Shown piece by piece: positions 1 through 64,000 of a stretch of DNA of 64,000 nucleotides (its first letter is position 1; every line of letters begins with the position of its first letter). The notes below the pieces were generated by a model that saw only the letters and a program-made list of their open reading frames with translations, had not been told where the DNA came from and did not search any database. The stretch comes from Candidatus Gastranaerophilales bacterium. Its GTDB lineage: Bacteria > Cyanobacteriota > Vampirovibrionia > Gastranaerophilales > Gastranaerophilaceae. The stretch is from positions 1-64,000 of the forward strand of contig CAJOJE010000007.1 of the NCBI GenBank assembly GCA_905234865.1. Reading direction: 5' to 3'. Both the position numbers and the translations under genes were made by a program.

Positions 1-336
1 TATATATTTCTTTTTGTTGTTGCATTTTTAGTGTATAGATTTTTTTATTTCTTATCTAAACATTTTATCATTTGTCAAAAAATCGGATATCTTGCATCAT
101 TTGAATTTTATAAAAATCTGTATTCTAAAATAAAATCGAAACTGGAAAAAAATAATAATATTTGTCAAAAAATCCGATATTTTGCATCATTTGAATTTTA
201 TAAAAATTTGTATTCTAAAATAAAATCGAAACTAGAAAAAAATAATAATATTTGTCAAAAAATCCGATATTTTGCATCAATTGAATTTTATAAAAATCTG
301 TATTCTAAAATAAAATCGAAACTGGAAAAAAAATAA
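1..336 (+). CDS. 3' end of a membrane protein with a repeat-built C-terminal tail
   Basis: The reading frame is open from the first base of the window, so this is probably the 3' end of a longer gene rather than a gene starting at the GTG at 31. The first ~20 visible residues are a hydrophobic, aromatic-rich segment (IFLFVVAFLV) that looks like a membrane helix. The rest is three nearly identical 30-residue units (each containing QKI.Y.AS.EFYKNLYSKIK) that are strongly basic. The stop TAA at 334-336 is followed by a clear terminator. I do not recognise the family. The in-frame 90-bp unit means copy number can change without shifting the frame. A non-coding repeat that happens to be open is the alternative. 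Confidence 0.4.
   Translation, partial: YIFLFVVAFLVYRFFYFLSKHFIICQKIGYLASFEFYKNLYSKIKSKLEKNNNICQKIRYFASFEFYKNLYSKIKSKLEKNNNICQKIRYFASIEFYKNLYSKIKSKLEKK
71..335 (+). repeat. Three tandem copies of a 90-bp direct repeat
   Basis: Copies begin at 71, 161 and 251 (TTTGTCAAAAAATC.GATAT). They differ at only a few positions, such as TCGG/TCCG and CTGG/CTAG. The period of exactly 90 bp (30 codons) keeps the reading frame. The high identity suggests recent duplication or ongoing homogenisation. Confidence 0.9.
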
Positions 337-344
337 CAATATTC

Positions 345-376
345 AATAAGCCCTTTATAAAGGGCTTATTTTTTAA
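345..376 (+). terminator. Rho-independent terminator
   Basis: A perfect palindrome (AATAAGCCCTTTA and its complement, 345-370) is followed by a T run. It sits 8 bases after the stop codon at 336 and ends the repeat-tail gene. Confidence 0.85.
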
Positions 377-674
377 ATTACCCAAAAAAGGTCATCTGTT
401 TTAAATACTTTATTGTGAAGCACTATTCATCTTTTTTATCATACCTTTTATTATTAAAGGAAATATACAAAAAAACGGTTTATGTATTTTACCATACAAC
501 AGTTTTTACAAAAGTATATAATCGATAAATTAAAATAAATCGGATGAAATAAGCGCACCTATTGCTTTTTAGAGAAAATTAAAAAACCTTTTTTAAATAA
601 AAATGATAAAAAATAAGTAAAATTTCCCTTAATAAAAGTTAATAATAAATTCAACTTTTAAAATACATCGTTAA
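377..674. other. Gene-free AT-rich stretch
   Basis: About 300 bases without a credible reading frame, RNA gene or strong promoter. The composition is very AT-rich. It lies between a terminated gene and a decayed gene and looks like eroded accessory DNA. Confidence 0.5.
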
Positions 675-1112
675 TTCGCCGCATTAATATTATACAAATT
701 CAACATAAATAATATCAAAGGCTACTTTTTTAAAAGCAACTCAAAACCCGTTCAAAGATTAATTAAAGAAAAAGATTTTAGGGATATAATAAAAAATCAC
801 AAAAAAGATATTCAGGAAGGAAGTGACTTTAGCGCAGGTTTTCCACGTCATAATACAGGGATGTTTTTTGATAACAATTGGCATAATGCAATAGGTATGG
901 CTGATTTTAAACATATTTGGTTTGATAGGCGAGGCAATTTGCATATAAAAATGTATGATACTTACGATTTTAACAAGGGTGAAGCCAACCCATCAGTGCG
1001 TGCAGGCTCAAAACAACAGGATACGGGTAGTTTAAAGCCGTTTTTTACAATTCATGATATAATTATTCCTCATAAAGAAGTTAATGACATATTCGGATTG
1101 ATAGAAATTTGA
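675..1112 (+). pseudogene. 5'-truncated gene remnant containing a YDTYDFN motif
   Basis: The frame is open from 675 to the TGA at 1110-1112 (about 145 codons), but the first ATG is only at 861. Coding-like sequence (GYFFKSNSKPVQRLI..., RDIIKNHKKDIQEG) continues upstream of it without any usable start codon. This suggests the 5' end was lost. The C-terminal half reads HNAIGMADFKHIWFDRRG, then YDTYDFNKGEANP, then FFTIHDIIIP. The D-x-Y-D-F-N pattern weakly recalls the catalytic region of colicin M-like lipid II hydrolases (DKYDFN), but the conserved His-Arg pair is not evident, so function is not assigned. The next remnant starts at its stop codon. Confidence 0.45.
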
Positions 1113-1419
1113 AAAAAGATTTTGCACATTACATAATTTTTACTTTACAAGCAGTTATATTAGTGCAACTCTTGCAAAAAATCGTTACACTCTATATACC
1201 CCCGCATTCTTTGCGCCAATTTTCTTGGTTCCCCTTGTATTTGCGGTAGTAGGTTTTGTTCCCGTTCTTTTATGTCAAAAAATGATTAAAATGAATGCAG
1301 ATACTAATAATATATTTGCAAAGTTATTATTTATACTTATTGCAGGTGTATGAACCGTATTTATGCCGGTTTATTTCGGTGTTACTGCTATATTGATATT
1401 TTTCCACGGGAATGTGTAA
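1109..1419 (+). pseudogene. Frameshifted remnant of a small membrane protein
   Basis: A TTG at 1109 overlaps the stop of the preceding remnant and opens a hydrophobic frame (HYIIFTLQAVILVQLLQ). That frame continues in the next frame after a run of five C at 1199-1203 (FFAPIFLVPLVFAVVGFVP), then hits an in-frame TGA at 1351-1353 and reads on (TVFMPVYFGVTAILIFF) to TAA at 1417-1419. Restoring the frame and reading the TGA as TGG gives a polytopic membrane protein of about 100 residues. TGG codes for Trp elsewhere in the window, so the TGA is a mutation rather than recoding. With the upstream gene it may once have formed a two-gene unit. Confidence 0.5.
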
Positions 1420-1519
1420 TTTGAAATATGCACACGCAATAGCTGATGTATTTATTAACGAATACATAAAAGAAACTAACTTTGAAAGAGAAAAGATCAC
1501 CTTGATAGAAACAACTTAA
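1412..1519 (+). CDS. Short ORF, 35 aa, uncertain
   Basis: An ATG at 1412 overlaps the end of the membrane-protein remnant and opens a 35-codon frame (MCNLKYAHAIADVFINEY...) ending with TAA at 1517-1519. The residue composition is protein-like (balanced, charged C-terminus EREKITLIETT). There is no ribosome binding site, and it could be the 3' end of another decayed gene. Confidence 0.2.
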   Translation: MCNLKYAHAIADVFINEYIKETNFEREKITLIETT

Positions 1520-1925
1520 TATTTATTTTTAATCTTTTACAATTTTTTTTAAATTGTTTAATGTATATTGTGAAATTTTTTTTATACTAAGGATTTCCTT
1601 GTATTTATTGAAGAAAATTGCGAAAACAATATATTTTCCGAAATATTTTTTCGCTTTTGATTGTAATTCCTTGTGCTATACTTTTTTTCTTACAACTTAT
1701 ATCCCGATGAAAATAACAAATGTTACTCTTGATGAAAAATGGAGCAGAATTCTTAACTTTTTCTTTGAAAATATTCAATACCCCACTCTTTTTTAGTTCT
1801 TTTGATATTGGTTTAATTTATCATTAACAGTCTAAATTTATGGCTTTTTTTAATAATTTATATATTTGTTTACTTAAGCGCCATTGCAAGAAAATTTATA
1901 AAAAAAGATTAAATTTATTTATACG
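1520..1925. other. Gene-poor stretch
   Basis: Only short hydrophobic frames typical of AT-rich DNA are open here (for example 1554-1796, starting with TTG and lacking a ribosome binding site). I see no RNA gene or clear regulatory site. Confidence 0.4.
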
Positions 1926-2003
1926 GCGGCACATTAGACATACAACGGTGTACCTCGTCTGAAAAGGCTCAACGCCTTATCAGACTGCGGCACATTAGAC
2001 ATA
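1926..2003. repeat. Direct-repeat pair flanking an imperfect hairpin (REP/MITE-like)
   Basis: The 17-base sequence GCGGCACATTAGACATA occurs at 1926-1942 and again at 1987-2003. Between them, GTCTGAAAAGGC (1957-1968) and GCCTTATCAGAC (1974-1985) form a 12-bp stem with one mismatch and a 5-base loop. Direct repeats around a GC-richer hairpin in AT-rich non-coding DNA are typical of small non-autonomous or extragenic palindromic elements. No second copy is seen in this window. Confidence 0.5.
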
Positions 2004-2217
2004 AAAAAAATGTTTGCTAAGACACAAACATTTAAAATAAACACGAGGATATTAAGAGAGAGTAAAAATTCTTTTTTGTTTATACGTTTTTACTTATTTG
2101 TAAAATGTATTTTATTTTTTCTTCCTTTAAAATTAAATTTCCCTTACTCTTTTATAAACAAATTTTCTTTTAAAAAATTGCCTCGTTATTTTTTATATGT
2201 AAAGTTATGTTAATAAA

Positions 2218-2246
2218 AAATAAAGCCTTTTATGAAGGCTTTATTT
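2218..2246 (-). terminator. Terminator of the NarL-type regulator gene (may be bidirectional)
   Basis: AAATAAAGCCTT (2218-2229) pairs perfectly with AAGGCTTTATTT (2235-2246). It lies 19 bases past the stop codon of the minus-strand regulator and is followed on that strand by a T-rich run. The A/T-flanked stem could also stop plus-strand transcripts. Confidence 0.75.
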
Positions 2247-2265
2247 GATTGTAAATTACCTGCAT

Positions 2266-2970
2266 TTATTCGTTTTCGACAAGTCCTTCTTTAATTGCTT
2301 TAACCGCAGCCTGAACTCTGTCATCAACGCATAATTTTTGTAAAATCGAACACACATGGGCTTTTGCGGTATGTACGGAAACAATTAAATCCGAAGCAAT
2401 TTCCGTATTTGATTTTCCTTTTACAAGAAGTTTTAAAACTTCTTGTTCTCTTTCCGTTAAATGTCCCTTGTCGTCCGTTTTTTCCTGCTTATACATTAAC
2501 TTTGTATTTTCGGGTTTCGGGAATTGTTTCAGGGCGATTTTGCAAACCTCGGGGTCAAGCCAGCAAGCGCCTTTATTTACCTGTTTAATAACTTCGGCAA
2601 GAGTATCGGGGTCAATATCTTTCATGCAATACCCCGTTGCTCCCGCCCCTAAAGATGCGGTTATTTCTTCCTCTCTGTTATGGGAAGTTAAAATAATAAT
2701 TTTAATATCTTGGTTTTCCGATTTTTTATTAAATTCTTCATTAATTTTGACCGTAGCTTCAAGTCCGTTCATATCGGGAAGCCCCAAATCCATAATTATT
2801 ACGTCGGGTTTTTCTTTTTCAAGAAGTTTAATCGCTTCTTCTGCGGTTTCTGCTTCCTGTATAACTTCAATGTCTTCAAAATTATTCAATGCACACTTTA
2901 ATCCGACCCTTGTTAATTTGTAATCTTCAACAATCATAACTTTTACGGGCTTTGTCATAACTAACGCCAT
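2266..2970 (-). CDS. NarL/FixJ-family response regulator
   Basis: This 234-aa two-domain regulator has a receiver domain at about residues 8-130. It carries the acidic pair E15-D16, phospho-acceptor D61 (IIMDLGLPDMNG), T95 and K117. A LuxR-type helix-turn-helix lies at about 171-230 (LTEREQEVLKLLVKGKSNTEI). It should be phosphorylated by a histidine kinase and bind DNA as a dimer; no partner kinase is adjacent. The ATG at 2970 has AGGAGAG 5 bases upstream on the minus strand. Its C-terminal domain closely resembles the isolated LuxR domain at 52097-52294; both end in a similar stretch (RVQAAVKAIKEG / RIQAAIKAIKEG). A palindrome 77 bases upstream may be its operator. Confidence 0.92.
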   Translation of the reverse strand: MALVMTKPVKVMIVEDYKLTRVGLKCALNNFEDIEVIQEAETAEEAIKLLEKEKPDVIIMDLGLPDMNGLEATVKINEEFNKKSENQDIKIIILTSHNREEEITASLGAGATGYCMKDIDPDTLAEVIKQVNKGACWLDPEVCKIALKQFPKPENTKLMYKQEKTDDKGHLTEREQEVLKLLVKGKSNTEIASDLIVSVHTAKAHVCSILQKLCVDDRVQAAVKAIKEGLVENE

Positions 2971-3046
2971 AATTCTCTCCTTTTTAACGGGTGAAACGGT
3001 TTTTCCTGTAAAACCAAAATAATTCTATAATTATTTTAAAAATGTT

Positions 3047-3070
3047 GATATTCCCCAATCGGGGAATATC
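3047..3070. promoter_or_regulatory. Perfect 10-bp inverted repeat upstream of the response regulator
   Basis: GATATTCCCC and GGGGAATATC are separated by 4 bases. The element sits 77 bases upstream of the regulator start and has no T run, so it is not an obvious terminator. One arm, ATATTCCCC, recurs at 52350-52358 upstream of the second LuxR-type gene. A binding site for a LuxR-type regulator is plausible but untested. Confidence 0.45.
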
Positions 3071-3071
3071 G

Positions 3072-3107
3072 GCAAAAAAATCCCGCCCGATAAAATCGAA
3101 CGGGATT
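3072..3107 (-). terminator. Terminator of the minus-strand gene at 3128-3475
   Basis: On the minus strand AATCCCG (3107-3101) pairs with CGGGATT (3085-3079), with inner pairing of CGAT/ATCG. A run of seven T follows (plus-strand A at 3074-3080). Confidence 0.8.
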
Positions 3108-3127
3108 ATATATTTTGTATTTTTTTT

Positions 3128-3475
3128 TTAAAAAGGTTTTGTTTGAGATAATCTGTTTCTTAATTCTCTGAACCTTAAAATATCTTCCTGCGCTTTTGAA
3201 GTTTCTTTAAATAAAACTTGAGTTGCAGGATGAACAATAATTATTGCGTCAATATGTACTTCCAAAAAATCATACTTTCTTGGAGCGGATGAAGCGTTTT
3301 TGCTCATTAATTCGGCATTTGTCACTGCCAAAAATCTTTTTTCTCTGTCGTTTAAAAGGTCCGTAAGCTCACGATTCGTATTTGTATATTTTGAAACATG
3401 AACCGTTCCTTTAATGTCATGGTCTTTTGTTAATATGTACACCTCTATGGGAATTGTATCTTGGTTTTTTGCCAT
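3128..3475 (-). CDS. Conserved small cytosolic protein, 115 aa
   Basis: There is no signal peptide or membrane segment. The sequence alternates beta-strand-like stretches (IPIEVYILTKDHDIKGTVHV, YDFLEVHIDAIIIV) with a helical charged C-terminus. A motif of the type LTDLLN-x-REKRFLAVTNAEL appears in the middle. From memory this resembles small conserved DUF proteins in which a modified strand pair is followed by 'D-F-L-x-V-T-x-A', but I cannot name the family with confidence. Start ATG at 3475 has AAAGGAG 8 bases upstream. The gene is monocistronic, with its own terminator. Confidence 0.7.
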   Translation of the reverse strand: MAKNQDTIPIEVYILTKDHDIKGTVHVSKYTNTNRELTDLLNDREKRFLAVTNAELMSKNASSAPRKYDFLEVHIDAIIIVHPATQVLFKETSKAQEDILRFRELRNRLSQTKPF

Positions 3476-3561
3476 AAAATAATACTCCTTTAAAATTGAT
3501 TATATTACATTTTTTAAAATATGGCTATTTTTTTATTTTTTAATGTAAAATAACAGTAATT

Positions 3562-5355
3562 ATGAATACACTGGTTAAAAAAGCATTTATCGGTACGGTT
3601 TTATTTTTTGGAAGTTTTACTAATCTTTATGCAAATGCGGAAGAATTTAATATCAGCGCCGATCCTTTCTGGGTTTTAAAGCAGGAAATTTCAAGGGATG
3701 AAGAAATTTTATCCTTTGAAACAAAAAGAGTAAGCGCAATTTACCCTCTCGATAAAGTTAATACGTTAGGCGCAAATTATCCGGGGTTTAGAGGGCCGGG
3801 GCAATTAGTCGTATATTATTCCGATTTCGGAACAACAACGGGGACAAACGAATTTGGAACGGAAGCCGTTATAAAAGACGGTGTTGTTGTTAAATTAACG
3901 GGCGCCGATTCTTCTATTCCGAGGGACGGTTTTGTAGTTTCAGGGCATGGCTCCGCTAAAAAATGGATTAAAGATAATCTTAAAATCGGAACGAAAATAA
4001 AAATTGAGGGACGGACGTTAATAGCTTATACAACCCCTGAAAGCTATGTTTTTATGGCAAAAGAGAAAATTGACGATGCGGAAGAATTTATTTCAAATGC
4101 GAGAAAAAGCTCAAATACCGCACTTGAAGATAAAAAAGCGCTCGGATATTTAAAAAAAGCTAAAGTTTATTATAAAAAAGCCGAACATTCAAAGGATACG
4201 GCAATAATCCAATATGCAAAGGCTTCAATCGAAAGCTCGAATTTGGCAATTAAATATGCTCTTCCGTATATGCCGAATGAATTTAAAGGAGTTTGGCTCC
4301 GCCCGAGCGAGAAAAATGCTGTGGAAGTCAGAAAAACTCTCGATAATATTAAACAAACGGGCATAAATAACGTATTTTTGGAAACTTTTTTCCATGGGTA
4401 TACGATATATCCGAGCGAAGTTATGCACCAATATTACTTAACGACTCAAAATCCAAAGTTTGCTTCTTTTGATGTTTTGGGAACTTATATAAAAGAAGCT
4501 CATAAAAGAGGCATGAAAATTCATTGCTGGTTTGAGGCTTTTTATATAGGAAACTCTGACCCTGCTTTGGATAAAACAAGTATTCTTTCAGTTTATCCCG
4601 CTTGGGGAAATAAAAATTTTGCAAATTATAATTCAACTTCTTATGTAAGACATCCTGTTGAACATAACGGATTATTTTTAGACCCTGCAAATTTTGAAAC
4701 GGTTTATTTTCTAACTCAGCTTTTGTCGGAGATATCGAATAAATATCATCCTGACGGCATAAACCTTGATTATACGAGATATCCGAGTTCTCAAAATTCT
4801 ACCGTTCCGAATTTTAAACAATCAAATTGGGGATATACGGAATATGCAAGAGATGAATTTAAATCTTTATATGAAATCGACCCTGTGGAAATTGAAGTCG
4901 GAACTACAATGTGGAAAAAATGGAGCGAATACAGGAGATCTAAAATTTCAAACTTTGTTCAAAATGCAAGGGAAGTTGTTCCAAACGACATTAAACTCTC
5001 GGCGGTAATTTTTCCCGATTATTATGCAAGTTTGGAAACAAAACAGCAAGATTGGGCAAAATGGACCAATGAAGAACTTGTTGATGTTGTAACGCCTTTA
5101 ATTATGACGTCGGACAACGAACTGTTTCATGATATTTTAAAAAGCGTTAAAATGAGAACTCCGAACAAGGTTGATATTTATACGGGGCTTTTTGTCGGAT
5201 TTCTGGATGCGGAGCCTGAAGATTTATTAAGACAAATAAGTGTATCGAGAGCGTTAAAATCGGAGGGGGTTGTTCTTTTTGATTGGGCCCATCTGCCGCA
5301 AAAATACCAAACAGCTCTTAAAACAAGGGTGTTTTTGCCCAGAGATACAAAATAG
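3562..5355 (+). CDS. Secreted GHL10-family glycoside hydrolase-like protein
   Basis: This 597-aa protein has an N-terminal signal peptide (basic MNTLVKK, hydrophobic core, likely cleavage after ANA at residue 26). Residues ~60-150 form a beta-rich domain with LVVYYSDFGTTTGTNEFG and GFVVSGHGSA. A helical linker at ~165-235 follows. From residue ~240 (EFKGVWLRPS) there is a TIM-barrel typical of GHL10/DUF187 proteins: INNVFLETFFHGYTIYPS, AHKRGMKIHCWFEAF, DGINLDYTRYP. Family members act on peptidoglycan-like or other glycans outside the cytoplasm; the substrate here is unknown. It has no neighbours on its strand before ssrA. The 5' leader is short and has no convincing ribosome binding site. Confidence 0.82.
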   Translation: MNTLVKKAFIGTVLFFGSFTNLYANAEEFNISADPFWVLKQEISRDEEILSFETKRVSAIYPLDKVNTLGANYPGFRGPGQLVVYYSDFGTTTGTNEFGTEAVIKDGVVVKLTGADSSIPRDGFVVSGHGSAKKWIKDNLKIGTKIKIEGRTLIAYTTPESYVFMAKEKIDDAEEFISNARKSSNTALEDKKALGYLKKAKVYYKKAEHSKDTAIIQYAKASIESSNLAIKYALPYMPNEFKGVWLRPSEKNAVEVRKTLDNIKQTGINNVFLETFFHGYTIYPSEVMHQYYLTTQNPKFASFDVLGTYIKEAHKRGMKIHCWFEAFYIGNSDPALDKTSILSVYPAWGNKNFANYNSTSYVRHPVEHNGLFLDPANFETVYFLTQLLSEISNKYHPDGINLDYTRYPSSQNSTVPNFKQSNWGYTEYARDEFKSLYEIDPVEIEVGTTMWKKWSEYRRSKISNFVQNAREVVPNDIKLSAVIFPDYYASLETKQQDWAKWTNEELVDVVTPLIMTSDNELFHDILKSVKMRTPNKVDIYTGLFVGFLDAEPEDLLRQISVSRALKSEGVVLFDWAHLPQKYQTALKTRVFLPRDTK

Positions 5356-5364
5356 TTTTAATTA

Positions 5365-5373
5365 TGGTATAAT
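5365..5373 (+). promoter_or_regulatory. Extended -10 promoter for ssrA
   Basis: TGGTATAAT is a perfect extended -10 (TGn-TATAAT). It lies about 25 bases upstream of the mature tmRNA 5' end, which leaves a short leader for RNase P to remove. No good -35 is seen; the element overlaps the intergenic space just past the preceding stop codon. Confidence 0.6.
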
Positions 5374-5397
5374 TTTAGTATCGAACATTGATAATTT

Positions 5398-5799
5398 GGG
5401 GATGTAAAGGATTTCGACAGGGCGATTGTATCAATCGGGTTGCATGTCGGTTTTGAAATGCACCGCAAAACGTTTCAAAAAAATAAACGCTAATAACGTT
5501 GTAAAAGCTGACTTTGCTCAAAGAAGAGCAATCGCTGCTTAATAGTAAGCGATTTCAGCCACTTTGTATGTCTAACTTGCCGATATACAAGGTCAATTAT
5601 GCAAGTATAGCGCATATTTTTCAAGGCGATATGTGTGAAATTTCAGCGTTGAAAGTTGCTTTACTTTAAAAAAAGCTTAGATTTTGCAATTAAGGTTTTG
5701 ACTTTTCCCTTAGCAGAATTGAAATAATTAAAAGCCTAAGCATGTAGAAGCTCGGTCGTGATGCCGTTTTGGACGCGGGTTCGACTCCCGCCATCTCCA
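5398..5799 (+). ncRNA. ssrA: tmRNA (trans-translation)
   Basis: The mature 5' end GGGGATG pairs with CATCTCC at 5792-5798, forming the tRNA-like acceptor stem (one G-U). The T-arm GCGGGTTCGACTCCCGC lies just before it. CCA is not encoded and must be added. The tag frame starts at GCT 5489 and ends with TAA at 5540-5542, giving ANNVVKADFAQRRAIAA, a 17-residue tag with a degradation-type AA end. The ANNxV start matches the tag class of Cyanobacteria and is the best lineage clue in the window. The body is the one-piece, non-permuted type. Confidence 0.96.
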
Positions 5800-5886
5800 T
5801 TTTATAAGACTTCATTGATTTTTTACCCCTTAAACCTTTATGCTTAAAGGATTTTATAGGGTTTGACATTTTAATTTTATATCTTT

Positions 5887-5915
5887 GCGGGTTCAACCTA
5901 TCTCCCGTCATCTCC
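5887..5915 (+). repeat. Degenerate duplicate of the tmRNA 3' end (possible att remnant)
   Basis: GCGGGTTC...CTCCCGTCATCTCC repeats the T-arm and 3' end of ssrA (5775-5798), with a 5-base expansion in the loop and one change in the stem. Integrating elements often use the ssrA 3' end and leave such a duplication, which would fit an origin of the mcrBC segment by integration. No intact integrase of that type is adjacent. Confidence 0.45.
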
Positions 5916-6157
5916 GGATTTCGATATTATTTAATGTTTGAAAAAGGAGAACCCGCATAATGCTTTGCATTAACGTTTAAATAAATCCTTTTGAAATTAT
6001 AATTATCTCTGTATGTTTTTTATAAAAAATTTACCTTTGAAATCAGCCCTGCATAATTTATTATGAGAAAAACCGGAACTTTGAAATATCGGTATATTGT
6101 AAAAAGTTTCCATGCTAAGATATTTTACGAGAATGTAAAATTGAGGGGTTTTAAGAT
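5916..6157. other. Spacer between ssrA and mcrB
   Basis: No gene is seen. AT-rich sequence ends in GAGGGG at 6143-6148, a usable ribosome binding site for mcrB. Confidence 0.5.
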
Positions 6158-8677
6158 ATGGAAGATGTTCTTAATTTTGATGAAAAAATTTCTTATTTAA
6201 AAGAAAAATCTTTATATTTTGAAAAACTGTCAAATGATAAAAAATTTTTATATCAGGAAATAAATAATTTATCAAAAGAACAAATTAACCGTTTGATTAA
6301 TCTTTATCAAGAAAAAATCGGGCCTCAGAATATTTTGCGTTTAACTGTTTTAAAATCATTACAGAATGGCATACAAATAACAGAAGAATTTTATAAGGAA
6401 ATACAAGATAAATTTTTAATAAAAGATTTAGACTTTTTCCATAAATATTTTGATGATGAAGTAATAACATTTATTAATAACTATTCTGCACCCAAAGGCG
6501 GTAATTCTTTTGTTCTTTGGAAAGATTCTTTTAGAGGTCTATATACGCTGCTTTATTACGGTGATTGCAAGAAAAAAGTTTTAAATTGTTTTAATCAAAT
6601 GGCTGATTATTTAATATCTGAGCTTAATTTAAATGATTACAAAATAGACATAACAGGTTTTGACGGTGCTCAAAACCAAGGTCAAACAAGAGCTTGGGTA
6701 AATATATTTCCTGCAGTTTTAAAAAATTATAACAATTCAATCGGATATTTCTTTGAAGTAAATCAAGGCAAATTTTTGTCAGGTTTATCAAAAAGTTATA
6801 CAAAGAAAATTGATATTGAAATTCCGCAAGAATTTTTAAGTAAAGAATATTTTAATTTTTATGATGCTTTGAATAATTTAAAACAGGCAAAAAATTTTGC
6901 CTCAAGTGCCAATAATGAACTGATTTCAAAATTAAATAATGAACAAGATAATATCAATGATGAAACACTTGAGCTCAATATAACAGATGTAGTAAAGAAT
7001 TTATACTGGTATCAGGCAATTGGTTTATCAATGTATATGAATGGCAAAAATAATACATACAAAGTTCAATCTTTAGAAAAACAGCCTATAATTGCAAAAT
7101 ATGCAACGTTAAAAGAATCACACAGCGTATATTTAACCTTGCAGGGACAATTGCAAATTCATACAAGTAAAGATTCCCAAACCGTAAATTATACAAAGAA
7201 AACACCACCTGCAATATTTGATAAGGATGAAAATGCAGAGTGGTATTTAACTGAAAACGGTATAAAATATATAGAAGCCGAGCTATCTGAATACATAGAA
7301 AAATTAAACAACCCTCAACTATACAAAGAAAAAAGAACTGAAACTCACTACTGGACGCTGTCAGCAGGCGAAAAAGCACGATTGTGGGAAGATTTTCAAG
7401 AAAATTCAATTATTGCAGTCGGTTTTGACGAAAATGATTTAGGAAATCTTGAACAATATAAATCAAAAGCGGAAATCCAACTTAAATTAAGTGAGTATAA
7501 TCCTCAATCAACCAATAAAAATAATGCTTTATGTTTGTGGCAGTTTGCAAACGATATGCAGATTGGCGACATTGTATTTATTAAAAACACCCAAACAACT
7601 ATACTTGGGCGTGGCATTGTAAAATCAGAGTATATTTATGATGAAGACAGAAAAGAATATAAACATACAAGAAAAGTTGAGTGGACTCATATTGGTGAAT
7701 GGAAATCTGCTACAAAATGGGCTATTAAGACATTAACAGATATTACACAATATATAGAAGATGTTGAAAAATTAGAAAATATGTTCAATGTTGAAGTTGA
7801 AGAAAAAGTGCGGAAATATGAAGAATACGGTGAAGAAAAATTTCTGCAAGAAATATTTATGGATAAAAAGCAATATACAACATTAAAAAATCTGTTATTG
7901 AATAAAAAGAATATCATTTTACAGGGAGCTCCGGGAGTCGGAAAAACATACACGGCTAAAAGACTTTGTTATTCAATATTAGGTAAAATGGATACAAGTA
8001 AAGTCGAGATGATACAATTTCATCAAAATTACGGCTATGAAGATTTTATTATGGGATATAGACCGAATGAAAAAGGTTTTGAACTTGTTGAAGGACCTTT
8101 TTATAAATTTTGCGAAAACGCAAAAAATGATGTCGATAACGATTATTTCTTCATTATTGATGAAATTAACAGAGGCAAATTGAGTAAAATCTTCGGTGAA
8201 TTATTAATGTTGATTGAACCCGATAAAAGAGGAGAGCATTTAAGGCTTTTATATAAAGACGTACAATTCTGCGTGCCTGAAAACGTTTATATAATAGGCA
8301 TGATGAATACGGCAGACAGAAGTATTGCCATGATTGATTACGCTCTAAGGAGGCGTTTTGCTTTTTATGAATTTCAACCCGCTTTTGAAACGGAGAGTTT
8401 TTGTGAAAAAGTTAAAAAAGCGGATAATCCGAAATTTTCGGTACTTATTAAAGAAATAATAAGATTAAATCAAGTTATAACCGAAGATAATTCTCTCGGC
8501 AGCGGTTTTCAAATAGGACACAGTTATTTTTGCCCTCCTGACGATGTGATAATTGATGACGATTGGTTAAATTCTGTTGTTGATTATGAAATAATACCTT
8601 TACTTAAAGAATATTGGTTTGATGAAGAAAACAAAGTCAAAGAATGGACATTCAAGTTAAAGAATGCGATTAGGTAA
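6158..8677 (+). CDS. mcrB: McrB-type AAA+ GTPase of a modification-dependent restriction system
   Basis: This 839-aa protein is the NTP-driven motor and target-recognition subunit of an McrBC system. The N-terminal ~250 residues resemble the MrcB N-terminal domain (GQTRAWVNIFPAVLK, GYFFEVNQGKFLSGLSKSY). Residues ~390-510 look like an EVE/PUA-type modified-base reader (HYWTLSAGEKARLWEDF, GDIVFIKN). The AAA+ domain has Walker A GAPGVGKT (590-597), Walker B IIDEINRG (D668-E669) and the McrB signature NTADRS (717-722) followed by ALRRRFAF. It is much longer than the 459-aa E. coli protein because of the extra N-terminal modules. It is followed 8 bases later by mcrC. Confidence 0.93.
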   Translation: MEDVLNFDEKISYLKEKSLYFEKLSNDKKFLYQEINNLSKEQINRLINLYQEKIGPQNILRLTVLKSLQNGIQITEEFYKEIQDKFLIKDLDFFHKYFDDEVITFINNYSAPKGGNSFVLWKDSFRGLYTLLYYGDCKKKVLNCFNQMADYLISELNLNDYKIDITGFDGAQNQGQTRAWVNIFPAVLKNYNNSIGYFFEVNQGKFLSGLSKSYTKKIDIEIPQEFLSKEYFNFYDALNNLKQAKNFASSANNELISKLNNEQDNINDETLELNITDVVKNLYWYQAIGLSMYMNGKNNTYKVQSLEKQPIIAKYATLKESHSVYLTLQGQLQIHTSKDSQTVNYTKKTPPAIFDKDENAEWYLTENGIKYIEAELSEYIEKLNNPQLYKEKRTETHYWTLSAGEKARLWEDFQENSIIAVGFDENDLGNLEQYKSKAEIQLKLSEYNPQSTNKNNALCLWQFANDMQIGDIVFIKNTQTTILGRGIVKSEYIYDEDRKEYKHTRKVEWTHIGEWKSATKWAIKTLTDITQYIEDVEKLENMFNVEVEEKVRKYEEYGEEKFLQEIFMDKKQYTTLKNLLLNKKNIILQGAPGVGKTYTAKRLCYSILGKMDTSKVEMIQFHQNYGYEDFIMGYRPNEKGFELVEGPFYKFCENAKNDVDNDYFFIIDEINRGKLSKIFGELLMLIEPDKRGEHLRLLYKDVQFCVPENVYIIGMMNTADRSIAMIDYALRRRFAFYEFQPAFETESFCEKVKKADNPKFSVLIKEIIRLNQVITEDNSLGSGFQIGHSYFCPPDDVIIDDDWLNSVVDYEIIPLLKEYWFDEENKVKEWTFKLKNAIR

Positions 8678-8685
8678 TTAGTTTT

Positions 8686-9738
8686 ATGGCGGTTCAAACC
8701 AATAATATCTTAATTAAAAATATTTATTACATGTTATGTTACGCTTTTAAAAATCTTGAAAGCGTTGTACGGGTTAATTCGGGTGCGGAAAATTTTGATA
8801 ATATACAGGATTTATTTTCCGTTATTTTATATAGAGGTATTTCAAATCAGCTGAAACGGGGATTAACTAAAGAATATGAAGAAAAACGGGAACGGTTATC
8901 GACCGTTCTTGGAAAAATAAATATAAACGAAACAATTAAAACAAATACATTATCTAAAAAGAAGCTTGTTTTAGAATATGATGAAAATTGTGAAAATTCA
9001 TATTTTAATAAGGTTTTAAAAACTACTTGCCTGTTATTATTAAACAAGGGTGATATAAAGCCCGAAAACAGGAAACTGTTAAAAAAAATACTTATTTATT
9101 TTGATTGCATTGAAGAAATTAACCTAAAACATGTTCTATGGTCTAAGATTTCATACCATAGAAATAATATCACCTATAAAATGCTTATAAATATCTGTTA
9201 TTTAGTTGTTAAAGGCTTACTGATGACAACAGACAGAGGCGAATTAGTATTAAATAAATATCTGGATGACAGACAAATGCACAGTTTGTATGAAAAATTT
9301 GTACTTGAATATTACAAATGTCATTATCCCGAATTACAACCAAAGAGAATTGACATAGATTGGAATATTGAGGGAGACAAGACAGGAATAGAGCTTTTAC
9401 CGAATATGCAAACGGATATTACATTAACGGGTAAAAATAAAACTTTAATCATAGATACAAAATTTTATTCGCATTCTCTATCCTTGTATTATGATAAGGC
9501 AAGTTATTTATCTAATAATCTTTATCAAATTTTTACATACGTTAAAAATAAAGATATTGAAAATACGGGAAATGTTGAGGGTATGCTATTATATGCCAAA
9601 ACGGAAGATGAAATTTTAACGGAAGAAAATACGTTTAATATGAGCGGAAATAATATAAGTATAAAAATATTAGACTTAAATCAAGAATGGGAATTTATAA
9701 AAGCCAAGTTAGATAACATTATAACTCAAACTTTTTAG
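8686..9738 (+). CDS. mcrC: McrC-type nuclease subunit
   Basis: This 350-aa protein partners McrB and supplies the endonuclease active site. It starts with the family-typical NIYYMLCYAF. The C-terminal half carries a PD-(D/E)xK nuclease core: MQTDITLTGKNKTLIIDTKFY, where the Asp of QTDI and the DTK triad are the expected catalytic residues. It is translationally close to mcrB (8-base gap). It converges with xer only 4 bases beyond its stop. Together with mcrB it should cut DNA carrying modified cytosine or a related base; the exact modification cannot be told from sequence. Confidence 0.92.
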   Translation: MAVQTNNILIKNIYYMLCYAFKNLESVVRVNSGAENFDNIQDLFSVILYRGISNQLKRGLTKEYEEKRERLSTVLGKININETIKTNTLSKKKLVLEYDENCENSYFNKVLKTTCLLLLNKGDIKPENRKLLKKILIYFDCIEEINLKHVLWSKISYHRNNITYKMLINICYLVVKGLLMTTDRGELVLNKYLDDRQMHSLYEKFVLEYYKCHYPELQPKRIDIDWNIEGDKTGIELLPNMQTDITLTGKNKTLIIDTKFYSHSLSLYYDKASYLSNNLYQIFTYVKNKDIENTGNVEGMLLYAKTEDEILTEENTFNMSGNNISIKILDLNQEWEFIKAKLDNIITQTF

Positions 9739-9742
9739 CGCT

Positions 9743-10645
9743 TTATGCTCTCGGGTGGTTTTTTTCGTACACGTCTTTTAGCATTTTTGTTGAAACGTGG
9801 GTATAAATTTGGGTGTTTGAGATACTTGAATGTCCCAATAATTCTTGCACAACTCTTAAATCCGCACCGTTTTCGATTAATTTTGTTGCAAAAGAGTGTC
9901 TGAAAACATGCGGAGTAACGTGCTTTTGAAGCTGAATCGACTCAACTACGGATTTTAGTGCTTTTCTTATTGATTGGTTTTGGAGTCTGTATCCGTTATT
10001 ATTTATAAAAACGGGCGAATTTCCGCTTTTTGAAGTTTTGCAAATTAAATCCGAAACATTATTTATATAATAAATTAAAGATTCCTTTGTTTTGTTCGGA
10101 ATAAGAACAATCCTCTCTTTTGCTCCTTTTCCGAATACCGTAATTTCATTTTGTTCAAGGTTCAAATTTTCATAATTCAATCCCGACAACTCTGAAATTC
10201 TCATTCCCGATACCCATAAAAGCTCCATAATGACTTTATTTCTGTATCCTGCGGGGCTTGAAATTTTAACGTTTGACAAAATGTGTTCAATTTCTTCTTC
10301 AGATAAAAAATTGGGCAGGTTTTTCGGTAATTTTGGCGCTCTTATTGTATCTGTCGGGTTAAAATCAATTATTTCCATATTATATAAAAATCTGTAAAAA
10401 GCTCTGATTGAAGCAATTTTTCTTGCAATTGTCGTTTTTGTGTAATTCATGTTGGAAATAAAATAAAGGTATTCGGAAAATTTTTTCGTATCAATTTCAT
10501 TGACGTCTTTTTCGTTTGCCCAAATCAGAAAAACCGAAACGTCGGTACTGTACGCCCTTACGGTATGTTTTGAAAAGTTTTTTTCCAATTTTAAATACGT
10601 TTCAAAATCTTTTAAGTAATCTTTTGATTTTTCGTTAATTCCCAT
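9743..10645 (-). CDS. xerC: Tyrosine recombinase XerC/XerD
   Basis: This 300-aa site-specific recombinase has an N-terminal SAM-like core-binding domain (FSKHTVRAYSTDVSVFL) and a catalytic domain with R149 (SGMRISEL), K173 (GKGAKER), H246 and R249 (TPHVFRH), H272 (LLGHSS) and nucleophile Y281 (TQIYTHV). Length and motifs fit the housekeeping chromosome-dimer resolvase rather than a phage integrase; the choice between XerC and XerD is not certain. The ATG at 10645 follows no strong ribosome binding site. It converges with mcrC. Confidence 0.9.
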   Translation of the reverse strand: MGINEKSKDYLKDFETYLKLEKNFSKHTVRAYSTDVSVFLIWANEKDVNEIDTKKFSEYLYFISNMNYTKTTIARKIASIRAFYRFLYNMEIIDFNPTDTIRAPKLPKNLPNFLSEEEIEHILSNVKISSPAGYRNKVIMELLWVSGMRISELSGLNYENLNLEQNEITVFGKGAKERIVLIPNKTKESLIYYINNVSDLICKTSKSGNSPVFINNNGYRLQNQSIRKALKSVVESIQLQKHVTPHVFRHSFATKLIENGADLRVVQELLGHSSISNTQIYTHVSTKMLKDVYEKNHPRA

Positions 10646-10781
10646 AACTATAATTATACATTTATTTTAAAAAATTAATACAAATTCCGTATTTGTTAAT
10701 TGTAAAGAAAAGTATATTATTGTTTTGGTAATTATTGTTTTTAAGTTATCATAAGTGTAGGAAAACGGGTTTTTAAAAAAA

Positions 10782-11429
10782 TTGTCAAATAATTTTGAAA
10801 ACTTTAATAATTTGGAAGATAACATAAGGAAATCTTCCGTTGTTCAAGAAAGAACAGGGCTTGTTGCAGTTTATATGTACAAGCATTTTCTCGATTTTCA
10901 AAAATCAAACCAAAATACTCAGGATGTTTTTGTTCGCATGATTCAAATTATGAATCAGGTTGTCGACAATTTAAAACAACTTTTTAATATGAGAAATATC
11001 CCCTCGGGGAATGTTTATTGTGAAGTCGATTCAACAAGAACTGTTGCCACAATTAACATTTTATGGCGCACGATAAGTTTTACGTCCCGTTTTAATGTTT
11101 CCCCCAAAGGTTATGAAAGGCAAGGGCAAAATACGATAATTTGCGGAAGAATTTTTGCAATTAACGGAAATTATTCTCATTTAATGCAAGGCATAACGGA
11201 TTATGACGAGCAAATGAAAATTCTTTTAAAAAGAGAAATTGCTTCTTTGTATGTCCCTGCCGAAAAAAATCAAAACGCAATTATGACAATTCGTGATAAA
11301 TATAATGAAGAATCCCTAATTCCAAACGCAGACGCTTCGAGAGATTTTCTTCTTAAAGTAATAGAAATGGTATGTGCCGGCGGCGAACTTCATGAACAAC
11401 AGCCAAAGCCGAAGTTTTTTGAAATGTAA
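10782..11429 (+). CDS. Conserved hypothetical protein, 215 aa
   Basis: The start is TTG at 10782, the first possible start after an in-frame TAG; a purine-rich AGGAAAACGGG lies rather far upstream. The product is soluble with no signal peptide. It has a helical N-terminus (TGLVAVYMYKHFLDF, VRMIQIMNQVVDNLKQLF) and a beta-rich middle (NVYCEVDSTRTVATINILW, GRIFAINGNYSHLM). I do not recognise the family. It lies alone between xer (divergent) and the CRISPR locus, and its 3' end faces the tracrRNA terminator, which may also stop its own transcript. Confidence 0.65.
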   Translation: MSNNFENFNNLEDNIRKSSVVQERTGLVAVYMYKHFLDFQKSNQNTQDVFVRMIQIMNQVVDNLKQLFNMRNIPSGNVYCEVDSTRTVATINILWRTISFTSRFNVSPKGYERQGQNTIICGRIFAINGNYSHLMQGITDYDEQMKILLKREIASLYVPAEKNQNAIMTIRDKYNEESLIPNADASRDFLLKVIEMVCAGGELHEQQPKPKFFEM

Positions 11430-11432
11430 CCT

Positions 11433-11525
11433 TAAAAGATAACCCGTAAATAATTTATCTACGGGTTAGCACTTTTCGAAATGTTTCTTATTATAGTAAC
11501 GTTCCGAAAGAAATTATTGTATAAT
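11433..11525 (-). ncRNA. tracrRNA of the type II-C CRISPR system
   Basis: The anti-repeat occupies 11490-11525. Read on the minus strand it pairs with the crRNA repeat over 36 positions, with 29 Watson-Crick pairs, 3 G-U pairs and 4 mismatches; three of the mismatches cluster in the bulge expected near the lower stem. Downstream on the minus strand follow a small nexus-like hairpin (CATTT-cga-AAAGTG, 11483-11470) and a strong hairpin AACCCGTA/TACGGGTT (11467-11441) ending in ATCTTTT. A perfect promoter just upstream places the start at the first base of the anti-repeat. The length of about 93 nt fits known tracrRNAs. It is transcribed away from cas9. Confidence 0.85.
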
Positions 11526-11531
11526 ACTTAA

Positions 11532-11560
11532 ATTATACGAATTAGTAATTAAACTGTCAA
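11532..11560 (-). promoter_or_regulatory. Consensus sigma-70 promoter for tracrRNA
   Basis: On the minus strand TTGACA (11560-11555) is followed by exactly 17 bases and TATAAT (11537-11532). Both hexamers match consensus perfectly. The start point is predicted near 11525, the edge of the anti-repeat. Confidence 0.88.
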
Positions 11561-11571
11561 TAAAAGGGAAA

Positions 11572-14500
11572 ATGGAAGAAAAAATTCTAGGGCTTGATAT
11601 CGGTATTGCTTCAGTGGGTCATGGACTTATAAGCTATGATGACGAGTTGTTTGAGGGGGAAATTTTAAGTGCGGGTTCAAGAATTTTTGATGCGTGCGAA
11701 GTTGCTAAGACAAAAGAGCCGATAAACGCAAAAAGACGTGAAGCAAGGCTTCAAAGGCGCCGTCTTTCAAGGCGTAAAAACCGTTTAAAGTATATTAAAA
11801 AACTTTTTATTCAAAATGAATTGTTAAATGAAGCCGAAATAAACAATCTTTTTTACGGAAACTCAAACAGAATTGACGTTTGGAATTTAAGAAAAGAGGC
11901 TCTGACAAGAAAATTAAACGTTGAAGAATTTTATAGAATAATTCACCAAATCGCAAAAAGACGAGGGTTTAAATCAATCAGAAAATCCGAAGAAGCTAAA
12001 AACCAAGGCTCTTTATTAAAAGGTTTATCAGATAACAAAGAACTTTTTATAAAAAGCGATTATCAAACCATAGGCGAGATGTTTGCAACGTTATATACGG
12101 GCGATAGCGCAAAAAGAAACAAAAGGGACGAATATAAAAATTCAATTCCAAGAGAACTTTTACAAGAAGAATTAAAAATAATTTTTGAAAAACAAAGAGA
12201 ACTCGGGCTAAAATGTGCAAGCAGAGAATTTGAAGAACAGATTTTAAATGTTGCTTTTTATCAAAGACCGCTCCAATCAATGAAAGATATGATAGGGTAT
12301 TGCGAGTTTGAAAAAGATGAAAAAAGAGCGCCTAAAGCTTCTTATACGGCAGAAATGTTTGTTTGTGCGCAAAAATTGGTGAATGTTCGCTTAATAAATT
12401 ATAAAACGGGCGAAGAAACAAAATTAAACAAAGATGAAATCGGGCAAATTATCGAACTTGCGCACAAAAGAACAAAAGTTACCTATAAACAGGCAAGAAA
12501 AGAACTTTTTTTGGAAGACGATATTAAATTTAAGTCCCTGAATTATAAAAACGATAAAGACCCTGAAAATAATACGTTAATTGAATTTAAAAAATACCAT
12601 GAATTTAAAAAAGCAATAATTGAATCAATGGGCGAAAATTATTTTGAAGAAAATAAGTACAATAAAGAAATGTTTGATAACATTGCAGAAGTTTTAACTT
12701 ATGAAAAAAGCGACGAATTAATTGAAAAAGCCCTGCTTGAAAAAAATATACCCGATGTTGCCGTTCAAAAATTAAAAGAACTGTCGGCAAGTAAGGTTTT
12801 ACACCTTTCAATTAAAGCAATGGAAAAAATCACTCCGTTTTTGTTGGAGGGATATAAATATAATGAAGCGTGTGCTCTTGCGGGGTATGATTTTAAAAAC
12901 GAAGAAAAATCAAAGGGGCTTAATTATCTTCCTCCTTTAACAAAAGACGATTTAACCACAAACCCTGTTGTAAACAGAGCTATTTCTCAAACAAGAAAAG
13001 TAGTAAATGCACTCATTAGAAAATACGGTAAAATTGACAGGATTATTATTGAAACCGCAAGAGATTTGGGAAAATCCGCAGAGGAGAGAAATAAAATAAA
13101 AAAAGGACAGGAAGATTTTCAAAAACAAAAAGAACAGGCAAGAAAAAGATGTATTGAAAATAACGTCAATCCCGATTTAGGCAATAATTTATTAAGGTTT
13201 AGGCTGTGGGAAGAACAAGACGGAAGATGTATCTATTCAAGAAAACGAATTGATATAACAAGGCTATCCGAACCGAATTATACGGATATTGACCATATTA
13301 TTCCTTATTCAAGAAGTTTTGACGACAGTTTAAACAATAAAGTTCTTTGTCTTTCCGATGAAAACAGGCAAAAGGGAAATAAAATTCCTTATGAATATTT
13401 GAATGAAAAAATTAATTGGTTTGAATATTCCGCTTGGGTTGAAAGTTTAAATTTAAGTTCGCCAAAGACGACAAGAATTCTTAAAAAATCCTATATGGCA
13501 AACGAAGAAGGATTTATTTCAAGAAATTTAAACGATACAAGGTATATGTCCGTTTTTATTAAAGATTATTTGAAAAATTTCCTTAACTGTAAAGTTGAAA
13601 CAAGAAACGGTTCCTTGACGGCATTTTTAAGAAATCAATGGGGAATAAAAAAAGTACGAGAAGAAAACGACAAACACCATGCAATTGATGCCATAGTTTT
13701 ATCATGTTCTACTAAAGGAATGGTTAAATATTTATCAACAATTTCAGCCAAAAGAGAAAATTATGATTTTATAAATAATTCAAAACCAAAATTCAAAAGA
13801 CCATGGAAAAATTTTCTTGAAGATATTGAACGCACAAAAGAAAATATTTTTGTATCAAGAGCGGTTGATGAAAAAATAAACGGCTCTATGCACAAAGAAA
13901 CGATAAAAAGCTCAAAACACATAAAAGAAGGGTTTACCGTTTTAAAAAAAGATATAAAAAATATAAAATTAAGTGATTTGGAAAACTTATTTGATAAAGA
14001 AAGAAATTCAGCAATATATTATGCTTTAAAAGAAAGGCTCGAAGAATTTGAAAACGACCCGAAAAAAGCCTTCAGCGAGCCTGTTTATATGCCTTTAGGG
14101 ATAGAAAAAATCAATAACGGGCAAACTCCTCACCAAATAAAAAGTATAAAAATTATGGAAAAAGGAACATCAGGAGTAATTTTAAACAGGGGCTTTGCGG
14201 ATAATGATTCTATGGTGAGAACGGACGTTTTTACGAAAGTAAATAAAAAAGGCAAAAAAGAATATTTCCTTGTTCCCGTTTATGTTGTTGATTTTGCAAG
14301 GGGAATTATTCCAAATCGTGCAATAAAACCGAATAAGCCTTATGAAGAGTGGGTTGAAATTGATGATACGTTTAATTTTGAATTTTCTTTATATAAAAAT
14401 ACGTTGATTTCGATTAATAAAACAGGTAATCCGAGTGATGAAATTTTCGGATACTACAACAGTACACATAGGGGTACGGGGGCAATTAACATAGAAGCGG

Positions 14501-14643
14501 TTGACGGAAATAAAGAATTTAAAGGTGAAGGAATTGGTGTAAAATCATTATTTTCATTTAAAAAATACCAAGTTGATCCTTTGGGAAATTATTTTGAGGT
14601 TAAACATGAGAAAAGATTGGGAATAATCATGAAAAAAAGATAA
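11572..14643 (+). CDS. cas9: Cas9 endonuclease, compact type II-C
   Basis: This 1023-aa RNA-guided nuclease has RuvC-I with D9 (ILGLDIGIASVG), an arginine-rich bridge helix (RREARLQRRRLSRRKNRL), RuvC-II with E494 (IDRIIIETARDLGKS), HNH with D574-H575 (YTDIDHIIPYSRSFDDS, then NNKVL) and RuvC-III with H703 and D706 (HHAIDAIVLS). All catalytic residues are present, so it should be active. The size falls with the compact Cas9 proteins (about 980-1080 aa). The C-terminal ~300 residues are the PAM-interacting part; the PAM cannot be deduced. AAAGGGA precedes the ATG. A TATAAT at 11520-11525 inside the anti-repeat may be its -10. cas1 follows after 5 bases. Confidence 0.97.
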   Translation: MEEKILGLDIGIASVGHGLISYDDELFEGEILSAGSRIFDACEVAKTKEPINAKRREARLQRRRLSRRKNRLKYIKKLFIQNELLNEAEINNLFYGNSNRIDVWNLRKEALTRKLNVEEFYRIIHQIAKRRGFKSIRKSEEAKNQGSLLKGLSDNKELFIKSDYQTIGEMFATLYTGDSAKRNKRDEYKNSIPRELLQEELKIIFEKQRELGLKCASREFEEQILNVAFYQRPLQSMKDMIGYCEFEKDEKRAPKASYTAEMFVCAQKLVNVRLINYKTGEETKLNKDEIGQIIELAHKRTKVTYKQARKELFLEDDIKFKSLNYKNDKDPENNTLIEFKKYHEFKKAIIESMGENYFEENKYNKEMFDNIAEVLTYEKSDELIEKALLEKNIPDVAVQKLKELSASKVLHLSIKAMEKITPFLLEGYKYNEACALAGYDFKNEEKSKGLNYLPPLTKDDLTTNPVVNRAISQTRKVVNALIRKYGKIDRIIIETARDLGKSAEERNKIKKGQEDFQKQKEQARKRCIENNVNPDLGNNLLRFRLWEEQDGRCIYSRKRIDITRLSEPNYTDIDHIIPYSRSFDDSLNNKVLCLSDENRQKGNKIPYEYLNEKINWFEYSAWVESLNLSSPKTTRILKKSYMANEEGFISRNLNDTRYMSVFIKDYLKNFLNCKVETRNGSLTAFLRNQWGIKKVREENDKHHAIDAIVLSCSTKGMVKYLSTISAKRENYDFINNSKPKFKRPWKNFLEDIERTKENIFVSRAVDEKINGSMHKETIKSSKHIKEGFTVLKKDIKNIKLSDLENLFDKERNSAIYYALKERLEEFENDPKKAFSEPVYMPLGIEKINNGQTPHQIKSIKIMEKGTSGVILNRGFADNDSMVRTDVFTKVNKKGKKEYFLVPVYVVDFARGIIPNRAIKPNKPYEEWVEIDDTFNFEFSLYKNTLISINKTGNPSDEIFGYYNSTHRGTGAINIEAVDGNKEFKGEGIGVKSLFSFKKYQVDPLGNYFEVKHEKRLGIIMKKR

Positions 14644-14648
14644 ATTAT

Positions 14649-15536
14649 ATGAGTTATAAAACAATAATTTTTTCTAACCCCGCTAAAATCTCCGTTAAAA
14701 ATTTTCAATTGGTATATGAACCTCTTAACAGCCTTGATAAGGTTAGTATACCAATGGAAGATATCGGCACGATTGTTTTTGAACATCCTCAAATTTCAAT
14801 TTCAACTTATTTTTTATCAATGTGTGCAAAATATAATATCACCGTTTTAACATGTGATAATAAACACCGGCCAAACGGGGTTTTGACCCCTTTTTATCAA
14901 CACAGCAGAAATACTAAAATTGCCCTTGCTCAAATAAATATGAAAGAACCTTTAAAAAAGAAAATTTGGCAAAAAATAATAAAACAAAAAATTCAAAACC
15001 AATCGGATGTAATTAAAATCCTTTTTAATACGGATGAACTCGATTTTTACGTTAAAAAAGTTCAATCGGGGGATATTAAAAATATAGAAGCGCTTGTATC
15101 TAAAAAATATTGGCAAAGGCTCTTTGAAAATTTTAAACGCCATAACGGCTCTAAATATAACGCCGCTCTTGACTATGGGTATGCAATAATAAGAGGCACA
15201 TTGTCGAAATATATAGCTTCAAGCGGGCTTATACCCTGTTTTGGAGTTCATCATTGTAATGAATTAAATTCTTTTAATTTAACCGAAGATTTGATTGAGT
15301 CTTTTCGTCCCTTTATTGATTTAATGGTAAGTTATATGGAAATCAACCCCGATGAAGATTTAACAAAAGAAAATAAAATGTATCTTTTATCGGTTTTATC
15401 GGAACAATGCCAATATAAAAACGAACAAATTACAATTCAAAATGCTTGCGAAAATGTTTGTAAAACCTATGTTAAAGCAATTTTTGAAAACAATATCGAT
15501 AAACTTGAACTTCCCCGATTTATAGATAAAAAATGA
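14649..15536 (+). CDS. cas1: Cas1 integrase, type II
   Basis: This 295-aa protein catalyses spacer integration with Cas2. The N-terminal beta domain (KTIIFSNPAKISVKN, IGTIVFEHPQISIS) precedes the helical catalytic domain with metal ligands E147 (NIEALVSKKYW) and H201/H202 (GVHHCNELNSFNLTEDL), followed by the acidic stretch before FRPFID. It is of normal length for type II Cas1. It overlaps cas2 by 4 bases, indicating translational coupling. Neither csn2 nor cas4 is present, which is what defines II-C. Confidence 0.96.
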   Translation: MSYKTIIFSNPAKISVKNFQLVYEPLNSLDKVSIPMEDIGTIVFEHPQISISTYFLSMCAKYNITVLTCDNKHRPNGVLTPFYQHSRNTKIALAQINMKEPLKKKIWQKIIKQKIQNQSDVIKILFNTDELDFYVKKVQSGDIKNIEALVSKKYWQRLFENFKRHNGSKYNAALDYGYAIIRGTLSKYIASSGLIPCFGVHHCNELNSFNLTEDLIESFRPFIDLMVSYMEINPDEDLTKENKMYLLSVLSEQCQYKNEQITIQNACENVCKTYVKAIFENNIDKLELPRFIDKK

Positions 15537-15865
15537 GCGTAAAAAATAACGATATATTTATGAGATTAATTGTGTTTTTTGATTTGCCTGTTATCAAAAA
15601 AGATGACAGAAGAATTGCTGCAAAATTCAGGAAAGAACTTTTAAACGAAGGGTTTATAATGATTCAATTTTCCGTATATTGCAGAGTATGCAGAGGGTAT
15701 GACATAGTTGAAAGAGAAATAAGGCGCATAAAAAACGTTTTACCCCCAAAAGGAAATATAAGAATTTTATCGGTAACGGAAAAACAATATGGAAATATGT
15801 TGTTTTTAACGGGCGAACCGAAAAATGACGAAATCATTGCCGCAAAACAACTTTTGTTGTTTTAA
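15533..15865 (+). CDS. cas2: Cas2
   Basis: This 110-aa partner of Cas1 in spacer acquisition has a ferredoxin-like fold with the first strand ending in the conserved Asp (MRLIVFFDLP, D17) and the typical FIMIQFSVYCRVC strand. ATG at 15533 overlaps the cas1 stop (ATGA). A start at Met10 is possible and would give the more usual length of ~101. It is the last gene before the array. Confidence 0.95.
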   Translation: MSVKNNDIFMRLIVFFDLPVIKKDDRRIAAKFRKELLNEGFIMIQFSVYCRVCRGYDIVEREIRRIKNVLPPKGNIRILSVTEKQYGNMLFLTGEPKNDEIIAAKQLLLF

Positions 15866-15950
15866 TTTTGCAGGATAAAATATGTTTAATAGGCAATTTG
15901 TCAATTTTTACCGCAATAACCGCATATAATTGTATTTTTGTTGATAAAAA

Positions 15951-15990
15951 ACCAAAACTCTTATGCTTTTATCGGGTTTTGAGTTTTGGT
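15951..15990 (-). terminator. Copy A of the array-terminating hairpin (leader module)
   Basis: ACCAAAACTC (15951-15960) and GAGTTTTGGT (15981-15990) form a perfect 10-bp stem directly abutting the lone repeat at 15991. On the minus strand, the crRNA direction, it is followed by a T run (plus A at 15946-15950), a terminator arrangement. The module is nearly identical to copy B at 16123-16162. Confidence 0.75.
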
Positions 15991-16027
15991 ATTATACAAT
16001 AAATCTACTCGATAAGGAAACTATAAC
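15991..16027 (-). CRISPR. Isolated CRISPR repeat of the 37-nt type
   Basis: This repeat, ending CGATAAGGAAACTATAAC, resembles the older 37-nt repeats at the far end of the array (16888, 16954) rather than the 36-nt repeats next to it. It has no second repeat at spacer distance; 135 bases separate it from the first array repeat. It looks like the former leader-end repeat, abandoned after duplication of the leader/terminator module. Confidence 0.8.
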
Positions 16028-16122
16028 TTGCCTATTGCATATTATTTAAAATATAATGCGGATTTTCTTAAAAATTTAGGTTAAAAACTGATGAAAATAA
16101 TCATTTTTTATGAATACAAAAA

Positions 16123-16162
16123 ACCAAAACTCTTATGCCTTTGTTGGGTTTTGAGTTTTGGT
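16123..16162 (-). terminator. Copy B of the array-terminating hairpin, abutting the active array end
   Basis: The same 10-bp stem as copy A (ACCAAAACTC/GAGTTTTGGT, 40 bases in total) with a slightly different loop. It touches the first repeat at 16163. On the minus strand it is followed by TTTTTTG, so it should end the crRNA precursor. The same sequence is at the cas-proximal end where new spacers are expected to be added. Confidence 0.78.
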
Positions 16163-17124
16163 ATTATACAATAAATTCTTCCGAAAGGAAACTATAACTC
16201 TTCAAATCGTGTCATTTTCCAAAAAGGTATTATACAATAAATTCTTCCGAAAGGAAACTATAACCTGAAGCACGTCAAAGAACTCAACCCGAATATTATA
16301 CAATAAATTCTTCCGAAAGGAAACTATAACCTTCGGCGACGATGAACCCGTTAATAACGCATTATACAATAAATTCTTCCGAAAGGAAACTATAACATAC
16401 ATGCGTTTTCACCTCGAGCCTTTTTTATTATACAATAAATTCTTCCGAAAGGAAACTATAACCCGTTTTTAATGCTTCGAGTTTATCCTCGATTATACAA
16501 TAAATTCTTCCGAAAGGAAACTATAACAGTATGGATAAAAGAACAGGTGCAATAATAATTATACAATAAATTCTTCCGAAAGGAAACTATAACATAGTTC
16601 TAAGGCACTTTTTTTAACTTTAAATTATACAATAAATTCTTCCGAAAGGAAACTATAACTCCTTACTAATTGTTATTACTAAGGAGTATATTATACAATA
16701 AATTCTTCCGAAAGGAAACTATAACAATGAAAGTTATGTTTTGTTATATACTATGATTATACAATAAATTCTTCCGAAAGGAAACTATAACATATTTCAC
16801 CTAATCTATAATTTTGCATTGATTATACAATAAATTCTTCCGAAAGGAAACTATAACAAGTTAGAATTTATCCCGACATTATATTATATTATACAATAAA
16901 TTCATGCGATAAGGAAACTATAACCAACTCACTACTTTTAATGCAGGCTACATATTATACAATAAATTCATGCGATAAGGAAACTATAACTATATAGAGA
17001 ATTAAACGGGTAACGCTCCGATTGTACAATAAATTCATGCGATGCGGAAAATATAACCTTGTTTTCGTAAATACTTCCAAACAAACCATTATGCAATAAA
17101 ATCACATGATAAAGAAACAGTGAT
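16163..17124 (-). CRISPR. CRISPR array: 15 repeats, 14 spacers
   Basis: Repeats start at 16163, 16229, 16295, 16361, 16427, 16492, 16558, 16624, 16690, 16756, 16822, 16888, 16954, 17021 and 17088. The first eleven are identical 36-mers (start ATTATACAATAAATTC, end GGAAACTATAAC). Those at 16888 and 16954 are 37-mers with CATGCGATAAGG in the middle; 17021 and 17088 are increasingly degenerate. Spacers are 30 nt (two are 29). crRNAs read on the minus strand, because the repeat then starts GTTATAG and pairs with the tracrRNA. In that sense every repeat ends in TATAAT, a -10 element. Spacer 16660-16689 contains its own inverted repeat. No spacer matches anything I can see in the window. Confidence 0.98.
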
Positions 17125-17238
17125 ATTTGAGTATTCGCACTTGTCTTTGTTCCGCCGGTTATAAGATAAACTATTTTAAAAATAATCTAAACGTATGTTA
17201 AAAAATTGCATTGTGCAGAATAAAATGGTCAAATAAAT

Positions 17239-17309
17239 AAAAAAGGCAAACGGTGGTTTTATGCCGCTTACCTTGGTCTGTGGTCCATACAGACAAATAA
17301 ATTTGGTAG
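17239..17309 (-). ncRNA. Candidate small RNA or structured 3' UTR
   Basis: On the minus strand TATAAT (17321-17316) would start a ~70-nt transcript. It contains hairpin GTCTGT/ACAGAC (17294-17276), then a strong stem GGTAAGCGG/CCGTTTGCC (17272-17245) followed by six T (17244-17239). The -35 is poor, so it may simply be the structured 3' end of the mRNA from 17368-17709. Nothing else is seen between the array and 17367. Confidence 0.4.
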
Positions 17310-17367
17310 TACTCCATTATATATTAAATAGAGTTATGGTCTTACTTTTTGTTAAAGCCCTTTTGAA

Positions 17368-17709
17368 TTAATCGTCCATATCATCGGGAGCTTTTTTAAA
17401 ATCGGGTTTCATTTTTCCATGGTTGCCTTTGATATCGTCTTTTTTGAAATCTTTCGGCGGATGTTTATGGTGATTTATATGATGACCTTTATGGTGGTAA
17501 AAGTTAATTTGTGCAGGAGGCGGAAAATCTCCCATGTGGCATTTTGGCGGTTTATGCAATAAAACAAACAAACTCATTGCCGCAAAAACGCCGATGAACG
17601 TTCCGAATGTAATGCATAAAAACTGTCTGAAGGGTTCGGAAATACACAAAGTACATTTTTTTTCTTCATTTTTTTCTTGATCTATGATTTCTTGATTTTC
17701 TTCCGACAT
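17368..17709 (-). CDS. Small single-pass membrane protein with His-rich tail
   Basis: This 113-aa protein has a charged cytosolic N-terminus with a CTLC motif, one membrane helix (FLCITFGTFIGVFAAMSLFV) and a C-terminal tail rich in His, Lys and Pro (HHKGHHINHHKHPP). The His pattern suggests metal binding (zinc, nickel or copper), but that is inferred from composition only. AGGAG sits 8 bases before the ATG. It is monocistronic. I do not recognise a family. Confidence 0.65.
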   Translation of the reverse strand: MSEENQEIIDQEKNEEKKCTLCISEPFRQFLCITFGTFIGVFAAMSLFVLLHKPPKCHMGDFPPPAQINFYHHKGHHINHHKHPPKDFKKDDIKGNHGKMKPDFKKAPDDMDD

Positions 17710-17791
17710 AATAAATCTCCTATTCGTTGGTTGCGATAGTGTTTACATTTATATTAACGATTTAGAAAAAAAAATGTTCATTTTTTTCTAA

Positions 17792-17821
17792 AAAAAATAG
17801 CGTATTTTATAAAACGCTACT
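17792..17821 (-). terminator. Terminator overlapping the stop of the HNH-like gene
   Basis: On the minus strand TAGCGT pairs with ACGCTA (17821-17816 with 17805-17800), followed by a run of T (17799-17792). The TAG stop codon (17819-17817) lies inside the stem. Confidence 0.85.
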
Positions 17822-18863
17822 TTTTATATTTATCAAACCTGTGTTCATATTCTTCAACCGCCTGCGCGGCATCTTCTTTGGAGTATTTATATGCGGCAAG
17901 ACTTATTAAAATTCTTCCTTCCGATTCTTTTAAAAGTTTTTCTTTAATTTTGTACGGGTACGTTTCATTGCCTTTTAAATTGCCGTTGTGGATTTCATTT
18001 ATGATGTCATCTATATAAAGCTGCATGTATTTCGGAATTTTCGGAAATCTTTTAATATATTCAACAAGAGGCATATTTTCTCTATATCTGTTGCCGCTTG
18101 CGGATGTTAAAATAAAATTGCCTATTGTGTTTAATCCGCCCATGGAAGCAGGGGTAATGTGTTCAATAGAGCCTGTTGATGCTATAAAAATTCTTCTTAC
18201 GATTTCCGTTTGATTTCTTTTTGAATATTTAACGACAAAAGCATTCCTGCTGCTTTCCGATGTCGGAAGAAAAAGCGCTTTATTTTTAATGTTATTAAAA
18301 ATTTCCATTTCGTTTCTTTTGGGGATTATTTCTTCCAAAGAACTTAAAAAAGTTTTTCTTTTAAAAATATCGTGTTTTTTGTCGCTTATAATAAGCATTC
18401 TGCACTTTGTGGTTTTTTCTCTTAATTTTAAGGCTGTTTCATTTGAGAGTTTTCTTGATAATCTGTCTACTTCATCCAATACTTCAAATTCTTCAAGTTT
18501 TAATTTTGTAAGGCAATTATCTCTTATCATGGCTAAACAGTTTTGAAGATTATCATACGGGTTTAATGAGGCAAATTCTTTAAAAATGGAAAACATGGCT
18601 TTTTCCGTTTTTAACATGTTGGAATAATATTTTGATAATAAAATAATTGAATCTTCCGCCGTTTCACATTTTTTAAGCGCTTTTTCAAAACTCCTTAAAG
18701 CGCTGCTCGGGATAATTTTAATTCCTCTGTAAGGACAAGTTATGTCTTTTAATTTCCTTAAAGGCTTTCCTGCGGAAGTTGTGCCTTCGTATGGAATATC
18801 GTAATAATATTTAAGATAACTTTCAGGGGTAAATCTTTTTAAATCTCCCTTTTTATTCAGCAT
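17817..18863 (-). CDS. HNH-nuclease-like protein, 348 aa
   Basis: Residues 233-265 read like an HNH core (IEHITPASMGGLNTIGNF): E234-H235, G242-G243, N249, then N258 and N263. Near the N-terminus, CPYRG (C43) resembles the first half of the zinc pair of HNH proteins, but the second Cys is absent and no obvious second CxxC is seen. About 190 mostly helical residues separate the two motifs. No signal peptide or membrane segment is present. An endonuclease is plausible; an inactive or repurposed HNH fold is the alternative. It is downstream of a small membrane-protein gene on the same strand but not tightly linked. Confidence 0.55.
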   Translation of the reverse strand: MLNKKGDLKRFTPESYLKYYYDIPYEGTTSAGKPLRKLKDITCPYRGIKIIPSSALRSFEKALKKCETAEDSIILLSKYYSNMLKTEKAMFSIFKEFASLNPYDNLQNCLAMIRDNCLTKLKLEEFEVLDEVDRLSRKLSNETALKLREKTTKCRMLIISDKKHDIFKRKTFLSSLEEIIPKRNEMEIFNNIKNKALFLPTSESSRNAFVVKYSKRNQTEIVRRIFIASTGSIEHITPASMGGLNTIGNFILTSASGNRYRENMPLVEYIKRFPKIPKYMQLYIDDIINEIHNGNLKGNETYPYKIKEKLLKESEGRILISLAAYKYSKEDAAQAVEEYEHRFDKYKK

Positions 18864-18928
18864 TTCTTAAATCCGAATTTCTTTGTTATATCTTTATGAT
18901 AACAAATTGAGGGGAGGCTATCAACATG

Positions 18929-19423
18929 CTAAAAATATAATTTTGCAAGATAAATAATGCCCAAAGTAAGCAAAAAAGTAATTATCGGAGAATTTACGAT
19001 AAAATCCGCAGTTTTTAAAACTCTGCTTATTTGCTTATTGTTTGAAAGAAGAACAATAATTCCGCTTATTATTAATCCGAAAATAAAAAATATAAGAGTT
19101 CCTTCCAATATTTGGGCAATTGTCCATATAACAATTTCGGTTATTTGTTCCTTAAAGGAGATGTCTATTTGTTCTTTTAATAATGCCCAAGCGGATAGTG
19201 TTATAATAAGAGAAAAACCGCCGCAGGCTCCCGAGTATCGAAAAAGTTCTTTTACATACATTGTTTTTTTATTTTTCAACGTATATAAAATTGCCGTTAC
19301 TCCAAAACCTATAAGAAGCCCTATTTGGCTGAATTTGAACAAAAAAGCAATTATACCCGAAAGAACACCCATATATTCGGGCGTTGTCAGAATTTTGAAA
19401 TAAATTCCGTTTTCTCTGCTCAT
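18929..19423 (-). CDS. Integral membrane protein, four helices, 164 aa
   Basis: Hydrophobic segments lie at about 15-45 (GVLSGIIAFLFKFSQIGLLI), 64-84 (CGGFSLIITLSAWALL), 97-125 (WTIAQILEGTLIFFIFGLII) and 143-161 (ITFLLTLGIIYLAKL), with short polar loops. No family is recognised. It is the first gene of a minus-strand pair with the HNH-like gene 65 bases downstream, and divergent from the radical SAM gene. Confidence 0.65.
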   Translation of the reverse strand: MSRENGIYFKILTTPEYMGVLSGIIAFLFKFSQIGLLIGFGVTAILYTLKNKKTMYVKELFRYSGACGGFSLIITLSAWALLKEQIDISFKEQITEIVIWTIAQILEGTLIFFIFGLIISGIIVLLSNNKQISRVLKTADFIVNSPIITFLLTLGIIYLAKLYF

Positions 19424-19574
19424 ATTTTGAATTATACCATAACCATACGATAATAAATAAACATATCCTGTAAGCTAGTTGAAATTTATTTAGCAATTAG
19501 CCTTTCTGTGCAATTTCCTTAATTTGCTCCAAACATTAAGATTTATTTGTTGGTTAAATAACGGAGGGAATAAA

Positions 19575-20453
19575 GTGCAAAATGTTACGGAAAAGTTGAG
19601 AGTTAATTTTATGCAGGCGCCTATGGTTGAAGTAAGCGAGCTTTCTAATTTGTTTTTTGAATTAACGAATAAAAACTGTAATTTAAAATGTACTCACTGT
19701 TACATTAAAAAAAATCCTTACAAAAAAGAAAAGGATTTTTTGCCGATAGAGAGAATAAAACAAACTCTTATTAAAGCAAGAAGCGATAAATTAAAGTCGG
19801 TATACCTGACGGGCGGAGAACCAATGACGCATCCTGATTTTAATTCAATATTAAGAATGTGTTTAAAAGTAACGAATACGACAATTTTAACAAACGGAAC
19901 TTTTATAAACGATAAAAAGGCAAGGTTTTTAAGAAAAATAGACGATGAGTCCGATTATGAAACGATTTTCAGAATAAGTTTCGAGCATTATAACGAACAG
20001 AAAAACGATTTAATAAGAGGACGAGGGAGTTTCAGAAAAAGTCTTTTTGCGGTTCAAAATCTTTATAAATACGGTTTTAATCCGATAATTACAACGACAA
20101 CCTATTATAAAGAACCGAGAGAAAAGATGTTTGAAGGTTTTAGAGAAGTAACGAAAAAATTCGGTTTTGATATCGGACAAATTAATTTAAAAATTATCCC
20201 CTATTTTTCAGAAAATAAATTTGATTTTAAACAAGTAGAAGAAAGAAACTTTAATCCTGATAATCTTGATTGCAAAAATTCCAAAATCGTGAGCATGAAA
20301 GGAGTTTTTTCATGTCCTGCATTGTGTAACGATTTTAGGGCAAGAATGGGCTATACGATTGAAAATTGTTCGGACAAGATTTATCTTGATACCGAAAAAT
20401 GTTACGTTTGTACGCACCACAATACAAAAGCCTTTGCAAACGATTGGATGTAG
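19575..20453 (+). CDS. Radical SAM protein
   Basis: The chosen start is GTG 19575, because GGAGG lies at 19563-19567; an upstream TTG in frame lacks a site. The 292-aa product has the radical SAM cluster C35-x3-C39-x2-C42 (CNLKCTHCY), the GGEP motif (YLTGGEPMTHPDF) and TILTNGTF. The C-terminal region holds extra cysteines (CPALC, then CYVCTHH), suggesting an auxiliary iron-sulfur cluster as in SPASM/Twitch-type enzymes. The substrate is unknown; no peptide precursor gene is visible nearby. Confidence 0.85.
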   Translation: MQNVTEKLRVNFMQAPMVEVSELSNLFFELTNKNCNLKCTHCYIKKNPYKKEKDFLPIERIKQTLIKARSDKLKSVYLTGGEPMTHPDFNSILRMCLKVTNTTILTNGTFINDKKARFLRKIDDESDYETIFRISFEHYNEQKNDLIRGRGSFRKSLFAVQNLYKYGFNPIITTTTYYKEPREKMFEGFREVTKKFGFDIGQINLKIIPYFSENKFDFKQVEERNFNPDNLDCKNSKIVSMKGVFSCPALCNDFRARMGYTIENCSDKIYLDTEKCYVCTHHNTKAFANDWM

Positions 20454-20495
20454 TTTTTATTTTAAAAACTTCCCCTTAAATGTAATCCCCTGTTT

Positions 20496-21083
20496 TTAAA
20501 GAGTTTTAGTGTAAAATCTTATGTTCAAATTGGCAATCAAAACGCTTTGGTCACGTTTCCAAGACACGATTTCTATTTTAGCAATGTTGACCAAATAATT
20601 TTGGGCAAGAACATTTTTCATAAAAGCTTGTACTTGTGAATAATTCCCGACGACGGTCATTTGAAGTTCGCATACGTTGTGCCCTTGCATGCCTGCTTTG
20701 AAAACAGGGTCATTTTCGGGAGTATAATTATATCCGACAGATCTTATTCTTATTCCGGATACTTTTGCAAGAGAAATAACGTTATCGAATAACGGTGCAA
20801 AAGAAGCGTCCGTTCCGAAATTATTACCTTTTAACTCAAGAATTTTCTTTGCGGGCGGGTTATTCAAGCGGTCGGCTTCTTTTTGCGCAACCTGTTCTTT
20901 AAGGGAAGCAACTTCTTTCTTTAATTGGTTGAGTTTTGAACTTTGTTTGTTGTATGAACCCATGGCATCAAAACATCCCGTTACGAGAAACAACACCAAA
21001 CCGACGCACAATACTGCGGATAAACCCGCTATACCTATATAAATCGCTTGATCTTTTATTAAATCTTTGAAATTTATTTGCAT
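20496..21083 (-). CDS. pilO: PilO-like type IV pilus alignment protein
   Basis: The 195-aa protein has a short cytosolic N-terminus, one membrane helix (AIYIGIAGLSAVLCVGLVLF), a coiled coil (SKLNQLKKEVASLKEQVAQKE) and a C-terminal ferredoxin-like periplasmic domain (MTVVGNYSQVQAFMKNVL). This is the PilO layout. It starts 2 bases after the pilM-pilN fusion, so the two form an operon that builds the inner-membrane alignment complex. Confidence 0.8.
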   Translation of the reverse strand: MQINFKDLIKDQAIYIGIAGLSAVLCVGLVLFLVTGCFDAMGSYNKQSSKLNQLKKEVASLKEQVAQKEADRLNNPPAKKILELKGNNFGTDASFAPLFDNVISLAKVSGIRIRSVGYNYTPENDPVFKAGMQGHNVCELQMTVVGNYSQVQAFMKNVLAQNYLVNIAKIEIVSWKRDQSVLIANLNIRFYTKTL

Positions 21084-21085
21084 TA

Positions 21086-22903
21086 TTATTTTATTTCCTT
21101 GAGATTAACTTCTACATCTTCTACCTGAGGAACGCTCGTTCCGGAACTGCCTCTCGGGGGTGCGGATGACGGTCCTTGCGGTGAGGGCGAGGATGACGGT
21201 CCTTGCAGTGAGGGCGAGGATGAATTGACGGGTGCGGCAGGTGCGTTATTTACTTTATCGCCTCCCGTTTGACCGCCGTTTTCGCCTTCAACTTTGTTGC
21301 CGTCTTTATCGAAAGACTTTTGATAAGTCATGTTTGAAATTTCAAACGTAAACAATCTTATTTGTTCGTCCATATCAACGGTAAGCGTGTCCAAAACGCT
21401 TGTATCGCCGTTATTACCCGCACCTTCTTCTTCGTCTTTAAATACTTCCAGCTTATTTAATTTAATATTTCCTTGAGGAGCAAGATTTCTTAAACTTCTG
21501 TAATAAGCGTAAATATCGTTTATATCGGTAGCATATCCTTCAATTCCGACATTTCTTCCGTCCTCGTTTATGTAATATGTCAGCCATAAATCTTTCGGAA
21601 TGTCGGATGAGAGCGAATCATAATAATTCATCGCAAGTTTATTGTCTGCGATTATTTGTTTTATGACATCGTCTATGCCGTTTTCAAGTTTGGATTTTAA
21701 TTCCGTAATTTCAGTATCAAGTTTTTTCACGTTTGCCGATATCGGACTTTTCTGACTTTCAAAATATGATTTCATTCCAAAAGCCGCACCGCCCAAAAGT
21801 ATAAGCAAAAAGAGGAAAATTCCCGTTGCCGTTATACAAAATCTCCTTACAAATACCGAAGTTATATCCAATGTGCCTGCGCCGAAAGGAATTGTACCGT
21901 ATTCAATTACACCGTCATAACTTATATCGCTTATATAATTAAGCGTTGCCATTTTTGCAAATTTAGGAACACAAGCGCCCAAAACCGCCATTGTCATACT
22001 TTGTGCAAGCATGGGGTCAACTGCTTGAGAAATCGGCATTATGACCTTTTTACCGTTTACGTTTGAATCGACGGCAATTATTTCATCACCCGTAAACATA
22101 TAACGTTTTAATTGTTCGGCGGAAACGTTATCCGTTAAAGATACAATAATAAGTTTTTTGAACGGAAATTTAGGCATTTTGGCTTTAACGGCACTTGCCA
22201 GAGCTCCGTAAATTTCATCCCCTTCGTAAGACATAATTGCAAAGGGAACTTCTTCGTATCCTAAAATTCTGTTTCCCGACATTTGCGTTATAGCGTAGCC
22301 GTTCGGGTTTATTAACAATATGTTCCAGTTTTCTTCGGTATTAATAAGCTCGTCGACAAACCCCGTAAGAGCGATACCTCTTGGAATTGCGGTAGTAGAA
22401 GTTTCTATACCGACAATGTTTGCCCCGATATCCATTATTGCATCTTGAATTGAATCAACGACACGTCTTTGGAAAGAAGAATGAGCGATATATTTTTCCG
22501 GAGTGTTTTTTCTTGCGTTAATATCCGTCCAGTTAGCAATCGGGTCTTCTTGTTTAAAAATGTACGATTCAGACGCATCCTGTAAAATCATGGATTCAAT
22601 TTCATCATCCATAACGGTCGGGTCTTGAATACTTCTAAAGCCAAAATGAACGTTTGGTAAAACCATGTATATATCGGCAGCTTCTTTTGATATGCCGATA
22701 TCTTGCAATAATTCGGACACCACGTTTCTGTACATGCCCATATCTTGAATTTCTTTTGAAGCTATATTATATTCAAGCGGTCGTCTTGAGTATTTTTCTA
22801 TCTGCCCCGTTGTTTTATCGTAAACGCATGCTTCCAAACCTAAATTTGCGGTTACGGTCATGCCTATTATTTGCCTGTTATCTGCTCCACTTATACCAAA
22901 CAT
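21086..22903 (-). CDS. PilM-PilN fusion protein with Pro/Ser-rich tail
   Basis: Residues 1-~340 match PilM, an actin-like cytosolic ATPase-fold protein (SIQDAIMDIGANIVGIETST, GAGTLDI). A single membrane helix follows at ~353-378 (ITATGIFLFLLILLGGAAFG). Then a coiled coil and PilN-like periplasmic domain (NVGIEGYATDINDIYAYYRS) and a low-complexity Pro/Ser tail ending at residue 605. In most bacteria PilM and PilN are separate proteins whose contact is through the PilN N-terminus; here they are covalently joined. The gene is followed by pilO after 2 bases. Confidence 0.8.
   Translation of the reverse strand: MFGISGADNRQIIGMTVTANLGLEACVYDKTTGQIEKYSRRPLEYNIASKEIQDMGMYRNVVSELLQDIGISKEAADIYMVLPNVHFGFRSIQDPTVMDDEIESMILQDASESYIFKQEDPIANWTDINARKNTPEKYIAHSSFQRRVVDSIQDAIMDIGANIVGIETSTTAIPRGIALTGFVDELINTEENWNILLINPNGYAITQMSGNRILGYEEVPFAIMSYEGDEIYGALASAVKAKMPKFPFKKLIIVSLTDNVSAEQLKRYMFTGDEIIAVDSNVNGKKVIMPISQAVDPMLAQSMTMAVLGACVPKFAKMATLNYISDISYDGVIEYGTIPFGAGTLDITSVFVRRFCITATGIFLFLLILLGGAAFGMKSYFESQKSPISANVKKLDTEITELKSKLENGIDDVIKQIIADNKLAMNYYDSLSSDIPKDLWLTYYINEDGRNVGIEGYATDINDIYAYYRSLRNLAPQGNIKLNKLEVFKDEEEGAGNNGDTSVLDTLTVDMDEQIRLFTFEISNMTYQKSFDKDGNKVEGENGGQTGGDKVNNAPAAPVNSSSPSLQGPSSSPSPQGPSSAPPRGSSGTSVPQVEDVEVNLKEIK
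21164..21217 (-). repeat. Two 27-bp tandem repeats in the Pro/Ser tail
   Basis: GGATGACGGTCCTTGC.GTGA occurs at 21164 and 21191 with a single base difference. The unit encodes a 9-residue stretch (SSPSxQGPS) on the minus strand, so the tail length can vary in frame. Confidence 0.85.
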
Positions 22904-23004
22904 AATTCTACCAATTATTTTGTTACTTTACTCATTAATAATAATACAATAAAATAATTGTATTAACTAAAAACTTAAAAAAACTATACATTAACGGAAA
23001 AATT

Positions 23005-23742
23005 ATGAACGATTATATCTATGGAAAAAATGCCGTATTAGAGGCGCTATCATCCGAAAACTCAAGAGTAAACAAGGTTTTTATTCAAAAAGGAATAGGA
23101 CTTGATACAAGATTAAAAAAGATAATTGAACTTTGTAAAGATTTGTCAATTATATTTAATTTTACTGATTTTAAGAAATATAAAGAAATTTTTGGAGATG
23201 AAGTTAATCTTCAAGGTGTTGTAGCAAGTGTTTCGCCCGTCCAATACAAAGATTTTGACGAATTTTTAGAGGAAAATCCCGACAGATACAGAAAAATCGT
23301 TATTTTGGATAATATAACGGACCCTCATAATTTCGGAGCAATCATAAGAACTCTTGCCGCAGCAGGATATGACGGTGTTATAATTCAAAATCACAGGAGT
23401 GTCAGCGTTAATGCCACCGTTGAAAAAATTTCCTCCGGTGCGGTTAATAAAGTTCCCGTTATAAAAGTTAACAGTATCGTAAGCTGTATTCAAAAATTAA
23501 AAAATAATAACTGGTGGATAATTGCAACAGATGCAGAAGGAGATAATAATTATCTTGATATTGATTATAAAAATATGAACTTTGCAATAGTTTTGGGTTC
23601 GGAAGGCGACGGAATTTCAAAGCCTGTGCTTAAACTTGCCGATTATAAAGTAAATTTACCGACGCAATTTGAATCGCTAAATGTTTCTTGTGCATGTGCC
23701 GTTATAGTATACGAAACGGTAAGACAAATAAGTTATACATAG
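23005..23742 (+). CDS. rlmB: SpoU-family 23S rRNA 2'-O-ribose methyltransferase
   Basis: This 245-aa protein has an N-terminal L30e-like substrate-binding domain ([22 protein letters not shown]). The trefoil-knot methyltransferase domain carries the three SpoU motifs: [26 protein letters not shown] and [13 protein letters not shown]. The layout matches RlmB/TrmH group 3 (23S rRNA G2251), though other rRNA or tRNA sites are possible. It lies upstream of the sigma factor with a 58-base gap. Confidence 0.9.
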
Positions 23743-23800
23743 TATTTTCAATATCAAAAGGTTTAATTATAATATTTTTAAAGTTGCAGGAGCAAAAAAA

Positions 23801-24823
23801 ATGAAGACCAAAACCCCCCAAAAGAGTGTACATAGTGAAGAAATGTTTGATTTCGGCGAATTTGACGAAAGTCAGATTTCAGCCATTGAAGAAGAAGAAC
23901 AGAGCCTTGAAAATGACCTCGAGGGCGAGTCTGACGAAAATAAAAATTTAAAAGAAGATTACAAAAGCATTCAAACCGACGATTCGGTTAAGGCGTATTT
24001 GCAGCAAATAGGTAAAATTCCGCTTTTATCTTTTGAAGAAGAAATGAAAGTTGCAAAAGAAATTAAAGAAAATAATTCCGTTAAGGCAAAAGAAATTCTT
24101 GTTAATTCAAATTTAAGGCTTGTTGTTTCTATTGCAAAAAAATATATAGGCAGAGGACTTTCTTTTCTTGATTTAATTCAGGAAGGAAATCTGGGGCTTA
24201 TTAAAGCCGCCGAAAAATTTGATTATGCAAAGGGGTATAAATTTTCCACTTATGCAACTTGGTGGATTCAACAATCAATAACAAGAGGAATTGCGGATAA
24301 ATCAAGAATAATAAGACTTCCCGTTCATATGATAGAAACATTGGGTAAAATTAAAAAGGCAACTTTTGACCTTTCGATTGAATTGGGGAGAATGCCTACA
24401 AAAGAGGAAACTGCGGAAAAAGTCGGTATTTCCGTATCAAAACTTACGCAGCTTCTAAAAAGTTCGCAAGGCACAATTTCAATTGAAACTCCCGCAAATC
24501 AAAAGGACGATTCCGCTAAAATTGCAGATTATATCGTTGATGAAACGGATTCTACCCCCGATACAAAAGTTACTCAAGACAGCCTTTTGGGGGATGTTAA
24601 GAGAATTTTGGACCAGTTGAACGAAAAAGAAAAAGACGTATTAATTTTAAGATACGGGCTTGATGATAACGGTCAAAAGAAAACTCTTGATGAAATCGGT
24701 ACAAGATACGGCGTTTCAAGAGAACGCATACGACAAATCGAAACAAGGGCGATTTCAAAACTGAAAAAACTTTGCAGAAATCAAAATTTAAGTTCAAATT
24801 TAAGAAATTATTTGGGAATATGA
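23801..24823 (+). CDS. rpoD: Primary RNA polymerase sigma factor (RpoD/SigA)
   Basis: This 340-aa sigma-70 has region 1.2 ([20 protein letters not shown]), regions 2.1-2.4 ([46 protein letters not shown]), region 3 and region 4.2 ([20 protein letters not shown]). An acidic ~50-residue N-terminus takes the place of region 1.1. The region 2.4 and 4.2 residues are standard, in agreement with the TTGACA/TATAAT promoters seen in this window. AGGAG precedes the ATG and a terminator follows. Confidence 0.95.
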
Positions 24824-24826
24824 TTT

Positions 24827-24853
24827 AAAAAGCTCTTTTTGAAAAGAGCTTTT
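24827..24853 (+). terminator. Terminator of the sigma factor gene
   Basis: AAAAGCTCTTTT pairs with AAAAGAGCTTTT around a 2-3 base loop, immediately after the stop codon. It is A- and T-flanked, so possibly bidirectional. Confidence 0.85.
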
Positions 24854-24907
24854 AATTTAATGTTAATTTTATGCCATGTTTCAAAAAAATTGCTATTATA
24901 AAAAACT

Positions 24908-26866
24908 ATGGTAAAAGTAGTAATAATTTCAAAAAATGAAGAATATAAAAAGTATCTGAGCGAATTTGATTTTCTTTGGAGCGATGTTTTTTATGACGAG
25001 CTTTTTGATTTTCGCCCCGATATTTTTATTGTGGATGATGAAATAGAAAATTCCGAAGAAATTTTAATGGCTCTGGGTGCAAAAAACTCTCCGAAAAACT
25101 TTGATATAATTTATTTAATCAATAAAGATTATAAAAACGAAATTCCTTTCGGCATTAAAATTATGACAAAACCTCTTAACGCAAGGGTTTTATTATCAGA
25201 AATTCATCTTGCCTTTGAAAATAAAAATAAAATAAAAGCTCTGACGGCTGAAAATACGGAATTAAAGAAAAATTTATACCAAATCGACGCATTTTATAAT
25301 GCAAGTTCAAAATTTGCAGGTACGCTCGATAAAAACAAACTTCTTGAAGTTCTTTTTGAAACAATGGAGAGAATTTTAAGTTTTGATATATCAACGGCGC
25401 TTATAAAAGATAATTTGGATGAAAATAAACTGAAATTTTTTGCATATTCTCTTAAAAAAATTACTCCCGATACAAAAGACAATTTATTGAATATGCTCTT
25501 TGAGGCGGCACAAAAACTCGAATTAAACGGGCTTAAAAGTACAAAAAACGAAATAGAAGAAATTATAAAAATTAAGCCTTCTTATAAAAATGAATTTTTT
25601 GATACGCTGTTTTTAAATTCGGATACGCTTTTTGCTCCGATTGTAATAAAGGATAAATTTGAGGGGATAATTCAAATTTTTAGAAAAACCCCCTTCACAA
25701 AAGAAGATTCGACTTTTTTTCAATCAATAATACATCAGGTTTTAGCGCCTTTAAGAAGCGTTGTATACATAGATGAGCTTGTTGGTACAAATTTAAAATT
25801 GCAAAAGCTGGAGAGAATAAAATCGGAATTCGTATCAATCGTATCTCATGAATTAAGAACCCCTCTGCAGCCTATTAATAACGCTTTAAGCATAATACTT
25901 TCCGAGCAGGCGGGAAAAATAGGGGAAGTTAATAAAAATTTTGCAAACATCGCAAAAAGAAATGTTGCAAGATTGTCGGGAATAATTGAAGATTTACTTG
26001 ATTTATCAAGAATGCAAACGGGAAAATTCGATTTTAAATTTAAAAAAGCAAGAATTGAACCTTCACTCGAGCTTGCTTATTCAACGTTTAAAAATCAGGC
26101 GCAGCTTAAAAACATTGCTCTTGAACTGAATATAGAAGAAAATTTACCCGATGTTTACATTGATTCTCACAGGATTGACCAAATAATTTCAAATTTAATT
26201 ACAAATGCAATGAAATTTACAAACGAGGGCGGAAAAATTACGATTTCGGCTTCTTCCGTTCAAAAGGCGGATGTTGATAATTTGATATTACCCGTATTAA
26301 AAAATTATGACGGAAAATATGTCCAAATATCCGTCCAAGATACGGGAATTGGAATTGAACAAGAAGATATACCGAAAATTTTCGATAAATTTTCTCAAAT
26401 AGAAAATACTCTATCCAGAAACACAGGCGGCGTGGGTTTAGGACTTACGATTTCAAAATATTTCATTGACGCTCATTTAGGGGGGATAACCGTTAATTCC
26501 AAAAAAAACGAAGGTTCAAAATTTAATGTTATAATTCCTTTTTACGATGACATAAAAGCGTTTGACATTGAATTGAATTTAAAAAAAAGAAACGATAAAG
26601 AAACGGGATATATTGAAATTAAAGAGCCTTTGGGTTTAAATTTTTATATCAATTTAAAAAGAAATAATATTGTCATCCTTACAAAAAATTCAAAAGAAAT
26701 TAACTACGAAAGCGAGGGCTTTTTAATCAATAAAGTTGTAATTCCGAACATTGAAAAAGGAGCTTTTGATTTTATGGTATCCAAGGTTGAAGAAGAAATT
26801 TCAAATTGTGAAAAAAAATATGATATATTGTTAGAAAAAGCCTTTTATAAAAATGAGGTTAATTAG
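24908..26866 (+). CDS. Sensor histidine kinase with GAF domain and receiver-like N-terminus
   Basis: This is a 652-aa cytosolic kinase. Residues 1-~100 look like a receiver fold (VKVVIISKNEEYKKYL, FRPDIFIVDDEI, IKIMTKPLNARVLLSEI). A coiled coil and GAF domain lie at ~130-290, HisKA with H314 (SHELRTPLQP) and HATPase_c with N-box (IISNLITNAMKFT), DTGIGI, F-box and GGVGLGLTIS. A ~110-residue C-terminal extension follows. There is no membrane segment. A short-leader start with extended -10 TGCTATTAT ends 8 bases before the ATG. It is the first gene of a kinase/response regulator/GspE-like operon. Confidence 0.92.
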   Translation: MVKVVIISKNEEYKKYLSEFDFLWSDVFYDELFDFRPDIFIVDDEIENSEEILMALGAKNSPKNFDIIYLINKDYKNEIPFGIKIMTKPLNARVLLSEIHLAFENKNKIKALTAENTELKKNLYQIDAFYNASSKFAGTLDKNKLLEVLFETMERILSFDISTALIKDNLDENKLKFFAYSLKKITPDTKDNLLNMLFEAAQKLELNGLKSTKNEIEEIIKIKPSYKNEFFDTLFLNSDTLFAPIVIKDKFEGIIQIFRKTPFTKEDSTFFQSIIHQVLAPLRSVVYIDELVGTNLKLQKLERIKSEFVSIVSHELRTPLQPINNALSIILSEQAGKIGEVNKNFANIAKRNVARLSGIIEDLLDLSRMQTGKFDFKFKKARIEPSLELAYSTFKNQAQLKNIALELNIEENLPDVYIDSHRIDQIISNLITNAMKFTNEGGKITISASSVQKADVDNLILPVLKNYDGKYVQISVQDTGIGIEQEDIPKIFDKFSQIENTLSRNTGGVGLGLTISKYFIDAHLGGITVNSKKNEGSKFNVIIPFYDDIKAFDIELNLKKRNDKETGYIEIKEPLGLNFYINLKRNNIVILTKNSKEINYESEGFLINKVVIPNIEKGAFDFMVSKVEEEISNCEKKYDILLEKAFYKNEVN

Positions 26867-26880
26867 CGGAGTCTTTATAA

Positions 26881-27249
26881 ATGTCTAAAAAAATTCTTGT
26901 CGTTGATGATGAAAAAGATATAACCGAAACCATCTCTTTTATGCTTAAAGCTGAAGGGTACGAAGTTTTTTGCGCAAATGACGGGGAAGAAGGGTTGAAT
27001 TTTGCAAAAGAAATTATGCCCGACTTAATAATACTGGATGTTATGATGCCGAAAATTAACGGATATAAAATTGCCCGTCTTTTAAAATATGACAATAAAT
27101 ATAAACATATTCCGATTATCATGGTAACTGCAAGAGGGCAGGAATCCGATAAGCTCATTGGTGAAGAAACGGGTGCGAATGAATATATTACAAAGCCTTT
27201 TGAGTTTGAAGAACTTTTAAACAGCGTAAATAAGTATTTGGGAGCGTAA
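26881..27249 (+). CDS. CheY-like single-domain response regulator
   Basis: This 122-aa receiver domain has D9-D10, phospho-acceptor D53 (LIILDVMMPKING), T83 and K105 (ITKPFEF). It has no output domain, so it must act by protein contact. It sits 14 bases after the kinase and 3 bases before the GspE-like gene, making those two its likely partners. Confidence 0.93.
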   Translation: MSKKILVVDDEKDITETISFMLKAEGYEVFCANDGEEGLNFAKEIMPDLIILDVMMPKINGYKIARLLKYDNKYKHIPIIMVTARGQESDKLIGEETGANEYITKPFEFEELLNSVNKYLGA

Positions 27250-27252
27250 AAA

Positions 27253-28632
27253 ATGGACGTGGTTACAAATAAAACCATAGATAAACTCAAATACGATCTT
27301 GTGAGAAATCATTTAATAAGTTTTGATGATATAGAACATGCCCAAGAAATTGCAAATGCCCAAAATACGAACTTAGGGCAGGTCTTAATTAATTCTAATT
27401 TAATAACGGAAGAACAGCTTTTAAAATTTCTTGAAACAATGCTTCATATACCGTCCGTTAATCTTGACGATTATGAAATTGATAAAAAATGCCTTCAATA
27501 CATAACGTATAAGGAAGCAATACAATATAAAATTCTTCCTCTTTTTCAAATTGAAGATACTCTGACCGTTATTATGGCGGATCCTCTTGATTTGTATTCT
27601 CTCGACAAAATTATCGAAAGAACGGGAAAAACGATTGAACCTGTTCTTGGAAGTCAAAATTCCATTTTGAAAAAAATTAACGAATATTATGAATTAAAAG
27701 GCAAAGTGCAGGATATAATTTCTAAAGAAGATGATGAAACAAACTGGGCGGATGAACTCCATAAGGAAGATTTATCCGAAGAACATCTTCAAAATCTTTT
27801 CAGGGGGATTTTAAAGCAGGCAATAAAAGAGGATGTGCATGAACTTTTCTTTGAACATCTTCAAGACGATTTGACGGTGAATTTTAAAAAAGGAGATGAA
27901 ACCTATTCCACAGGCTCAATCCCGACACTTTTAATAAGCCCTTTTGTACAGATGTTGAAATCGCTTTGTGCGCTTGACCCTACAATATCGGAAATTCCGC
28001 AATTGGGAAAATTGAGTTTTAACGTAAATTCAATAAAACTTACGGCAATAATTTCCGCATACCCTATTATAACGGGTGAAAGAATTTCATTAAAAATCTA
28101 TCATCCGCCCGAAAAAATAGAAGAAATAATTAAAAATCAGGAAACAGTATTAAAATTAAAGCAAGAAATCGAACAATCGGGTATAATTCTTGTTTGCGGA
28201 AGTTCTCTATCGGGGAAAACTCATCTTGTTTACTCAATTTTAAGAGATTTGACCCCTAAGGGAAAAATTGCAATGACAATTGAATCTATTGCAAAATATA
28301 AATTGGATAATGTCAGACAATCGGAATTAAATGAATCCGTCGGCTTTAATTTAGATAAAGCAATGAGATATATTGAGTTTCAATCCCCGGACATAGTTTA
28401 TTTTGAAGGTATTGCAACCAAAGACGGGCTTGATTTTTTCACTTCTTTAACTTTTAAAAATAAAACTCTGATAACAGAGTTTTTGGCGGATAATATCGAC
28501 GATTTAAGAAGAAAATTTTTATATCCCGAGTTTTCAATGTTTAAATCTGTCATAAATTGTATAGTTTTTATACACTCTAAAGATACGGTGGAATTTTTTG
28601 ATAAAGAAGCCATAACACGTTATCTTTTCTAA
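27253..28632 (+). CDS. Degenerate GspE/PilB-family ATPase-like protein
   Basis: This 459-aa protein has an N-terminal MshEN-type domain (~20-150: DIEHAQEIANAQNTNLGQVL, LPLFQIEDTLTVIMADPLD) and a shortened secretion-ATPase core. It has a recognisable Walker A (CGSSLSGKT, K322) and the strand ITGERISLKIY. The Walker B region is changed (SPDIVYFEGIATKDG instead of DPDIIMVGEIRD), the His box is lost and the CxxC zinc site is absent. PilB/GspE are usually ~560-600 aa. ATP hydrolysis is therefore doubtful, and a regulatory role is more likely. MshEN domains can bind c-di-GMP; a diguanylate cyclase is encoded at 52666. It is operonic with a kinase and a CheY-like regulator. Confidence 0.7.
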   Translation: MDVVTNKTIDKLKYDLVRNHLISFDDIEHAQEIANAQNTNLGQVLINSNLITEEQLLKFLETMLHIPSVNLDDYEIDKKCLQYITYKEAIQYKILPLFQIEDTLTVIMADPLDLYSLDKIIERTGKTIEPVLGSQNSILKKINEYYELKGKVQDIISKEDDETNWADELHKEDLSEEHLQNLFRGILKQAIKEDVHELFFEHLQDDLTVNFKKGDETYSTGSIPTLLISPFVQMLKSLCALDPTISEIPQLGKLSFNVNSIKLTAIISAYPIITGERISLKIYHPPEKIEEIIKNQETVLKLKQEIEQSGIILVCGSSLSGKTHLVYSILRDLTPKGKIAMTIESIAKYKLDNVRQSELNESVGFNLDKAMRYIEFQSPDIVYFEGIATKDGLDFFTSLTFKNKTLITEFLADNIDDLRRKFLYPEFSMFKSVINCIVFIHSKDTVEFFDKEAITRYLF

Positions 28633-28707
28633 AATTTTAAATTTTATTAACAAAAACATATATACTTTTCTTGCCCATTTTTTAAATTTTATGATAGTAT
28701 TTCTGCT

Positions 28708-29325
28708 ATGAGAAGAATGTTGCTTACATTTTTAATGCTTTTAGTTATGCAATCATGTGAAGCTGTTGATGTTGTTGTTGAAAGTTTGATAAATATTGAT
28801 ACGGCAACCGAAGAAACTTCCTTCAGAGCAAAAGTTTTAGACAATGCCGAAATGGAATCGGGTTTAAAATTTGAAAAAGATGCAATTATTATAGGTAATA
28901 TAATTAAAATCAAAGATGCCTCAAGAGGCGACAGGGATGCTTATATTATAGTTCAACCCACATCAGAGGAAAAAGACGGAGTAATAAAAGCAATAGAAGA
29001 CGATACCCTTGAAGCAAAAGTTGTCGGATATTCCAAAAAAGATTGGAAAGAAACGGGGCTTGATTTAGGAACAAAGGCGGGGCTTACGGTCGGTTCCCAT
29101 TTTTTACCGGGGTTAAGTCAGGCATTTTATTTTACTAAAGGAATGATTTGTCCCGAAGAGGGCAAATCGAGGCTTAAATCCGCAGTCAGCGGTGTTTATG
29201 AAAATTCGCCCTTTAAATATCTTTCAAAAGGCGAAGAGTTAAGTATGGAAGAAGGTGATATGCTTGTTTTAAAAATGTATCATGCCGATATTCCCAAATG
29301 GAATGTCTTAAAAAGGCAAAAATAA
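28708..29325 (+). CDS. Exported protein of unknown function, 205 aa
   Basis: An N-terminal signal peptide (MRRMLLTFLMLLVMQ, cleavage probably after SCEA; C17 has no proper lipobox) is followed by a beta-rich domain (FRAKVLDN, IIIGNIIKIKDASRGDRDAYIIVQP) and a glycine-rich helical region. The order of elements resembles the exported protein at 62926-63612 (FSSYLTRDV, PRGTVVRGSVLRVKS, a GAG-rich stretch, then FELMLLEPL). A TTGCCC/TAGTAT promoter-like pair precedes it with the start only ~10 bases downstream. Confidence 0.6.
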   Translation: MRRMLLTFLMLLVMQSCEAVDVVVESLINIDTATEETSFRAKVLDNAEMESGLKFEKDAIIIGNIIKIKDASRGDRDAYIIVQPTSEEKDGVIKAIEDDTLEAKVVGYSKKDWKETGLDLGTKAGLTVGSHFLPGLSQAFYFTKGMICPEEGKSRLKSAVSGVYENSPFKYLSKGEELSMEEGDMLVLKMYHADIPKWNVLKRQK

Positions 29326-29378
29326 TTAATTCCGAGTTTTGTAAATAGTGTTAGTGTGTTAGTTTAGTTCGATAAAAA

Positions 29379-31775
29379 ATGAAAGTAGAAAAAATTAATT
29401 CGGCTTATAATTGCCGTAAGGATTTAGTCTTGGGCAAAAAAGCTCAAGCAGGTGTCGATAATTCACCTTTAAAAAATATCACCGAAATTTCAAATATATG
29501 CTATAAACCGATTTCTTTCGGAAGAACAATTCAAGAGCACAGGAGCTGGGGCGGAAGAATTGACCCTAAAACAAAAGAAGTAAGTTTTAAAATGTTTACT
29601 TTTCCCGATGCCAAAGGCGTAGATGTTCTTATATCGAAAGAAAATGAGGAAGAACCTCTTGAAATTCCTATGGAAAACAAGGGTAAGGGCGTTTTTGAAG
29701 TAACAAACATATCCCCCGATATCGTAAAAAACGGGGACAGATATCAATTTAAAATTACAAAATCAAACGATGAAACAGAAATCGTAAAAGACCCGTATTC
29801 CTTTAAACAAGAGGAATTAAACGGCGCTTCGACTTTGTATGACCAAAGTGAATACAAGTGGAAATACGATGAAGCTTGGAAGAAAAATCCAAACAGAATT
29901 ACAAGAACTTCAAACGGTAAAGACGGTCATAAAAATGTTCGAGAATGCAGGATTTATGCCGTAAGTCCCGATACAATTTCTGATGAAAGAAGCTATGAAG
30001 GCGTAATTCCCAAATTAAAGAAAATAAAAAGAAACGGATTTAACACCCTTGAAGTTATGCATGTGGAAAATGCCTGTGCATACAACTGGGGGTATGACGG
30101 TGTGGATAAATCTTCTCCGAGTAAATACTTAGGAGGTCCCGACCAATTAAAAAATCTTGTCGATTCGGCTCACAAAGAAGGGTTAAATGTTGTGTTTGAC
30201 GTTATTCCAAACCACATAGGACCCGATGGAAACCAATTATCAAAAACGGGACCATATATAAAAGGTCCTAACGATTTTGGGGACGCTTTTAATTTTGAGG
30301 GCGATAATTCGGAACACGTCAGAGATTATATCGTAAATTCAATGATGAATTGGGTCGATAATTACCATGTCGACGGGTTAAGGCTCGATATGACAAAATA
30401 TATGGAGTCTGATTACACCCTGAAAAATATTGCAGCCGATTTGAATTATCATTTTCCGGATTGTTTCACGATAGCGGAAGATTCAAGAGAAAATGTCGGA
30501 TTAAGCGAAAATGACGCTCCCATTTGGAATGATGAAAGCCAGCTTCATGATAAAAGGGTTACAAATAAGCTCCGCCCCGAAGATTACGGCGAAGGAAAAT
30601 CGGAAGCGGAGCATGCTAATGTCACCAAAAAGATTTTTGGAGATTACGGCGGAATAGGCAGGCTGGGTATGGATTCGGAATGGGATTTCAGTTTTCATCA
30701 CAGACTTGATGATATGTTTTATGATCCAAAAAATACCGATGATATGATTAATACTTTAATGCAAGGTCAACATGCGGTAAAATACGTTATGAGCCATGAT
30801 GAAATCGGAAACCATGAAGGTACGAGAAAAATTGCAAAAGCAATGGTTCCGAAACTTGAATTAAATCAAAAATTATATTTGAATGATGACGATAAAAAAA
30901 GGACAAAAGAATTTGCAAAGCTAAAAAAATATAATCCTTCCCATGCGGAATATATCGTAAGCTGCCAAAAAGAACAATTGGCGGCGGAAGATATTGCAAT
31001 TAAATTCCAAACGGGAGAATTGGATAAATATAAAACTAATAAATCAAATACATATTATGAAAATAAAGAAATAAACGATAAACTTCAAAAAGAAGTTTTA
31101 GACCCTTGGGGTATTCCAAAAGAGCTCGGAATTACATATTCAAAAATTCAAAGAGCATACGATAAAGCTTACAATCAGACTAAAATGGCACAAGCTTTCA
31201 CCTTTGGCATACCGGGGCCAAAAATGGTATTTCAGGGGGACGAAAAGGCGGATTTAACGCCGTTTAGATTTTTCAGAGAATTTGAATCCGTACCCGTTGA
31301 AGATTATCTGTATGTGGAAAAAGGTTATAAACCCGCAGAAGATGCGCTTGAAGCGTCAACTATGGGGCAATTAAAATATTCTAAACAAGGTTTATCTAAA
31401 ATGAAGTCTTTTGAAAAATTAACAAAAGATTTAAACAAGGTAAATGAAAAAAACTCGGCTTTAAGATTGGGATATATTAACGGAACCCATACCGTTAATC
31501 ACCATGGTTCTTCTGTTGTAGGGTTATTGTCCGAAGATTTTGAAAACGGCAATAAAGTATATACCGTAACGAATTTCAGCGATTTTTCCTATGATAAGGA
31601 TTATGAAATTCAATTTCCCGAAGGAAAATGGAAAGAAGTTATAAATACCGAAAATTCAAAATACGGCGGACAATCAAAATTTTTGAACGAAAAAACGGTG
31701 GAGTCGGACGGAAAAGAAAGTTCAAAAATAAGCCTCGGCGGATATTCAACGCTAATCTTTGAAAGAGTCGGTTAA
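29379..31775 (+). CDS. GH13 alpha-amylase-family enzyme
   Basis: This 798-aa protein has an N-terminal ~50-residue unassigned segment, a CBM48-like beta domain (VSFKMFTFPDAKGVDVLISK) and a (beta/alpha)8 catalytic domain with region I DVIPNH, region II with nucleophile D337 (GLRLDMTKYM), region III with acid E367 (IAEDSREN) and region IV H473-D474 (SHDEIGNHEG). A large insertion lies near 400-460, and a C-terminal beta domain ends in GGYSTLIFERVG. The CBM48 plus GH13 order fits branching enzymes, isoamylases or trehalohydrolases. No signal peptide is present, so it is probably intracellular glycogen metabolism. Exact specificity is undecided. Confidence 0.85.
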   Translation: MKVEKINSAYNCRKDLVLGKKAQAGVDNSPLKNITEISNICYKPISFGRTIQEHRSWGGRIDPKTKEVSFKMFTFPDAKGVDVLISKENEEEPLEIPMENKGKGVFEVTNISPDIVKNGDRYQFKITKSNDETEIVKDPYSFKQEELNGASTLYDQSEYKWKYDEAWKKNPNRITRTSNGKDGHKNVRECRIYAVSPDTISDERSYEGVIPKLKKIKRNGFNTLEVMHVENACAYNWGYDGVDKSSPSKYLGGPDQLKNLVDSAHKEGLNVVFDVIPNHIGPDGNQLSKTGPYIKGPNDFGDAFNFEGDNSEHVRDYIVNSMMNWVDNYHVDGLRLDMTKYMESDYTLKNIAADLNYHFPDCFTIAEDSRENVGLSENDAPIWNDESQLHDKRVTNKLRPEDYGEGKSEAEHANVTKKIFGDYGGIGRLGMDSEWDFSFHHRLDDMFYDPKNTDDMINTLMQGQHAVKYVMSHDEIGNHEGTRKIAKAMVPKLELNQKLYLNDDDKKRTKEFAKLKKYNPSHAEYIVSCQKEQLAAEDIAIKFQTGELDKYKTNKSNTYYENKEINDKLQKEVLDPWGIPKELGITYSKIQRAYDKAYNQTKMAQAFTFGIPGPKMVFQGDEKADLTPFRFFREFESVPVEDYLYVEKGYKPAEDALEASTMGQLKYSKQGLSKMKSFEKLTKDLNKVNEKNSALRLGYINGTHTVNHHGSSVVGLLSEDFENGNKVYTVTNFSDFSYDKDYEIQFPEGKWKEVINTENSKYGGQSKFLNEKTVESDGKESSKISLGGYSTLIFERVG

Positions 31776-31790
31776 AATTATTTTTCAATT

Positions 31791-31826
31791 AAAAAACGCT
31801 TCCCGTAAAATAAGGAAGCGTTTTTT
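31791..31826. terminator. Bidirectional terminator between GH13 gene and hup
   Basis: AAAAAACGCTTCC (31791-31803) pairs with GGAAGCGTTTTTT (31814-31826) around a 10-base loop. The A run and T run let it serve both convergent genes. Confidence 0.93.
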
Positions 31827-31841
31827 AATTCTTTATAAAAC

Positions 31842-32120
31842 TTATTTTTTATTAACAAGTTCTTTGAATTTTTTACCTGCTGAGAATGCGGGAACTGTTT
31901 TTGCGGCAATTTTAATTTCTTTTCCCGTTTGAGGATTTCTTCCCGTTCTTGCAGCTCTTTTTCTTGATTCAAAAGTACCGAAACCTACCAAAGTAACTTT
32001 TTGACCTTTTGAAACCGATTTTTGAACTGTTTCAATGAAGCCGTTTAAAACTTCGGTAGCTTCTTTTTGTGTAACTTTTGCTTTTTTTGCAACTTCTTGT
32101 ACTAATTCTTCTTTGTTCAT
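31842..32120 (-). CDS. hup: HU-family nucleoid protein
   Basis: This 92-aa histone-like DNA-binding protein contains KVTLVGFGTFESRKRAARTG and NPQTGKEIKIAAKTVPAFSAG, the HU beta-arm and core. The start is placed at the ATG at 32120 because AAAGGGG lies just upstream; a longer in-frame start at 32198 would fall upstream of the promoter. A strong promoter fits an abundant protein. Confidence 0.96.
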   Translation of the reverse strand: MNKEELVQEVAKKAKVTQKEATEVLNGFIETVQKSVSKGQKVTLVGFGTFESRKRAARTGRNPQTGKEIKIAAKTVPAFSAGKKFKELVNKK

Positions 32121-32147
32121 CGTGGAACCCCTTTCTATATATGCCCG

Positions 32148-32176
32148 ATTATATTGGATAATAAGGTTTTTGGCAA
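32148..32176 (-). promoter_or_regulatory. Strong promoter of hup
   Basis: On the minus strand TTGCCA (32176-32171), exactly 17 bases, then TATAAT (32153-32148). The predicted start is near 32141, giving a ~20-base leader that includes the ribosome binding site. This supports the shorter start of hup. Confidence 0.85.
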
Positions 32177-32239
32177 GTTTTTTCTTAAAAATATACAAAA
32201 GTTATACTATTTTTATTAAAAAATTGTTATAATTAGAAT

Positions 32240-32587
32240 ATGGCAAATTTAAGGTGGTATGATAAAGACAGGTACTTGAGCGCATTTATGACGTTGTTGG
32301 AGAATTTGCCCGAGGACGTTCAAACCGGCGTGGCGCTTGATGTTTTGGATGAAATACCCAAAATCATCAATAGCGACTGTGATAAATTTATGGAACTTGT
32401 TGAAAACCATGACCCTAAAAAGTATCAACGTTGGTATGACCAAAATGAAAACCTCCATAAGGTTTTTGAAGCAATCAGGCAGTTAAACGAAACGGAACGA
32501 GAAAGTTTGTATGTAAGTATTTCAAACATCATGCAGCAAAATACCGAATTGAATTTAGTTAATCTCAAAATAAAAGGTAATGAATAA
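32240..32587 (+). CDS. Conserved hypothetical protein, 115 aa
   Basis: A small, acidic, helical cytosolic protein (YDKDRYLSAFMTLLENLPED, HKVFEAIRQLNETERESLY). No family is recognised. A TATAAT at 32228-32233 ends 6 bases before the ATG and there is no ribosome binding site, so the mRNA may be leaderless. Its stop overlaps the start of the SDR gene by 8 bases, so the two are co-translated. Confidence 0.65.
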   Translation: MANLRWYDKDRYLSAFMTLLENLPEDVQTGVALDVLDEIPKIINSDCDKFMELVENHDPKKYQRWYDQNENLHKVFEAIRQLNETERESLYVSISNIMQQNTELNLVNLKIKGNE

Positions 32588-33281
32588 AAAAGTCTTAATA
32601 ACGGGTTCAACTTCAGGCATAGGCAAGGTTACATACGATATACTCATAAAAGCGGGGTATAAAGTCTTTCAAACAGGAAGCAGAAAGGCGGATTTTGAAA
32701 ATTATTTTCAAGCCGATCTTTCAAATTTAGATAACGCCAAAAATCTTTCTTTGTACATAAAAGAAAATTTTGGCGATATTGACATACTTATAAATAACGC
32801 AGGTGCATACCTGTATTCCCCGATTGAAAAAGTTACGAAGGAAGATATCGAAAAGTATTTTAATTTGAATTTTTTATCTCATTATTATTTAACAACGCTT
32901 TTTGTTCCCAAAATGAAAGAAAAAAAATGGGGAAGAATTATAAATATATCCTCTATTTCGGGAGTCTTGGGAGAAGCAAACGCAAGCCTTTATTCTTCTT
33001 CAAAATCCGCATTCTACGGTTTTTCAAAAGCTCTTGCACTTGAACTTGCGCAATACAACATAACCGTAAATTCCATTTCTCCGGGGTGGGTTGAAACTCC
33101 ATTGGCTGAAAACGCTTTATCTAAAGAAGAAAAAGATGAAATACTTGATATCGTTCCTCAAAAAAGGTTTGTTGAGCCGTCTGAAATCGGAAATCTTATT
33201 TTATATTTAATCTCCGATAATGCAAAAGGCATAACGGGGCAAAACATCAATCTTTGTGCGGGTTTAACCTGCGGGTGTTAA
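32580..33281 (+). CDS. Short-chain dehydrogenase/reductase (FabG-like)
   Basis: This 233-aa NAD(P)-dependent oxidoreductase has cofactor motif TGSTSGIG at 8-15, NNAGAY, catalytic Ser in INISSISG and YxxxK (YSSSK), followed by the PGWVETPL loop. It is a classical SDR; the substrate is not indicated. FabG-type 3-oxoacyl reductase is possible, but a separate main fabG probably exists elsewhere. It converges with thiL with a 4-base overlap of the 3' ends. Confidence 0.85.
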   Translation: MNKKVLITGSTSGIGKVTYDILIKAGYKVFQTGSRKADFENYFQADLSNLDNAKNLSLYIKENFGDIDILINNAGAYLYSPIEKVTKEDIEKYFNLNFLSHYYLTTLFVPKMKEKKWGRIINISSISGVLGEANASLYSSSKSAFYGFSKALALELAQYNITVNSISPGWVETPLAENALSKEEKDEILDIVPQKRFVEPSEIGNLILYLISDNAKGITGQNINLCAGLTCGC

Positions 33282-34168
33282 GAATTTCGGAAATGGTCAA
33301 AACTTTTATATTCATCTAAAATAACCCCATCCATTATTATTTTATTTTCTTTTGTCGCATGACCTATTTGAATTAATCCGAGTTTATCCGCTAAGGGTTT
33401 ATCTTTCGGGTCTAAACATATTAAAAGTCCGTAGTCTTCTCCGCCAAACAAAACAAGCTCTTTATCATCAATTCTTTTTTCGATTTTGTCATATTCAAAG
33501 TTAAATCCGACGTTACTTTCTTTTGAAATACGGTATATCGCATCATATAAACCATCCGATGTATCCATCATGGAATACGGATAATTTGTGTTATTTGCAA
33601 TTTCTTTTGAAATATTCGGGTATAACTTTGGTTCAATGTGTGCTTTTATAAATTCGTTATTTTTATCTTTTATGCCCGAAAGTAAAAGCTGAAGTCCTTT
33701 TGCGCTTGAACCCGTTATTCCTTTAAGATAAAGATAGTCGCCTTCTTTTGCGGTTTTTCTCGATGAAATTTGTTTTAAGCCGTATCCCATTATGCAGATT
33801 GAAACGGTTATTTTATCTCCGCCCGTTAAATCCCCGCCTATGACTTTTATTTTGTATTTGTTACAAGTACAATTCAATCCTTCATAAAATTCTTTTATAA
33901 AAGTTTCATCTAAATTGCCCGATAGAGAAATTGTTAAATATTTCGGCTCTCCTCCGCCCGATAAAATATCCGATATATTAACAAGAGCCGATTTTTTCCC
34001 GAGTTCAAACGGAGTGAAGTAATCTAATTTAAAATGAACATCCTCCACTAAAGTATCCTGCGATACAAGAAGATTTAATTCTTTTAAATAAGCGCAATCA
34101 TTCCCTAAATATGAATTATCGGAAAGCGTTTCGTTTATTATTTTTAAAAATAATGTTTCTTTATTCAT
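33278..34168 (-). CDS. thiL: Thiamine-monophosphate kinase
   Basis: This 296-aa ATP-dependent kinase makes thiamine diphosphate. It shows the ThiL pattern: NDCAYL near residue 23, QDTLVEDVHFKLDYFTPFEL, VNISDILSGGGEPKYLTISL, GGDLTGGDKI, MDTSDGLYDAI and FGGEDYGLLICL. It overlaps the end of aroQ by 8 bases on the same strand. Confidence 0.93.
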   Translation of the reverse strand: MNKETLFLKIINETLSDNSYLGNDCAYLKELNLLVSQDTLVEDVHFKLDYFTPFELGKKSALVNISDILSGGGEPKYLTISLSGNLDETFIKEFYEGLNCTCNKYKIKVIGGDLTGGDKITVSICIMGYGLKQISSRKTAKEGDYLYLKGITGSSAKGLQLLLSGIKDKNNEFIKAHIEPKLYPNISKEIANNTNYPYSMMDTSDGLYDAIYRISKESNVGFNFEYDKIEKRIDDKELVLFGGEDYGLLICLDPKDKPLADKLGLIQIGHATKENKIIMDGVILDEYKSFDHFRNS

Positions 34169-34595
34169 TTATATAATTATATAACCCGAATAATGCCATT
34201 TTGTAACTGTCTTTTTTAAAGCCCGAAACTTGTCCTATACACCCTTCTATCGTGTAGGATTTTTGTCTGAACGAATCTCTTGAATTAACATTTGTCAGAT
34301 GAACTTCAACGGTCGGGATTTTTACCGCCTTTAGAGCGTCCAAAATAGCGATTGAAGTGTGCGTATAAGCGGCGGGGTTAATTATTATGCCGTCTTTATC
34401 CATTGAATTTTGAATTTTGGAAACAATTTCTCCTTCGATATTTGATTGATAAAATTCAAGCTCAACATCTTTAAAATTTTTTGAATATTCGATTAATTCT
34501 TTTTCTATGTCTAAAAGTGTTACCCTGCCGTAAATTTCAGGTTCTCTTATTCCGAGCATGTTTAAATTGGGACCGTTTATTACTAAAATTTTCAT
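34161..34595 (-). CDS. aroQ: 3-dehydroquinate dehydratase, type II
   Basis: This 144-aa shikimate-pathway enzyme has NGPNLNMLGIREPEIYG with the catalytic Tyr, the QSNIEGE motif, INPAAYTHTSIAI with the catalytic His, and EVHLTN. It is the small dodecameric type II. It is first of a two-gene minus-strand unit with thiL. Confidence 0.95.
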   Translation of the reverse strand: MKILVINGPNLNMLGIREPEIYGRVTLLDIEKELIEYSKNFKDVELEFYQSNIEGEIVSKIQNSMDKDGIIINPAAYTHTSIAILDALKAVKIPTVEVHLTNVNSRDSFRQKSYTIEGCIGQVSGFKKDSYKMALFGLYNYINE

Positions 34596-34695
34596 TTCTT
34601 ATACCTCTTTTGATTATTGTACAATATTTTTCCAAAAATACTATAATTTTGAATGAAAAATACAATCTTTTGTCAATCTATGATAAAATTTATAT

Positions 34696-37014
34696 ATGAT
34701 TGGATTTGATTTTGAACTTGATGATTTTCAAAAAGAAGCAATTGATTTTATCAAAGAAGGTAAATCGGTTGTAGTCTGCGCTCCGACGGGCGCAGGGAAA
34801 ACTTGTATTGCAGAAGCCGCTATTCAATTGGCTTTAGAAAATAACCGAAGAATTTTTTATACAACCCCTCTAAAAGCCTTATCCAATCAAAAATACTATG
34901 ATTTTTCAAAAAAATACGGCTCTGAGAATACGGGGCTTTTAACGGGCGATACTTCTATAAACAGAAGTGCAAAAATTGTTATAATGACAACCGAAGTTTT
35001 CAGAAATATGCTCTACGGAACAACTTTCGGTACGGTCGGGGATAATTTAAAAGATGTTAAATATGTCGTTCTTGATGAAGTTCATTATATGAACGACGAA
35101 TCAAGAGGCACCGTTTGGGAAGAAAGCATTATTTATTGTCCCGTTAATATTCAGCTTATTGCACTTTCTGCTACGGTTCAAAATTCTAAGCAATTAACGG
35201 ATTGGATAAATACGGTTCATTCCGATACAAGAAACGTATATACGGATTTTCGCCCCGTACCTTTAAGGTTTTTTTATTATGATTCTTCAAAACCGAATAC
35301 GGTTTTACCGCTGCTTACCCCTTCGGGCGGTTTGAACACAAAAATTCGTCCCGAATCAAGGTATAAATATTTTAATGCAAAAGCAAGACCGAAAAACCCC
35401 ATGCTTGACATAATAGGCGTTTTAAAAGAAAAAGAAATGCTTCCCTGTATATACTTTACTTTTTCAAGAAAAAAATGCGACGAAAATGCTCAACTGTGTG
35501 CAAAAGCGGAAATTTTGACTTATGAAGAAACAAAAGAAATAGAATTTGCGATTGATGAATATTTAAAGGAAAATCTTTATTTATACGGAAATCCCGTTTT
35601 AGAGATAATCAAAAAAGGCGTTGCTCCTCACCATGCAGGGCTTTTGCCCGGGCTTAAAAATTTAATAGAAAGGCTTTTTCAAAAAGGGCTCATTAAGGTT
35701 GTTTTTGCAACGGAAACTCTTGCTGCGGGAATTAACATGCCTGCAAGAACAACGATTATAAGCTCCATTTCAAAAAGAACGGATGACGGGCACAGGCTTT
35801 TAACGGCAAACGAGTTCCTTCAAATGTCGGGCAGAGCAGGCAGGCGAGGCATGGATGAGATTGGGTATGTCGTAATAATAGGAACTCCTTTTCAAACGCC
35901 CGAAGAGGTATATAATCTTGCGACGAGTTCTTCAAATCCTTTAGAAAGTAAGTTTGAACCTTGTTATTCAATGGTTTTGAATTTATTGCAAAGATTCAGT
36001 TTAGATGAAGCAAAAGAATTAATTTTAAAAACTTTCGGGTATTTTTCTTCAACGGAAAGATTATCTCCGCTTTTATCGGAGCTTGAAAGGTATGAAGAAA
36101 ATATAGACGAGATGAAAAAATTCAAATGCGATTACAATTTAACCGCAGATGATATGAGAGAATTTATTAAATATAAAAACCTTTATATTGAATACAGAAC
36201 AACTCTGAAAACTTTAAGAAGGCAAAATAAAAAAGGCGGTTACAGAGAAGATATCGAAGCGTTTGCAAAGAAAACAAAGGACATTTTGAGAAAGTTTGAA
36301 ATGTTCGGGTGTAATAATTGCAGAGTTTATAAAAAACACAGGAAAGAACTTGAGCTGATTTCACGCTATGAAAAGAAAATAAGAACCCTTAAAAAAGAAA
36401 TCGGTTTTCAAAAGGATGTTTATTGGCAAAAATTCCTTGCCCATAAGAAAATACTTGAAATAACGGGTAACTTAAAAGACGATTTTCCGACTGATATCGG
36501 AAAAATTACAATGGGTTTAAGATGTGAAAACGAACTTTACATATCGGAAATTTTAAAATCGGGAATTTTAAGTAATTTAACGACGGTTGAACTTGCCTCA
36601 GTTGTTTGCGCTCTTTCAAGCGAAGAAGTAAGAAATAAGGAAAATACCGTTTTAACTCCGCCTTGTGCTAATGTCAGAAAAGCTTTATCCAAAATTAAAG
36701 AAATAAAAAGACGGGTTTTTCTTCTCGAGAGAGATTATAAACTTGAAAACCAAATGAATTTACATTCTCATTTTTCATCAATCATGGAAAAATGGGTTTC
36801 AAGCAATCTTAATGCGGAAAATGACCCGATTAACACATGGAACGAGATTTTTCGGGAAACCGAATTTTCGGAAGGTGATATTGTAAGAACGTTTAAAAGA
36901 ACGGTTGATCTTTTGAGGCAATTTACTCTTATAGAGGGGGTTGACCCTGCACTTGTCGAAAATGCGAAAGAAGCAATTAAAGCAATAAATCGTGAGCCTG
37001 TTAATATCGAATAG
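34696..37014 (+). CDS. Ski2-like DEVH-box RNA helicase
   Basis: This 772-aa helicase has motif I CAPTGAGKT, Ia TTPLKALSNQK, motif II DEVHYMND, motif III LSATVQN, motif IV/V HHAGLLPGLK and FATETLAAGINMPA, and motif VI QMSGRAGRRGMD, followed by a helical C-terminal domain. This is the Mtr4/Ski2 class found in Cyanobacteria and Actinobacteria, where it is thought to aid RNA turnover. It is transcribed divergently from aroQ, and the leader is short without a clear ribosome binding site. Confidence 0.9.
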   Translation: MIGFDFELDDFQKEAIDFIKEGKSVVVCAPTGAGKTCIAEAAIQLALENNRRIFYTTPLKALSNQKYYDFSKKYGSENTGLLTGDTSINRSAKIVIMTTEVFRNMLYGTTFGTVGDNLKDVKYVVLDEVHYMNDESRGTVWEESIIYCPVNIQLIALSATVQNSKQLTDWINTVHSDTRNVYTDFRPVPLRFFYYDSSKPNTVLPLLTPSGGLNTKIRPESRYKYFNAKARPKNPMLDIIGVLKEKEMLPCIYFTFSRKKCDENAQLCAKAEILTYEETKEIEFAIDEYLKENLYLYGNPVLEIIKKGVAPHHAGLLPGLKNLIERLFQKGLIKVVFATETLAAGINMPARTTIISSISKRTDDGHRLLTANEFLQMSGRAGRRGMDEIGYVVIIGTPFQTPEEVYNLATSSSNPLESKFEPCYSMVLNLLQRFSLDEAKELILKTFGYFSSTERLSPLLSELERYEENIDEMKKFKCDYNLTADDMREFIKYKNLYIEYRTTLKTLRRQNKKGGYREDIEAFAKKTKDILRKFEMFGCNNCRVYKKHRKELELISRYEKKIRTLKKEIGFQKDVYWQKFLAHKKILEITGNLKDDFPTDIGKITMGLRCENELYISEILKSGILSNLTTVELASVVCALSSEEVRNKENTVLTPPCANVRKALSKIKEIKRRVFLLERDYKLENQMNLHSHFSSIMEKWVSSNLNAENDPINTWNEIFRETEFSEGDIVRTFKRTVDLLRQFTLIEGVDPALVENAKEAIKAINREPVNIE

Positions 37015-37171
37015 TTTATTAACAAATATTAAGAATTGCATAAAGTTATTTTTTGTTTTTGTTATAATTGGAAACTGAATAAATAATACAAAAGAATTAG
37101 TTACAAAGTAATATTTTTTCTTTTTGTGTTATTATATATGAGAGAGTATTCAAAGAAAAAGGAAAATTACT

Positions 37172-38869
37172 ATGGCATTACCAAATGTAGCATATTTTTC
37201 AATGGAAATCGCAATGGATCAATCCCTTGCAACGTATTCGGGAGGCTTAGGCTTTTTAGCAGGTTCCCACATGCAATCGGCAGGATATCTTCAAATGCCT
37301 ATGGTGGGCATTACCATGCTCTGGTCTTTTGGTTATTATGATCAAAGAATTGACGGAAACGGCGATGTTGAAGTTGCTTATATAAGAAAACATTATGACT
37401 TTTTAACCGATATTAACGTTCAAACAACCGTTAAAGTTTTCGGCGAGGACGTTATTGTTAAAGCATATAAAGTTGAACCGCATTTATTCGGAACATGCCC
37501 TGTTTACCTTTTAACAACCGATGTTGAAGGCAACTCCGAATGGGCAAAGAAAATTTCGCATAAATTATATGACGGAGATGAAAGAATTCGTGTTGCACAA
37601 GAAACAGTTCTCGGTATAGGCGGTGTAAGAATTCTTCAAGCAATCGGATATCCTTTCGATGTTATCCACATGAACGAAGGGCACGCACTTCCTGCGGCAT
37701 TTGAATTATTAAGACAATTCAACGGCGACCTTAATAAAGTTAAGAAAAAGACCGTATTTACCACGCACACACCCGTTGCGGCAGGAAACGAAGTACACTG
37801 GGTTGATACGTTGCTTGAATCAGGCTTCTTTGCGGGATGTTCAAGAGAAAGAGCGGTCGAACTGGGCGGAGAAAGCTTCTCCTTAACGGTTGCGGCTTTA
37901 AGAATGTCAAGAATTGCAAATGCAGTTTCACAACTGCATGGTCTTGTTGCAAATAAAATGTGGGATTGGGTTCAAGGAAGATGCCCGATTAGAGCTATAA
38001 CAAACGCCGTTAATATTCACTATTGGCAAGATCCGAAATTTGCCGTTGCAGAAACTGACGATGAATTGTTGAACAGAAAAATCGAAATGAAAAAAGAATT
38101 GTTCCAATATATCGTCGATACTCAAGGCAAACGTTTCGACCCCAATGTTTTAACAATTACTTGGGCAAGAAGATTTGCCGATTATAAACGTGCATGGCTT
38201 ATTTTAAAAGACAGCGCACGCATTGAAAAATTATTGAACGAAAACAAAGTTCAATTGATTTTTGCAGGTAAATTCCACCCCGATGATGCTATCGGCAAAA
38301 AAGTATTTAACGAAATTTTAAGATATTCTTACGGAATGAAAAACGTTGTTGTTCTTCCGGGATATGAACTCGGACTTTCGGCAAAACTTAAAAAAGGTTC
38401 GGATATTTGGTTGAATACACCTTTAAGACCTTTGGAAGCATCCGGTACTTCAGGCATGAGCGCTAATATGAACGGCGCTTTGCACTTCTCGACTTATGAC
38501 GGTTGGGCAGTAGAGGGTACGTTCCCCGGAATTAACGGCTATACGGTAGAATATCCCGGATTAGACGATGAAATTCCTTGGGATGAAAGAAATCTGAAAG
38601 ATAATCAATGTATTATGAATACGCTTGAAAACGAGATTATCCCGACATATTACGACAACAGACAAGAATGGGCAAGGCTCGTAAGACAAGCAAAAAGAAC
38701 ATCCGAAGCATACTTCAATTCGGACAGAATGGTTATCGAATACTTTAACAGAGTATATAAACCTATTGCCCATGGCGGTATTCAAGCAGGGGAAGACGAA
38801 GCGGTTGATACAAAATCAAACAAAGAAAATCCGAACTTGGATGCTTGGACATATTCAAACATTAAGTAA
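37172..38869 (+). CDS. Alpha-glucan phosphorylase-like (GT35) protein lacking the PLP lysine
   Basis: This 565-aa protein aligns with the short alpha-glucan phosphorylase class: NVAYFSMEIA, TYSGGLGFLAGSH, HMNEGHA, FTTHTPVAAGNEV and EASGTSGM. In active glycogen phosphorylases the last motif continues to a Lys that binds pyridoxal phosphate (GTxxMK). Here it reads GTSGMSANMNGAL, with Ser430 in that place. Either the protein does not use PLP and acts as another glycosyltransferase, or it is inactive. AAGGA precedes the ATG. A promoter-rich AT spacer separates it from the helicase, and it has its own terminator. Confidence 0.82.
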   Translation: MALPNVAYFSMEIAMDQSLATYSGGLGFLAGSHMQSAGYLQMPMVGITMLWSFGYYDQRIDGNGDVEVAYIRKHYDFLTDINVQTTVKVFGEDVIVKAYKVEPHLFGTCPVYLLTTDVEGNSEWAKKISHKLYDGDERIRVAQETVLGIGGVRILQAIGYPFDVIHMNEGHALPAAFELLRQFNGDLNKVKKKTVFTTHTPVAAGNEVHWVDTLLESGFFAGCSRERAVELGGESFSLTVAALRMSRIANAVSQLHGLVANKMWDWVQGRCPIRAITNAVNIHYWQDPKFAVAETDDELLNRKIEMKKELFQYIVDTQGKRFDPNVLTITWARRFADYKRAWLILKDSARIEKLLNENKVQLIFAGKFHPDDAIGKKVFNEILRYSYGMKNVVVLPGYELGLSAKLKKGSDIWLNTPLRPLEASGTSGMSANMNGALHFSTYDGWAVEGTFPGINGYTVEYPGLDDEIPWDERNLKDNQCIMNTLENEIIPTYYDNRQEWARLVRQAKRTSEAYFNSDRMVIEYFNRVYKPIAHGGIQAGEDEAVDTKSNKENPNLDAWTYSNIK

Positions 38870-38887
38870 TAGGCACTTAAAACCTTT

Positions 38888-38913
38888 AAACCCGCAAGTT
38901 AAATTGCGGGTTT
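38888..38913 (+). terminator. Terminator of the GT35-like gene
   Basis: AAACCCGCAA (38888-38897) pairs perfectly with TTGCGGGTTT (38904-38913), followed by T-rich sequence. Confidence 0.92.
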
Positions 38914-39040
38914 TTATTTTGTTTGTCTAAAAACGATATTCAAAATGCCAAAAAACAGGAACAAAGCAAATTTTTGTTTTCTTGACTGAACAAAATACCA
39001 TGGTTAAAATTATGTAAGACCGTATAAAGGAAAAAATAAA

Positions 39041-40696
39041 TTGAAAAAAGATATTTTCTACCCCCTTATTTTATGTTTAGTTCTTATAATTTTTTTCGGT
39101 TTAAATTATTATTCGTTTGGAAGTTTTTTATATGATTGCGGCAGGGAATTTCTCGTTCCCGATATTATGAACAACGGGTTTATTCCGATTAAAGATATTT
39201 TTGTAAGTTATTTTCCTCTTTCATATCAATTTAACGCTCTTCTGTTTAAAATTTTCGGGTCAAATTTTGATACTTTAAGGGTAGCGGGGATTTTATTTTC
39301 TCTTATTTGCGTATGTTTTATTTATTTTTCGTCGAGATTTTTTGTTGATGAAAAAAAGTCCTTCATGACTTCGCTTATAATTTCTTTTGTATCAATGTTT
39401 AATATATCCCACATTTTTAATTGGGTTGCGGGATATTCTTATGCTTTTATTTATGCGGCTTCGATTTTATTTGTTTCAATTTATTTTGCTCTATATTATT
39501 TAAAAAAAGATAAATTCTTATACCCTGCTTTTTTAACTTTAGGGGTTTGTTTTGCCTTAAAATTAGAATTTTTGCCCGTCGTAATTCCTTACTTTTTATT
39601 GTTTTACTTAAAGAAAACGCCTTATAAAAAAATCATTGTTTCATTTCTTTTATTTTTGCTTCCGCTTTCGTTAAGTTTTTTATTTTTAAAATTTTCAATC
39701 AATGATTTTATTTCTTATTTAATATTCATGAAAGATTTTATAAGCGCTCCTCTTTTAAAAACGTACAGCCAAAACGTTTTCCACAACTCAAATTTTGGCG
39801 ATTATTTTTCCGGTATATATTTAAGCTCTTATAAATTTTTCTTATGGCTTTTTGTTTTCTTTTTAGTTTTATATAAAGCGTCAAAAAACCGAAAACAAAC
39901 GTCATTTTTTGTTTTATCTTTTATTTTGGGTTTAATTTTTTTAATAACGGGAATTATAATTAAGCCTTTTTACCCGATTGAATTTTTTGGCTTTTTATCT
40001 TTTTCTTCAATGATAATTCTTTTTCTTTCAATCAGGAGAAAAGATTATATTTTTGCATTTTTATGTTTAATTCAAATATTTTTGTCTTTAAGATTTTATT
40101 TTGGATATTCAAGCGGATATTCCGCATATTTATTGCCGTCAGGGTTATTTGTAAATATTTTGTTTTTCATAAAAAGCGAGTATAAGGTTTTTTCAAAAAT
40201 TTTAATCTCTTTTTTAATTGTTTTTTCAATTTCGAATGTTTGTTATTTTACAATCTCGAATGCCGTTAACAAAAATATTTCCTTAAAAACGGAACGTGGA
40301 ACAATTAACGTTAAAACCGTTCAAGAAAAAGAAATGATACAAAATATTATTTCTTTTATGGATAAAATCCCCGAAAATAAAGAAGTTCTTATTTTGCCCG
40401 AGGGGACTATGTTTAATTATATTTCAAAAAAACCAACCGCAATGAAATATTATCAATTAATTCCAAACCACATAGAAGCGTTTGGTGAAAATAACATTGT
40501 TGAAGATTTAAGAAAAAATCCGCCCGAATATATTATTTTTAATAATACAACCTATTACATATACGGAAAAACGGTTATTTGCGACAGTTTTGCGGAAAAA
40601 ATATGTGATTTTACATATAAAAACTATGATTATATTACAACATTCAACAATAAAGATTTCATAATGAATGTATACAGACTGAAAAAATCTTTTTAA
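39041..40696 (+). CDS. Polytopic GT-C-type glycosyltransferase-like membrane protein
   Basis: This 551-aa protein has about ten to twelve membrane helices. Just after the first helix comes a periplasmic loop with acidic residues (YDCGREFLVPDIM, IPIKDIFVSYFP), the position of the catalytic Asp in GT-C enzymes. A soluble C-terminal domain spans ~430-551. It likely transfers sugars from a lipid carrier; donor and acceptor are unknown. Start TTG at 39041 with AAAGGA upstream. Not part of a visible polysaccharide cluster. Confidence 0.65.
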   Translation: MKKDIFYPLILCLVLIIFFGLNYYSFGSFLYDCGREFLVPDIMNNGFIPIKDIFVSYFPLSYQFNALLFKIFGSNFDTLRVAGILFSLICVCFIYFSSRFFVDEKKSFMTSLIISFVSMFNISHIFNWVAGYSYAFIYAASILFVSIYFALYYLKKDKFLYPAFLTLGVCFALKLEFLPVVIPYFLLFYLKKTPYKKIIVSFLLFLLPLSLSFLFLKFSINDFISYLIFMKDFISAPLLKTYSQNVFHNSNFGDYFSGIYLSSYKFFLWLFVFFLVLYKASKNRKQTSFFVLSFILGLIFLITGIIIKPFYPIEFFGFLSFSSMIILFLSIRRKDYIFAFLCLIQIFLSLRFYFGYSSGYSAYLLPSGLFVNILFFIKSEYKVFSKILISFLIVFSISNVCYFTISNAVNKNISLKTERGTINVKTVQEKEMIQNIISFMDKIPENKEVLILPEGTMFNYISKKPTAMKYYQLIPNHIEAFGENNIVEDLRKNPPEYIIFNNTTYYIYGKTVICDSFAEKICDFTYKNYDYITTFNNKDFIMNVYRLKKSF

Positions 40697-40737
40697 AATA
40701 GCCCTTCTTTCATATATAATAAAATAAAGGGGGAAAA

Positions 40738-41712
40738 ATGCCGCTATCGTTTTTTTGGGGCGAAGAAGATTTCTTAATTGAAAAAGAAATCAATAAAATG
40801 AAAAAGGAGATATTAAACGATGATATCAATGAGTTAAACTATAAAACCGTTGATAATCCTGATTTTGCAACTCTGATTTTTCTTTTAAGAAGCCAGTCTA
40901 TGCTTTTTTCCGAATGTATTTACAATATAAAAATGAACAGGTATTTTCTTGAAACAGGTAAAAAAATCACTCTTGATGAAAAGCAAATTGAAGAAGTAAT
41001 TGCTTCCATACCCTTAATTTCGGACAAAATTCACATTATTTTTAATTGTCCCGTTCCAAGGGGGGAAAATAAGAAACCCGACTCAAGAAAAAAATTATAT
41101 AAGGCAATCCAAAAAACCGCCGTCATTAAAGAATTTCCCGCTTTTAAGGCTTATGAAGAATATAAAATTCTTCCCGTTTTAAAAACTATGTTGAAAGATT
41201 ATAACTTAAAAGCAACGGATTTAATTTTGCAGGAAATAATCAGGAAAACGGGACCCTACTTTAGAGATTTGCATTCGGTATTGGATAAAATAAGCCTTTA
41301 TATTTATCCTGATACTCAAATTACAAAAGAAGCGATTGATAATATATACCCTGTCGGGCAAAATATTTTTTCGCTTTTGGATTTAATTTTAGAAAAAAAT
41401 TATTCAAAAACCATGTTTGAAATTTCAAAAATGCTTCAAAATTCTCACTATCTTGAATTATTGGCATTTTTGCAAGCGGGTTTTACAAGAATTTTATCTT
41501 CAAAAATATATTCAAAAAATATGACAACTTTTGAAATTGCCAGAAAAACGGGTCAAAACGAATATGCCGTAAAAAAAGCGCTTGAAAAAACCGCTCATAT
41601 TAAAGTTGAAGAACTTGTTAAGCTTAAACAAAATTTAACAAATGCCGAATTTGAAATTAAAACGGGTGCAAAAGAGCCCATGACTGCGCTTTTGGAGGGT
41701 TTTATAAAATGA
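40738..41712 (+). CDS. holA: DNA polymerase III delta subunit
   Basis: This 324-aa clamp-loader subunit begins SFFWGEEDFLIEKEI, contains FNCPVPRGENKKPDSRKKL and the helical C-terminal domain with NIFSLLDLILEKN, which fits HolA length and order. GGGGG precedes the ATG. It overlaps holB by 4 bases. Confidence 0.88.
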   Translation: MPLSFFWGEEDFLIEKEINKMKKEILNDDINELNYKTVDNPDFATLIFLLRSQSMLFSECIYNIKMNRYFLETGKKITLDEKQIEEVIASIPLISDKIHIIFNCPVPRGENKKPDSRKKLYKAIQKTAVIKEFPAFKAYEEYKILPVLKTMLKDYNLKATDLILQEIIRKTGPYFRDLHSVLDKISLYIYPDTQITKEAIDNIYPVGQNIFSLLDLILEKNYSKTMFEISKMLQNSHYLELLAFLQAGFTRILSSKIYSKNMTTFEIARKTGQNEYAVKKALEKTAHIKVEELVKLKQNLTNAEFEIKTGAKEPMTALLEGFIK

Positions 41713-42641
41713 TAAATCCAATCTTTAAAGAATATGAATTTTTATACAATTATTTTGAAACTCTATTAAAATCAAATAAAAGATTTCCGCAAAGCATTGT
41801 TTTTGAAGGCTTATCAACTTTAAATCAATATTTTTTCACGCTTGAACTTGCAAGAATTTTAAATTGTACGGGCGATAAAACCAAAGAATGTAATTGTATA
41901 AATTGCAGGTGGATAAGAGAAAATAAACATCCTGCCGTAGTAAGCGTTAATCAGCTTGAATTTAAAGAAGATTCCGCAAAAGAGGTAATTTCCGTTAAGC
42001 AGACGGAAAAAATAGTATCAATGATAACAAAAACGTCTGAATATCATCGCTTTTTTATTTTTTCGGGCGCAAAAGAAATAAGTTTAAATTTGAATGAAAA
42101 AAAATTAATTGAAACTTATGAAAAAGAAGGGTATTTTTACGGAAAAGAAAATTTTGTTTTAACTCCTTTGAACAGAAAAATTCTTCATGAAGAATCGTCA
42201 AATTCTCTTCTAAAATCAATCGAAGAAGCCCCCGATAGGGTAACTTTCATATTTTTAACGGATACAAGAGATAATATATTACAAACTATTTTATCTCGTT
42301 CTTTAATTTTTAAAATGCCCTATAAATATCAAAGAAATAATGTTCCCGTTGATAATTTTTTTGAAAATTATCCTGTTATTCCTCTTAATTTGGTTTTTGA
42401 TTTAATTTCAAACCTTACCGAGCTTGCCGAAGAATATGAATTTGACAGTGTTTTAACCTCAATTCAGGAAAAATTAACAGATATGATAAAAATAAATTCT
42501 TTTGATATAAACTTACTAAAGACCGACATAAAATCGGTTCAAACAGCAAAAAATATGATAAAAGCAAAAGTCATGCCAAAATATGCGCTTGAATATATGC
42601 TTCTTTCAATGACGAAAGAGGGAAGATTTAATGAAACATAA
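41709..42641 (+). CDS. holB: DNA polymerase III delta' subunit
   Basis: This 310-aa clamp-loader subunit has the zinc motif CNCINC with an earlier Cys, HPAVVSVNQLEF, sensor-like SLLKSIEEAPDRVTFIFLTD and RSLIFKMPY. As expected for delta', the P-loop is degenerate (FEGLSTLNQYFF). An unusual ~25-residue insertion (KKLIETYEKEGYFYGKENF) sits before the SLLK helix. It lies between holA and the DUF3326 gene with overlapping ends. Confidence 0.87.
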   Translation: MINPIFKEYEFLYNYFETLLKSNKRFPQSIVFEGLSTLNQYFFTLELARILNCTGDKTKECNCINCRWIRENKHPAVVSVNQLEFKEDSAKEVISVKQTEKIVSMITKTSEYHRFFIFSGAKEISLNLNEKKLIETYEKEGYFYGKENFVLTPLNRKILHEESSNSLLKSIEEAPDRVTFIFLTDTRDNILQTILSRSLIFKMPYKYQRNNVPVDNFFENYPVIPLNLVFDLISNLTELAEEYEFDSVLTSIQEKLTDMIKINSFDINLLKTDIKSVQTAKNMIKAKVMPKYALEYMLLSMTKEGRFNET

Positions 42642-43608
42642 AAATACGATTGCTCTTTCAATTCCGACCGGGACAGGCGCTTCAATCGGAGGGTACGCAG
42701 GGGATGGCGGAAAAATAGCAAGGATGTTTTCAAAATATTTTAACGTTTTAACTCATCCTAACGTTGTAAACGGCGGAATTTTAAGTGCTATGAACGACAA
42801 TATTTTATATGCGGAAGGATATATTTTTGATGAATTTTTTAAAGGAAATGTTGAGTTAACTCCTTTAGAAGATAATGAAGAAAATGTCGTTGGGGTTGTT
42901 TTTGATAAAAGCATTCCGAATGATATTTTAAATGTTCATATTAATACAATTAACGCTCTAAAAGAGGTAAAAGGGTATAACATTCCCTATTATGAAATTA
43001 CGGAAGAAGAAGTTAAAATTGAGTTTTATCTTAAAGAAAAAGTATCTTCAGGGGTTGTCGGGTGTGAGAAAACTCTTTTAAAATCGGCAAAAAGTCTTAT
43101 AAATAAAGGTTGCAATGCAATTGCCGTTGTTTGTTATTTTGGAAGCGATACCGATTCAATTGAATATGAAAGCGGAGTCGGGGTTGACCCGATAGGAGGA
43201 ATTGAAGCCGTTATTTCTCATTATCTTTCAAAGGAATTAATGTGTCCTGTTGCGCATAGTCCCGCATTTTCTACAATAGACATTTTAACTTCGATTTCAA
43301 ATCCGAAAACTTCTTCGGAAAATATTTCCTCGACTTATCTTCCCTGCATATTGGACGGATTAATAAAAGCGCCCAAAATTGTAAAAAAGGGTACTTTAAA
43401 AAATAAAGATATAAAAGCTCTTATCGTGCCGTACGGCGCCTTTGGCGGAATTGCCTCCATTGCTGCATTAGAGAACAATATTAAGATTGTATCCGTTCAA
43501 AACAAAATGCACTCTCATATTAGTTGCTATGACATAAAGAGAGGTGATATAATAGAATATATGGATTATAATTCTTGTTTAAAAAACTTAATAAAGGATT
43601 TTAAATGA
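42631..43608 (+). CDS. DUF3326 family protein
   Basis: This 325-aa protein has the pattern I know from the cyanobacterial DUF3326 family: SIPTGTGASIGGYAGDGGKIA, THPNVVNGG, YAEGYIFDEFF, GVGVDPIGGIEAVISHYL and HSPAF. Function is unknown. It overlaps holB by 11 bases and the pilin-like gene by 4, so it is part of that operon. Its presence supports relatedness to Cyanobacteria. Confidence 0.85.
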   Translation: MKHKNTIALSIPTGTGASIGGYAGDGGKIARMFSKYFNVLTHPNVVNGGILSAMNDNILYAEGYIFDEFFKGNVELTPLEDNEENVVGVVFDKSIPNDILNVHINTINALKEVKGYNIPYYEITEEEVKIEFYLKEKVSSGVVGCEKTLLKSAKSLINKGCNAIAVVCYFGSDTDSIEYESGVGVDPIGGIEAVISHYLSKELMCPVAHSPAFSTIDILTSISNPKTSSENISSTYLPCILDGLIKAPKIVKKGTLKNKDIKALIVPYGAFGGIASIAALENNIKIVSVQNKMHSHISCYDIKRGDIIEYMDYNSCLKNLIKDFK

Positions 43609-44543
43609 AACAAATAAAAGCAATGGTCTTAGCGGAAATAATGATTGCTCTTTTTATATGTACAATACTAATGGGTGTTTCCGTATACATGTTTAAGGCA
43701 ACGGAAGTAAAAATTTCTCCTTACGTTTATTCCGTATTAGATGCTCTTCCTAAAGCAAATCGTATGGTTATAAACCAGTGCTATCAAGAGGGTACCTGTT
43801 CTGTTCAAAATTTACTTCCCGATAATATGGGCGAATATTGCACAAGGCTGTCTGAACAGCTCGGAACGGTAGGTGATGTCTATTGTTCAACAAGCGGTGA
43901 TGCAAATTCTTCCATTACGTTAAACCGCGTTACTTACGGACGAAATTTAATACTTACGAACGGGGTTTCTCTTTATAATTTAAATCCTTCTTCAGGCTGG
44001 AATGCGTCTGATTATGCTCCCTATATAGATATTATAATGCAAATCGGCACATCCACTAAACTCGGAGAAGGTTTATTTGTACTTAGGGTTTTAAAATACG
44101 GTGAAGTTATTCCTGGGAGAAGTATAACAAGCGATGGAATTACTTATTCCGCATTAGATGACGAACTTTTCTTTCCGTACAGAATAATGCTTAACAAAGC
44201 TTATGACAATCAGAGTAGCTATATTAGAACAAGAGTTGTTGTTGATGCAAAAGAAGTTTTAAATTCTTATGAAGATGAGGGTGGAAACAGCGCTTCTTAT
44301 TACGATAGTTCTGAACTGCCCTTTAGGGATAAAATGTCTTTTAGAGAAGCAATCTGTGCTACTGATGATAAGCTGTTTTCTTTGTATTATGCGGGTCAAG
44401 AGGAATGCGGTTCAATTAAAATGCTCGAAGTTTGCAGCGCAAGATCCGGAAACGGCGCAGCATCCGAAGATCTTAGCGCTTATTGTTATGCTGCTCCTTA
44501 CAAACCGAGAGGAGCGGGAATATTTAAAGTTTTGGGACTTTAA
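43605..44543 (+). CDS. Type IV pilin-like protein
   Basis: This 312-aa protein has a class III (prepilin) signal: short leader MKQIKA, then MVLAEIMIALFICTILMGVS with Glu at mature position 5, the usual methylation and assembly position. Cleavage would follow Ala rather than Gly. The large cysteine-containing C-terminal domain (about 8 Cys) fits a minor pilin or pseudopilin. It is last in the holA-holB-DUF3326 operon and ends at a terminator. Confidence 0.78.
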   Translation: MKQIKAMVLAEIMIALFICTILMGVSVYMFKATEVKISPYVYSVLDALPKANRMVINQCYQEGTCSVQNLLPDNMGEYCTRLSEQLGTVGDVYCSTSGDANSSITLNRVTYGRNLILTNGVSLYNLNPSSGWNASDYAPYIDIIMQIGTSTKLGEGLFVLRVLKYGEVIPGRSITSDGITYSALDDELFFPYRIMLNKAYDNQSSYIRTRVVVDAKEVLNSYEDEGGNSASYYDSSELPFRDKMSFREAICATDDKLFSLYYAGQEECGSIKMLEVCSARSGNGAASEDLSAYCYAAPYKPRGAGIFKVLGL

Positions 44544-44558
44544 TAATTTTTTGACGAT

Positions 44559-44589
44559 AAAAAACCTCTTAACATTTAAGAGGTTTTTT
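44559..44589. terminator. Bidirectional terminator between pilin-like gene and lysS
   Basis: AAAAAACCTCTTAA pairs with TTAAGAGGTTTTTT around a 3-base loop, between convergent genes. Confidence 0.93.
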
Positions 44590-44612
44590 ATTATGCTTTA
44601 TATTGTTTAATA

Positions 44613-46097
44613 TCAGTTTCTCGGGCGCATTGTAGGAAATGCAATTACATCTCTTATTGAGGGCGAATCCGTAAGGAGCATAACCAAACGGTCAATTCCT
44701 ATTCCCATACCGCCTGCAGGAGGCATGCCATGTTCTAAGGCGCAGACAAAATCTTCATCAATGCTCATTGCCTCATCATCACCCATAGCTTTTGCTTTTG
44801 CTTGTGCCTCAAAACGATTTCTTTGATCAATCGGGTCTGTTAATTCTGAAAATGCGTTTGAAATTTCCCAGCCGTTTACCCTTGTTTCAAAGCGTTCGGT
44901 TAATCTCGGGTTATCTCTGTGTACTTTGGCAAGAGGCGAGATATCTCTCGGGTAATCAATAATATGGACGGGTTGGATTAATTTCGGTTCAACTTTTTCT
45001 TCAAAAATTCTATCCAAAACCTTACCCCATGAATCGTTTTCTTCCGTTTCAATGCCTAAGCGTTTTGCCTGCTCTTTTGCTTCATCGGCTGTCAGGTATT
45101 CTTCAAAATTAATGCCCGTATATTCTTTAATTGCGCCGAGCATGGTTTTTCTGTCCCATGGCGGAGTTAAATCAAGTTCAACTCCTTGGTATGTGATTTT
45201 TGTCGTTCCCAAAACATCCATTGCAACGGAAGCTACCATATTTTCTAAAAGGCACATCATATCATTATAATCAACGTATGCCTGATAAAGTTCAATCATG
45301 GTAAATTCGGGATTATGGCGAATGTCAATTCCTTCATTTCTGAAACATCTGTTCATTTCAAAAATTTTCTCGGAAACACCGCCTACAAGAAGCCTTTTTA
45401 AGTGTAATTCGGGAGCAATTCTTAAAAACATATCAACATCAAGTGCATTGTGGTGTGTAATAAACGGTCTTGCCGTTGCGCCGCCTGCTTGAGTATGAAG
45501 CATAGGCGTTTCAACTTCCAAAAAGCCTTGTTTTGTCAAATATTCTCTTATTTTTTGAATAATTAAACTTCTTTTTTTAAACGTTGAGCGAACGTCTTCG
45601 TTCATAATCATATCAAGATATCTTTTTCTGTATCTTGTTTCGACATCCGTCAAACCATGGAATTTTTCGGGCAGAGGAAGAATAGATTTCGTTAAAAGTT
45701 TTAAATCTTTTGCTTTAATGCTCAATTCGCCTCTCGGAGTTCTTCTTATTTCTCCCGTAAAGCCTACAATATCGCCTACATCAAGCAATTTTAAAACAGC
45801 AAGTTTCTCGGGTGATAAATTTTCCTTATGAGAGAAAATTTGAATTTTTCCGGAATCGTCAACAAGGTCAATAAACATGCCGGTATTTCTCATTGCCATA
45901 ATACGTCCTGCGACGGAATATGTGTCTTCCGTTTCGCTTCCCGCTTCCAAATCTTTATATTTTTCTTGGAGCTGGCGAGCGGAAATATTTTTATCAAATG
46001 AATACGGGTAGGGGTTAATTCCTTTATCTATTAAATCTGTCAATTTTTGTATTCTTGCTTCTCTAATGCCCTGAATACTGCTATTTGTAGCTTCCAT
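44613..46097 (-). CDS. lysS: Lysyl-tRNA synthetase, class II
   Basis: This 494-aa enzyme has an N-terminal OB-fold (TYSVAGRIMAMRNTGMFIDL), motif 1 (FLEVETPMLHT), motif 2 (FRNEGIDIRHNPEFTMIELY) and motif 3 (GMGIGIDRLVMLLTD). The start is set at the ATG at 46097, since AAGGAG lies 7 bases upstream; an upstream in-frame ATG adds 20 unlikely residues. It attaches lysine to tRNA-Lys. Confidence 0.96.
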   Translation of the reverse strand: MEATNSSIQGIREARIQKLTDLIDKGINPYPYSFDKNISARQLQEKYKDLEAGSETEDTYSVAGRIMAMRNTGMFIDLVDDSGKIQIFSHKENLSPEKLAVLKLLDVGDIVGFTGEIRRTPRGELSIKAKDLKLLTKSILPLPEKFHGLTDVETRYRKRYLDMIMNEDVRSTFKKRSLIIQKIREYLTKQGFLEVETPMLHTQAGGATARPFITHHNALDVDMFLRIAPELHLKRLLVGGVSEKIFEMNRCFRNEGIDIRHNPEFTMIELYQAYVDYNDMMCLLENMVASVAMDVLGTTKITYQGVELDLTPPWDRKTMLGAIKEYTGINFEEYLTADEAKEQAKRLGIETEENDSWGKVLDRIFEEKVEPKLIQPVHIIDYPRDISPLAKVHRDNPRLTERFETRVNGWEISNAFSELTDPIDQRNRFEAQAKAKAMGDDEAMSIDEDFVCALEHGMPPAGGMGIGIDRLVMLLTDSPSIRDVIAFPTMRPRN

Positions 46098-46179
46098 TTT
46101 ATTCTCCTTCTTATAACCTAATTTTACCTTAAAAAAAGAATAATTTGCAATTGACAAAAATAAATATTATTATTAGTCT

Positions 46180-47778
46180 ATGAAACAAATAGACTTGATG
46201 ACAAAATTTAACAGAGGGCTGATTTTGGCTCTTGTCGAAAAAAATATTTTTGAAGCCGTCCAAACGTACAGGCAATATATTCAATACCTTAAAACGGGCG
46301 GATACGACGAAGAATTAAAACTCACAAAAGAAGTGTTTATGAAAAAATTGTTGGATTTTGTAGAGGATAAAAAAAACGAAGATAAACTCGATATGTTAAT
46401 TCCTGCTTATCAAGAATTAATTAACGAATATCCCGACGATTATAAATTTTTGTTTGATTGTTCAAAATGTTTTAACAAACTGAAACAAGAAGATATTGAA
46501 CTTGAACTTTTGGAACTTGCGGAAAAAAAGGCGCCTTCAAATCTCGATATCAAAAAAGATATCCTCGAGATTTTAAAAAAAAAAGAAAAAGGATTTGAAA
46601 TGTTAAAAAGGGCGGAATTTATTCTTGAAAAAGAAAAACTCCCGAATAATTACTGCCTTTTATCCGTTGCGAATAATCTCATATATGATGTTAATAACGA
46701 TTTTGAATATTTCAAAAAAGCCGTTTCTAATATGGAAAATGCTTATAATCTTGATAAATCGGAAAAGCTCTTTTTAAAAAACTTAATTGTGCTTTACACA
46801 AAAGGAAAGTACGATGACAAATTGAAAAAAGCGTGGGAAAAATATTTAGAGTTTCAAAACAATTGGAATAACGAGGATTATTTCGATTACGGTGCGTATT
46901 TAATCAGAAACGGTAATTTAAAAGAGGGCTTTAAACATTACGAAAAAAGGTTTTTCCATGAAAAACGCCCCGTTAAATATCCGATTAAAAATAAACCCTT
47001 TTATAAAGGGGAAATCATTAAGGATAAAACCCTTCTTGTTCATTACGAGCAGGGTTTAGGGGATATATTTTTATTTTCAAGGTTTTTGTTTAACTTAAAA
47101 GAAAGAGCGGGAAAAATTATTTTAAGAATGCCTAAAACCGTTCTTGAAATTTTAAAAAGGAGTTTTCCTTTTTGCGAAGTTTCCGATTTGAAAGAAAAGT
47201 TGCCCGAATTTGATTATCATCTTCCTTTAATGAGCGCTCCTTACGTTTTGGGAATTGATAAAGACAGTTTAGGGGTAAAAAAAGGTTATCTTTTTTCAAA
47301 CAAAGAAAAAACGGAAAAATTCAAAAAAGAAATTTTTAATACGGATAAATTTAAAATAGGTATTTCATACAAAGGAAATATCGTAGGGCTTCAAACAAGG
47401 AATATCCCCGTTGAAGAATTTAAGGCACTTTTAGATATAGATAAAGTTCAATTATATTCACTTCAATTTGAAGAAAAAGAAGTCCCGAGCGGAATAATTA
47501 ACTTGGCGCCGTACATTAAAGATTTTGACGATACGTCAAGTTTAATCGAAAATATGGATTTAATCGTTTCAATTGATAACTCGGTTATGAATTTAGCGGG
47601 CGCCATGGGTAAAAAAGTTTTTTGCCTTTTTAATTCGCTTCCCGAATACAGATGGTTTGATTTAACGGGGGATGACGTTAAATGGTACGAAACGGTAAAG
47701 CCTTTTATTTGTGATAAACAGAATAACTGGGCTCCCGTAATCGAGAAAGTGAAATTTGAAATTCAGGGTATGTTATGA
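46180..47778 (+). CDS. TPR protein with GT9/heptosyltransferase-like C-terminal domain
   Basis: In this 532-aa protein residues 1-~270 are TPR-like helical repeats (LDMLIPAYQELINEYPDDYK, GAYLIRNGNLKEGFKHYEK). Residues ~285-530 resemble a GT-B glycosyltransferase of the GT9 type (LLVHYEQGLGDIFLFSRFL, VSIDNSVMNLAGAMGKKVFC). Such TPR-glycosyltransferases often modify proteins. The 3' end overlaps trpD by 4 bases, so it is read into the trp operon, but the link to tryptophan is probably only positional. Confidence 0.75.
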   Translation: MKQIDLMTKFNRGLILALVEKNIFEAVQTYRQYIQYLKTGGYDEELKLTKEVFMKKLLDFVEDKKNEDKLDMLIPAYQELINEYPDDYKFLFDCSKCFNKLKQEDIELELLELAEKKAPSNLDIKKDILEILKKKEKGFEMLKRAEFILEKEKLPNNYCLLSVANNLIYDVNNDFEYFKKAVSNMENAYNLDKSEKLFLKNLIVLYTKGKYDDKLKKAWEKYLEFQNNWNNEDYFDYGAYLIRNGNLKEGFKHYEKRFFHEKRPVKYPIKNKPFYKGEIIKDKTLLVHYEQGLGDIFLFSRFLFNLKERAGKIILRMPKTVLEILKRSFPFCEVSDLKEKLPEFDYHLPLMSAPYVLGIDKDSLGVKKGYLFSNKEKTEKFKKEIFNTDKFKIGISYKGNIVGLQTRNIPVEEFKALLDIDKVQLYSLQFEEKEVPSGIINLAPYIKDFDDTSSLIENMDLIVSIDNSVMNLAGAMGKKVFCLFNSLPEYRWFDLTGDDVKWYETVKPFICDKQNNWAPVIEKVKFEIQGML

Positions 47779-48797
47779 TTAAAAAAGTATTGGAAAAACT
47801 TGTTAAATGTGAAAATCTTCAACCTTTTGAGGTTGAAGAAATCATGGATGAAATTTTAAACAATAAAATAACCTCTGCGCAAACGGCAGCTTTTTTGACG
47901 GCTTTAAGAACGAAGGGGGAAACGATTGATGAAATAACCTCTTGTATTAAAGTCCTAAAAAAGTACGGGTTAAAACTTTCGCCTAATTTCAACGATGTAA
48001 TTGATATTGTAGGAACGGGCGGAGATGGTGCAAATACGTTTAATATTTCAACCGCAGCCGCTTTTGTTGTATCATCGGGCGGTTTAACCGTTGCAAAACA
48101 CGGTAACAGGGCGTTTTCTTCAAAATCGGGTGCGGCAGATATTTTAGAAGCAATAGGAGCTAATATCAATTTAAACGTTGAACAAAACGAAACAATTTTA
48201 AAAAAGACGGGATTTTGTTTTATGTATGCGTCCAATTTCAGCCCTCTTATGAAAAATGTTGCACAGGTCAGAAAAGAACTTAAAATAAGAACCGTATTTA
48301 ACTGTCTTGGGCCTTTAATTAACCCTTCGGGCGCAAAAACGCAATTAATAGGGGTATATTCAAAAGAATTGGTTGAACCCGTTGCGCACGTTATGAAAAA
48401 TTTAGGCGTAAAAAGGGGTATTGCGCTTTTTGGCGAAGGGGGTCTTGATGAAGCGAGCATAACGTCAAAAACGTTTTATGCAAAATTAAAAAACGATAAG
48501 GTTGAAACGGGAACTTTCGAGCCTGAAGATTTTGGCTTAAAAAGAGCTGATATTAAAGATATTCAAGGCGGAACCCCAAAGGAAAACGCTGAAATTATGA
48601 AAGGAATTTTTAAAAACGAAATAAAAAATTCCAAAAGAGACGTCGTTGTTTTAAATTCGGCGCTTGCGTTTTATATTGCAAACAAAGTAAAAACGATAAA
48701 AGAGGGAATCGAATTATCGAATAACCTTTTGGACAGCGGCGAAGTATACAAAAAAACGGTTCAATTTATAGAAAGTACAAATGAATATATTAGATAA
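47775..48797 (+). CDS. trpD: Anthranilate phosphoribosyltransferase
   Basis: This 340-aa enzyme joins anthranilate to PRPP. It has the PRPP-binding GTGGDG (DIVGTGGDGANTFNIST), VAKHGNRAFSSKSGAAD and LGPLINPSGAK. It is not fused to trpG. It overlaps trpC by 17 bases. trpE and trpG are not in the window. Confidence 0.96.
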   Translation: MIKKVLEKLVKCENLQPFEVEEIMDEILNNKITSAQTAAFLTALRTKGETIDEITSCIKVLKKYGLKLSPNFNDVIDIVGTGGDGANTFNISTAAAFVVSSGGLTVAKHGNRAFSSKSGAADILEAIGANINLNVEQNETILKKTGFCFMYASNFSPLMKNVAQVRKELKIRTVFNCLGPLINPSGAKTQLIGVYSKELVEPVAHVMKNLGVKRGIALFGEGGLDEASITSKTFYAKLKNDKVETGTFEPEDFGLKRADIKDIQGGTPKENAEIMKGIFKNEIKNSKRDVVVLNSALAFYIANKVKTIKEGIELSNNLLDSGEVYKKTVQFIESTNEYIR

Positions 48798-49551
48798 AAT
48801 TGTTGAAAAAACAAAATCAAGAGTTGAAAAACTTGATACCGAAATTCTTAAAAATAAGGCGTACAATCTTGAAAAAGGTGATTTTCCTTTTTTTCGGGCA
48901 TTATCAACAAAAGGGATAAAAATTATTGCGGAAATAAAAAAAGCGTCCCCTTCAAAAGGGTTAATAACAGAAAAATTTATTCCGAAAGATATTGCAAGAG
49001 AATATAAAAAAGCAAACGTAGATTGCATATCCGTTCTAACGGAGCCTTATTATTTTCAAGGGGATAATTCTTATGTTGAAATTGTTAAAAAAGAATCAAA
49101 TAAGCCCGTACTCAGGAAAGATTTTATAATTGACGAAGCGCAAATTTTTGAAGCAAAAGTAATAGGCGCAGATTGCATTTTATTAATCTGTGCAATTTTA
49201 GACGAAAAAAAATTAAAAAACTTTTTAAATTTAGCGCATTCATTAGGGCTAAACGCATTGGTTGAAGCGCATGAGGAGAAAGAAGTTAAAATTGCCGTAA
49301 ATTCGGGCGCAAAAATTATCGGGGTTAATAACAGAAATTTGAAAAATTTTGAAGTTGATTTTTCAAATTCTTTGAATTTAAGAAAACTCGTTCCAAATGA
49401 CATAATTTTTGTATCGGAATCGGGAATAAAAAACCGAGAGGATATTTTAATTTTGGAAAAATCAAACGTGAATGCCGTTTTAATCGGAGAAACTTTTATG
49501 AGGGCAAGTGATAAAGTATTTGAAATTAAAAAATTAAGAGGCGAAATTTGA
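48781..49551 (+). CDS. trpC: Indole-3-glycerol-phosphate synthase
   Basis: This 256-aa TIM barrel has EIKKASPSKG with the catalytic Lys, VLRKDFIIDEAQIFEA, GVNNRNLKNFEVD and VSESGI. It closes the indole ring. Overlaps on both sides (trpD, trpF). Confidence 0.96.
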   Translation: MNILDKIVEKTKSRVEKLDTEILKNKAYNLEKGDFPFFRALSTKGIKIIAEIKKASPSKGLITEKFIPKDIAREYKKANVDCISVLTEPYYFQGDNSYVEIVKKESNKPVLRKDFIIDEAQIFEAKVIGADCILLICAILDEKKLKNFLNLAHSLGLNALVEAHEEKEVKIAVNSGAKIIGVNNRNLKNFEVDFSNSLNLRKLVPNDIIFVSESGIKNREDILILEKSNVNAVLIGETFMRASDKVFEIKKLRGEI

Positions 49552-50144
49552 AAATAAAAATATGCGGAATAAAAAACGAAGCGGAAGTAAAAATTATAAA
49601 CGAAACAAAGCCTGATTTTGCAGGGTTTATTTTTGCACCGTCAAAAAGATTTGTTGATTTTGAATATGCAAAAAAAATATGTGCAAAGGTTAATCCCGAA
49701 ATTAAAAAAGTAGGGGTTTTTGTTGAAAAAACGGCGAATGAAATTTTAAATTATAAAAATATCGTTGATATAATTCAACTCCATGGCGATTATACCGAAA
49801 ATGACGTAGAATGTCTGAAAAAAGAAGGTTTTGAAGTTATAAAAGTTATAAAGGTAAAAGAAGAAATTTATAATATAGAAACAAAAGCCGACTATCTTCT
49901 TTTTGATACTTATTCTCCTTTTGTATCGGGCGGTTTGGGGAAAACCTTTAATTGGGATATTAAAATAAAAACAAAAACTCCGTATTTTATTGCAGGCGGC
50001 ATAAATCAAGAAAACATTATTAAAATGTATGAAAAATTCAAGCCCTATGGGGCGGATGTGTCGTCCGGAGCGGAAGAAAACGGATTTAAGACAAAAGAAA
50101 AAGTTAGCTGTATAATAAATACGGTAAGAAGGATAAATTTATGA
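49548..50144 (+). CDS. trpF: Phosphoribosylanthranilate isomerase
   Basis: This 198-aa TIM barrel has [11 protein letters not shown] with the catalytic Cys, [23 protein letters not shown] and AGGINQENI followed by [12 protein letters not shown]. It is separate from trpC, unlike the fused form of enterobacteria. Confidence 0.95.
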
Positions 50145-51325
50145 CAAAAGGAAAATACGGCGAATTTGGCGGACAATATATCCCCGAAACGCTAATGAAT
50201 GAAATTATAAATCTTGAAAATTCCTATGATTTTTATAAAAATGACGAAAAATTCAAAACAGAACTTGATTTTTTATTGAAAAATTATGCAAATCGTCCCT
50301 CGTTGTTGTATTTTGCAAAAAATATGACAAAGGATTTAAACGGTGCGAAAGTCTACTTGAAAAGGGAAGACTTAAACCATACGGGTTCTCATAAAATTAA
50401 TAACGTTCTGGGGCAGGTTTTGCTTGCAAAATATATGGGAAAAACAAGAGTAATAGCGGAAACGGGCGCAGGACAGCATGGGGTTGCAACGGCAACGGCG
50501 GCGGCTCTTTTGGGGTTGGAGTGCGTTGTTTTTATGGGCGAAGAAGATATAAAAAGACAAGCCTTAAACGTTTACAGAATGGAGCTTTTAGGAGCAAAAG
50601 TTCAATCGGTTAAAACGGGAACGGGAACGCTGAAAGATGCCGTATCGGAAGCTATGAGAGAATGGTCAAAAAGAGTTGACGATACTTTGTATGTTTTAGG
50701 CTCTGTTATGGGTCCTCATCCTTATCCTATGATTGTAAGAGATTTTCAAAGCATTATAAGTAAAGAAGCAAGAGAAGAAATTTTGCTTATGGAAAATAAA
50801 CTTCCGCATTCGGTTATAGCCTGTGTCGGGGGCGGCTCTAACGCTATGGGAATGTTTTATAATTTTATTCCCGATAAAGAAGTTGAATTAATAGGCTGTG
50901 AAGCGGCAGGGCTTGGGGTTGATACGGATAAACATGCGGCAAGCATTACAAAAGGAAGCATCGGCATTTTCCATGGAATGAAATCCATATTTTGTCAGGA
51001 TGAATACGGGCAAATAGCTCCGGTTTATTCAATTTCGGCAGGTTTGGACTACCCCGGTATCGGTCCTGAACATGCTTATCTTGCGCAGACAAAAAGGGCA
51101 AAATATGTTCCCGTTAAAGATGATGAAGCGGTGTATGCTTTTGAATATCTTGCAAAAACCGAAGGAATAATTTGTGCGATAGAAAGTGCGCATGCGGTTT
51201 ATGTCGGAATGGAAAAAGCTAAAAGTTTAAATCCGGATGAAAGTATTATAATTTGTTTATCAGGCAGGGGCGACAAAGACGTTAAAGCAATCGCCAAATA
51301 TAAAGGCAGGGAAATTCATGACTAA
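50141..51325 (+). CDS. trpB: Tryptophan synthase beta subunit
   Basis: This 394-aa PLP enzyme condenses indole with serine. PLP lysine K85 is in [11 protein letters not shown] in AETGAGQHG and the phosphate cup in GGGSNAMG. It is the usual TrpB1 type. It overlaps trpF (4 bases) and trpA (8 bases). Confidence 0.97.
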
Positions 51326-52100
51326 TTCTTATTTTGATAACAACGTATTTAATAAAGGAAAAGCGTTTATACCGTTCATTACCGCAGGTTATCCCACGCT
51401 TGAAGATACGGAGAGATTTATTTTAAAAATGGAGGAAGCGGGAGCGGATTTAATCGAAATCGGCATTCCGTTTTCTGACCCGATTGCGGAAGGTCCCGTC
51501 ATTCAGCATGCAAGCACAATGGCGCTAAAGGCAGGAACAACGCTTGATAAAATTTTTGATATGGTAAAAAAAGTAAGGGAGAAATCTCAAGTTCCTCTTG
51601 TTTTTATGACTTATATTAATCCTATTTTTAAATACGGATGTGAAAAATTTTATGCAAAATGCAATGAATTGAACATTAGAGGAACAATTTTGCCCGATGT
51701 TCCTTTTGAAGAAAAAAAAGAATTTGAGGATGTTGCAAAATTATACGATGTGGATATTATTTCTCTTGTTACTCCCGCTTCAAATAACAGGATAAGAAAA
51801 ATTGCGGAAGCTTCAAGAGGGTTTATTTACGTTGTTTCTTCAATGGGGGTCACAGGCACCAGAGATGAAATAACGACCGATTTGGGTGCTATTGATGAAA
51901 TAATAAGAAAAACAACGATTACAAAAACCGCAATAGGGTTTGGAATTAATACTTTAGCCCAAGCAAAAGAAATTTCAAAACATTCCGACGGTATAATTGT
52001 AGGCTCTGCCATTATTAAAATTATTGATAAATACGGCTCAAATTCGGATGAACAAATTTTTGATTTTGTTCAAAGCATGAAAAAAGCTATAAATTCTTAA
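51318..52100 (+). CDS. trpA: Tryptophan synthase alpha subunit
   Basis: This 260-aa TIM barrel has catalytic Glu in [20 protein letters not shown], catalytic Asp in LPDVPFEE, then SSMGVTGTR and GFGINT, as expected for TrpA. It is the last gene of trpDCFBA. Its stop overlaps the 3' end of the minus-strand LuxR-type gene by 4 bases. Confidence 0.96.
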
Positions 52101-52294
52101 ACGACACCCTCTTTTATCGCTTTAATTGCCGCCTGTATTCTGTTTTCAACGCACATTTTATCTAAAATTGCGGATATGTGGGCTTTTGTCGTGTCAACAA
52201 CAACGCTCAATTTTTTTGAAATTTCATTATTCGTATAACCCAAGGTAAGAAGTTCTAAAACCTCTTTTTCTCTTTCTGACAAATTATATGTCAT
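52097..52294 (-). CDS. Stand-alone LuxR-type DNA-binding domain, 65 aa
   Basis: The whole protein is one LuxR/NarL helix-turn-helix (LSEREKEVLELLTLGYTNNE, KAHISAILDKMCVENRIQAA). It has no receiver or other input domain. It is very close to the C-terminus of the regulator at 2266-2970. GAGGAAG precedes the ATG, so it looks like a real short gene rather than a fragment. It could bind the same sites constitutively or compete with the full regulator. Confidence 0.8.
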   Translation of the reverse strand: MTYNLSEREKEVLELLTLGYTNNEISKKLSVVVDTTKAHISAILDKMCVENRIQAAIKAIKEGVV

Positions 52295-52349
52295 TTTTAA
52301 CTTCCTCTTTTGACTTTTTATATATTTTATAATTTGGTTTTAGATTTGT

Positions 52350-52358
52350 ATATTCCCC
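52350..52358. promoter_or_regulatory. ATATTCCCC element upstream of the LuxR-type gene
   Basis: The same 9 bases form one arm of the perfect palindrome at 3047-3070, upstream of the related regulator. Here it lies 56 bases upstream of the start and is followed by a poor second arm. A shared operator is a guess. Confidence 0.3.
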
Positions 52359-52481
52359 AAAGGATTAATATAACCTTTAAAATCCTTTAGCAGTGCGGGT
52401 ATAACACATATATTAAGAATTATTAAGTTAAAAGTATATAAAAAAGCAATATTTTTGTTATATTGAACTTTATATAAGTAC

Positions 52482-52586
52482 AAGAGAGAAAAAGAGAGAA
52501 AGCCAAAAAACCACATATAAAGAGAAGAAAAAGAGAAGAAAACCACAAAACACGAGAGAAAAAAAGAGAGAAAAAAGAGAGAAAAC
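52482..52586 (+). other. Purine-only low-complexity stretch within a gene-free region
   Basis: The 52295-52665 interval has no credible gene. Within it ~105 bases are almost entirely A, G and a few C on the plus strand (blocks such as GAGAGAAAAAGAGAG and AAGAGAAGAAAAAGAGAAG), with only two T. A plus-strand terminator follows at 52623, so it may be transcribed as an untranslated RNA. The pyrimidine strand opens a Phe/Leu/Ser frame that I regard as chance. Confidence 0.55.
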
Positions 52587-52622
52587 ACTAACTGCAAAAG
52601 AGGAACAAAACCAAAATTTAAC

Positions 52623-52654
52623 TCCCGAACTTAAATTAAAGTCGGGATTTTTTA
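52623..52654 (+). terminator. Terminator after the purine-rich stretch
   Basis: TCCCG plus ACTT pair with AAGT plus CGGGA (one bulged A), followed by six T and another T run. The tail is better on the plus strand, although the stem could also help stop the minus-strand cyclase gene. Confidence 0.7.
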
Positions 52655-52665
52655 TTTTTTAACGG

Positions 52666-54267
52666 TTACTGTACGGAATTTTTATCAACAACCGTAAAAC
52701 CGTCTTTTTCGTAAATCGTAACGATATTTTTTCCATGGCGCTTTGAATAATAAAGCGCTTCGTCCGCCGTTCCGATTAATTCTCGAACATCACTGCCGTC
52801 CATCGGGAATTGGCTTATTCCCGTTGAAATGGTTGCGCCTATTTCCCTGCCGTCATTTGTCGTAACTTTAATTTTTTCAACGTTTCTTCTCAATCTTTCG
52901 GCAATAATTCCCGCTCCTTGCTTTGTGGTTTCGGGCAGTAAAACAACAAATTCTTCCCCGCCGTATCTTGCCGCAACGTCAATTTTTCTTACGGTAGATA
53001 AAATTTGAGTGGAAACTTCTCTTAAAATCTGATCGCCGTTCAAGTGACCGTATGTATCGTTTATGAGCTTAAAATCATCAATATCAATCATTAAAATAGA
53101 CATATTGTGTTTATACCTTGAACAGCGTCTTACTTCGTTTTCCAATAAAGTCATAAAATGTCTGTTTATGTATAATTTTGTAAGTCCGTCTTTTGTTGCA
53201 AGTTCGTACAATTTGGCGTTATCAATCGCTATTGCGGCTTGGTTTGCAAGAGAGGTCATAAACTCTAAATCTTTTTGATTAAAGAGCATATTATTTTTTT
53301 TGTTTGAAATATTGATAACTCCGATTGCTTCACCTTTTGCGATTAAAGGAACGCAAAGAAGCGATTGAACATTTGTCATTGAGCTTTTTGTAACAAATCT
53401 CGGGTCGTTTACTCCCAAATTTGTAATAATTGCTTTTCTTTCAAGAAAGACCGTTCCTGCGATACCTTCTCCGACTTTAATTTTTGAACATTGAAACAAT
53501 CCGTTATTGATATTTTCTTCCGTTCTTCTGTCATTCAAGCCGAAAACAACTTTAATCTGTAAAGTATTTGTCGAATAATCATACAGCATTAAAGAGCCTT
53601 TTTCCGCTTGAAGGATATCAATTGCTTTCGATAAAATTACCTGCAAAAGCCTTTTAAGGTCATCTATAAAATTAACTGCCTGAGAAATATTATACAAAAT
53701 TGAAACATTGTACAAAGATTGCTGTAAATCTTCCAGTTTTTTGTTTTTATCTTTTTCGCTCAAAAGTTTAATTATAACCGGTTCAATATATTGAAAAACC
53801 CGATTGATAAATTTTAATTTGCTTTCAATGTTTTCATCTTCAATATCGTTTCCGATGAAACAAAAACAAACAGGGAGCTTCTTTTGATAATTTGCAAAAA
53901 CTTTCAAGTATGCAATGTTAAAATCTTTTAAACCCGCTTGTTGTAAAAGTCCTTCGTATAATTTTGTGTTGTCGTTGTTTTCTATTTTTACGATATTTTC
54001 AAAATCAAGAACCGAAAAAAGTGCTTCGTTCTCATATTCAAAAAACTTATCAACGTAAGGCACGTCGCTTGTTTGAATGTTTTTGAATATATTTTTTTCA
54101 AAAGTAAAAAAGTGAATATTTCTTCCGTTCATATCAACGGACAGAAAATCTGTTATTTTTGTTATTAAATCTTCAATACTGATTGCATTATTGGCAATAG
54201 CGCTTACTTCAAACATTCTGTTTAATTCAAAAAGCGAACTTTCTATTGAAGCAATTTTGTCGGTCAT
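52666..54267 (-). CDS. GAF-GGDEF diguanylate cyclase
   Basis: The start is set at the ATG at 54267, because a promoter at 54332-54304 lies inside the longer frame and ylxR starts divergently at 54355. The 533-aa product has an N-terminal coiled coil and sensor-like domain, a GAF domain at ~175-325 (GSLMLYDYSTNTLQIKVVFG, QSLLCVPLIAKGEAIGVINI) and a GGDEF domain with active-site GGEEF (436-440). The inhibitory site RKID lies five residues before GGEEF. It should make c-di-GMP with product inhibition. No membrane segment. Confidence 0.92.
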   Translation of the reverse strand: MTDKIASIESSLFELNRMFEVSAIANNAISIEDLITKITDFLSVDMNGRNIHFFTFEKNIFKNIQTSDVPYVDKFFEYENEALFSVLDFENIVKIENNDNTKLYEGLLQQAGLKDFNIAYLKVFANYQKKLPVCFCFIGNDIEDENIESKLKFINRVFQYIEPVIIKLLSEKDKNKKLEDLQQSLYNVSILYNISQAVNFIDDLKRLLQVILSKAIDILQAEKGSLMLYDYSTNTLQIKVVFGLNDRRTEENINNGLFQCSKIKVGEGIAGTVFLERKAIITNLGVNDPRFVTKSSMTNVQSLLCVPLIAKGEAIGVINISNKKNNMLFNQKDLEFMTSLANQAAIAIDNAKLYELATKDGLTKLYINRHFMTLLENEVRRCSRYKHNMSILMIDIDDFKLINDTYGHLNGDQILREVSTQILSTVRKIDVAARYGGEEFVVLLPETTKQGAGIIAERLRRNVEKIKVTTNDGREIGATISTGISQFPMDGSDVRELIGTADEALYYSKRHGKNIVTIYEKDGFTVVDKNSVQ

Positions 54268-54303
54268 TGTTAAATTATACTCTTTTACTTGCACTATATC
54301 GGT

Positions 54304-54332
54304 ATTATAAAGTATTATTGGAATAAAGACAA
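54304..54332 (-). promoter_or_regulatory. Promoter of the diguanylate cyclase gene
   Basis: On the minus strand TTGTCT (54332-54327), 17 bases, then TATAAT (54309-54304). The predicted start near 54297 excludes the longer upstream reading of the gene. Confidence 0.75.
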
Positions 54333-54354
54333 CTGATGAATATACATAATTCGT

Positions 54355-54624
54355 ATGAAAAATGAAGTTATAAGACAATGCAGAGCATGCAGGACATTAA
54401 AAAACAGGAACGATTTAATAAAAATCACCTTGAAAGATAATGAATTATACATAAACCCTCCTTCCGATACGGTCGGAAGAAGTGTTTATGTATGTAAAAA
54501 TAAAGACTGTATAAATTCATTCATTAAATCAAAAGGCATTAAAAAAGGCTTAAAATTTAATGATGAGGCTAAAATCGAAAAAATTAGCCGACAGCTTCAA
54601 GAAGCGCTCCATGGAATTCAATAG
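54355..54624 (+). CDS. YlxR/RnpM-family RNA-binding protein
   Basis: This 89-aa protein has the YlxR layout: RQCRACRTLKNRNDLIKI, then GRSVYVCKNKDCINSFIKSK. The family binds RNA (including RNase P RNA in Bacillus) and normally sits in the nusA-infB operon; here it stands alone, divergent from the cyclase gene. Its 3' end overlaps the 3' end of the kinase-like gene by 41 bases on the opposite strand. Confidence 0.82.
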   Translation: MKNEVIRQCRACRTLKNRNDLIKITLKDNELYINPPSDTVGRSVYVCKNKDCINSFIKSKGIKKGLKFNDEAKIEKISRQLQEALHGIQ

Positions 54625-55903
54625 TACTGAAGCCCGTTCTTGACGGAAGTCCCATAGTAAGTCCTTTTATGCCCGGTTTTAGAATGTCAAAGTAGCTGGC
54701 ATGTCCTGAATCTATACATTTTACGCCGTCTTTGGTTTTAATGTAATTATCTGATTTAAAATCGGTGTATCTGACACCTGTTTTCCATAAATCCGAAAAT
54801 TCATTCAAAAAGTCTTTCGATACGTTGTTTGCCTGTGCGCCGTTACATTCAAATTCGGCCTCTTTTCCTTTTGCGATTTCATATAAGGTGGATGATGTGT
54901 AACTGTCGTAATAGTGCATTTTAACGCTTGATTTCGGTGAATATTTGTTTGAATAGAAATCTACAAGAGCGTTCATATAGTTACTGTCAGGCGCCGCATC
55001 ACACAATTCGTTATGTATTTCGGAATCCTTGCTTTGGTATCTCCATGGGTTTAATTTCATAATGTACTTATCATCAAGCACAAGATTCATTTTTCCCGAA
55101 TCGCCGCTGCCTATTGTTCTTATTTTTCTAATCGGAGATGTTTCGTCAAGTTCCAAATGTTGTTTGGTGAGTAAGGTTTCTCTGTTCTCTTGAATTTTTT
55201 CTATAAATTGCCTGTAACCTTCTTTATCTTTAAATTCTTTTGGAACTTCTCCAATCGTGAAACCGTCTGCTGCAAATAATTTTCCGGGGTTTTCGGCAAG
55301 TTTTGGTACATAAAATTCCTTGCCGTCTTTTTGGTATACGTTTTTGAATTTGTTATTTAAAGCCCAAGGTCCCCAATTTGGAATGAACGAACACAATTCA
55401 TTGAAATCGTCGGTATTTTCGTAAAAATTCATGCCGTATTTTTGGAAGGCTTCAAGATAACCGTCATTTTTAAAATACCAGTCCTCGAAGTTTTCTTTTC
55501 CTCCTGTTTTTTCAACAAGAGTTTTAACAACATCGTTTGATTTTTTCGGGTCAAAATTCCCTTTCTCATCTCTAATAATTTCATCAATAAATTTTGAACT
55601 CGTGTCTTCGTCGGATGTTACTTTTGTTAAAAATCGGATTGTTGCTTCGGGTGTCATTGATTTTTTGTTGATGATGTCCATTGCCTTTTTGGGATTTTTT
55701 GTGTTCAGGGATTTTTTGTAATCCGCAAAGGCCCTGTCCCCGTCGTCCCAATATACTACGTTTAAATTCGGATAGTATAGAGGGGATGTGGTATTCTTGT
55801 AGTCGTCTTTGTTGGGTAGTGGTTTTTTCTCTTCTCTTACATTTCCGCCAAAATTACCCGTATAATGGACGGGAGAAGTGTTGTTAATTGCAATAATATT
55901 CAT
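54584..55903 (-). CDS. Divergent protein-kinase-fold protein, 439 aa
   Basis: The C-terminal half carries the full set of kinase landmarks in order: glycine loop GSGDSG (265-270), Lys283 (YIMKLNP), helix-C Glu295 or Glu299, catalytic loop D381-F-K383-S-D-N386, and a metal-binding D398 in CIDSGHA in place of DFG. The D+2 Lys, D+5 Asn and a further 12-residue gap to the Asp match eukaryote-like kinases. Only ~40 residues follow, so the C-lobe is minimal, as in bacterial effector kinases. Residues 1-~250 are unrecognised. There is no signal peptide or membrane helix. The substrate is unknown. Confidence 0.6.
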   Translation of the reverse strand: MNIIAINNTSPVHYTGNFGGNVREEKKPLPNKDDYKNTTSPLYYPNLNVVYWDDGDRAFADYKKSLNTKNPKKAMDIINKKSMTPEATIRFLTKVTSDEDTSSKFIDEIIRDEKGNFDPKKSNDVVKTLVEKTGGKENFEDWYFKNDGYLEAFQKYGMNFYENTDDFNELCSFIPNWGPWALNNKFKNVYQKDGKEFYVPKLAENPGKLFAADGFTIGEVPKEFKDKEGYRQFIEKIQENRETLLTKQHLELDETSPIRKIRTIGSGDSGKMNLVLDDKYIMKLNPWRYQSKDSEIHNELCDAAPDSNYMNALVDFYSNKYSPKSSVKMHYYDSYTSSTLYEIAKGKEAEFECNGAQANNVSKDFLNEFSDLWKTGVRYTDFKSDNYIKTKDGVKCIDSGHASYFDILKPGIKGLTMGLPSRTGFSTIEFHGALLEAVG

Positions 55904-55938
55904 AATGCTTTTTTAAAACATGTAAAAAAAACTTTTTG

Positions 55939-58194
55939 TTATCTTGTTAAAGATAAAAGAATATCTTGCGGATAAACTTCGTTAATATTTCCGTTTGAGC
56001 TTGTTATAATACAAAAATCCACTCTGTCGCCTTCTGAAACTGCCCCTAAATCATCAAATGAAATAGCAATTTCAATTGACTCTTTATAAGCATAAGCAAC
56101 TTTTCTTATAAGCTGCAAGCACCACATTCCTCCGTATCCCGCTTTGATTAATTGAGGGGGGATGAGTTCATGTTCGTTAAACGAAAGTTTTAGTTCATAT
56201 CCGAATTGATTTTCTAAAACAGGGTACATATTTTCCGTTCTATGCGCCAACCGAACGGGGTTTGCGTTTTCCTGACGTTCCGTTTTGAAATAAATTGATA
56301 CTTCGTTTTTTATAAAATAAATTGAATTGGCAAGATTATTTTTATTTAATTCAAATTTAATATAAATATTATCTTCGTCATTTCCGTAGTATATGCCTTT
56401 TATGGTTTTTTTGGCGGAAAATGTCGGGGAATCGGGGAGGAAAATATATCCTGCGTTGAGCCAATAATTAACATCCGTATTAACCAAACCGTCAATAACG
56501 GGTTTGATATGTCCTTTGGGTTGCTTTATGGGTTTTCCGATAATACTGGTAAGAGAAACGTCCAAATGTTTAGGACTTGGTTTTTTAAGGCATTTATATA
56601 CGTTTTTAAGGTGCGACCTGAACAAAAAGTCAAAAATATGGTCATTTGAGGATTCGTTGGGTTCTCCGTACCACCAAAACCAATCGGAGCCTTCCGCCAT
56701 AAATATTTCTTCTTTTGCCGTATCAATCATTCTTTTGGCCTTGGCAAGCTCTTTTTCATCGTTTGTATTGTCGATTATCTCTCTTGAATAATCGGATAAA
56801 TCGTTTCTTGTTTTATTAAGATAAATCCACGCAAGATTTTTAGTAGGTTCTCCGATCCATAAATCGAAATTTCTGTTTATCCAGCTTCCCGAAGCTACGC
56901 TATCGAGTTTTTCGGGTTTTACGTTTTGTGTAAAATCGCTTAAAAGAACGGTTTCAAGAGTATCGTCGTTTTCAATTAAAGAATACAGAGTTTCTAAAAA
57001 TTCTTCCCCGTCATTTTGGTAGCTTTCCCAACAATTTTCTCCGTCCATTGCAATTGTAAGAACATGATTTTCTTTCGGTGAAAATTGAAGTTTGCTTTGT
57101 ATCGTTTTAATTTTTTCATAAAAGTCATTTGCTGCAACTTTTCCGTCGTAATTGCCGTAGCCGAATCCTACGAGGTTTGCAAAAAACGAATCCGCAAAAA
57201 CGACGTTTACCTTGTTGTCTTTTTTATGAAAACCGTAATTTACGCATAAATCAAACGGTGCTTCGAGATTTCCTTCAAAATCCCTTGCAAATTCCCTGCC
57301 TAAAGTATTGGCTAAAATCCCCTCGTCCGTAACGGTCCAAGTAACACCTAAATCATTCAGCATATTCACGCTCTTCATTGATATGCAATGTTCGGGAAGC
57401 CATATTCCCTTCGGGCGTTTGCCAAAAACTTTCTCAAAATAATCAAGAGCTTTTTTGGTTTGTTCTTTGGCATCTTGAGCTAAAAGAGGGTTTTTTTCGG
57501 GTAAATTTTCAACGTAGGAGGTTTTAGATTCGGTTATATCCAGTAATAACGGAATAATCGGGTGATAATAAGGACTTGTTGAAATTTCAATTCTGTTTTC
57601 GTCTTGAAATTTTTTATACGTCGGAATTATTTTTTTAATTATATCCTTTTGAATTTCAAAAATTTTAATTCTGTCTTCGTAGGTATAATTTCTTTGCTTT
57701 TCGGCGAGCTCTTTTAATTCGGGGTAAATCGAATAAAATTTCTTATCTATCCAGCACAAAGTATAATTTGCGATTATGTCGAAATATTCTTGCTCGCTAA
57801 AGTCGTTAATCGTAATATCGTCTTTTGAATAACGTTTATTGTATAGCTCTGCGTAATATTCTTTTCTTAAAATCATTGTTGAATAATTAACGTCAAAGAA
57901 ATACTGTAAAATAAACGTTTTGTTGACATCCGACAATTTATCTTCTTTTGTGATTAAAAGACGGGAGTGGATATCATGAAATCCGTTTGCATATTTTTCA
58001 ATCGAATTTAAAAGCGTTGCGGAGATATTAAAATTCAGCTTGATTTTTTTATGATCTTCAAGCCTTAAAAGCATATCCAAATAATCTTTTGTGGCATGAA
58101 GCCTTACCCAAGGCATAACAAAATCGTCCGTCGGATTTTCCTGATATACGGGTTGATGAAAATGCCATATAAAAGCTAAATTTAATTTTTTCAT
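55939..58194 (-). CDS. GH57 alpha-amylase/glucanotransferase-family enzyme
   Basis: This 751-aa protein starts LNLAFIWHFHQPVY, the GH57 motif 1. It has nucleophile E268 (WLPEHC), motif 4 with acid D384 (IAMDGENCWESY) and a C-terminal beta domain (~570-751). GH57 enzymes include amylopullulanases, 4-alpha-glucanotransferases and branching enzymes; the exact activity is not decided. No signal peptide, so probably intracellular glucan turnover. It follows the multi-wHTH regulator by 14 bases. Confidence 0.87.
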   Translation of the reverse strand: MKKLNLAFIWHFHQPVYQENPTDDFVMPWVRLHATKDYLDMLLRLEDHKKIKLNFNISATLLNSIEKYANGFHDIHSRLLITKEDKLSDVNKTFILQYFFDVNYSTMILRKEYYAELYNKRYSKDDITINDFSEQEYFDIIANYTLCWIDKKFYSIYPELKELAEKQRNYTYEDRIKIFEIQKDIIKKIIPTYKKFQDENRIEISTSPYYHPIIPLLLDITESKTSYVENLPEKNPLLAQDAKEQTKKALDYFEKVFGKRPKGIWLPEHCISMKSVNMLNDLGVTWTVTDEGILANTLGREFARDFEGNLEAPFDLCVNYGFHKKDNKVNVVFADSFFANLVGFGYGNYDGKVAANDFYEKIKTIQSKLQFSPKENHVLTIAMDGENCWESYQNDGEEFLETLYSLIENDDTLETVLLSDFTQNVKPEKLDSVASGSWINRNFDLWIGEPTKNLAWIYLNKTRNDLSDYSREIIDNTNDEKELAKAKRMIDTAKEEIFMAEGSDWFWWYGEPNESSNDHIFDFLFRSHLKNVYKCLKKPSPKHLDVSLTSIIGKPIKQPKGHIKPVIDGLVNTDVNYWLNAGYIFLPDSPTFSAKKTIKGIYYGNDEDNIYIKFELNKNNLANSIYFIKNEVSIYFKTERQENANPVRLAHRTENMYPVLENQFGYELKLSFNEHELIPPQLIKAGYGGMWCLQLIRKVAYAYKESIEIAISFDDLGAVSEGDRVDFCIITSSNGNINEVYPQDILLSLTR

Positions 58195-58208
58195 ATCTTT
58201 TAAAAAGA

Positions 58209-59315
58209 TTATAACATATTTTCTTTAAAATAGTTTGGATTAATTATAAGCCATTGGTATGAATTTTCGGTTTTTTCAGGCATTTCTACAACGAAAAGTC
58301 CGCCGTATTTACCTTTTTGAGAGTATAAAACACCGTCTTTAATAAGTTCTTTGACGGCTCTTTTTACGGTTCCTTCCCCTAAATTTAATTTTTTTGAAAA
58401 TTCTTTAATTGAAAGAGTTTTATCTCCCGCTTCATTATTTTTTATAATGTAATTTATTATTTTTTTATATCCGTTTTCCCATTTGTAATTTAAAGAAATT
58501 TTTTCTTCTTTTACGTTTGATTTTTCAAAATCGCCTTTATTTGTAAAAATTGTACCCGAACTTCCTCTTTTCGGGTAAATGAATTTTTCCGCCGCAAGTT
58601 CTTTCATACAAAGATGGATTGTTCTTGTGCTGACGTTGAAATGTTTTGCAAAAAAGCTGTTTGGGGGAATTTTATCTCCGGTTTTATAATTTTGAGATAT
58701 GTATTTTTTAACATTTTCTTTTAAAACTTTAGATAAACTCTTGCTTTTAATTTCATTTGAGCCTGATTTTTCTTTATCGGACAATTTAACGTCGGTATTT
58801 AAAATTAAAAGAACGTTTCTTTTATGAACTTCTTTTATAATTACTCCTCTTTGAATTAATTCTAAAACGGCAAGCCTTGTGGTATTAACCGAGGCATTAA
58901 TTTCTTCCGATAATTTTGAAACCGTCGGCAGCAATTCCCCTTTAAGGTAGTTATTTGATACCAAAAAACGTTTAATTTCAATTAAGGCCTTATCTTTTTT
59001 AGAGAACATTTTTTGAGGTTTTTCAATATCGGGAGAAGAAATTGTCGTTCCCATGTTTTGTTTTGAAATAAAATATCCTTCATTTTCTGCACTTCTGAGC
59101 GCATTTTGAACCGTTCCCAAACTCAAATTCAAAAAAAAAGAAATATCTTTTTTCGAAGGAAATAAATCTCCCGTTTTAGCCAAATTATTTTCCAAAAGAA
59201 ATTTTCTGAATTCAATAATCCAAAAGTAAGCATTCTCCTCTTTTGATTTATTTTCATCAAAAATTTCCTTTGCAGTCTTGAATTTATGAATTTCTTCGAT
59301 TGAAATTTTTTTCAT
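58209..59315 (-). CDS. Regulator with four tandem GntR-type winged-helix domains
   Basis: This 368-aa protein is built of four GntR-like winged helices at about 30-92 (FPSKKDISFFLNLSLGTVQN), 108-172 (LPTVSKLSEEINASVNTTRL), 194-258 (IPPNSFFAKHFNVSTRTIHL) and 278-343 (LSIKEFSKKLNLGEGTVKRA). Each ends in a wing with a (G)TI or LFV strand. There is no FCD, UTRA or aminotransferase effector domain. Ordinary GntR proteins have one DNA-binding domain and a sensor. It lies 3 bases after rmlA and 14 bases before the GH57 gene and may control alpha-glucan genes. Confidence 0.78.
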   Translation of the reverse strand: MKKISIEEIHKFKTAKEIFDENKSKEENAYFWIIEFRKFLLENNLAKTGDLFPSKKDISFFLNLSLGTVQNALRSAENEGYFISKQNMGTTISSPDIEKPQKMFSKKDKALIEIKRFLVSNNYLKGELLPTVSKLSEEINASVNTTRLAVLELIQRGVIIKEVHKRNVLLILNTDVKLSDKEKSGSNEIKSKSLSKVLKENVKKYISQNYKTGDKIPPNSFFAKHFNVSTRTIHLCMKELAAEKFIYPKRGSSGTIFTNKGDFEKSNVKEEKISLNYKWENGYKKIINYIIKNNEAGDKTLSIKEFSKKLNLGEGTVKRAVKELIKDGVLYSQKGKYGGLFVVEMPEKTENSYQWLIINPNYFKENML

Positions 59316-59318
59316 AAA

Positions 59319-60185
59319 TTAATTTCTCAGAGCAATTCGTTCTAAATATTTACCGTATTCATTTTTGAACTTTTTAGAAATTTCAAACAAATCGTCTTTT
59401 GAAATATAACCCATTCTGTACGCAACTTCTTCAATGCAGGAAATTTTCATGCCTGTATTAATTTCCATTGAGGAAACAAAGTTACTTGCCTGCAAAAGAC
59501 TTTCCGTCGTTCCCGTATCAAGCCAGGCGAACCCTCTGCCCAGCACTTCCGCTTTAAGATTACCGTTTTCAAGATAAATTCTGTTTAAATCGGTTATTTC
59601 AAGTTCGCCTCTGTTTGAAGGTTTAAGAGTTTTTGCATATTCGGTTGCTTTATTGTCGTAGAAATATAGCCCCGTTATTGCAAAGTCTGATTTCGGATTT
59701 TTTGGTTTTTCTTCTAAAGAAAGAACATTATTGTTCTCATCAAATTCGACAACACCAAATCTTTCGGGGTCTTTAACTTTATAGCCGAAAATTGTTGCGC
59801 CTGAATTTTTTTGGACAATTCCTTTTAACATTGAAGAAAATCCGAAACCATGGAAAATATTATCGCCCAAAATTAAAGCGCAAGGTTCATTTTGAATATA
59901 TTCTTCGGCAATAATGAAAGATTCCGCTATGCCCCTCGGTACTTTTTGAATTGTGTATGAAAAATTAACCCCGATTTCTTTTCCGTCCCCTAAAACTCTT
60001 TTAAAATTTTCAATATCATGGGGATTTGAAATTATTAAAATATCCCTGATACCCGCAAGCATAAGAGTCGTAATCGGGTAATAAATCATGGGTTTATCAA
60101 AAACCGGAAGAAGTATTTTTGAAATAGGTAAACTTGCAGGATAAAGCCTTGTGCCGTTTCCTGCCGCAAGTATGATACCTTTCAC
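59319..60185 (-). CDS. rmlA: Glucose-1-phosphate thymidylyltransferase
   Basis: This 288-aa nucleotidyltransferase begins KGIILAAGNGTRLYPASLPI, with KPMIYYPITTLMLAGI, ALILGDNIFHGFGF, LEEKPKNPKSDFAITGLYFY and GRGFAWLDTGT. It makes dTDP-glucose for deoxysugar synthesis; the other rml genes are not in the window. Its start overlaps the recA stop by one base. Confidence 0.92.
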   Translation of the reverse strand: MKGIILAAGNGTRLYPASLPISKILLPVFDKPMIYYPITTLMLAGIRDILIISNPHDIENFKRVLGDGKEIGVNFSYTIQKVPRGIAESFIIAEEYIQNEPCALILGDNIFHGFGFSSMLKGIVQKNSGATIFGYKVKDPERFGVVEFDENNNVLSLEEKPKNPKSDFAITGLYFYDNKATEYAKTLKPSNRGELEITDLNRIYLENGNLKAEVLGRGFAWLDTGTTESLLQASNFVSSMEINTGMKISCIEEVAYRMGYISKDDLFEISKKFKNEYGKYLERIALRN

Positions 60186-61228
60186 TATTTTACCTCCCTG
60201 CTTTGAGCGAGTTTTTCTCTTACTTTTTCTTCGATTTCTTTTAATATTTCGGGATTTTCGCCCAAGAAATCTTTTGATTTATCTCTGCCCTGACCTAATT
60301 TTTCATCGTTATAACTAAACCAAGCACCCGCTTTTTTAACTATTTCCATATTAACGGCAACATCAAGAATATTTCCCAATGCGCAAATGCCTTTGCCGTA
60401 TACGATGTCAAATTCTGCAGTTCTAAAAGGTGGTGCAACCTTATTTTTAACGACTTTTACTCTTACTCTGTTTCCTATGTCTTCGCCTTCTTTGTTTTTA
60501 ACTCCGTCAAACCTTCTTATGTCCAAACGAACGGAAGCGTAATATTTAAGAGCATTACCGCCTGTTGTAGTTTCGGGGTTGCCATACATGACACCGATTT
60601 TTTGTCTTAATTGGTTAATAAAAATAACCGTTGTATTTGTTTTGCCCACAATTGCGGTTAATTTTCTGAGCGCTTTACTCATAAGTCTTGCTTGAAGCCC
60701 CATTTGCTGCTCATCCATTGCTTTTTCAATTTCTGCTTTCGGAACCAGCGCCGCTACGGAGTCTATTACGATAACGTCAATTGCACCCGAGCGTACCAAT
60801 TCTTCCGCTATTTCAAGGGCTTGTTCGCCTGTGTCGGGTTGGGAAATCAATAATTCTTCAACGTTTACGCCCAAGTTTTTGGCATATTCAGGGTCAAGCG
60901 CATGTTCTGCGTCGATAAATGCCGCAATTCCGCCTCTTTTTTGAGCCTCTGCAACGATATGTTGCGCCAAAGTTGTTTTACCCGATGATTCGGGACCGTA
61001 TATTTCAATAATTCTTCCTCTCGGAACTCCGCCCACACCGAGTGCTATATCAAGCGCAAGTGCGCCTGTCGGAATGCAATCTACGTTAACCGAGGGTCTG
61101 TCCCCCAATTTCATAATCGAACCTTTTCCGAAATCTTTTTCTATTTTATCAAGAGCCATCTTTAAGGCTTTATCTTTTCCCGCTTTAATTTCATCTATTT
61201 CTTGAGTTGCTTTGGTTTCAGTTGCCAT
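60185..61228 (-). CDS. recA: RecA recombinase
   Basis: This 347-aa protein has Walker [26 protein letters not shown], loop L1/L2 region with [16 protein letters not shown] and [20 protein letters not shown]. It is complete and of normal length. GAGGAAAA precedes the ATG. It is head of the recA-rmlA-wHTH-GH57 run. No LexA-type box (GAAC-N4-GTTC) is visible upstream. Confidence 0.98.
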
Positions 61229-61277
61229 TATTATTTTCCTCTATACACAAATTTAAAATTATTATATAATAAATTTT

Positions 61278-62090
61278 ATGAAATCAATAGAACTTAATAA
61301 TTTTGAGATAGGAAAAGACCAACTTACGATTCTTGCAGGTCCTTGCGCTATGGAATCAAAGGAAATATGCGAGGTTGTTTGTTCCAAATTAAAAGAAATA
61401 ACGAAAGAACTTGATATTAATTATGTTTTCAAAGTTTCTTTCGATAAAGCAAACCGTTCGTCGATAAATTCTTACAGGGGGTTGGGAATTAAAAAAGGGC
61501 TTGAAATTATATCTTATATTAAAAATAAGTATAATGTCCCGATTGTAACCGATATCCATGAACCTTATCAGGCGGAAATTGCGGCTGAAGTTGCCGATAT
61601 TCTTCAAATTCCCGCTTTTCTTTGCCGCCAGACGGATTTACTTGTTGCTGCTTCTAAAACCGGAAAAATCGTAAATATCAAAAAAGGACAATTTGTATCT
61701 CCTTATCAAATGAAATCAATTGCAAACAAGGTTATTGAATCGGGAAATGACAAAATTTTAATAACGGAAAGAGGCGCAAGTTTCGGGTACGGAAATTTGG
61801 TTTCCGATATGCGCTCGATTAAAATAATTCAAGATATGGGATATCCGGTTATTTTTGATGCAACACATTCCGTTCAAATCCCCGGAGGAAAAGGCGAATC
61901 TTCGGGCGGTGAAAGACGGTTTGTTCCGCTTTTAGCTAAAGCTGCCGTAGCGTCGGGTGCTAAAGGATTATTCTTTGAAATTCATCCAAACCCTGATTCT
62001 GCGCTTTGTGACGGCGATAATATGCTTCCTTTGGATGAAGTTTATTCGTTATTTAAAATTTTAAAAGAGATATTCAGGATCGTTAATTAA
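61278..62090 (+). CDS. kdsA: 3-deoxy-8-phosphooctulonate synthase
   Basis: This 270-aa enzyme of Kdo synthesis has LAGPCAMES, FKVSFDKANRSSINSYRG, TDIHEPYQA, QIPAFLCRQTDLL and FDATHSVQIPGG. It implies a lipopolysaccharide-type outer membrane. TATAAT at 61265-61270 ends 7 bases before the ATG with no ribosome binding site, so the mRNA may be leaderless. Its stop overlaps the next start by one base. Confidence 0.96.
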   Translation: MKSIELNNFEIGKDQLTILAGPCAMESKEICEVVCSKLKEITKELDINYVFKVSFDKANRSSINSYRGLGIKKGLEIISYIKNKYNVPIVTDIHEPYQAEIAAEVADILQIPAFLCRQTDLLVAASKTGKIVNIKKGQFVSPYQMKSIANKVIESGNDKILITERGASFGYGNLVSDMRSIKIIQDMGYPVIFDATHSVQIPGGKGESSGGERRFVPLLAKAAVASGAKGLFFEIHPNPDSALCDGDNMLPLDEVYSLFKILKEIFRIVN

Positions 62091-62917
62091 TGTTAGACTT
62101 AAATGCTCAATATGAAGTTTTAGCCTATTCGATAGGCGACACAAAAGCCGGTACGAAAATGGGGAAACTTCAATTAAAAAATAAAACAACCGATACCGTT
62201 TTAAATTGTATTCTTTGGGAAGAGGCAATAAACAGGCTCGATTCCAAGATTTTTAAAACGGGAAACATAGTAAAAATCACAACCGCAACTTATAACGAAA
62301 GATTTAATAACTGCTTGATTACGAATATGGAGCTTTTAATCGAAGCGAAAGCAGGAATTGAACAAGAGGAAGCGCTTGAACTTTACGATTTTATCATTAA
62401 AACTATCGATGAATTTAAAAACGAAGAATTAAAACGTTTTACAAAAAATACGATAGAAAGCGTTAAAGACAAGCTTTTAATTGCTCCTGCCGCAAAAGTT
62501 ATGCACCATAATTATATGGGCGGTTTGTTGGTGCATACGGTTGAATGTATTCACTTCGCTCTTGCGATATTTCCCGAACTTTTCCATAAAATCAACAAAG
62601 ATACCCTTCTTGCCGCTTGCATTTTGCATGATATAGGAAAAATTTACGAATATATTATAGACCCTGAATCGGGGTTTGTTGAATACGATGTCGAATTTAG
62701 GAAAAATTGGATATCGCATTCTCAATACGGTTTTTCTCTTTGCATGGCAAACAATCAACCGATTGTGGCACGAATGATAGCTGCTCACCATGGAAGGGCC
62801 GATTGGGGTGCTATGATTGATTTAGGGGAAAAAGATTTAGAAAATTATTATTATATCGTTCATCATATTGATGATTTATCCGCAAAATTCGGAAGAATAA
62901 GTATTAACGATTTATAG
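62090..62917 (+). CDS. OB-fold plus HD-domain nuclease-like protein (YhaM type)
   Basis: This 275-aa protein has an N-terminal OB-like domain (GKLQLKNKTTDTVLNCILWE) followed by an HD domain: MHHNYMGGLLVHTVE, LHDIGKIYEY and AAHHGRADWG give the H...HD...H...D set. The architecture matches YhaM 3'-5' exoribonucleases. It is translationally coupled to kdsA. Confidence 0.82.
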   Translation: MLDLNAQYEVLAYSIGDTKAGTKMGKLQLKNKTTDTVLNCILWEEAINRLDSKIFKTGNIVKITTATYNERFNNCLITNMELLIEAKAGIEQEEALELYDFIIKTIDEFKNEELKRFTKNTIESVKDKLLIAPAAKVMHHNYMGGLLVHTVECIHFALAIFPELFHKINKDTLLAACILHDIGKIYEYIIDPESGFVEYDVEFRKNWISHSQYGFSLCMANNQPIVARMIAAHHGRADWGAMIDLGEKDLENYYYIVHHIDDLSAKFGRISINDL

Positions 62918-62925
62918 GAGGAAAA

Positions 62926-63612
62926 TTGAAAAAAATCATATTATCTTTGGCGCTTTTCCTGTTATTTGTTTGCAGCAATGCCGACGCTTATCAAATTGAA
63001 GCTGCGGCAAAAACAAAACGCATTCCCATGGGGACAAAAATCGAACTTGAAACGGCGCATAAAATTGAAAGCGACAAAGTAAATACCGGCGATATGTTCA
63101 GTTCATACTTAACGAGAGATGTAAGAACGCAAACTACAATGATTTTACCGAGAGGAACGGTTGTAAGAGGAAGTGTATTAAGAGTTAAATCGCCTTCCTT
63201 ACCTTCAAAATCAGGTATTTTATATTTGAATTTCGACCATGTTGTTGCGCCTAACGGTTCGCAACTTCCGATTTCTGCAGGAATTGCGGGAAGTTTTAAT
63301 CTTGATATGGACGGCGGCATTAAAGGCGGCGAAAACTATGGCGGAAAAGTTAAGCAAAACTGGTCAAAAGCAGGCTCAATCGTTAAAAATTCAACTCAAT
63401 GGGGAATTAAATCCGGCGACGATTGGTTTAAAGGCGGAAAATATATCGTTACTCCGTTTTCCGCAACGGGCGGTGCAATTGCGGGCGCAGGATATTTTGC
63501 AGGGGTAAGCATTATTGACTTATTTAGGAAAGGTAATAATGTCGATATTGAAAAAGGAACGGTTTTCGAACTTATGTTATTAGAACCTTTGGATGTGCCT
63601 GTCAGTGAATAA
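62926..63612 (+). CDS. Exported protein of unknown function, 228 aa
   Basis: TTG start at 62926 behind a strong AGGAGG. The signal peptide (KKIILSLALFLLFVCSNADA) is followed by a beta-rich domain (GTKIELETAHKIESDKVNTG, MFSSYLTRDV, LPRGTVVRGSVLRVKSPS), a Gly-rich region and VFELMLLEPLDV. Element order is like the exported protein at 28708-29325. Probably periplasmic or outer-membrane associated. The cinA-like gene starts inside its last codons. Confidence 0.7.
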   Translation: MKKIILSLALFLLFVCSNADAYQIEAAAKTKRIPMGTKIELETAHKIESDKVNTGDMFSSYLTRDVRTQTTMILPRGTVVRGSVLRVKSPSLPSKSGILYLNFDHVVAPNGSQLPISAGIAGSFNLDMDGGIKGGENYGGKVKQNWSKAGSIVKNSTQWGIKSGDDWFKGGKYIVTPFSATGGAIAGAGYFAGVSIIDLFRKGNNVDIEKGTVFELMLLEPLDVPVSE

Positions 63613-64000
63613 TCAAGAAAAAATAAAAGAAATTTTAACAAATAAAAAAATGAAGCTTTCCGTCGGCGAATCATGTACGGGAGGGCTTATCAGCTCTTAT
63701 TTAACGGATGTTGACGGAGCTTCAAATTTTATTGAAATAAATTTTGTAACATACAGCGAAGAGGCAAAACAAAATTTTCTTTTCGTTCCAAAAAATATTA
63801 TTGAAAAATTTGGCGTTGTTTCTTTTGAAACGGCAAAATATATGGCAAAAGGGCTTTTAAAATATTCTGATTTTTCAATTTCGACGACAGGATACGCAAG
63901 CTCAAACAACGGTGATAAAATTAACTCAAAAGGTACCGTATATTTTGCTTTCGGGCACAAGGAAAATATTAAAGTTTCAAAATATATATCAGATAAAACA
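63605..64000 (+). CDS. CinA C-terminal/PncC-type nicotinamide-nucleotide amidase, 5' part
   Basis: From GTG at 63605 (overlapping the previous stop by 8 bases) the frame is open to the end of the window, giving 132 residues. It contains KLSVGESCTGGLISSYLTDV, FVTYSEEAKQNF and TTGYASSNNGD, the CinA C-terminal (PncC) pattern, which deamidates nicotinamide mononucleotide. ATG at 63650 is an alternative, but would remove the usual N-terminal helix. There is no N-terminal molybdopterin-like CinA domain, so it is the short stand-alone form. Confidence 0.85.
   Translation, partial: MNNQEKIKEILTNKKMKLSVGESCTGGLISSYLTDVDGASNFIEINFVTYSEEAKQNFLFVPKNIIEKFGVVSFETAKYMAKGLLKYSDFSISTTGYASSNNGDKINSKGTVYFAFGHKENIKVSKYISDKT

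Follow-up and report, generated by a model that had tools for sequence, protein, structure and literature searches.

Repeats of a type II-C-like CRISPR array in a Gastranaerophilales genome may double as promoters for individual guide RNAs

The repeats of a type II-C-like CRISPR locus in a member of the Gastranaerophilales probably serve twice, once in pairing with the tracrRNA and once in supplying each guide with a -10 promoter element of its own. The array lies within the 64,000-nucleotide stretch of contig analysed here (the window), which belongs to a host genome of 1.87 Mb in 22 contigs; features of the locus are collected in Table 1. In the mechanism we propose, the 5' half of each repeat would pair with the tracrRNA, and the (G)TATAAT at its 3' edge would act as a -10 element for the housekeeping sigma factor. 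Transcription would then begin some 7 nt inside the following spacer and give a crRNA with a guide of about 22-24 nt. A cut inside the repeat, where it is paired with the tracrRNA, would form the crRNA 3' end, and RNase III is the probable nuclease. Transcripts begun at upstream repeats would run through later units and stop at the terminator at 16162-16117. This two-role reading draws on sequence, on the pattern of conservation, on the -10 preference of the host and on the tracrRNA and terminator structures; from these we infer where transcription starts, how long the guides are, that RNase III cuts and on which side spacers enter. The prediction of one start site per repeat, with a guide of about 24 nt, is well supported by comparison.

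Table 1. Features of the CRISPR locus and associated elements (window coordinates)
Feature	Position	Strand	Remarks
tracrRNA	11434..11525	minus	about 92 nt, predicted ends
tracrRNA terminator hairpin	11467-11441	minus	
tracrRNA anti-repeat	11525-11491	minus	upstream of cas9, conserved in lineage A
tracrRNA promoter	11532..11560	minus	TTGACA-N17-TATAAT
cas9	11572..14643	+	1023 aa; TIGR01865, 789.6 bits
cas1 (type II)	14649..15536	+	TIGR03639; PADLOC Cas1_II
cas2	15533..15865	+	TIGR01573
Extra old-type solo repeat and second terminator copy	15945..16027	minus	repeat at 15991-16027
Second terminator hairpin copy	15990-15951, then T run	minus	behind solo repeat, between cas2 and array
Intrinsic-terminator hairpin and T run	16117..16162	minus	10-bp stem; begins at first base past last repeat
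CRISPR array	16163..17124	minus (crRNA sense)	15 repeats (36-37 nt), 14 spacers (29-30 nt)
-10-like hexamer TATAAT	16163..16168	minus	3' edge of repeat 16163-16198
TATAAT at low-coordinate edge	repeats starting 16229, 16295, 16361, 16427, 16492, 16558		
TATAAT at low-coordinate edge, continued	repeats starting 16624, 16690, 16756, 16822, 16888, 16954		
Hexamer variants at low-coordinate edge	repeats at 17021 and 17088		TACAAT (17021), CATAAT (17088)
Sigma-70 factor	23801..24823	+	regions 1.2, 2, 3, 4 (Pfam)

The cas9-cas1-cas2 genes of this Gastranaerophilales host form a type II locus with the layout of II-C. Cas9, a type II Cas1, Cas2 and a tracrRNA occur together, as in type II systems, and the gene content is that of II-C (a subtype that the PADLOC models do not separate from others): the three cas genes are consecutive and adjoined by neither csn2 nor cas4, with the neighbourhood judged on ORFs of at least 80 aa and the flanking genes called non-cas by position. 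Among solved structures the closest to this Cas9 are 6jdq (E 2e-199), which we take to be the Neisseria Cas9, and 9ar4/8jtj, again in keeping with II-C. An RNase III gene was found in the genome, and the sigma-70 factor of Table 1 is the likely reader of the repeat -10 element. A 215-aa ORF at 10782-11429, upstream of the tracrRNA and cas9, had no match in NCBIfam, PADLOC or Pfam.

The consensus of the repeat in the crRNA sense (minus strand) is GTTATAGTTTCCTTTCGGAAGAATTTATTGTATAAT, with a -10 element at its 3' edge. This edge is exactly TTGTATAAT in 13 of the 15 repeats (16163-16990), and the two oldest copies end in TTGTACAAT (17021-17057) and TTGCATAAT (17088-17124), so that the statement of the first-pass annotation that every repeat carries a -10 element fits the consensus and not all copies. 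Repeats are identical across 16163-16857, with variant and decayed copies at 16888-17124; the newest end of the array is at 16163 and the oldest at 17124. Decay is thus confined to the crRNA 5' end, with intact repeats at the 3' end, as in II-C arrays with embedded promoters. Judging from this decay, new spacers would be added on the side of the terminator (16163), leaving old and new spacers alike with a promoter of their own. Comparison of the spacers with sequenced phages gave weak matches, with E about 1 or worse among the matches listed, in which the repeat was matched and not the spacer.

On shuffling the AT-rich window repeat, TATAAT recurs at the 3' edge with p ~0.002 and anywhere on the crRNA strand with p ~0.06. 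A single repeat is therefore just mildly surprising, and the weight of the argument is carried by comparison with relatives. A Cas9 match was present in 41 of 288 genomes of the family, and those with arrays fall into three repeat lineages: A, which includes the window and has Cas9 identities of 55-64%; B, with the repeat GTTTTGATT...ATGTTATAAT; and C, with GTTATAGTTGACA...TGATATAAT. The wider sample comprised 82 II-C-like arrays from Gastranaerophilales, Clostridia, Bacilli, Elusimicrobia, Proteobacteria and others, giving 58 distinct repeats, which were oriented independently of the hexamer. A TATAAT edge occurs in 46 of the 58, and TGn in 44. The p of ~0.06 would allow the hexamer to be a chance product of an AT-rich repeat, a notion to which we attach almost no credence: shuffling predicts 0.14 such edges among the 58 against the 46 observed (the repeats are related, and the counts not independent), and the edge is common to lineages A, B and C despite repeats that differ almost throughout. 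The closest relative of the window Cas9 (64% identical; genome G160, L031:7394-11095) stands beside six repeats with TATAAT edges and has kept the terminator; no cas1 or cas2 was seen within its 19.5-kb stretch.

Conservation of the edge might also have been imposed by something other than transcription. The partly inverted ends of the repeat (GTTATA...TATAAT) would suit recognition by Cas1-Cas2 at spacer insertion, the edge then being half of an inverted repeat and no promoter. We regard this as very unlikely and, on the 58 repeats, reject it: a mirrored 5' end would finish in C (TATAAC, TACAAC, CAAAAC), yet TATAAT is present in 46 of them whatever the 5' end, including GTTTTG in lineage B and GTTGTAG in Clostridia, and the edge is kept even in the oldest repeat, which lies beyond the reach of further insertion. 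Still less probable is that the edge is kept as the pairing partner of the anti-repeat's 5' end in the tracrRNA. The predicted duplex does cover nearly the whole window repeat, but the anti-repeat copy of the hexamer is changed in 7 of 9 lineage A loci (to TATATT, TATGAT, TATGGT, TATGCT, TATGTT or TACAAT) while the array repeats keep TATAAT, and this drift led us to reject the pairing explanation. A promoter element thus remains the function we favor for the edge.

The oldest repeats point the same way. In 46 arrays against 1, the 3' 12 nt of the oldest repeat are better kept than its 5' 12 nt, and in 27 strongly decayed oldest repeats the last six bases are 98% kept; what is lost is the tracrRNA-pairing half, and what is kept is the -10 edge. 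We take this as support for promoter retention, not as proof, since wear from the outer side of the array gives a similar gradient. A contrasting scheme, in the style of II-A, has a single promoter to the right of 17124 driving a long pre-crRNA that is cut by tracrRNA, Cas9 and RNase III, the TATAAT edges being unused. In its favor, the genome has an RNase III gene and a tracrRNA that pairs along the full repeat, and the minus strand offers a candidate promoter, TTAACA-N17-TAAAAT, at 17201-17173. Such sites, however, occur at the number expected by chance: a sigma-70 scan of 15860-17500 returned 10 against 10.1 expected. Moreover, 17124 is the old, decayed end, so that a single promoter there leaves retention of the repeat edge unexplained, and the hexamer is kept across distant repeats. 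We consider this scheme improbable, though less so than the alternatives above, and continue with initiation within each repeat.

The same scan did not flag the repeats themselves, because of their poor -35: the window repeat offers TTTCCT (3/6), no better than shuffled sequences. Nor is the element an extended -10, as TTG replaces TGn in all lineage A repeats. On both counts the window repeat resembles a promoter less than most related repeats do; TTG in place of TGn makes it a variant form of the element and gives no ground for leaving II-C. Across 1131 spacers there was no purine preference at the expected start (spacer position 7). On the other hand, the G ahead of the hexamer appears to be a habit of the host. 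In gaps between genes over 1.25 Mb of its genome, split by gap type, GTATAAT occurs 20 times in sense and 4 in antisense between tandem genes (p 0.0008), and 31 times in gaps between divergent genes and 6 times between convergent ones (p 0.0002; 0.72 versus 0.17 per kb), a promoter-side enrichment of 4-5 fold; TGnTATAAT is likewise enriched in host intergenic gaps.

A full or near-full sigma-70 consensus promoter sequence is embedded in the repeats of the rare sister lineage C, whose full-length Cas9 was found in 2 of the 288 genomes. In one of these arrays (G192, L069:5409-7556), 32 of 33 repeats contain TTGACA-N17-TATAAT, and the decayed first repeat still has TTAACA-N17-TATAAT; in the other genome (G164, L040:1298-2322), 14 repeats contain TTGACC-N17-TATGCT. 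It is these sequences that most clearly suggest a second use, as a -35 element, for the tracrRNA-pairing half of a repeat. We offer tentatively, at somewhat less than even confidence, the notion that embedded promoters have been retuned by lineage, to an extended -10 in B, to GTATAAT without TGn in A, and to the full TTGACA-N17-TATAAT in C. In lineage C loci the array separates cas1 from cas9-cas2.

The direction of transcription, which had been assigned from pairing with the tracrRNA, is borne out by a minus-strand tracrRNA and a minus-strand terminator hairpin after the last repeat, which together place crRNA synthesis on the minus strand, ending beside cas2. The duplex of tracrRNA with the crRNA repeat is predicted at -32.8 kcal/mol, versus -8.3 +/- 2.5 for shuffled sequences, and 7 of 8 relatives have an equivalent tracrRNA promoter with exact TTGACA and TATAAT. 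Read in the sense of cas9, the anti-repeat (11491-11525) has TTGTATAAT at its end, some 46 nt upstream of the cas9 start codon, and could thereby provide a -10 for cas9; this cas9-sense hexamer is not conserved among relatives. In every one of 13 lineage A arrays, a hairpin with a T run is found where the last repeat stops, and nearly always it begins at the very first base. Across 11 relatives, 7 of 10 stem pairs have changed on both sides and 96% of cells pair, a level of covariation reached by no shuffle.

The extra repeat beside cas2 (15991-16027) was considered as a tracrRNA and rejected, since the conserved anti-repeat sits upstream of cas9. Either a remnant of an earlier end of the array or a guide RNA gene standing on its own could account for it. 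Its flank has no other match of at least 11 nt within 1.25 Mb of the genome, and no solo repeat with second terminator was seen between cas2 and the array in two other loci (L033 and L034).

Embedded promoters are an already known habit of II-C systems, and what is new here is the host lineage. The repeat of Neisseria meningitidis carries an extended -10 with TGn. Its II-C locus resembles that of the window in its cas9-cas1-cas2 genes, a 36-nt repeat, a -10 at the 3' edge and spacers of about 30 nt; it differs in host and in its TGn extended -10, where the window has TTGTATAAT and predicted starts. Initiation within each N. meningitidis repeat is described as established by experiment in one account, which refers to the original work (PMC7038990). 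The first-pass annotation named Neisseria as a II-C precedent and understated the range, which also takes in Campylobacter, Clostridium cellulolyticum and, as a general feature, II-C itself. In the minimal type II system of Campylobacter jejuni, crRNA starts mapped by dRNA-seq, where ours are predicted, revealed the embedded-promoter design; as proposed for the window, a -10 box for each crRNA lies in the 3' part of the upstream repeat, with tracrRNA and RNase III forming the crRNA 3' end (PMC3656092). For the II-C system of C. cellulolyticum, repeat promoters have been proposed and crRNAs contain 23-26 nt of spacer; the last nine bases of the repeat approximate an extended -10, the TGn of which is lost in lineage A, and, as in the window, array and cas genes are transcribed in opposite directions (PMC7038990). 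Repeat promoters have been treated as a general II-C feature, and the window shares with that architecture the newest spacers at the crRNA 3' end and a mutated first repeat (Feussner et al. 2025, PMC12080349). The mutations of the first repeat are there found mostly within its first 15 nt; unlike those authors, we read its unmutated 3' edge as promoter retention. They also treat terminators upstream of arrays and extra-crRNA loss, where the window has a covarying terminator abutting the last repeat (PMC12080349).

Two further claims of the earlier annotation require rewording. That crRNAs are made without processing of a long precursor would stand for the 5' end, set by initiation, and is overstated for the 3' end, which would still be cut within the repeat, given a tracrRNA pairing along the repeat and an RNase III gene; the claim should read that there is no 5' processing of a long precursor. 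Its suggestion of convergent design finds no support, as repeats with a -10 edge extend over most of the sampled Cas9 tree (a FastTree tree whose branches are long and whose root is weak), on which lineages A, B and C form one clade each. Inheritance is the simpler reading of this distribution, and the repeat-embedded promoter was probably inherited rather than acquired convergently.

These findings would extend the embedded-promoter design to the Cas9 systems of Gastranaerophilales, and favor its inheritance over the sampled II-C-like Cas9 tree above repeated invention. Lineage C provides a natural test of the strength that repeat promoters can reach, and of the way in which promoter and tracrRNA-pairing signals are combined in a single 36-nt repeat. 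If the retuning by lineage is true, CRISPR repeats evolve in their promoter grammar with the host and with the demand for guide RNA.
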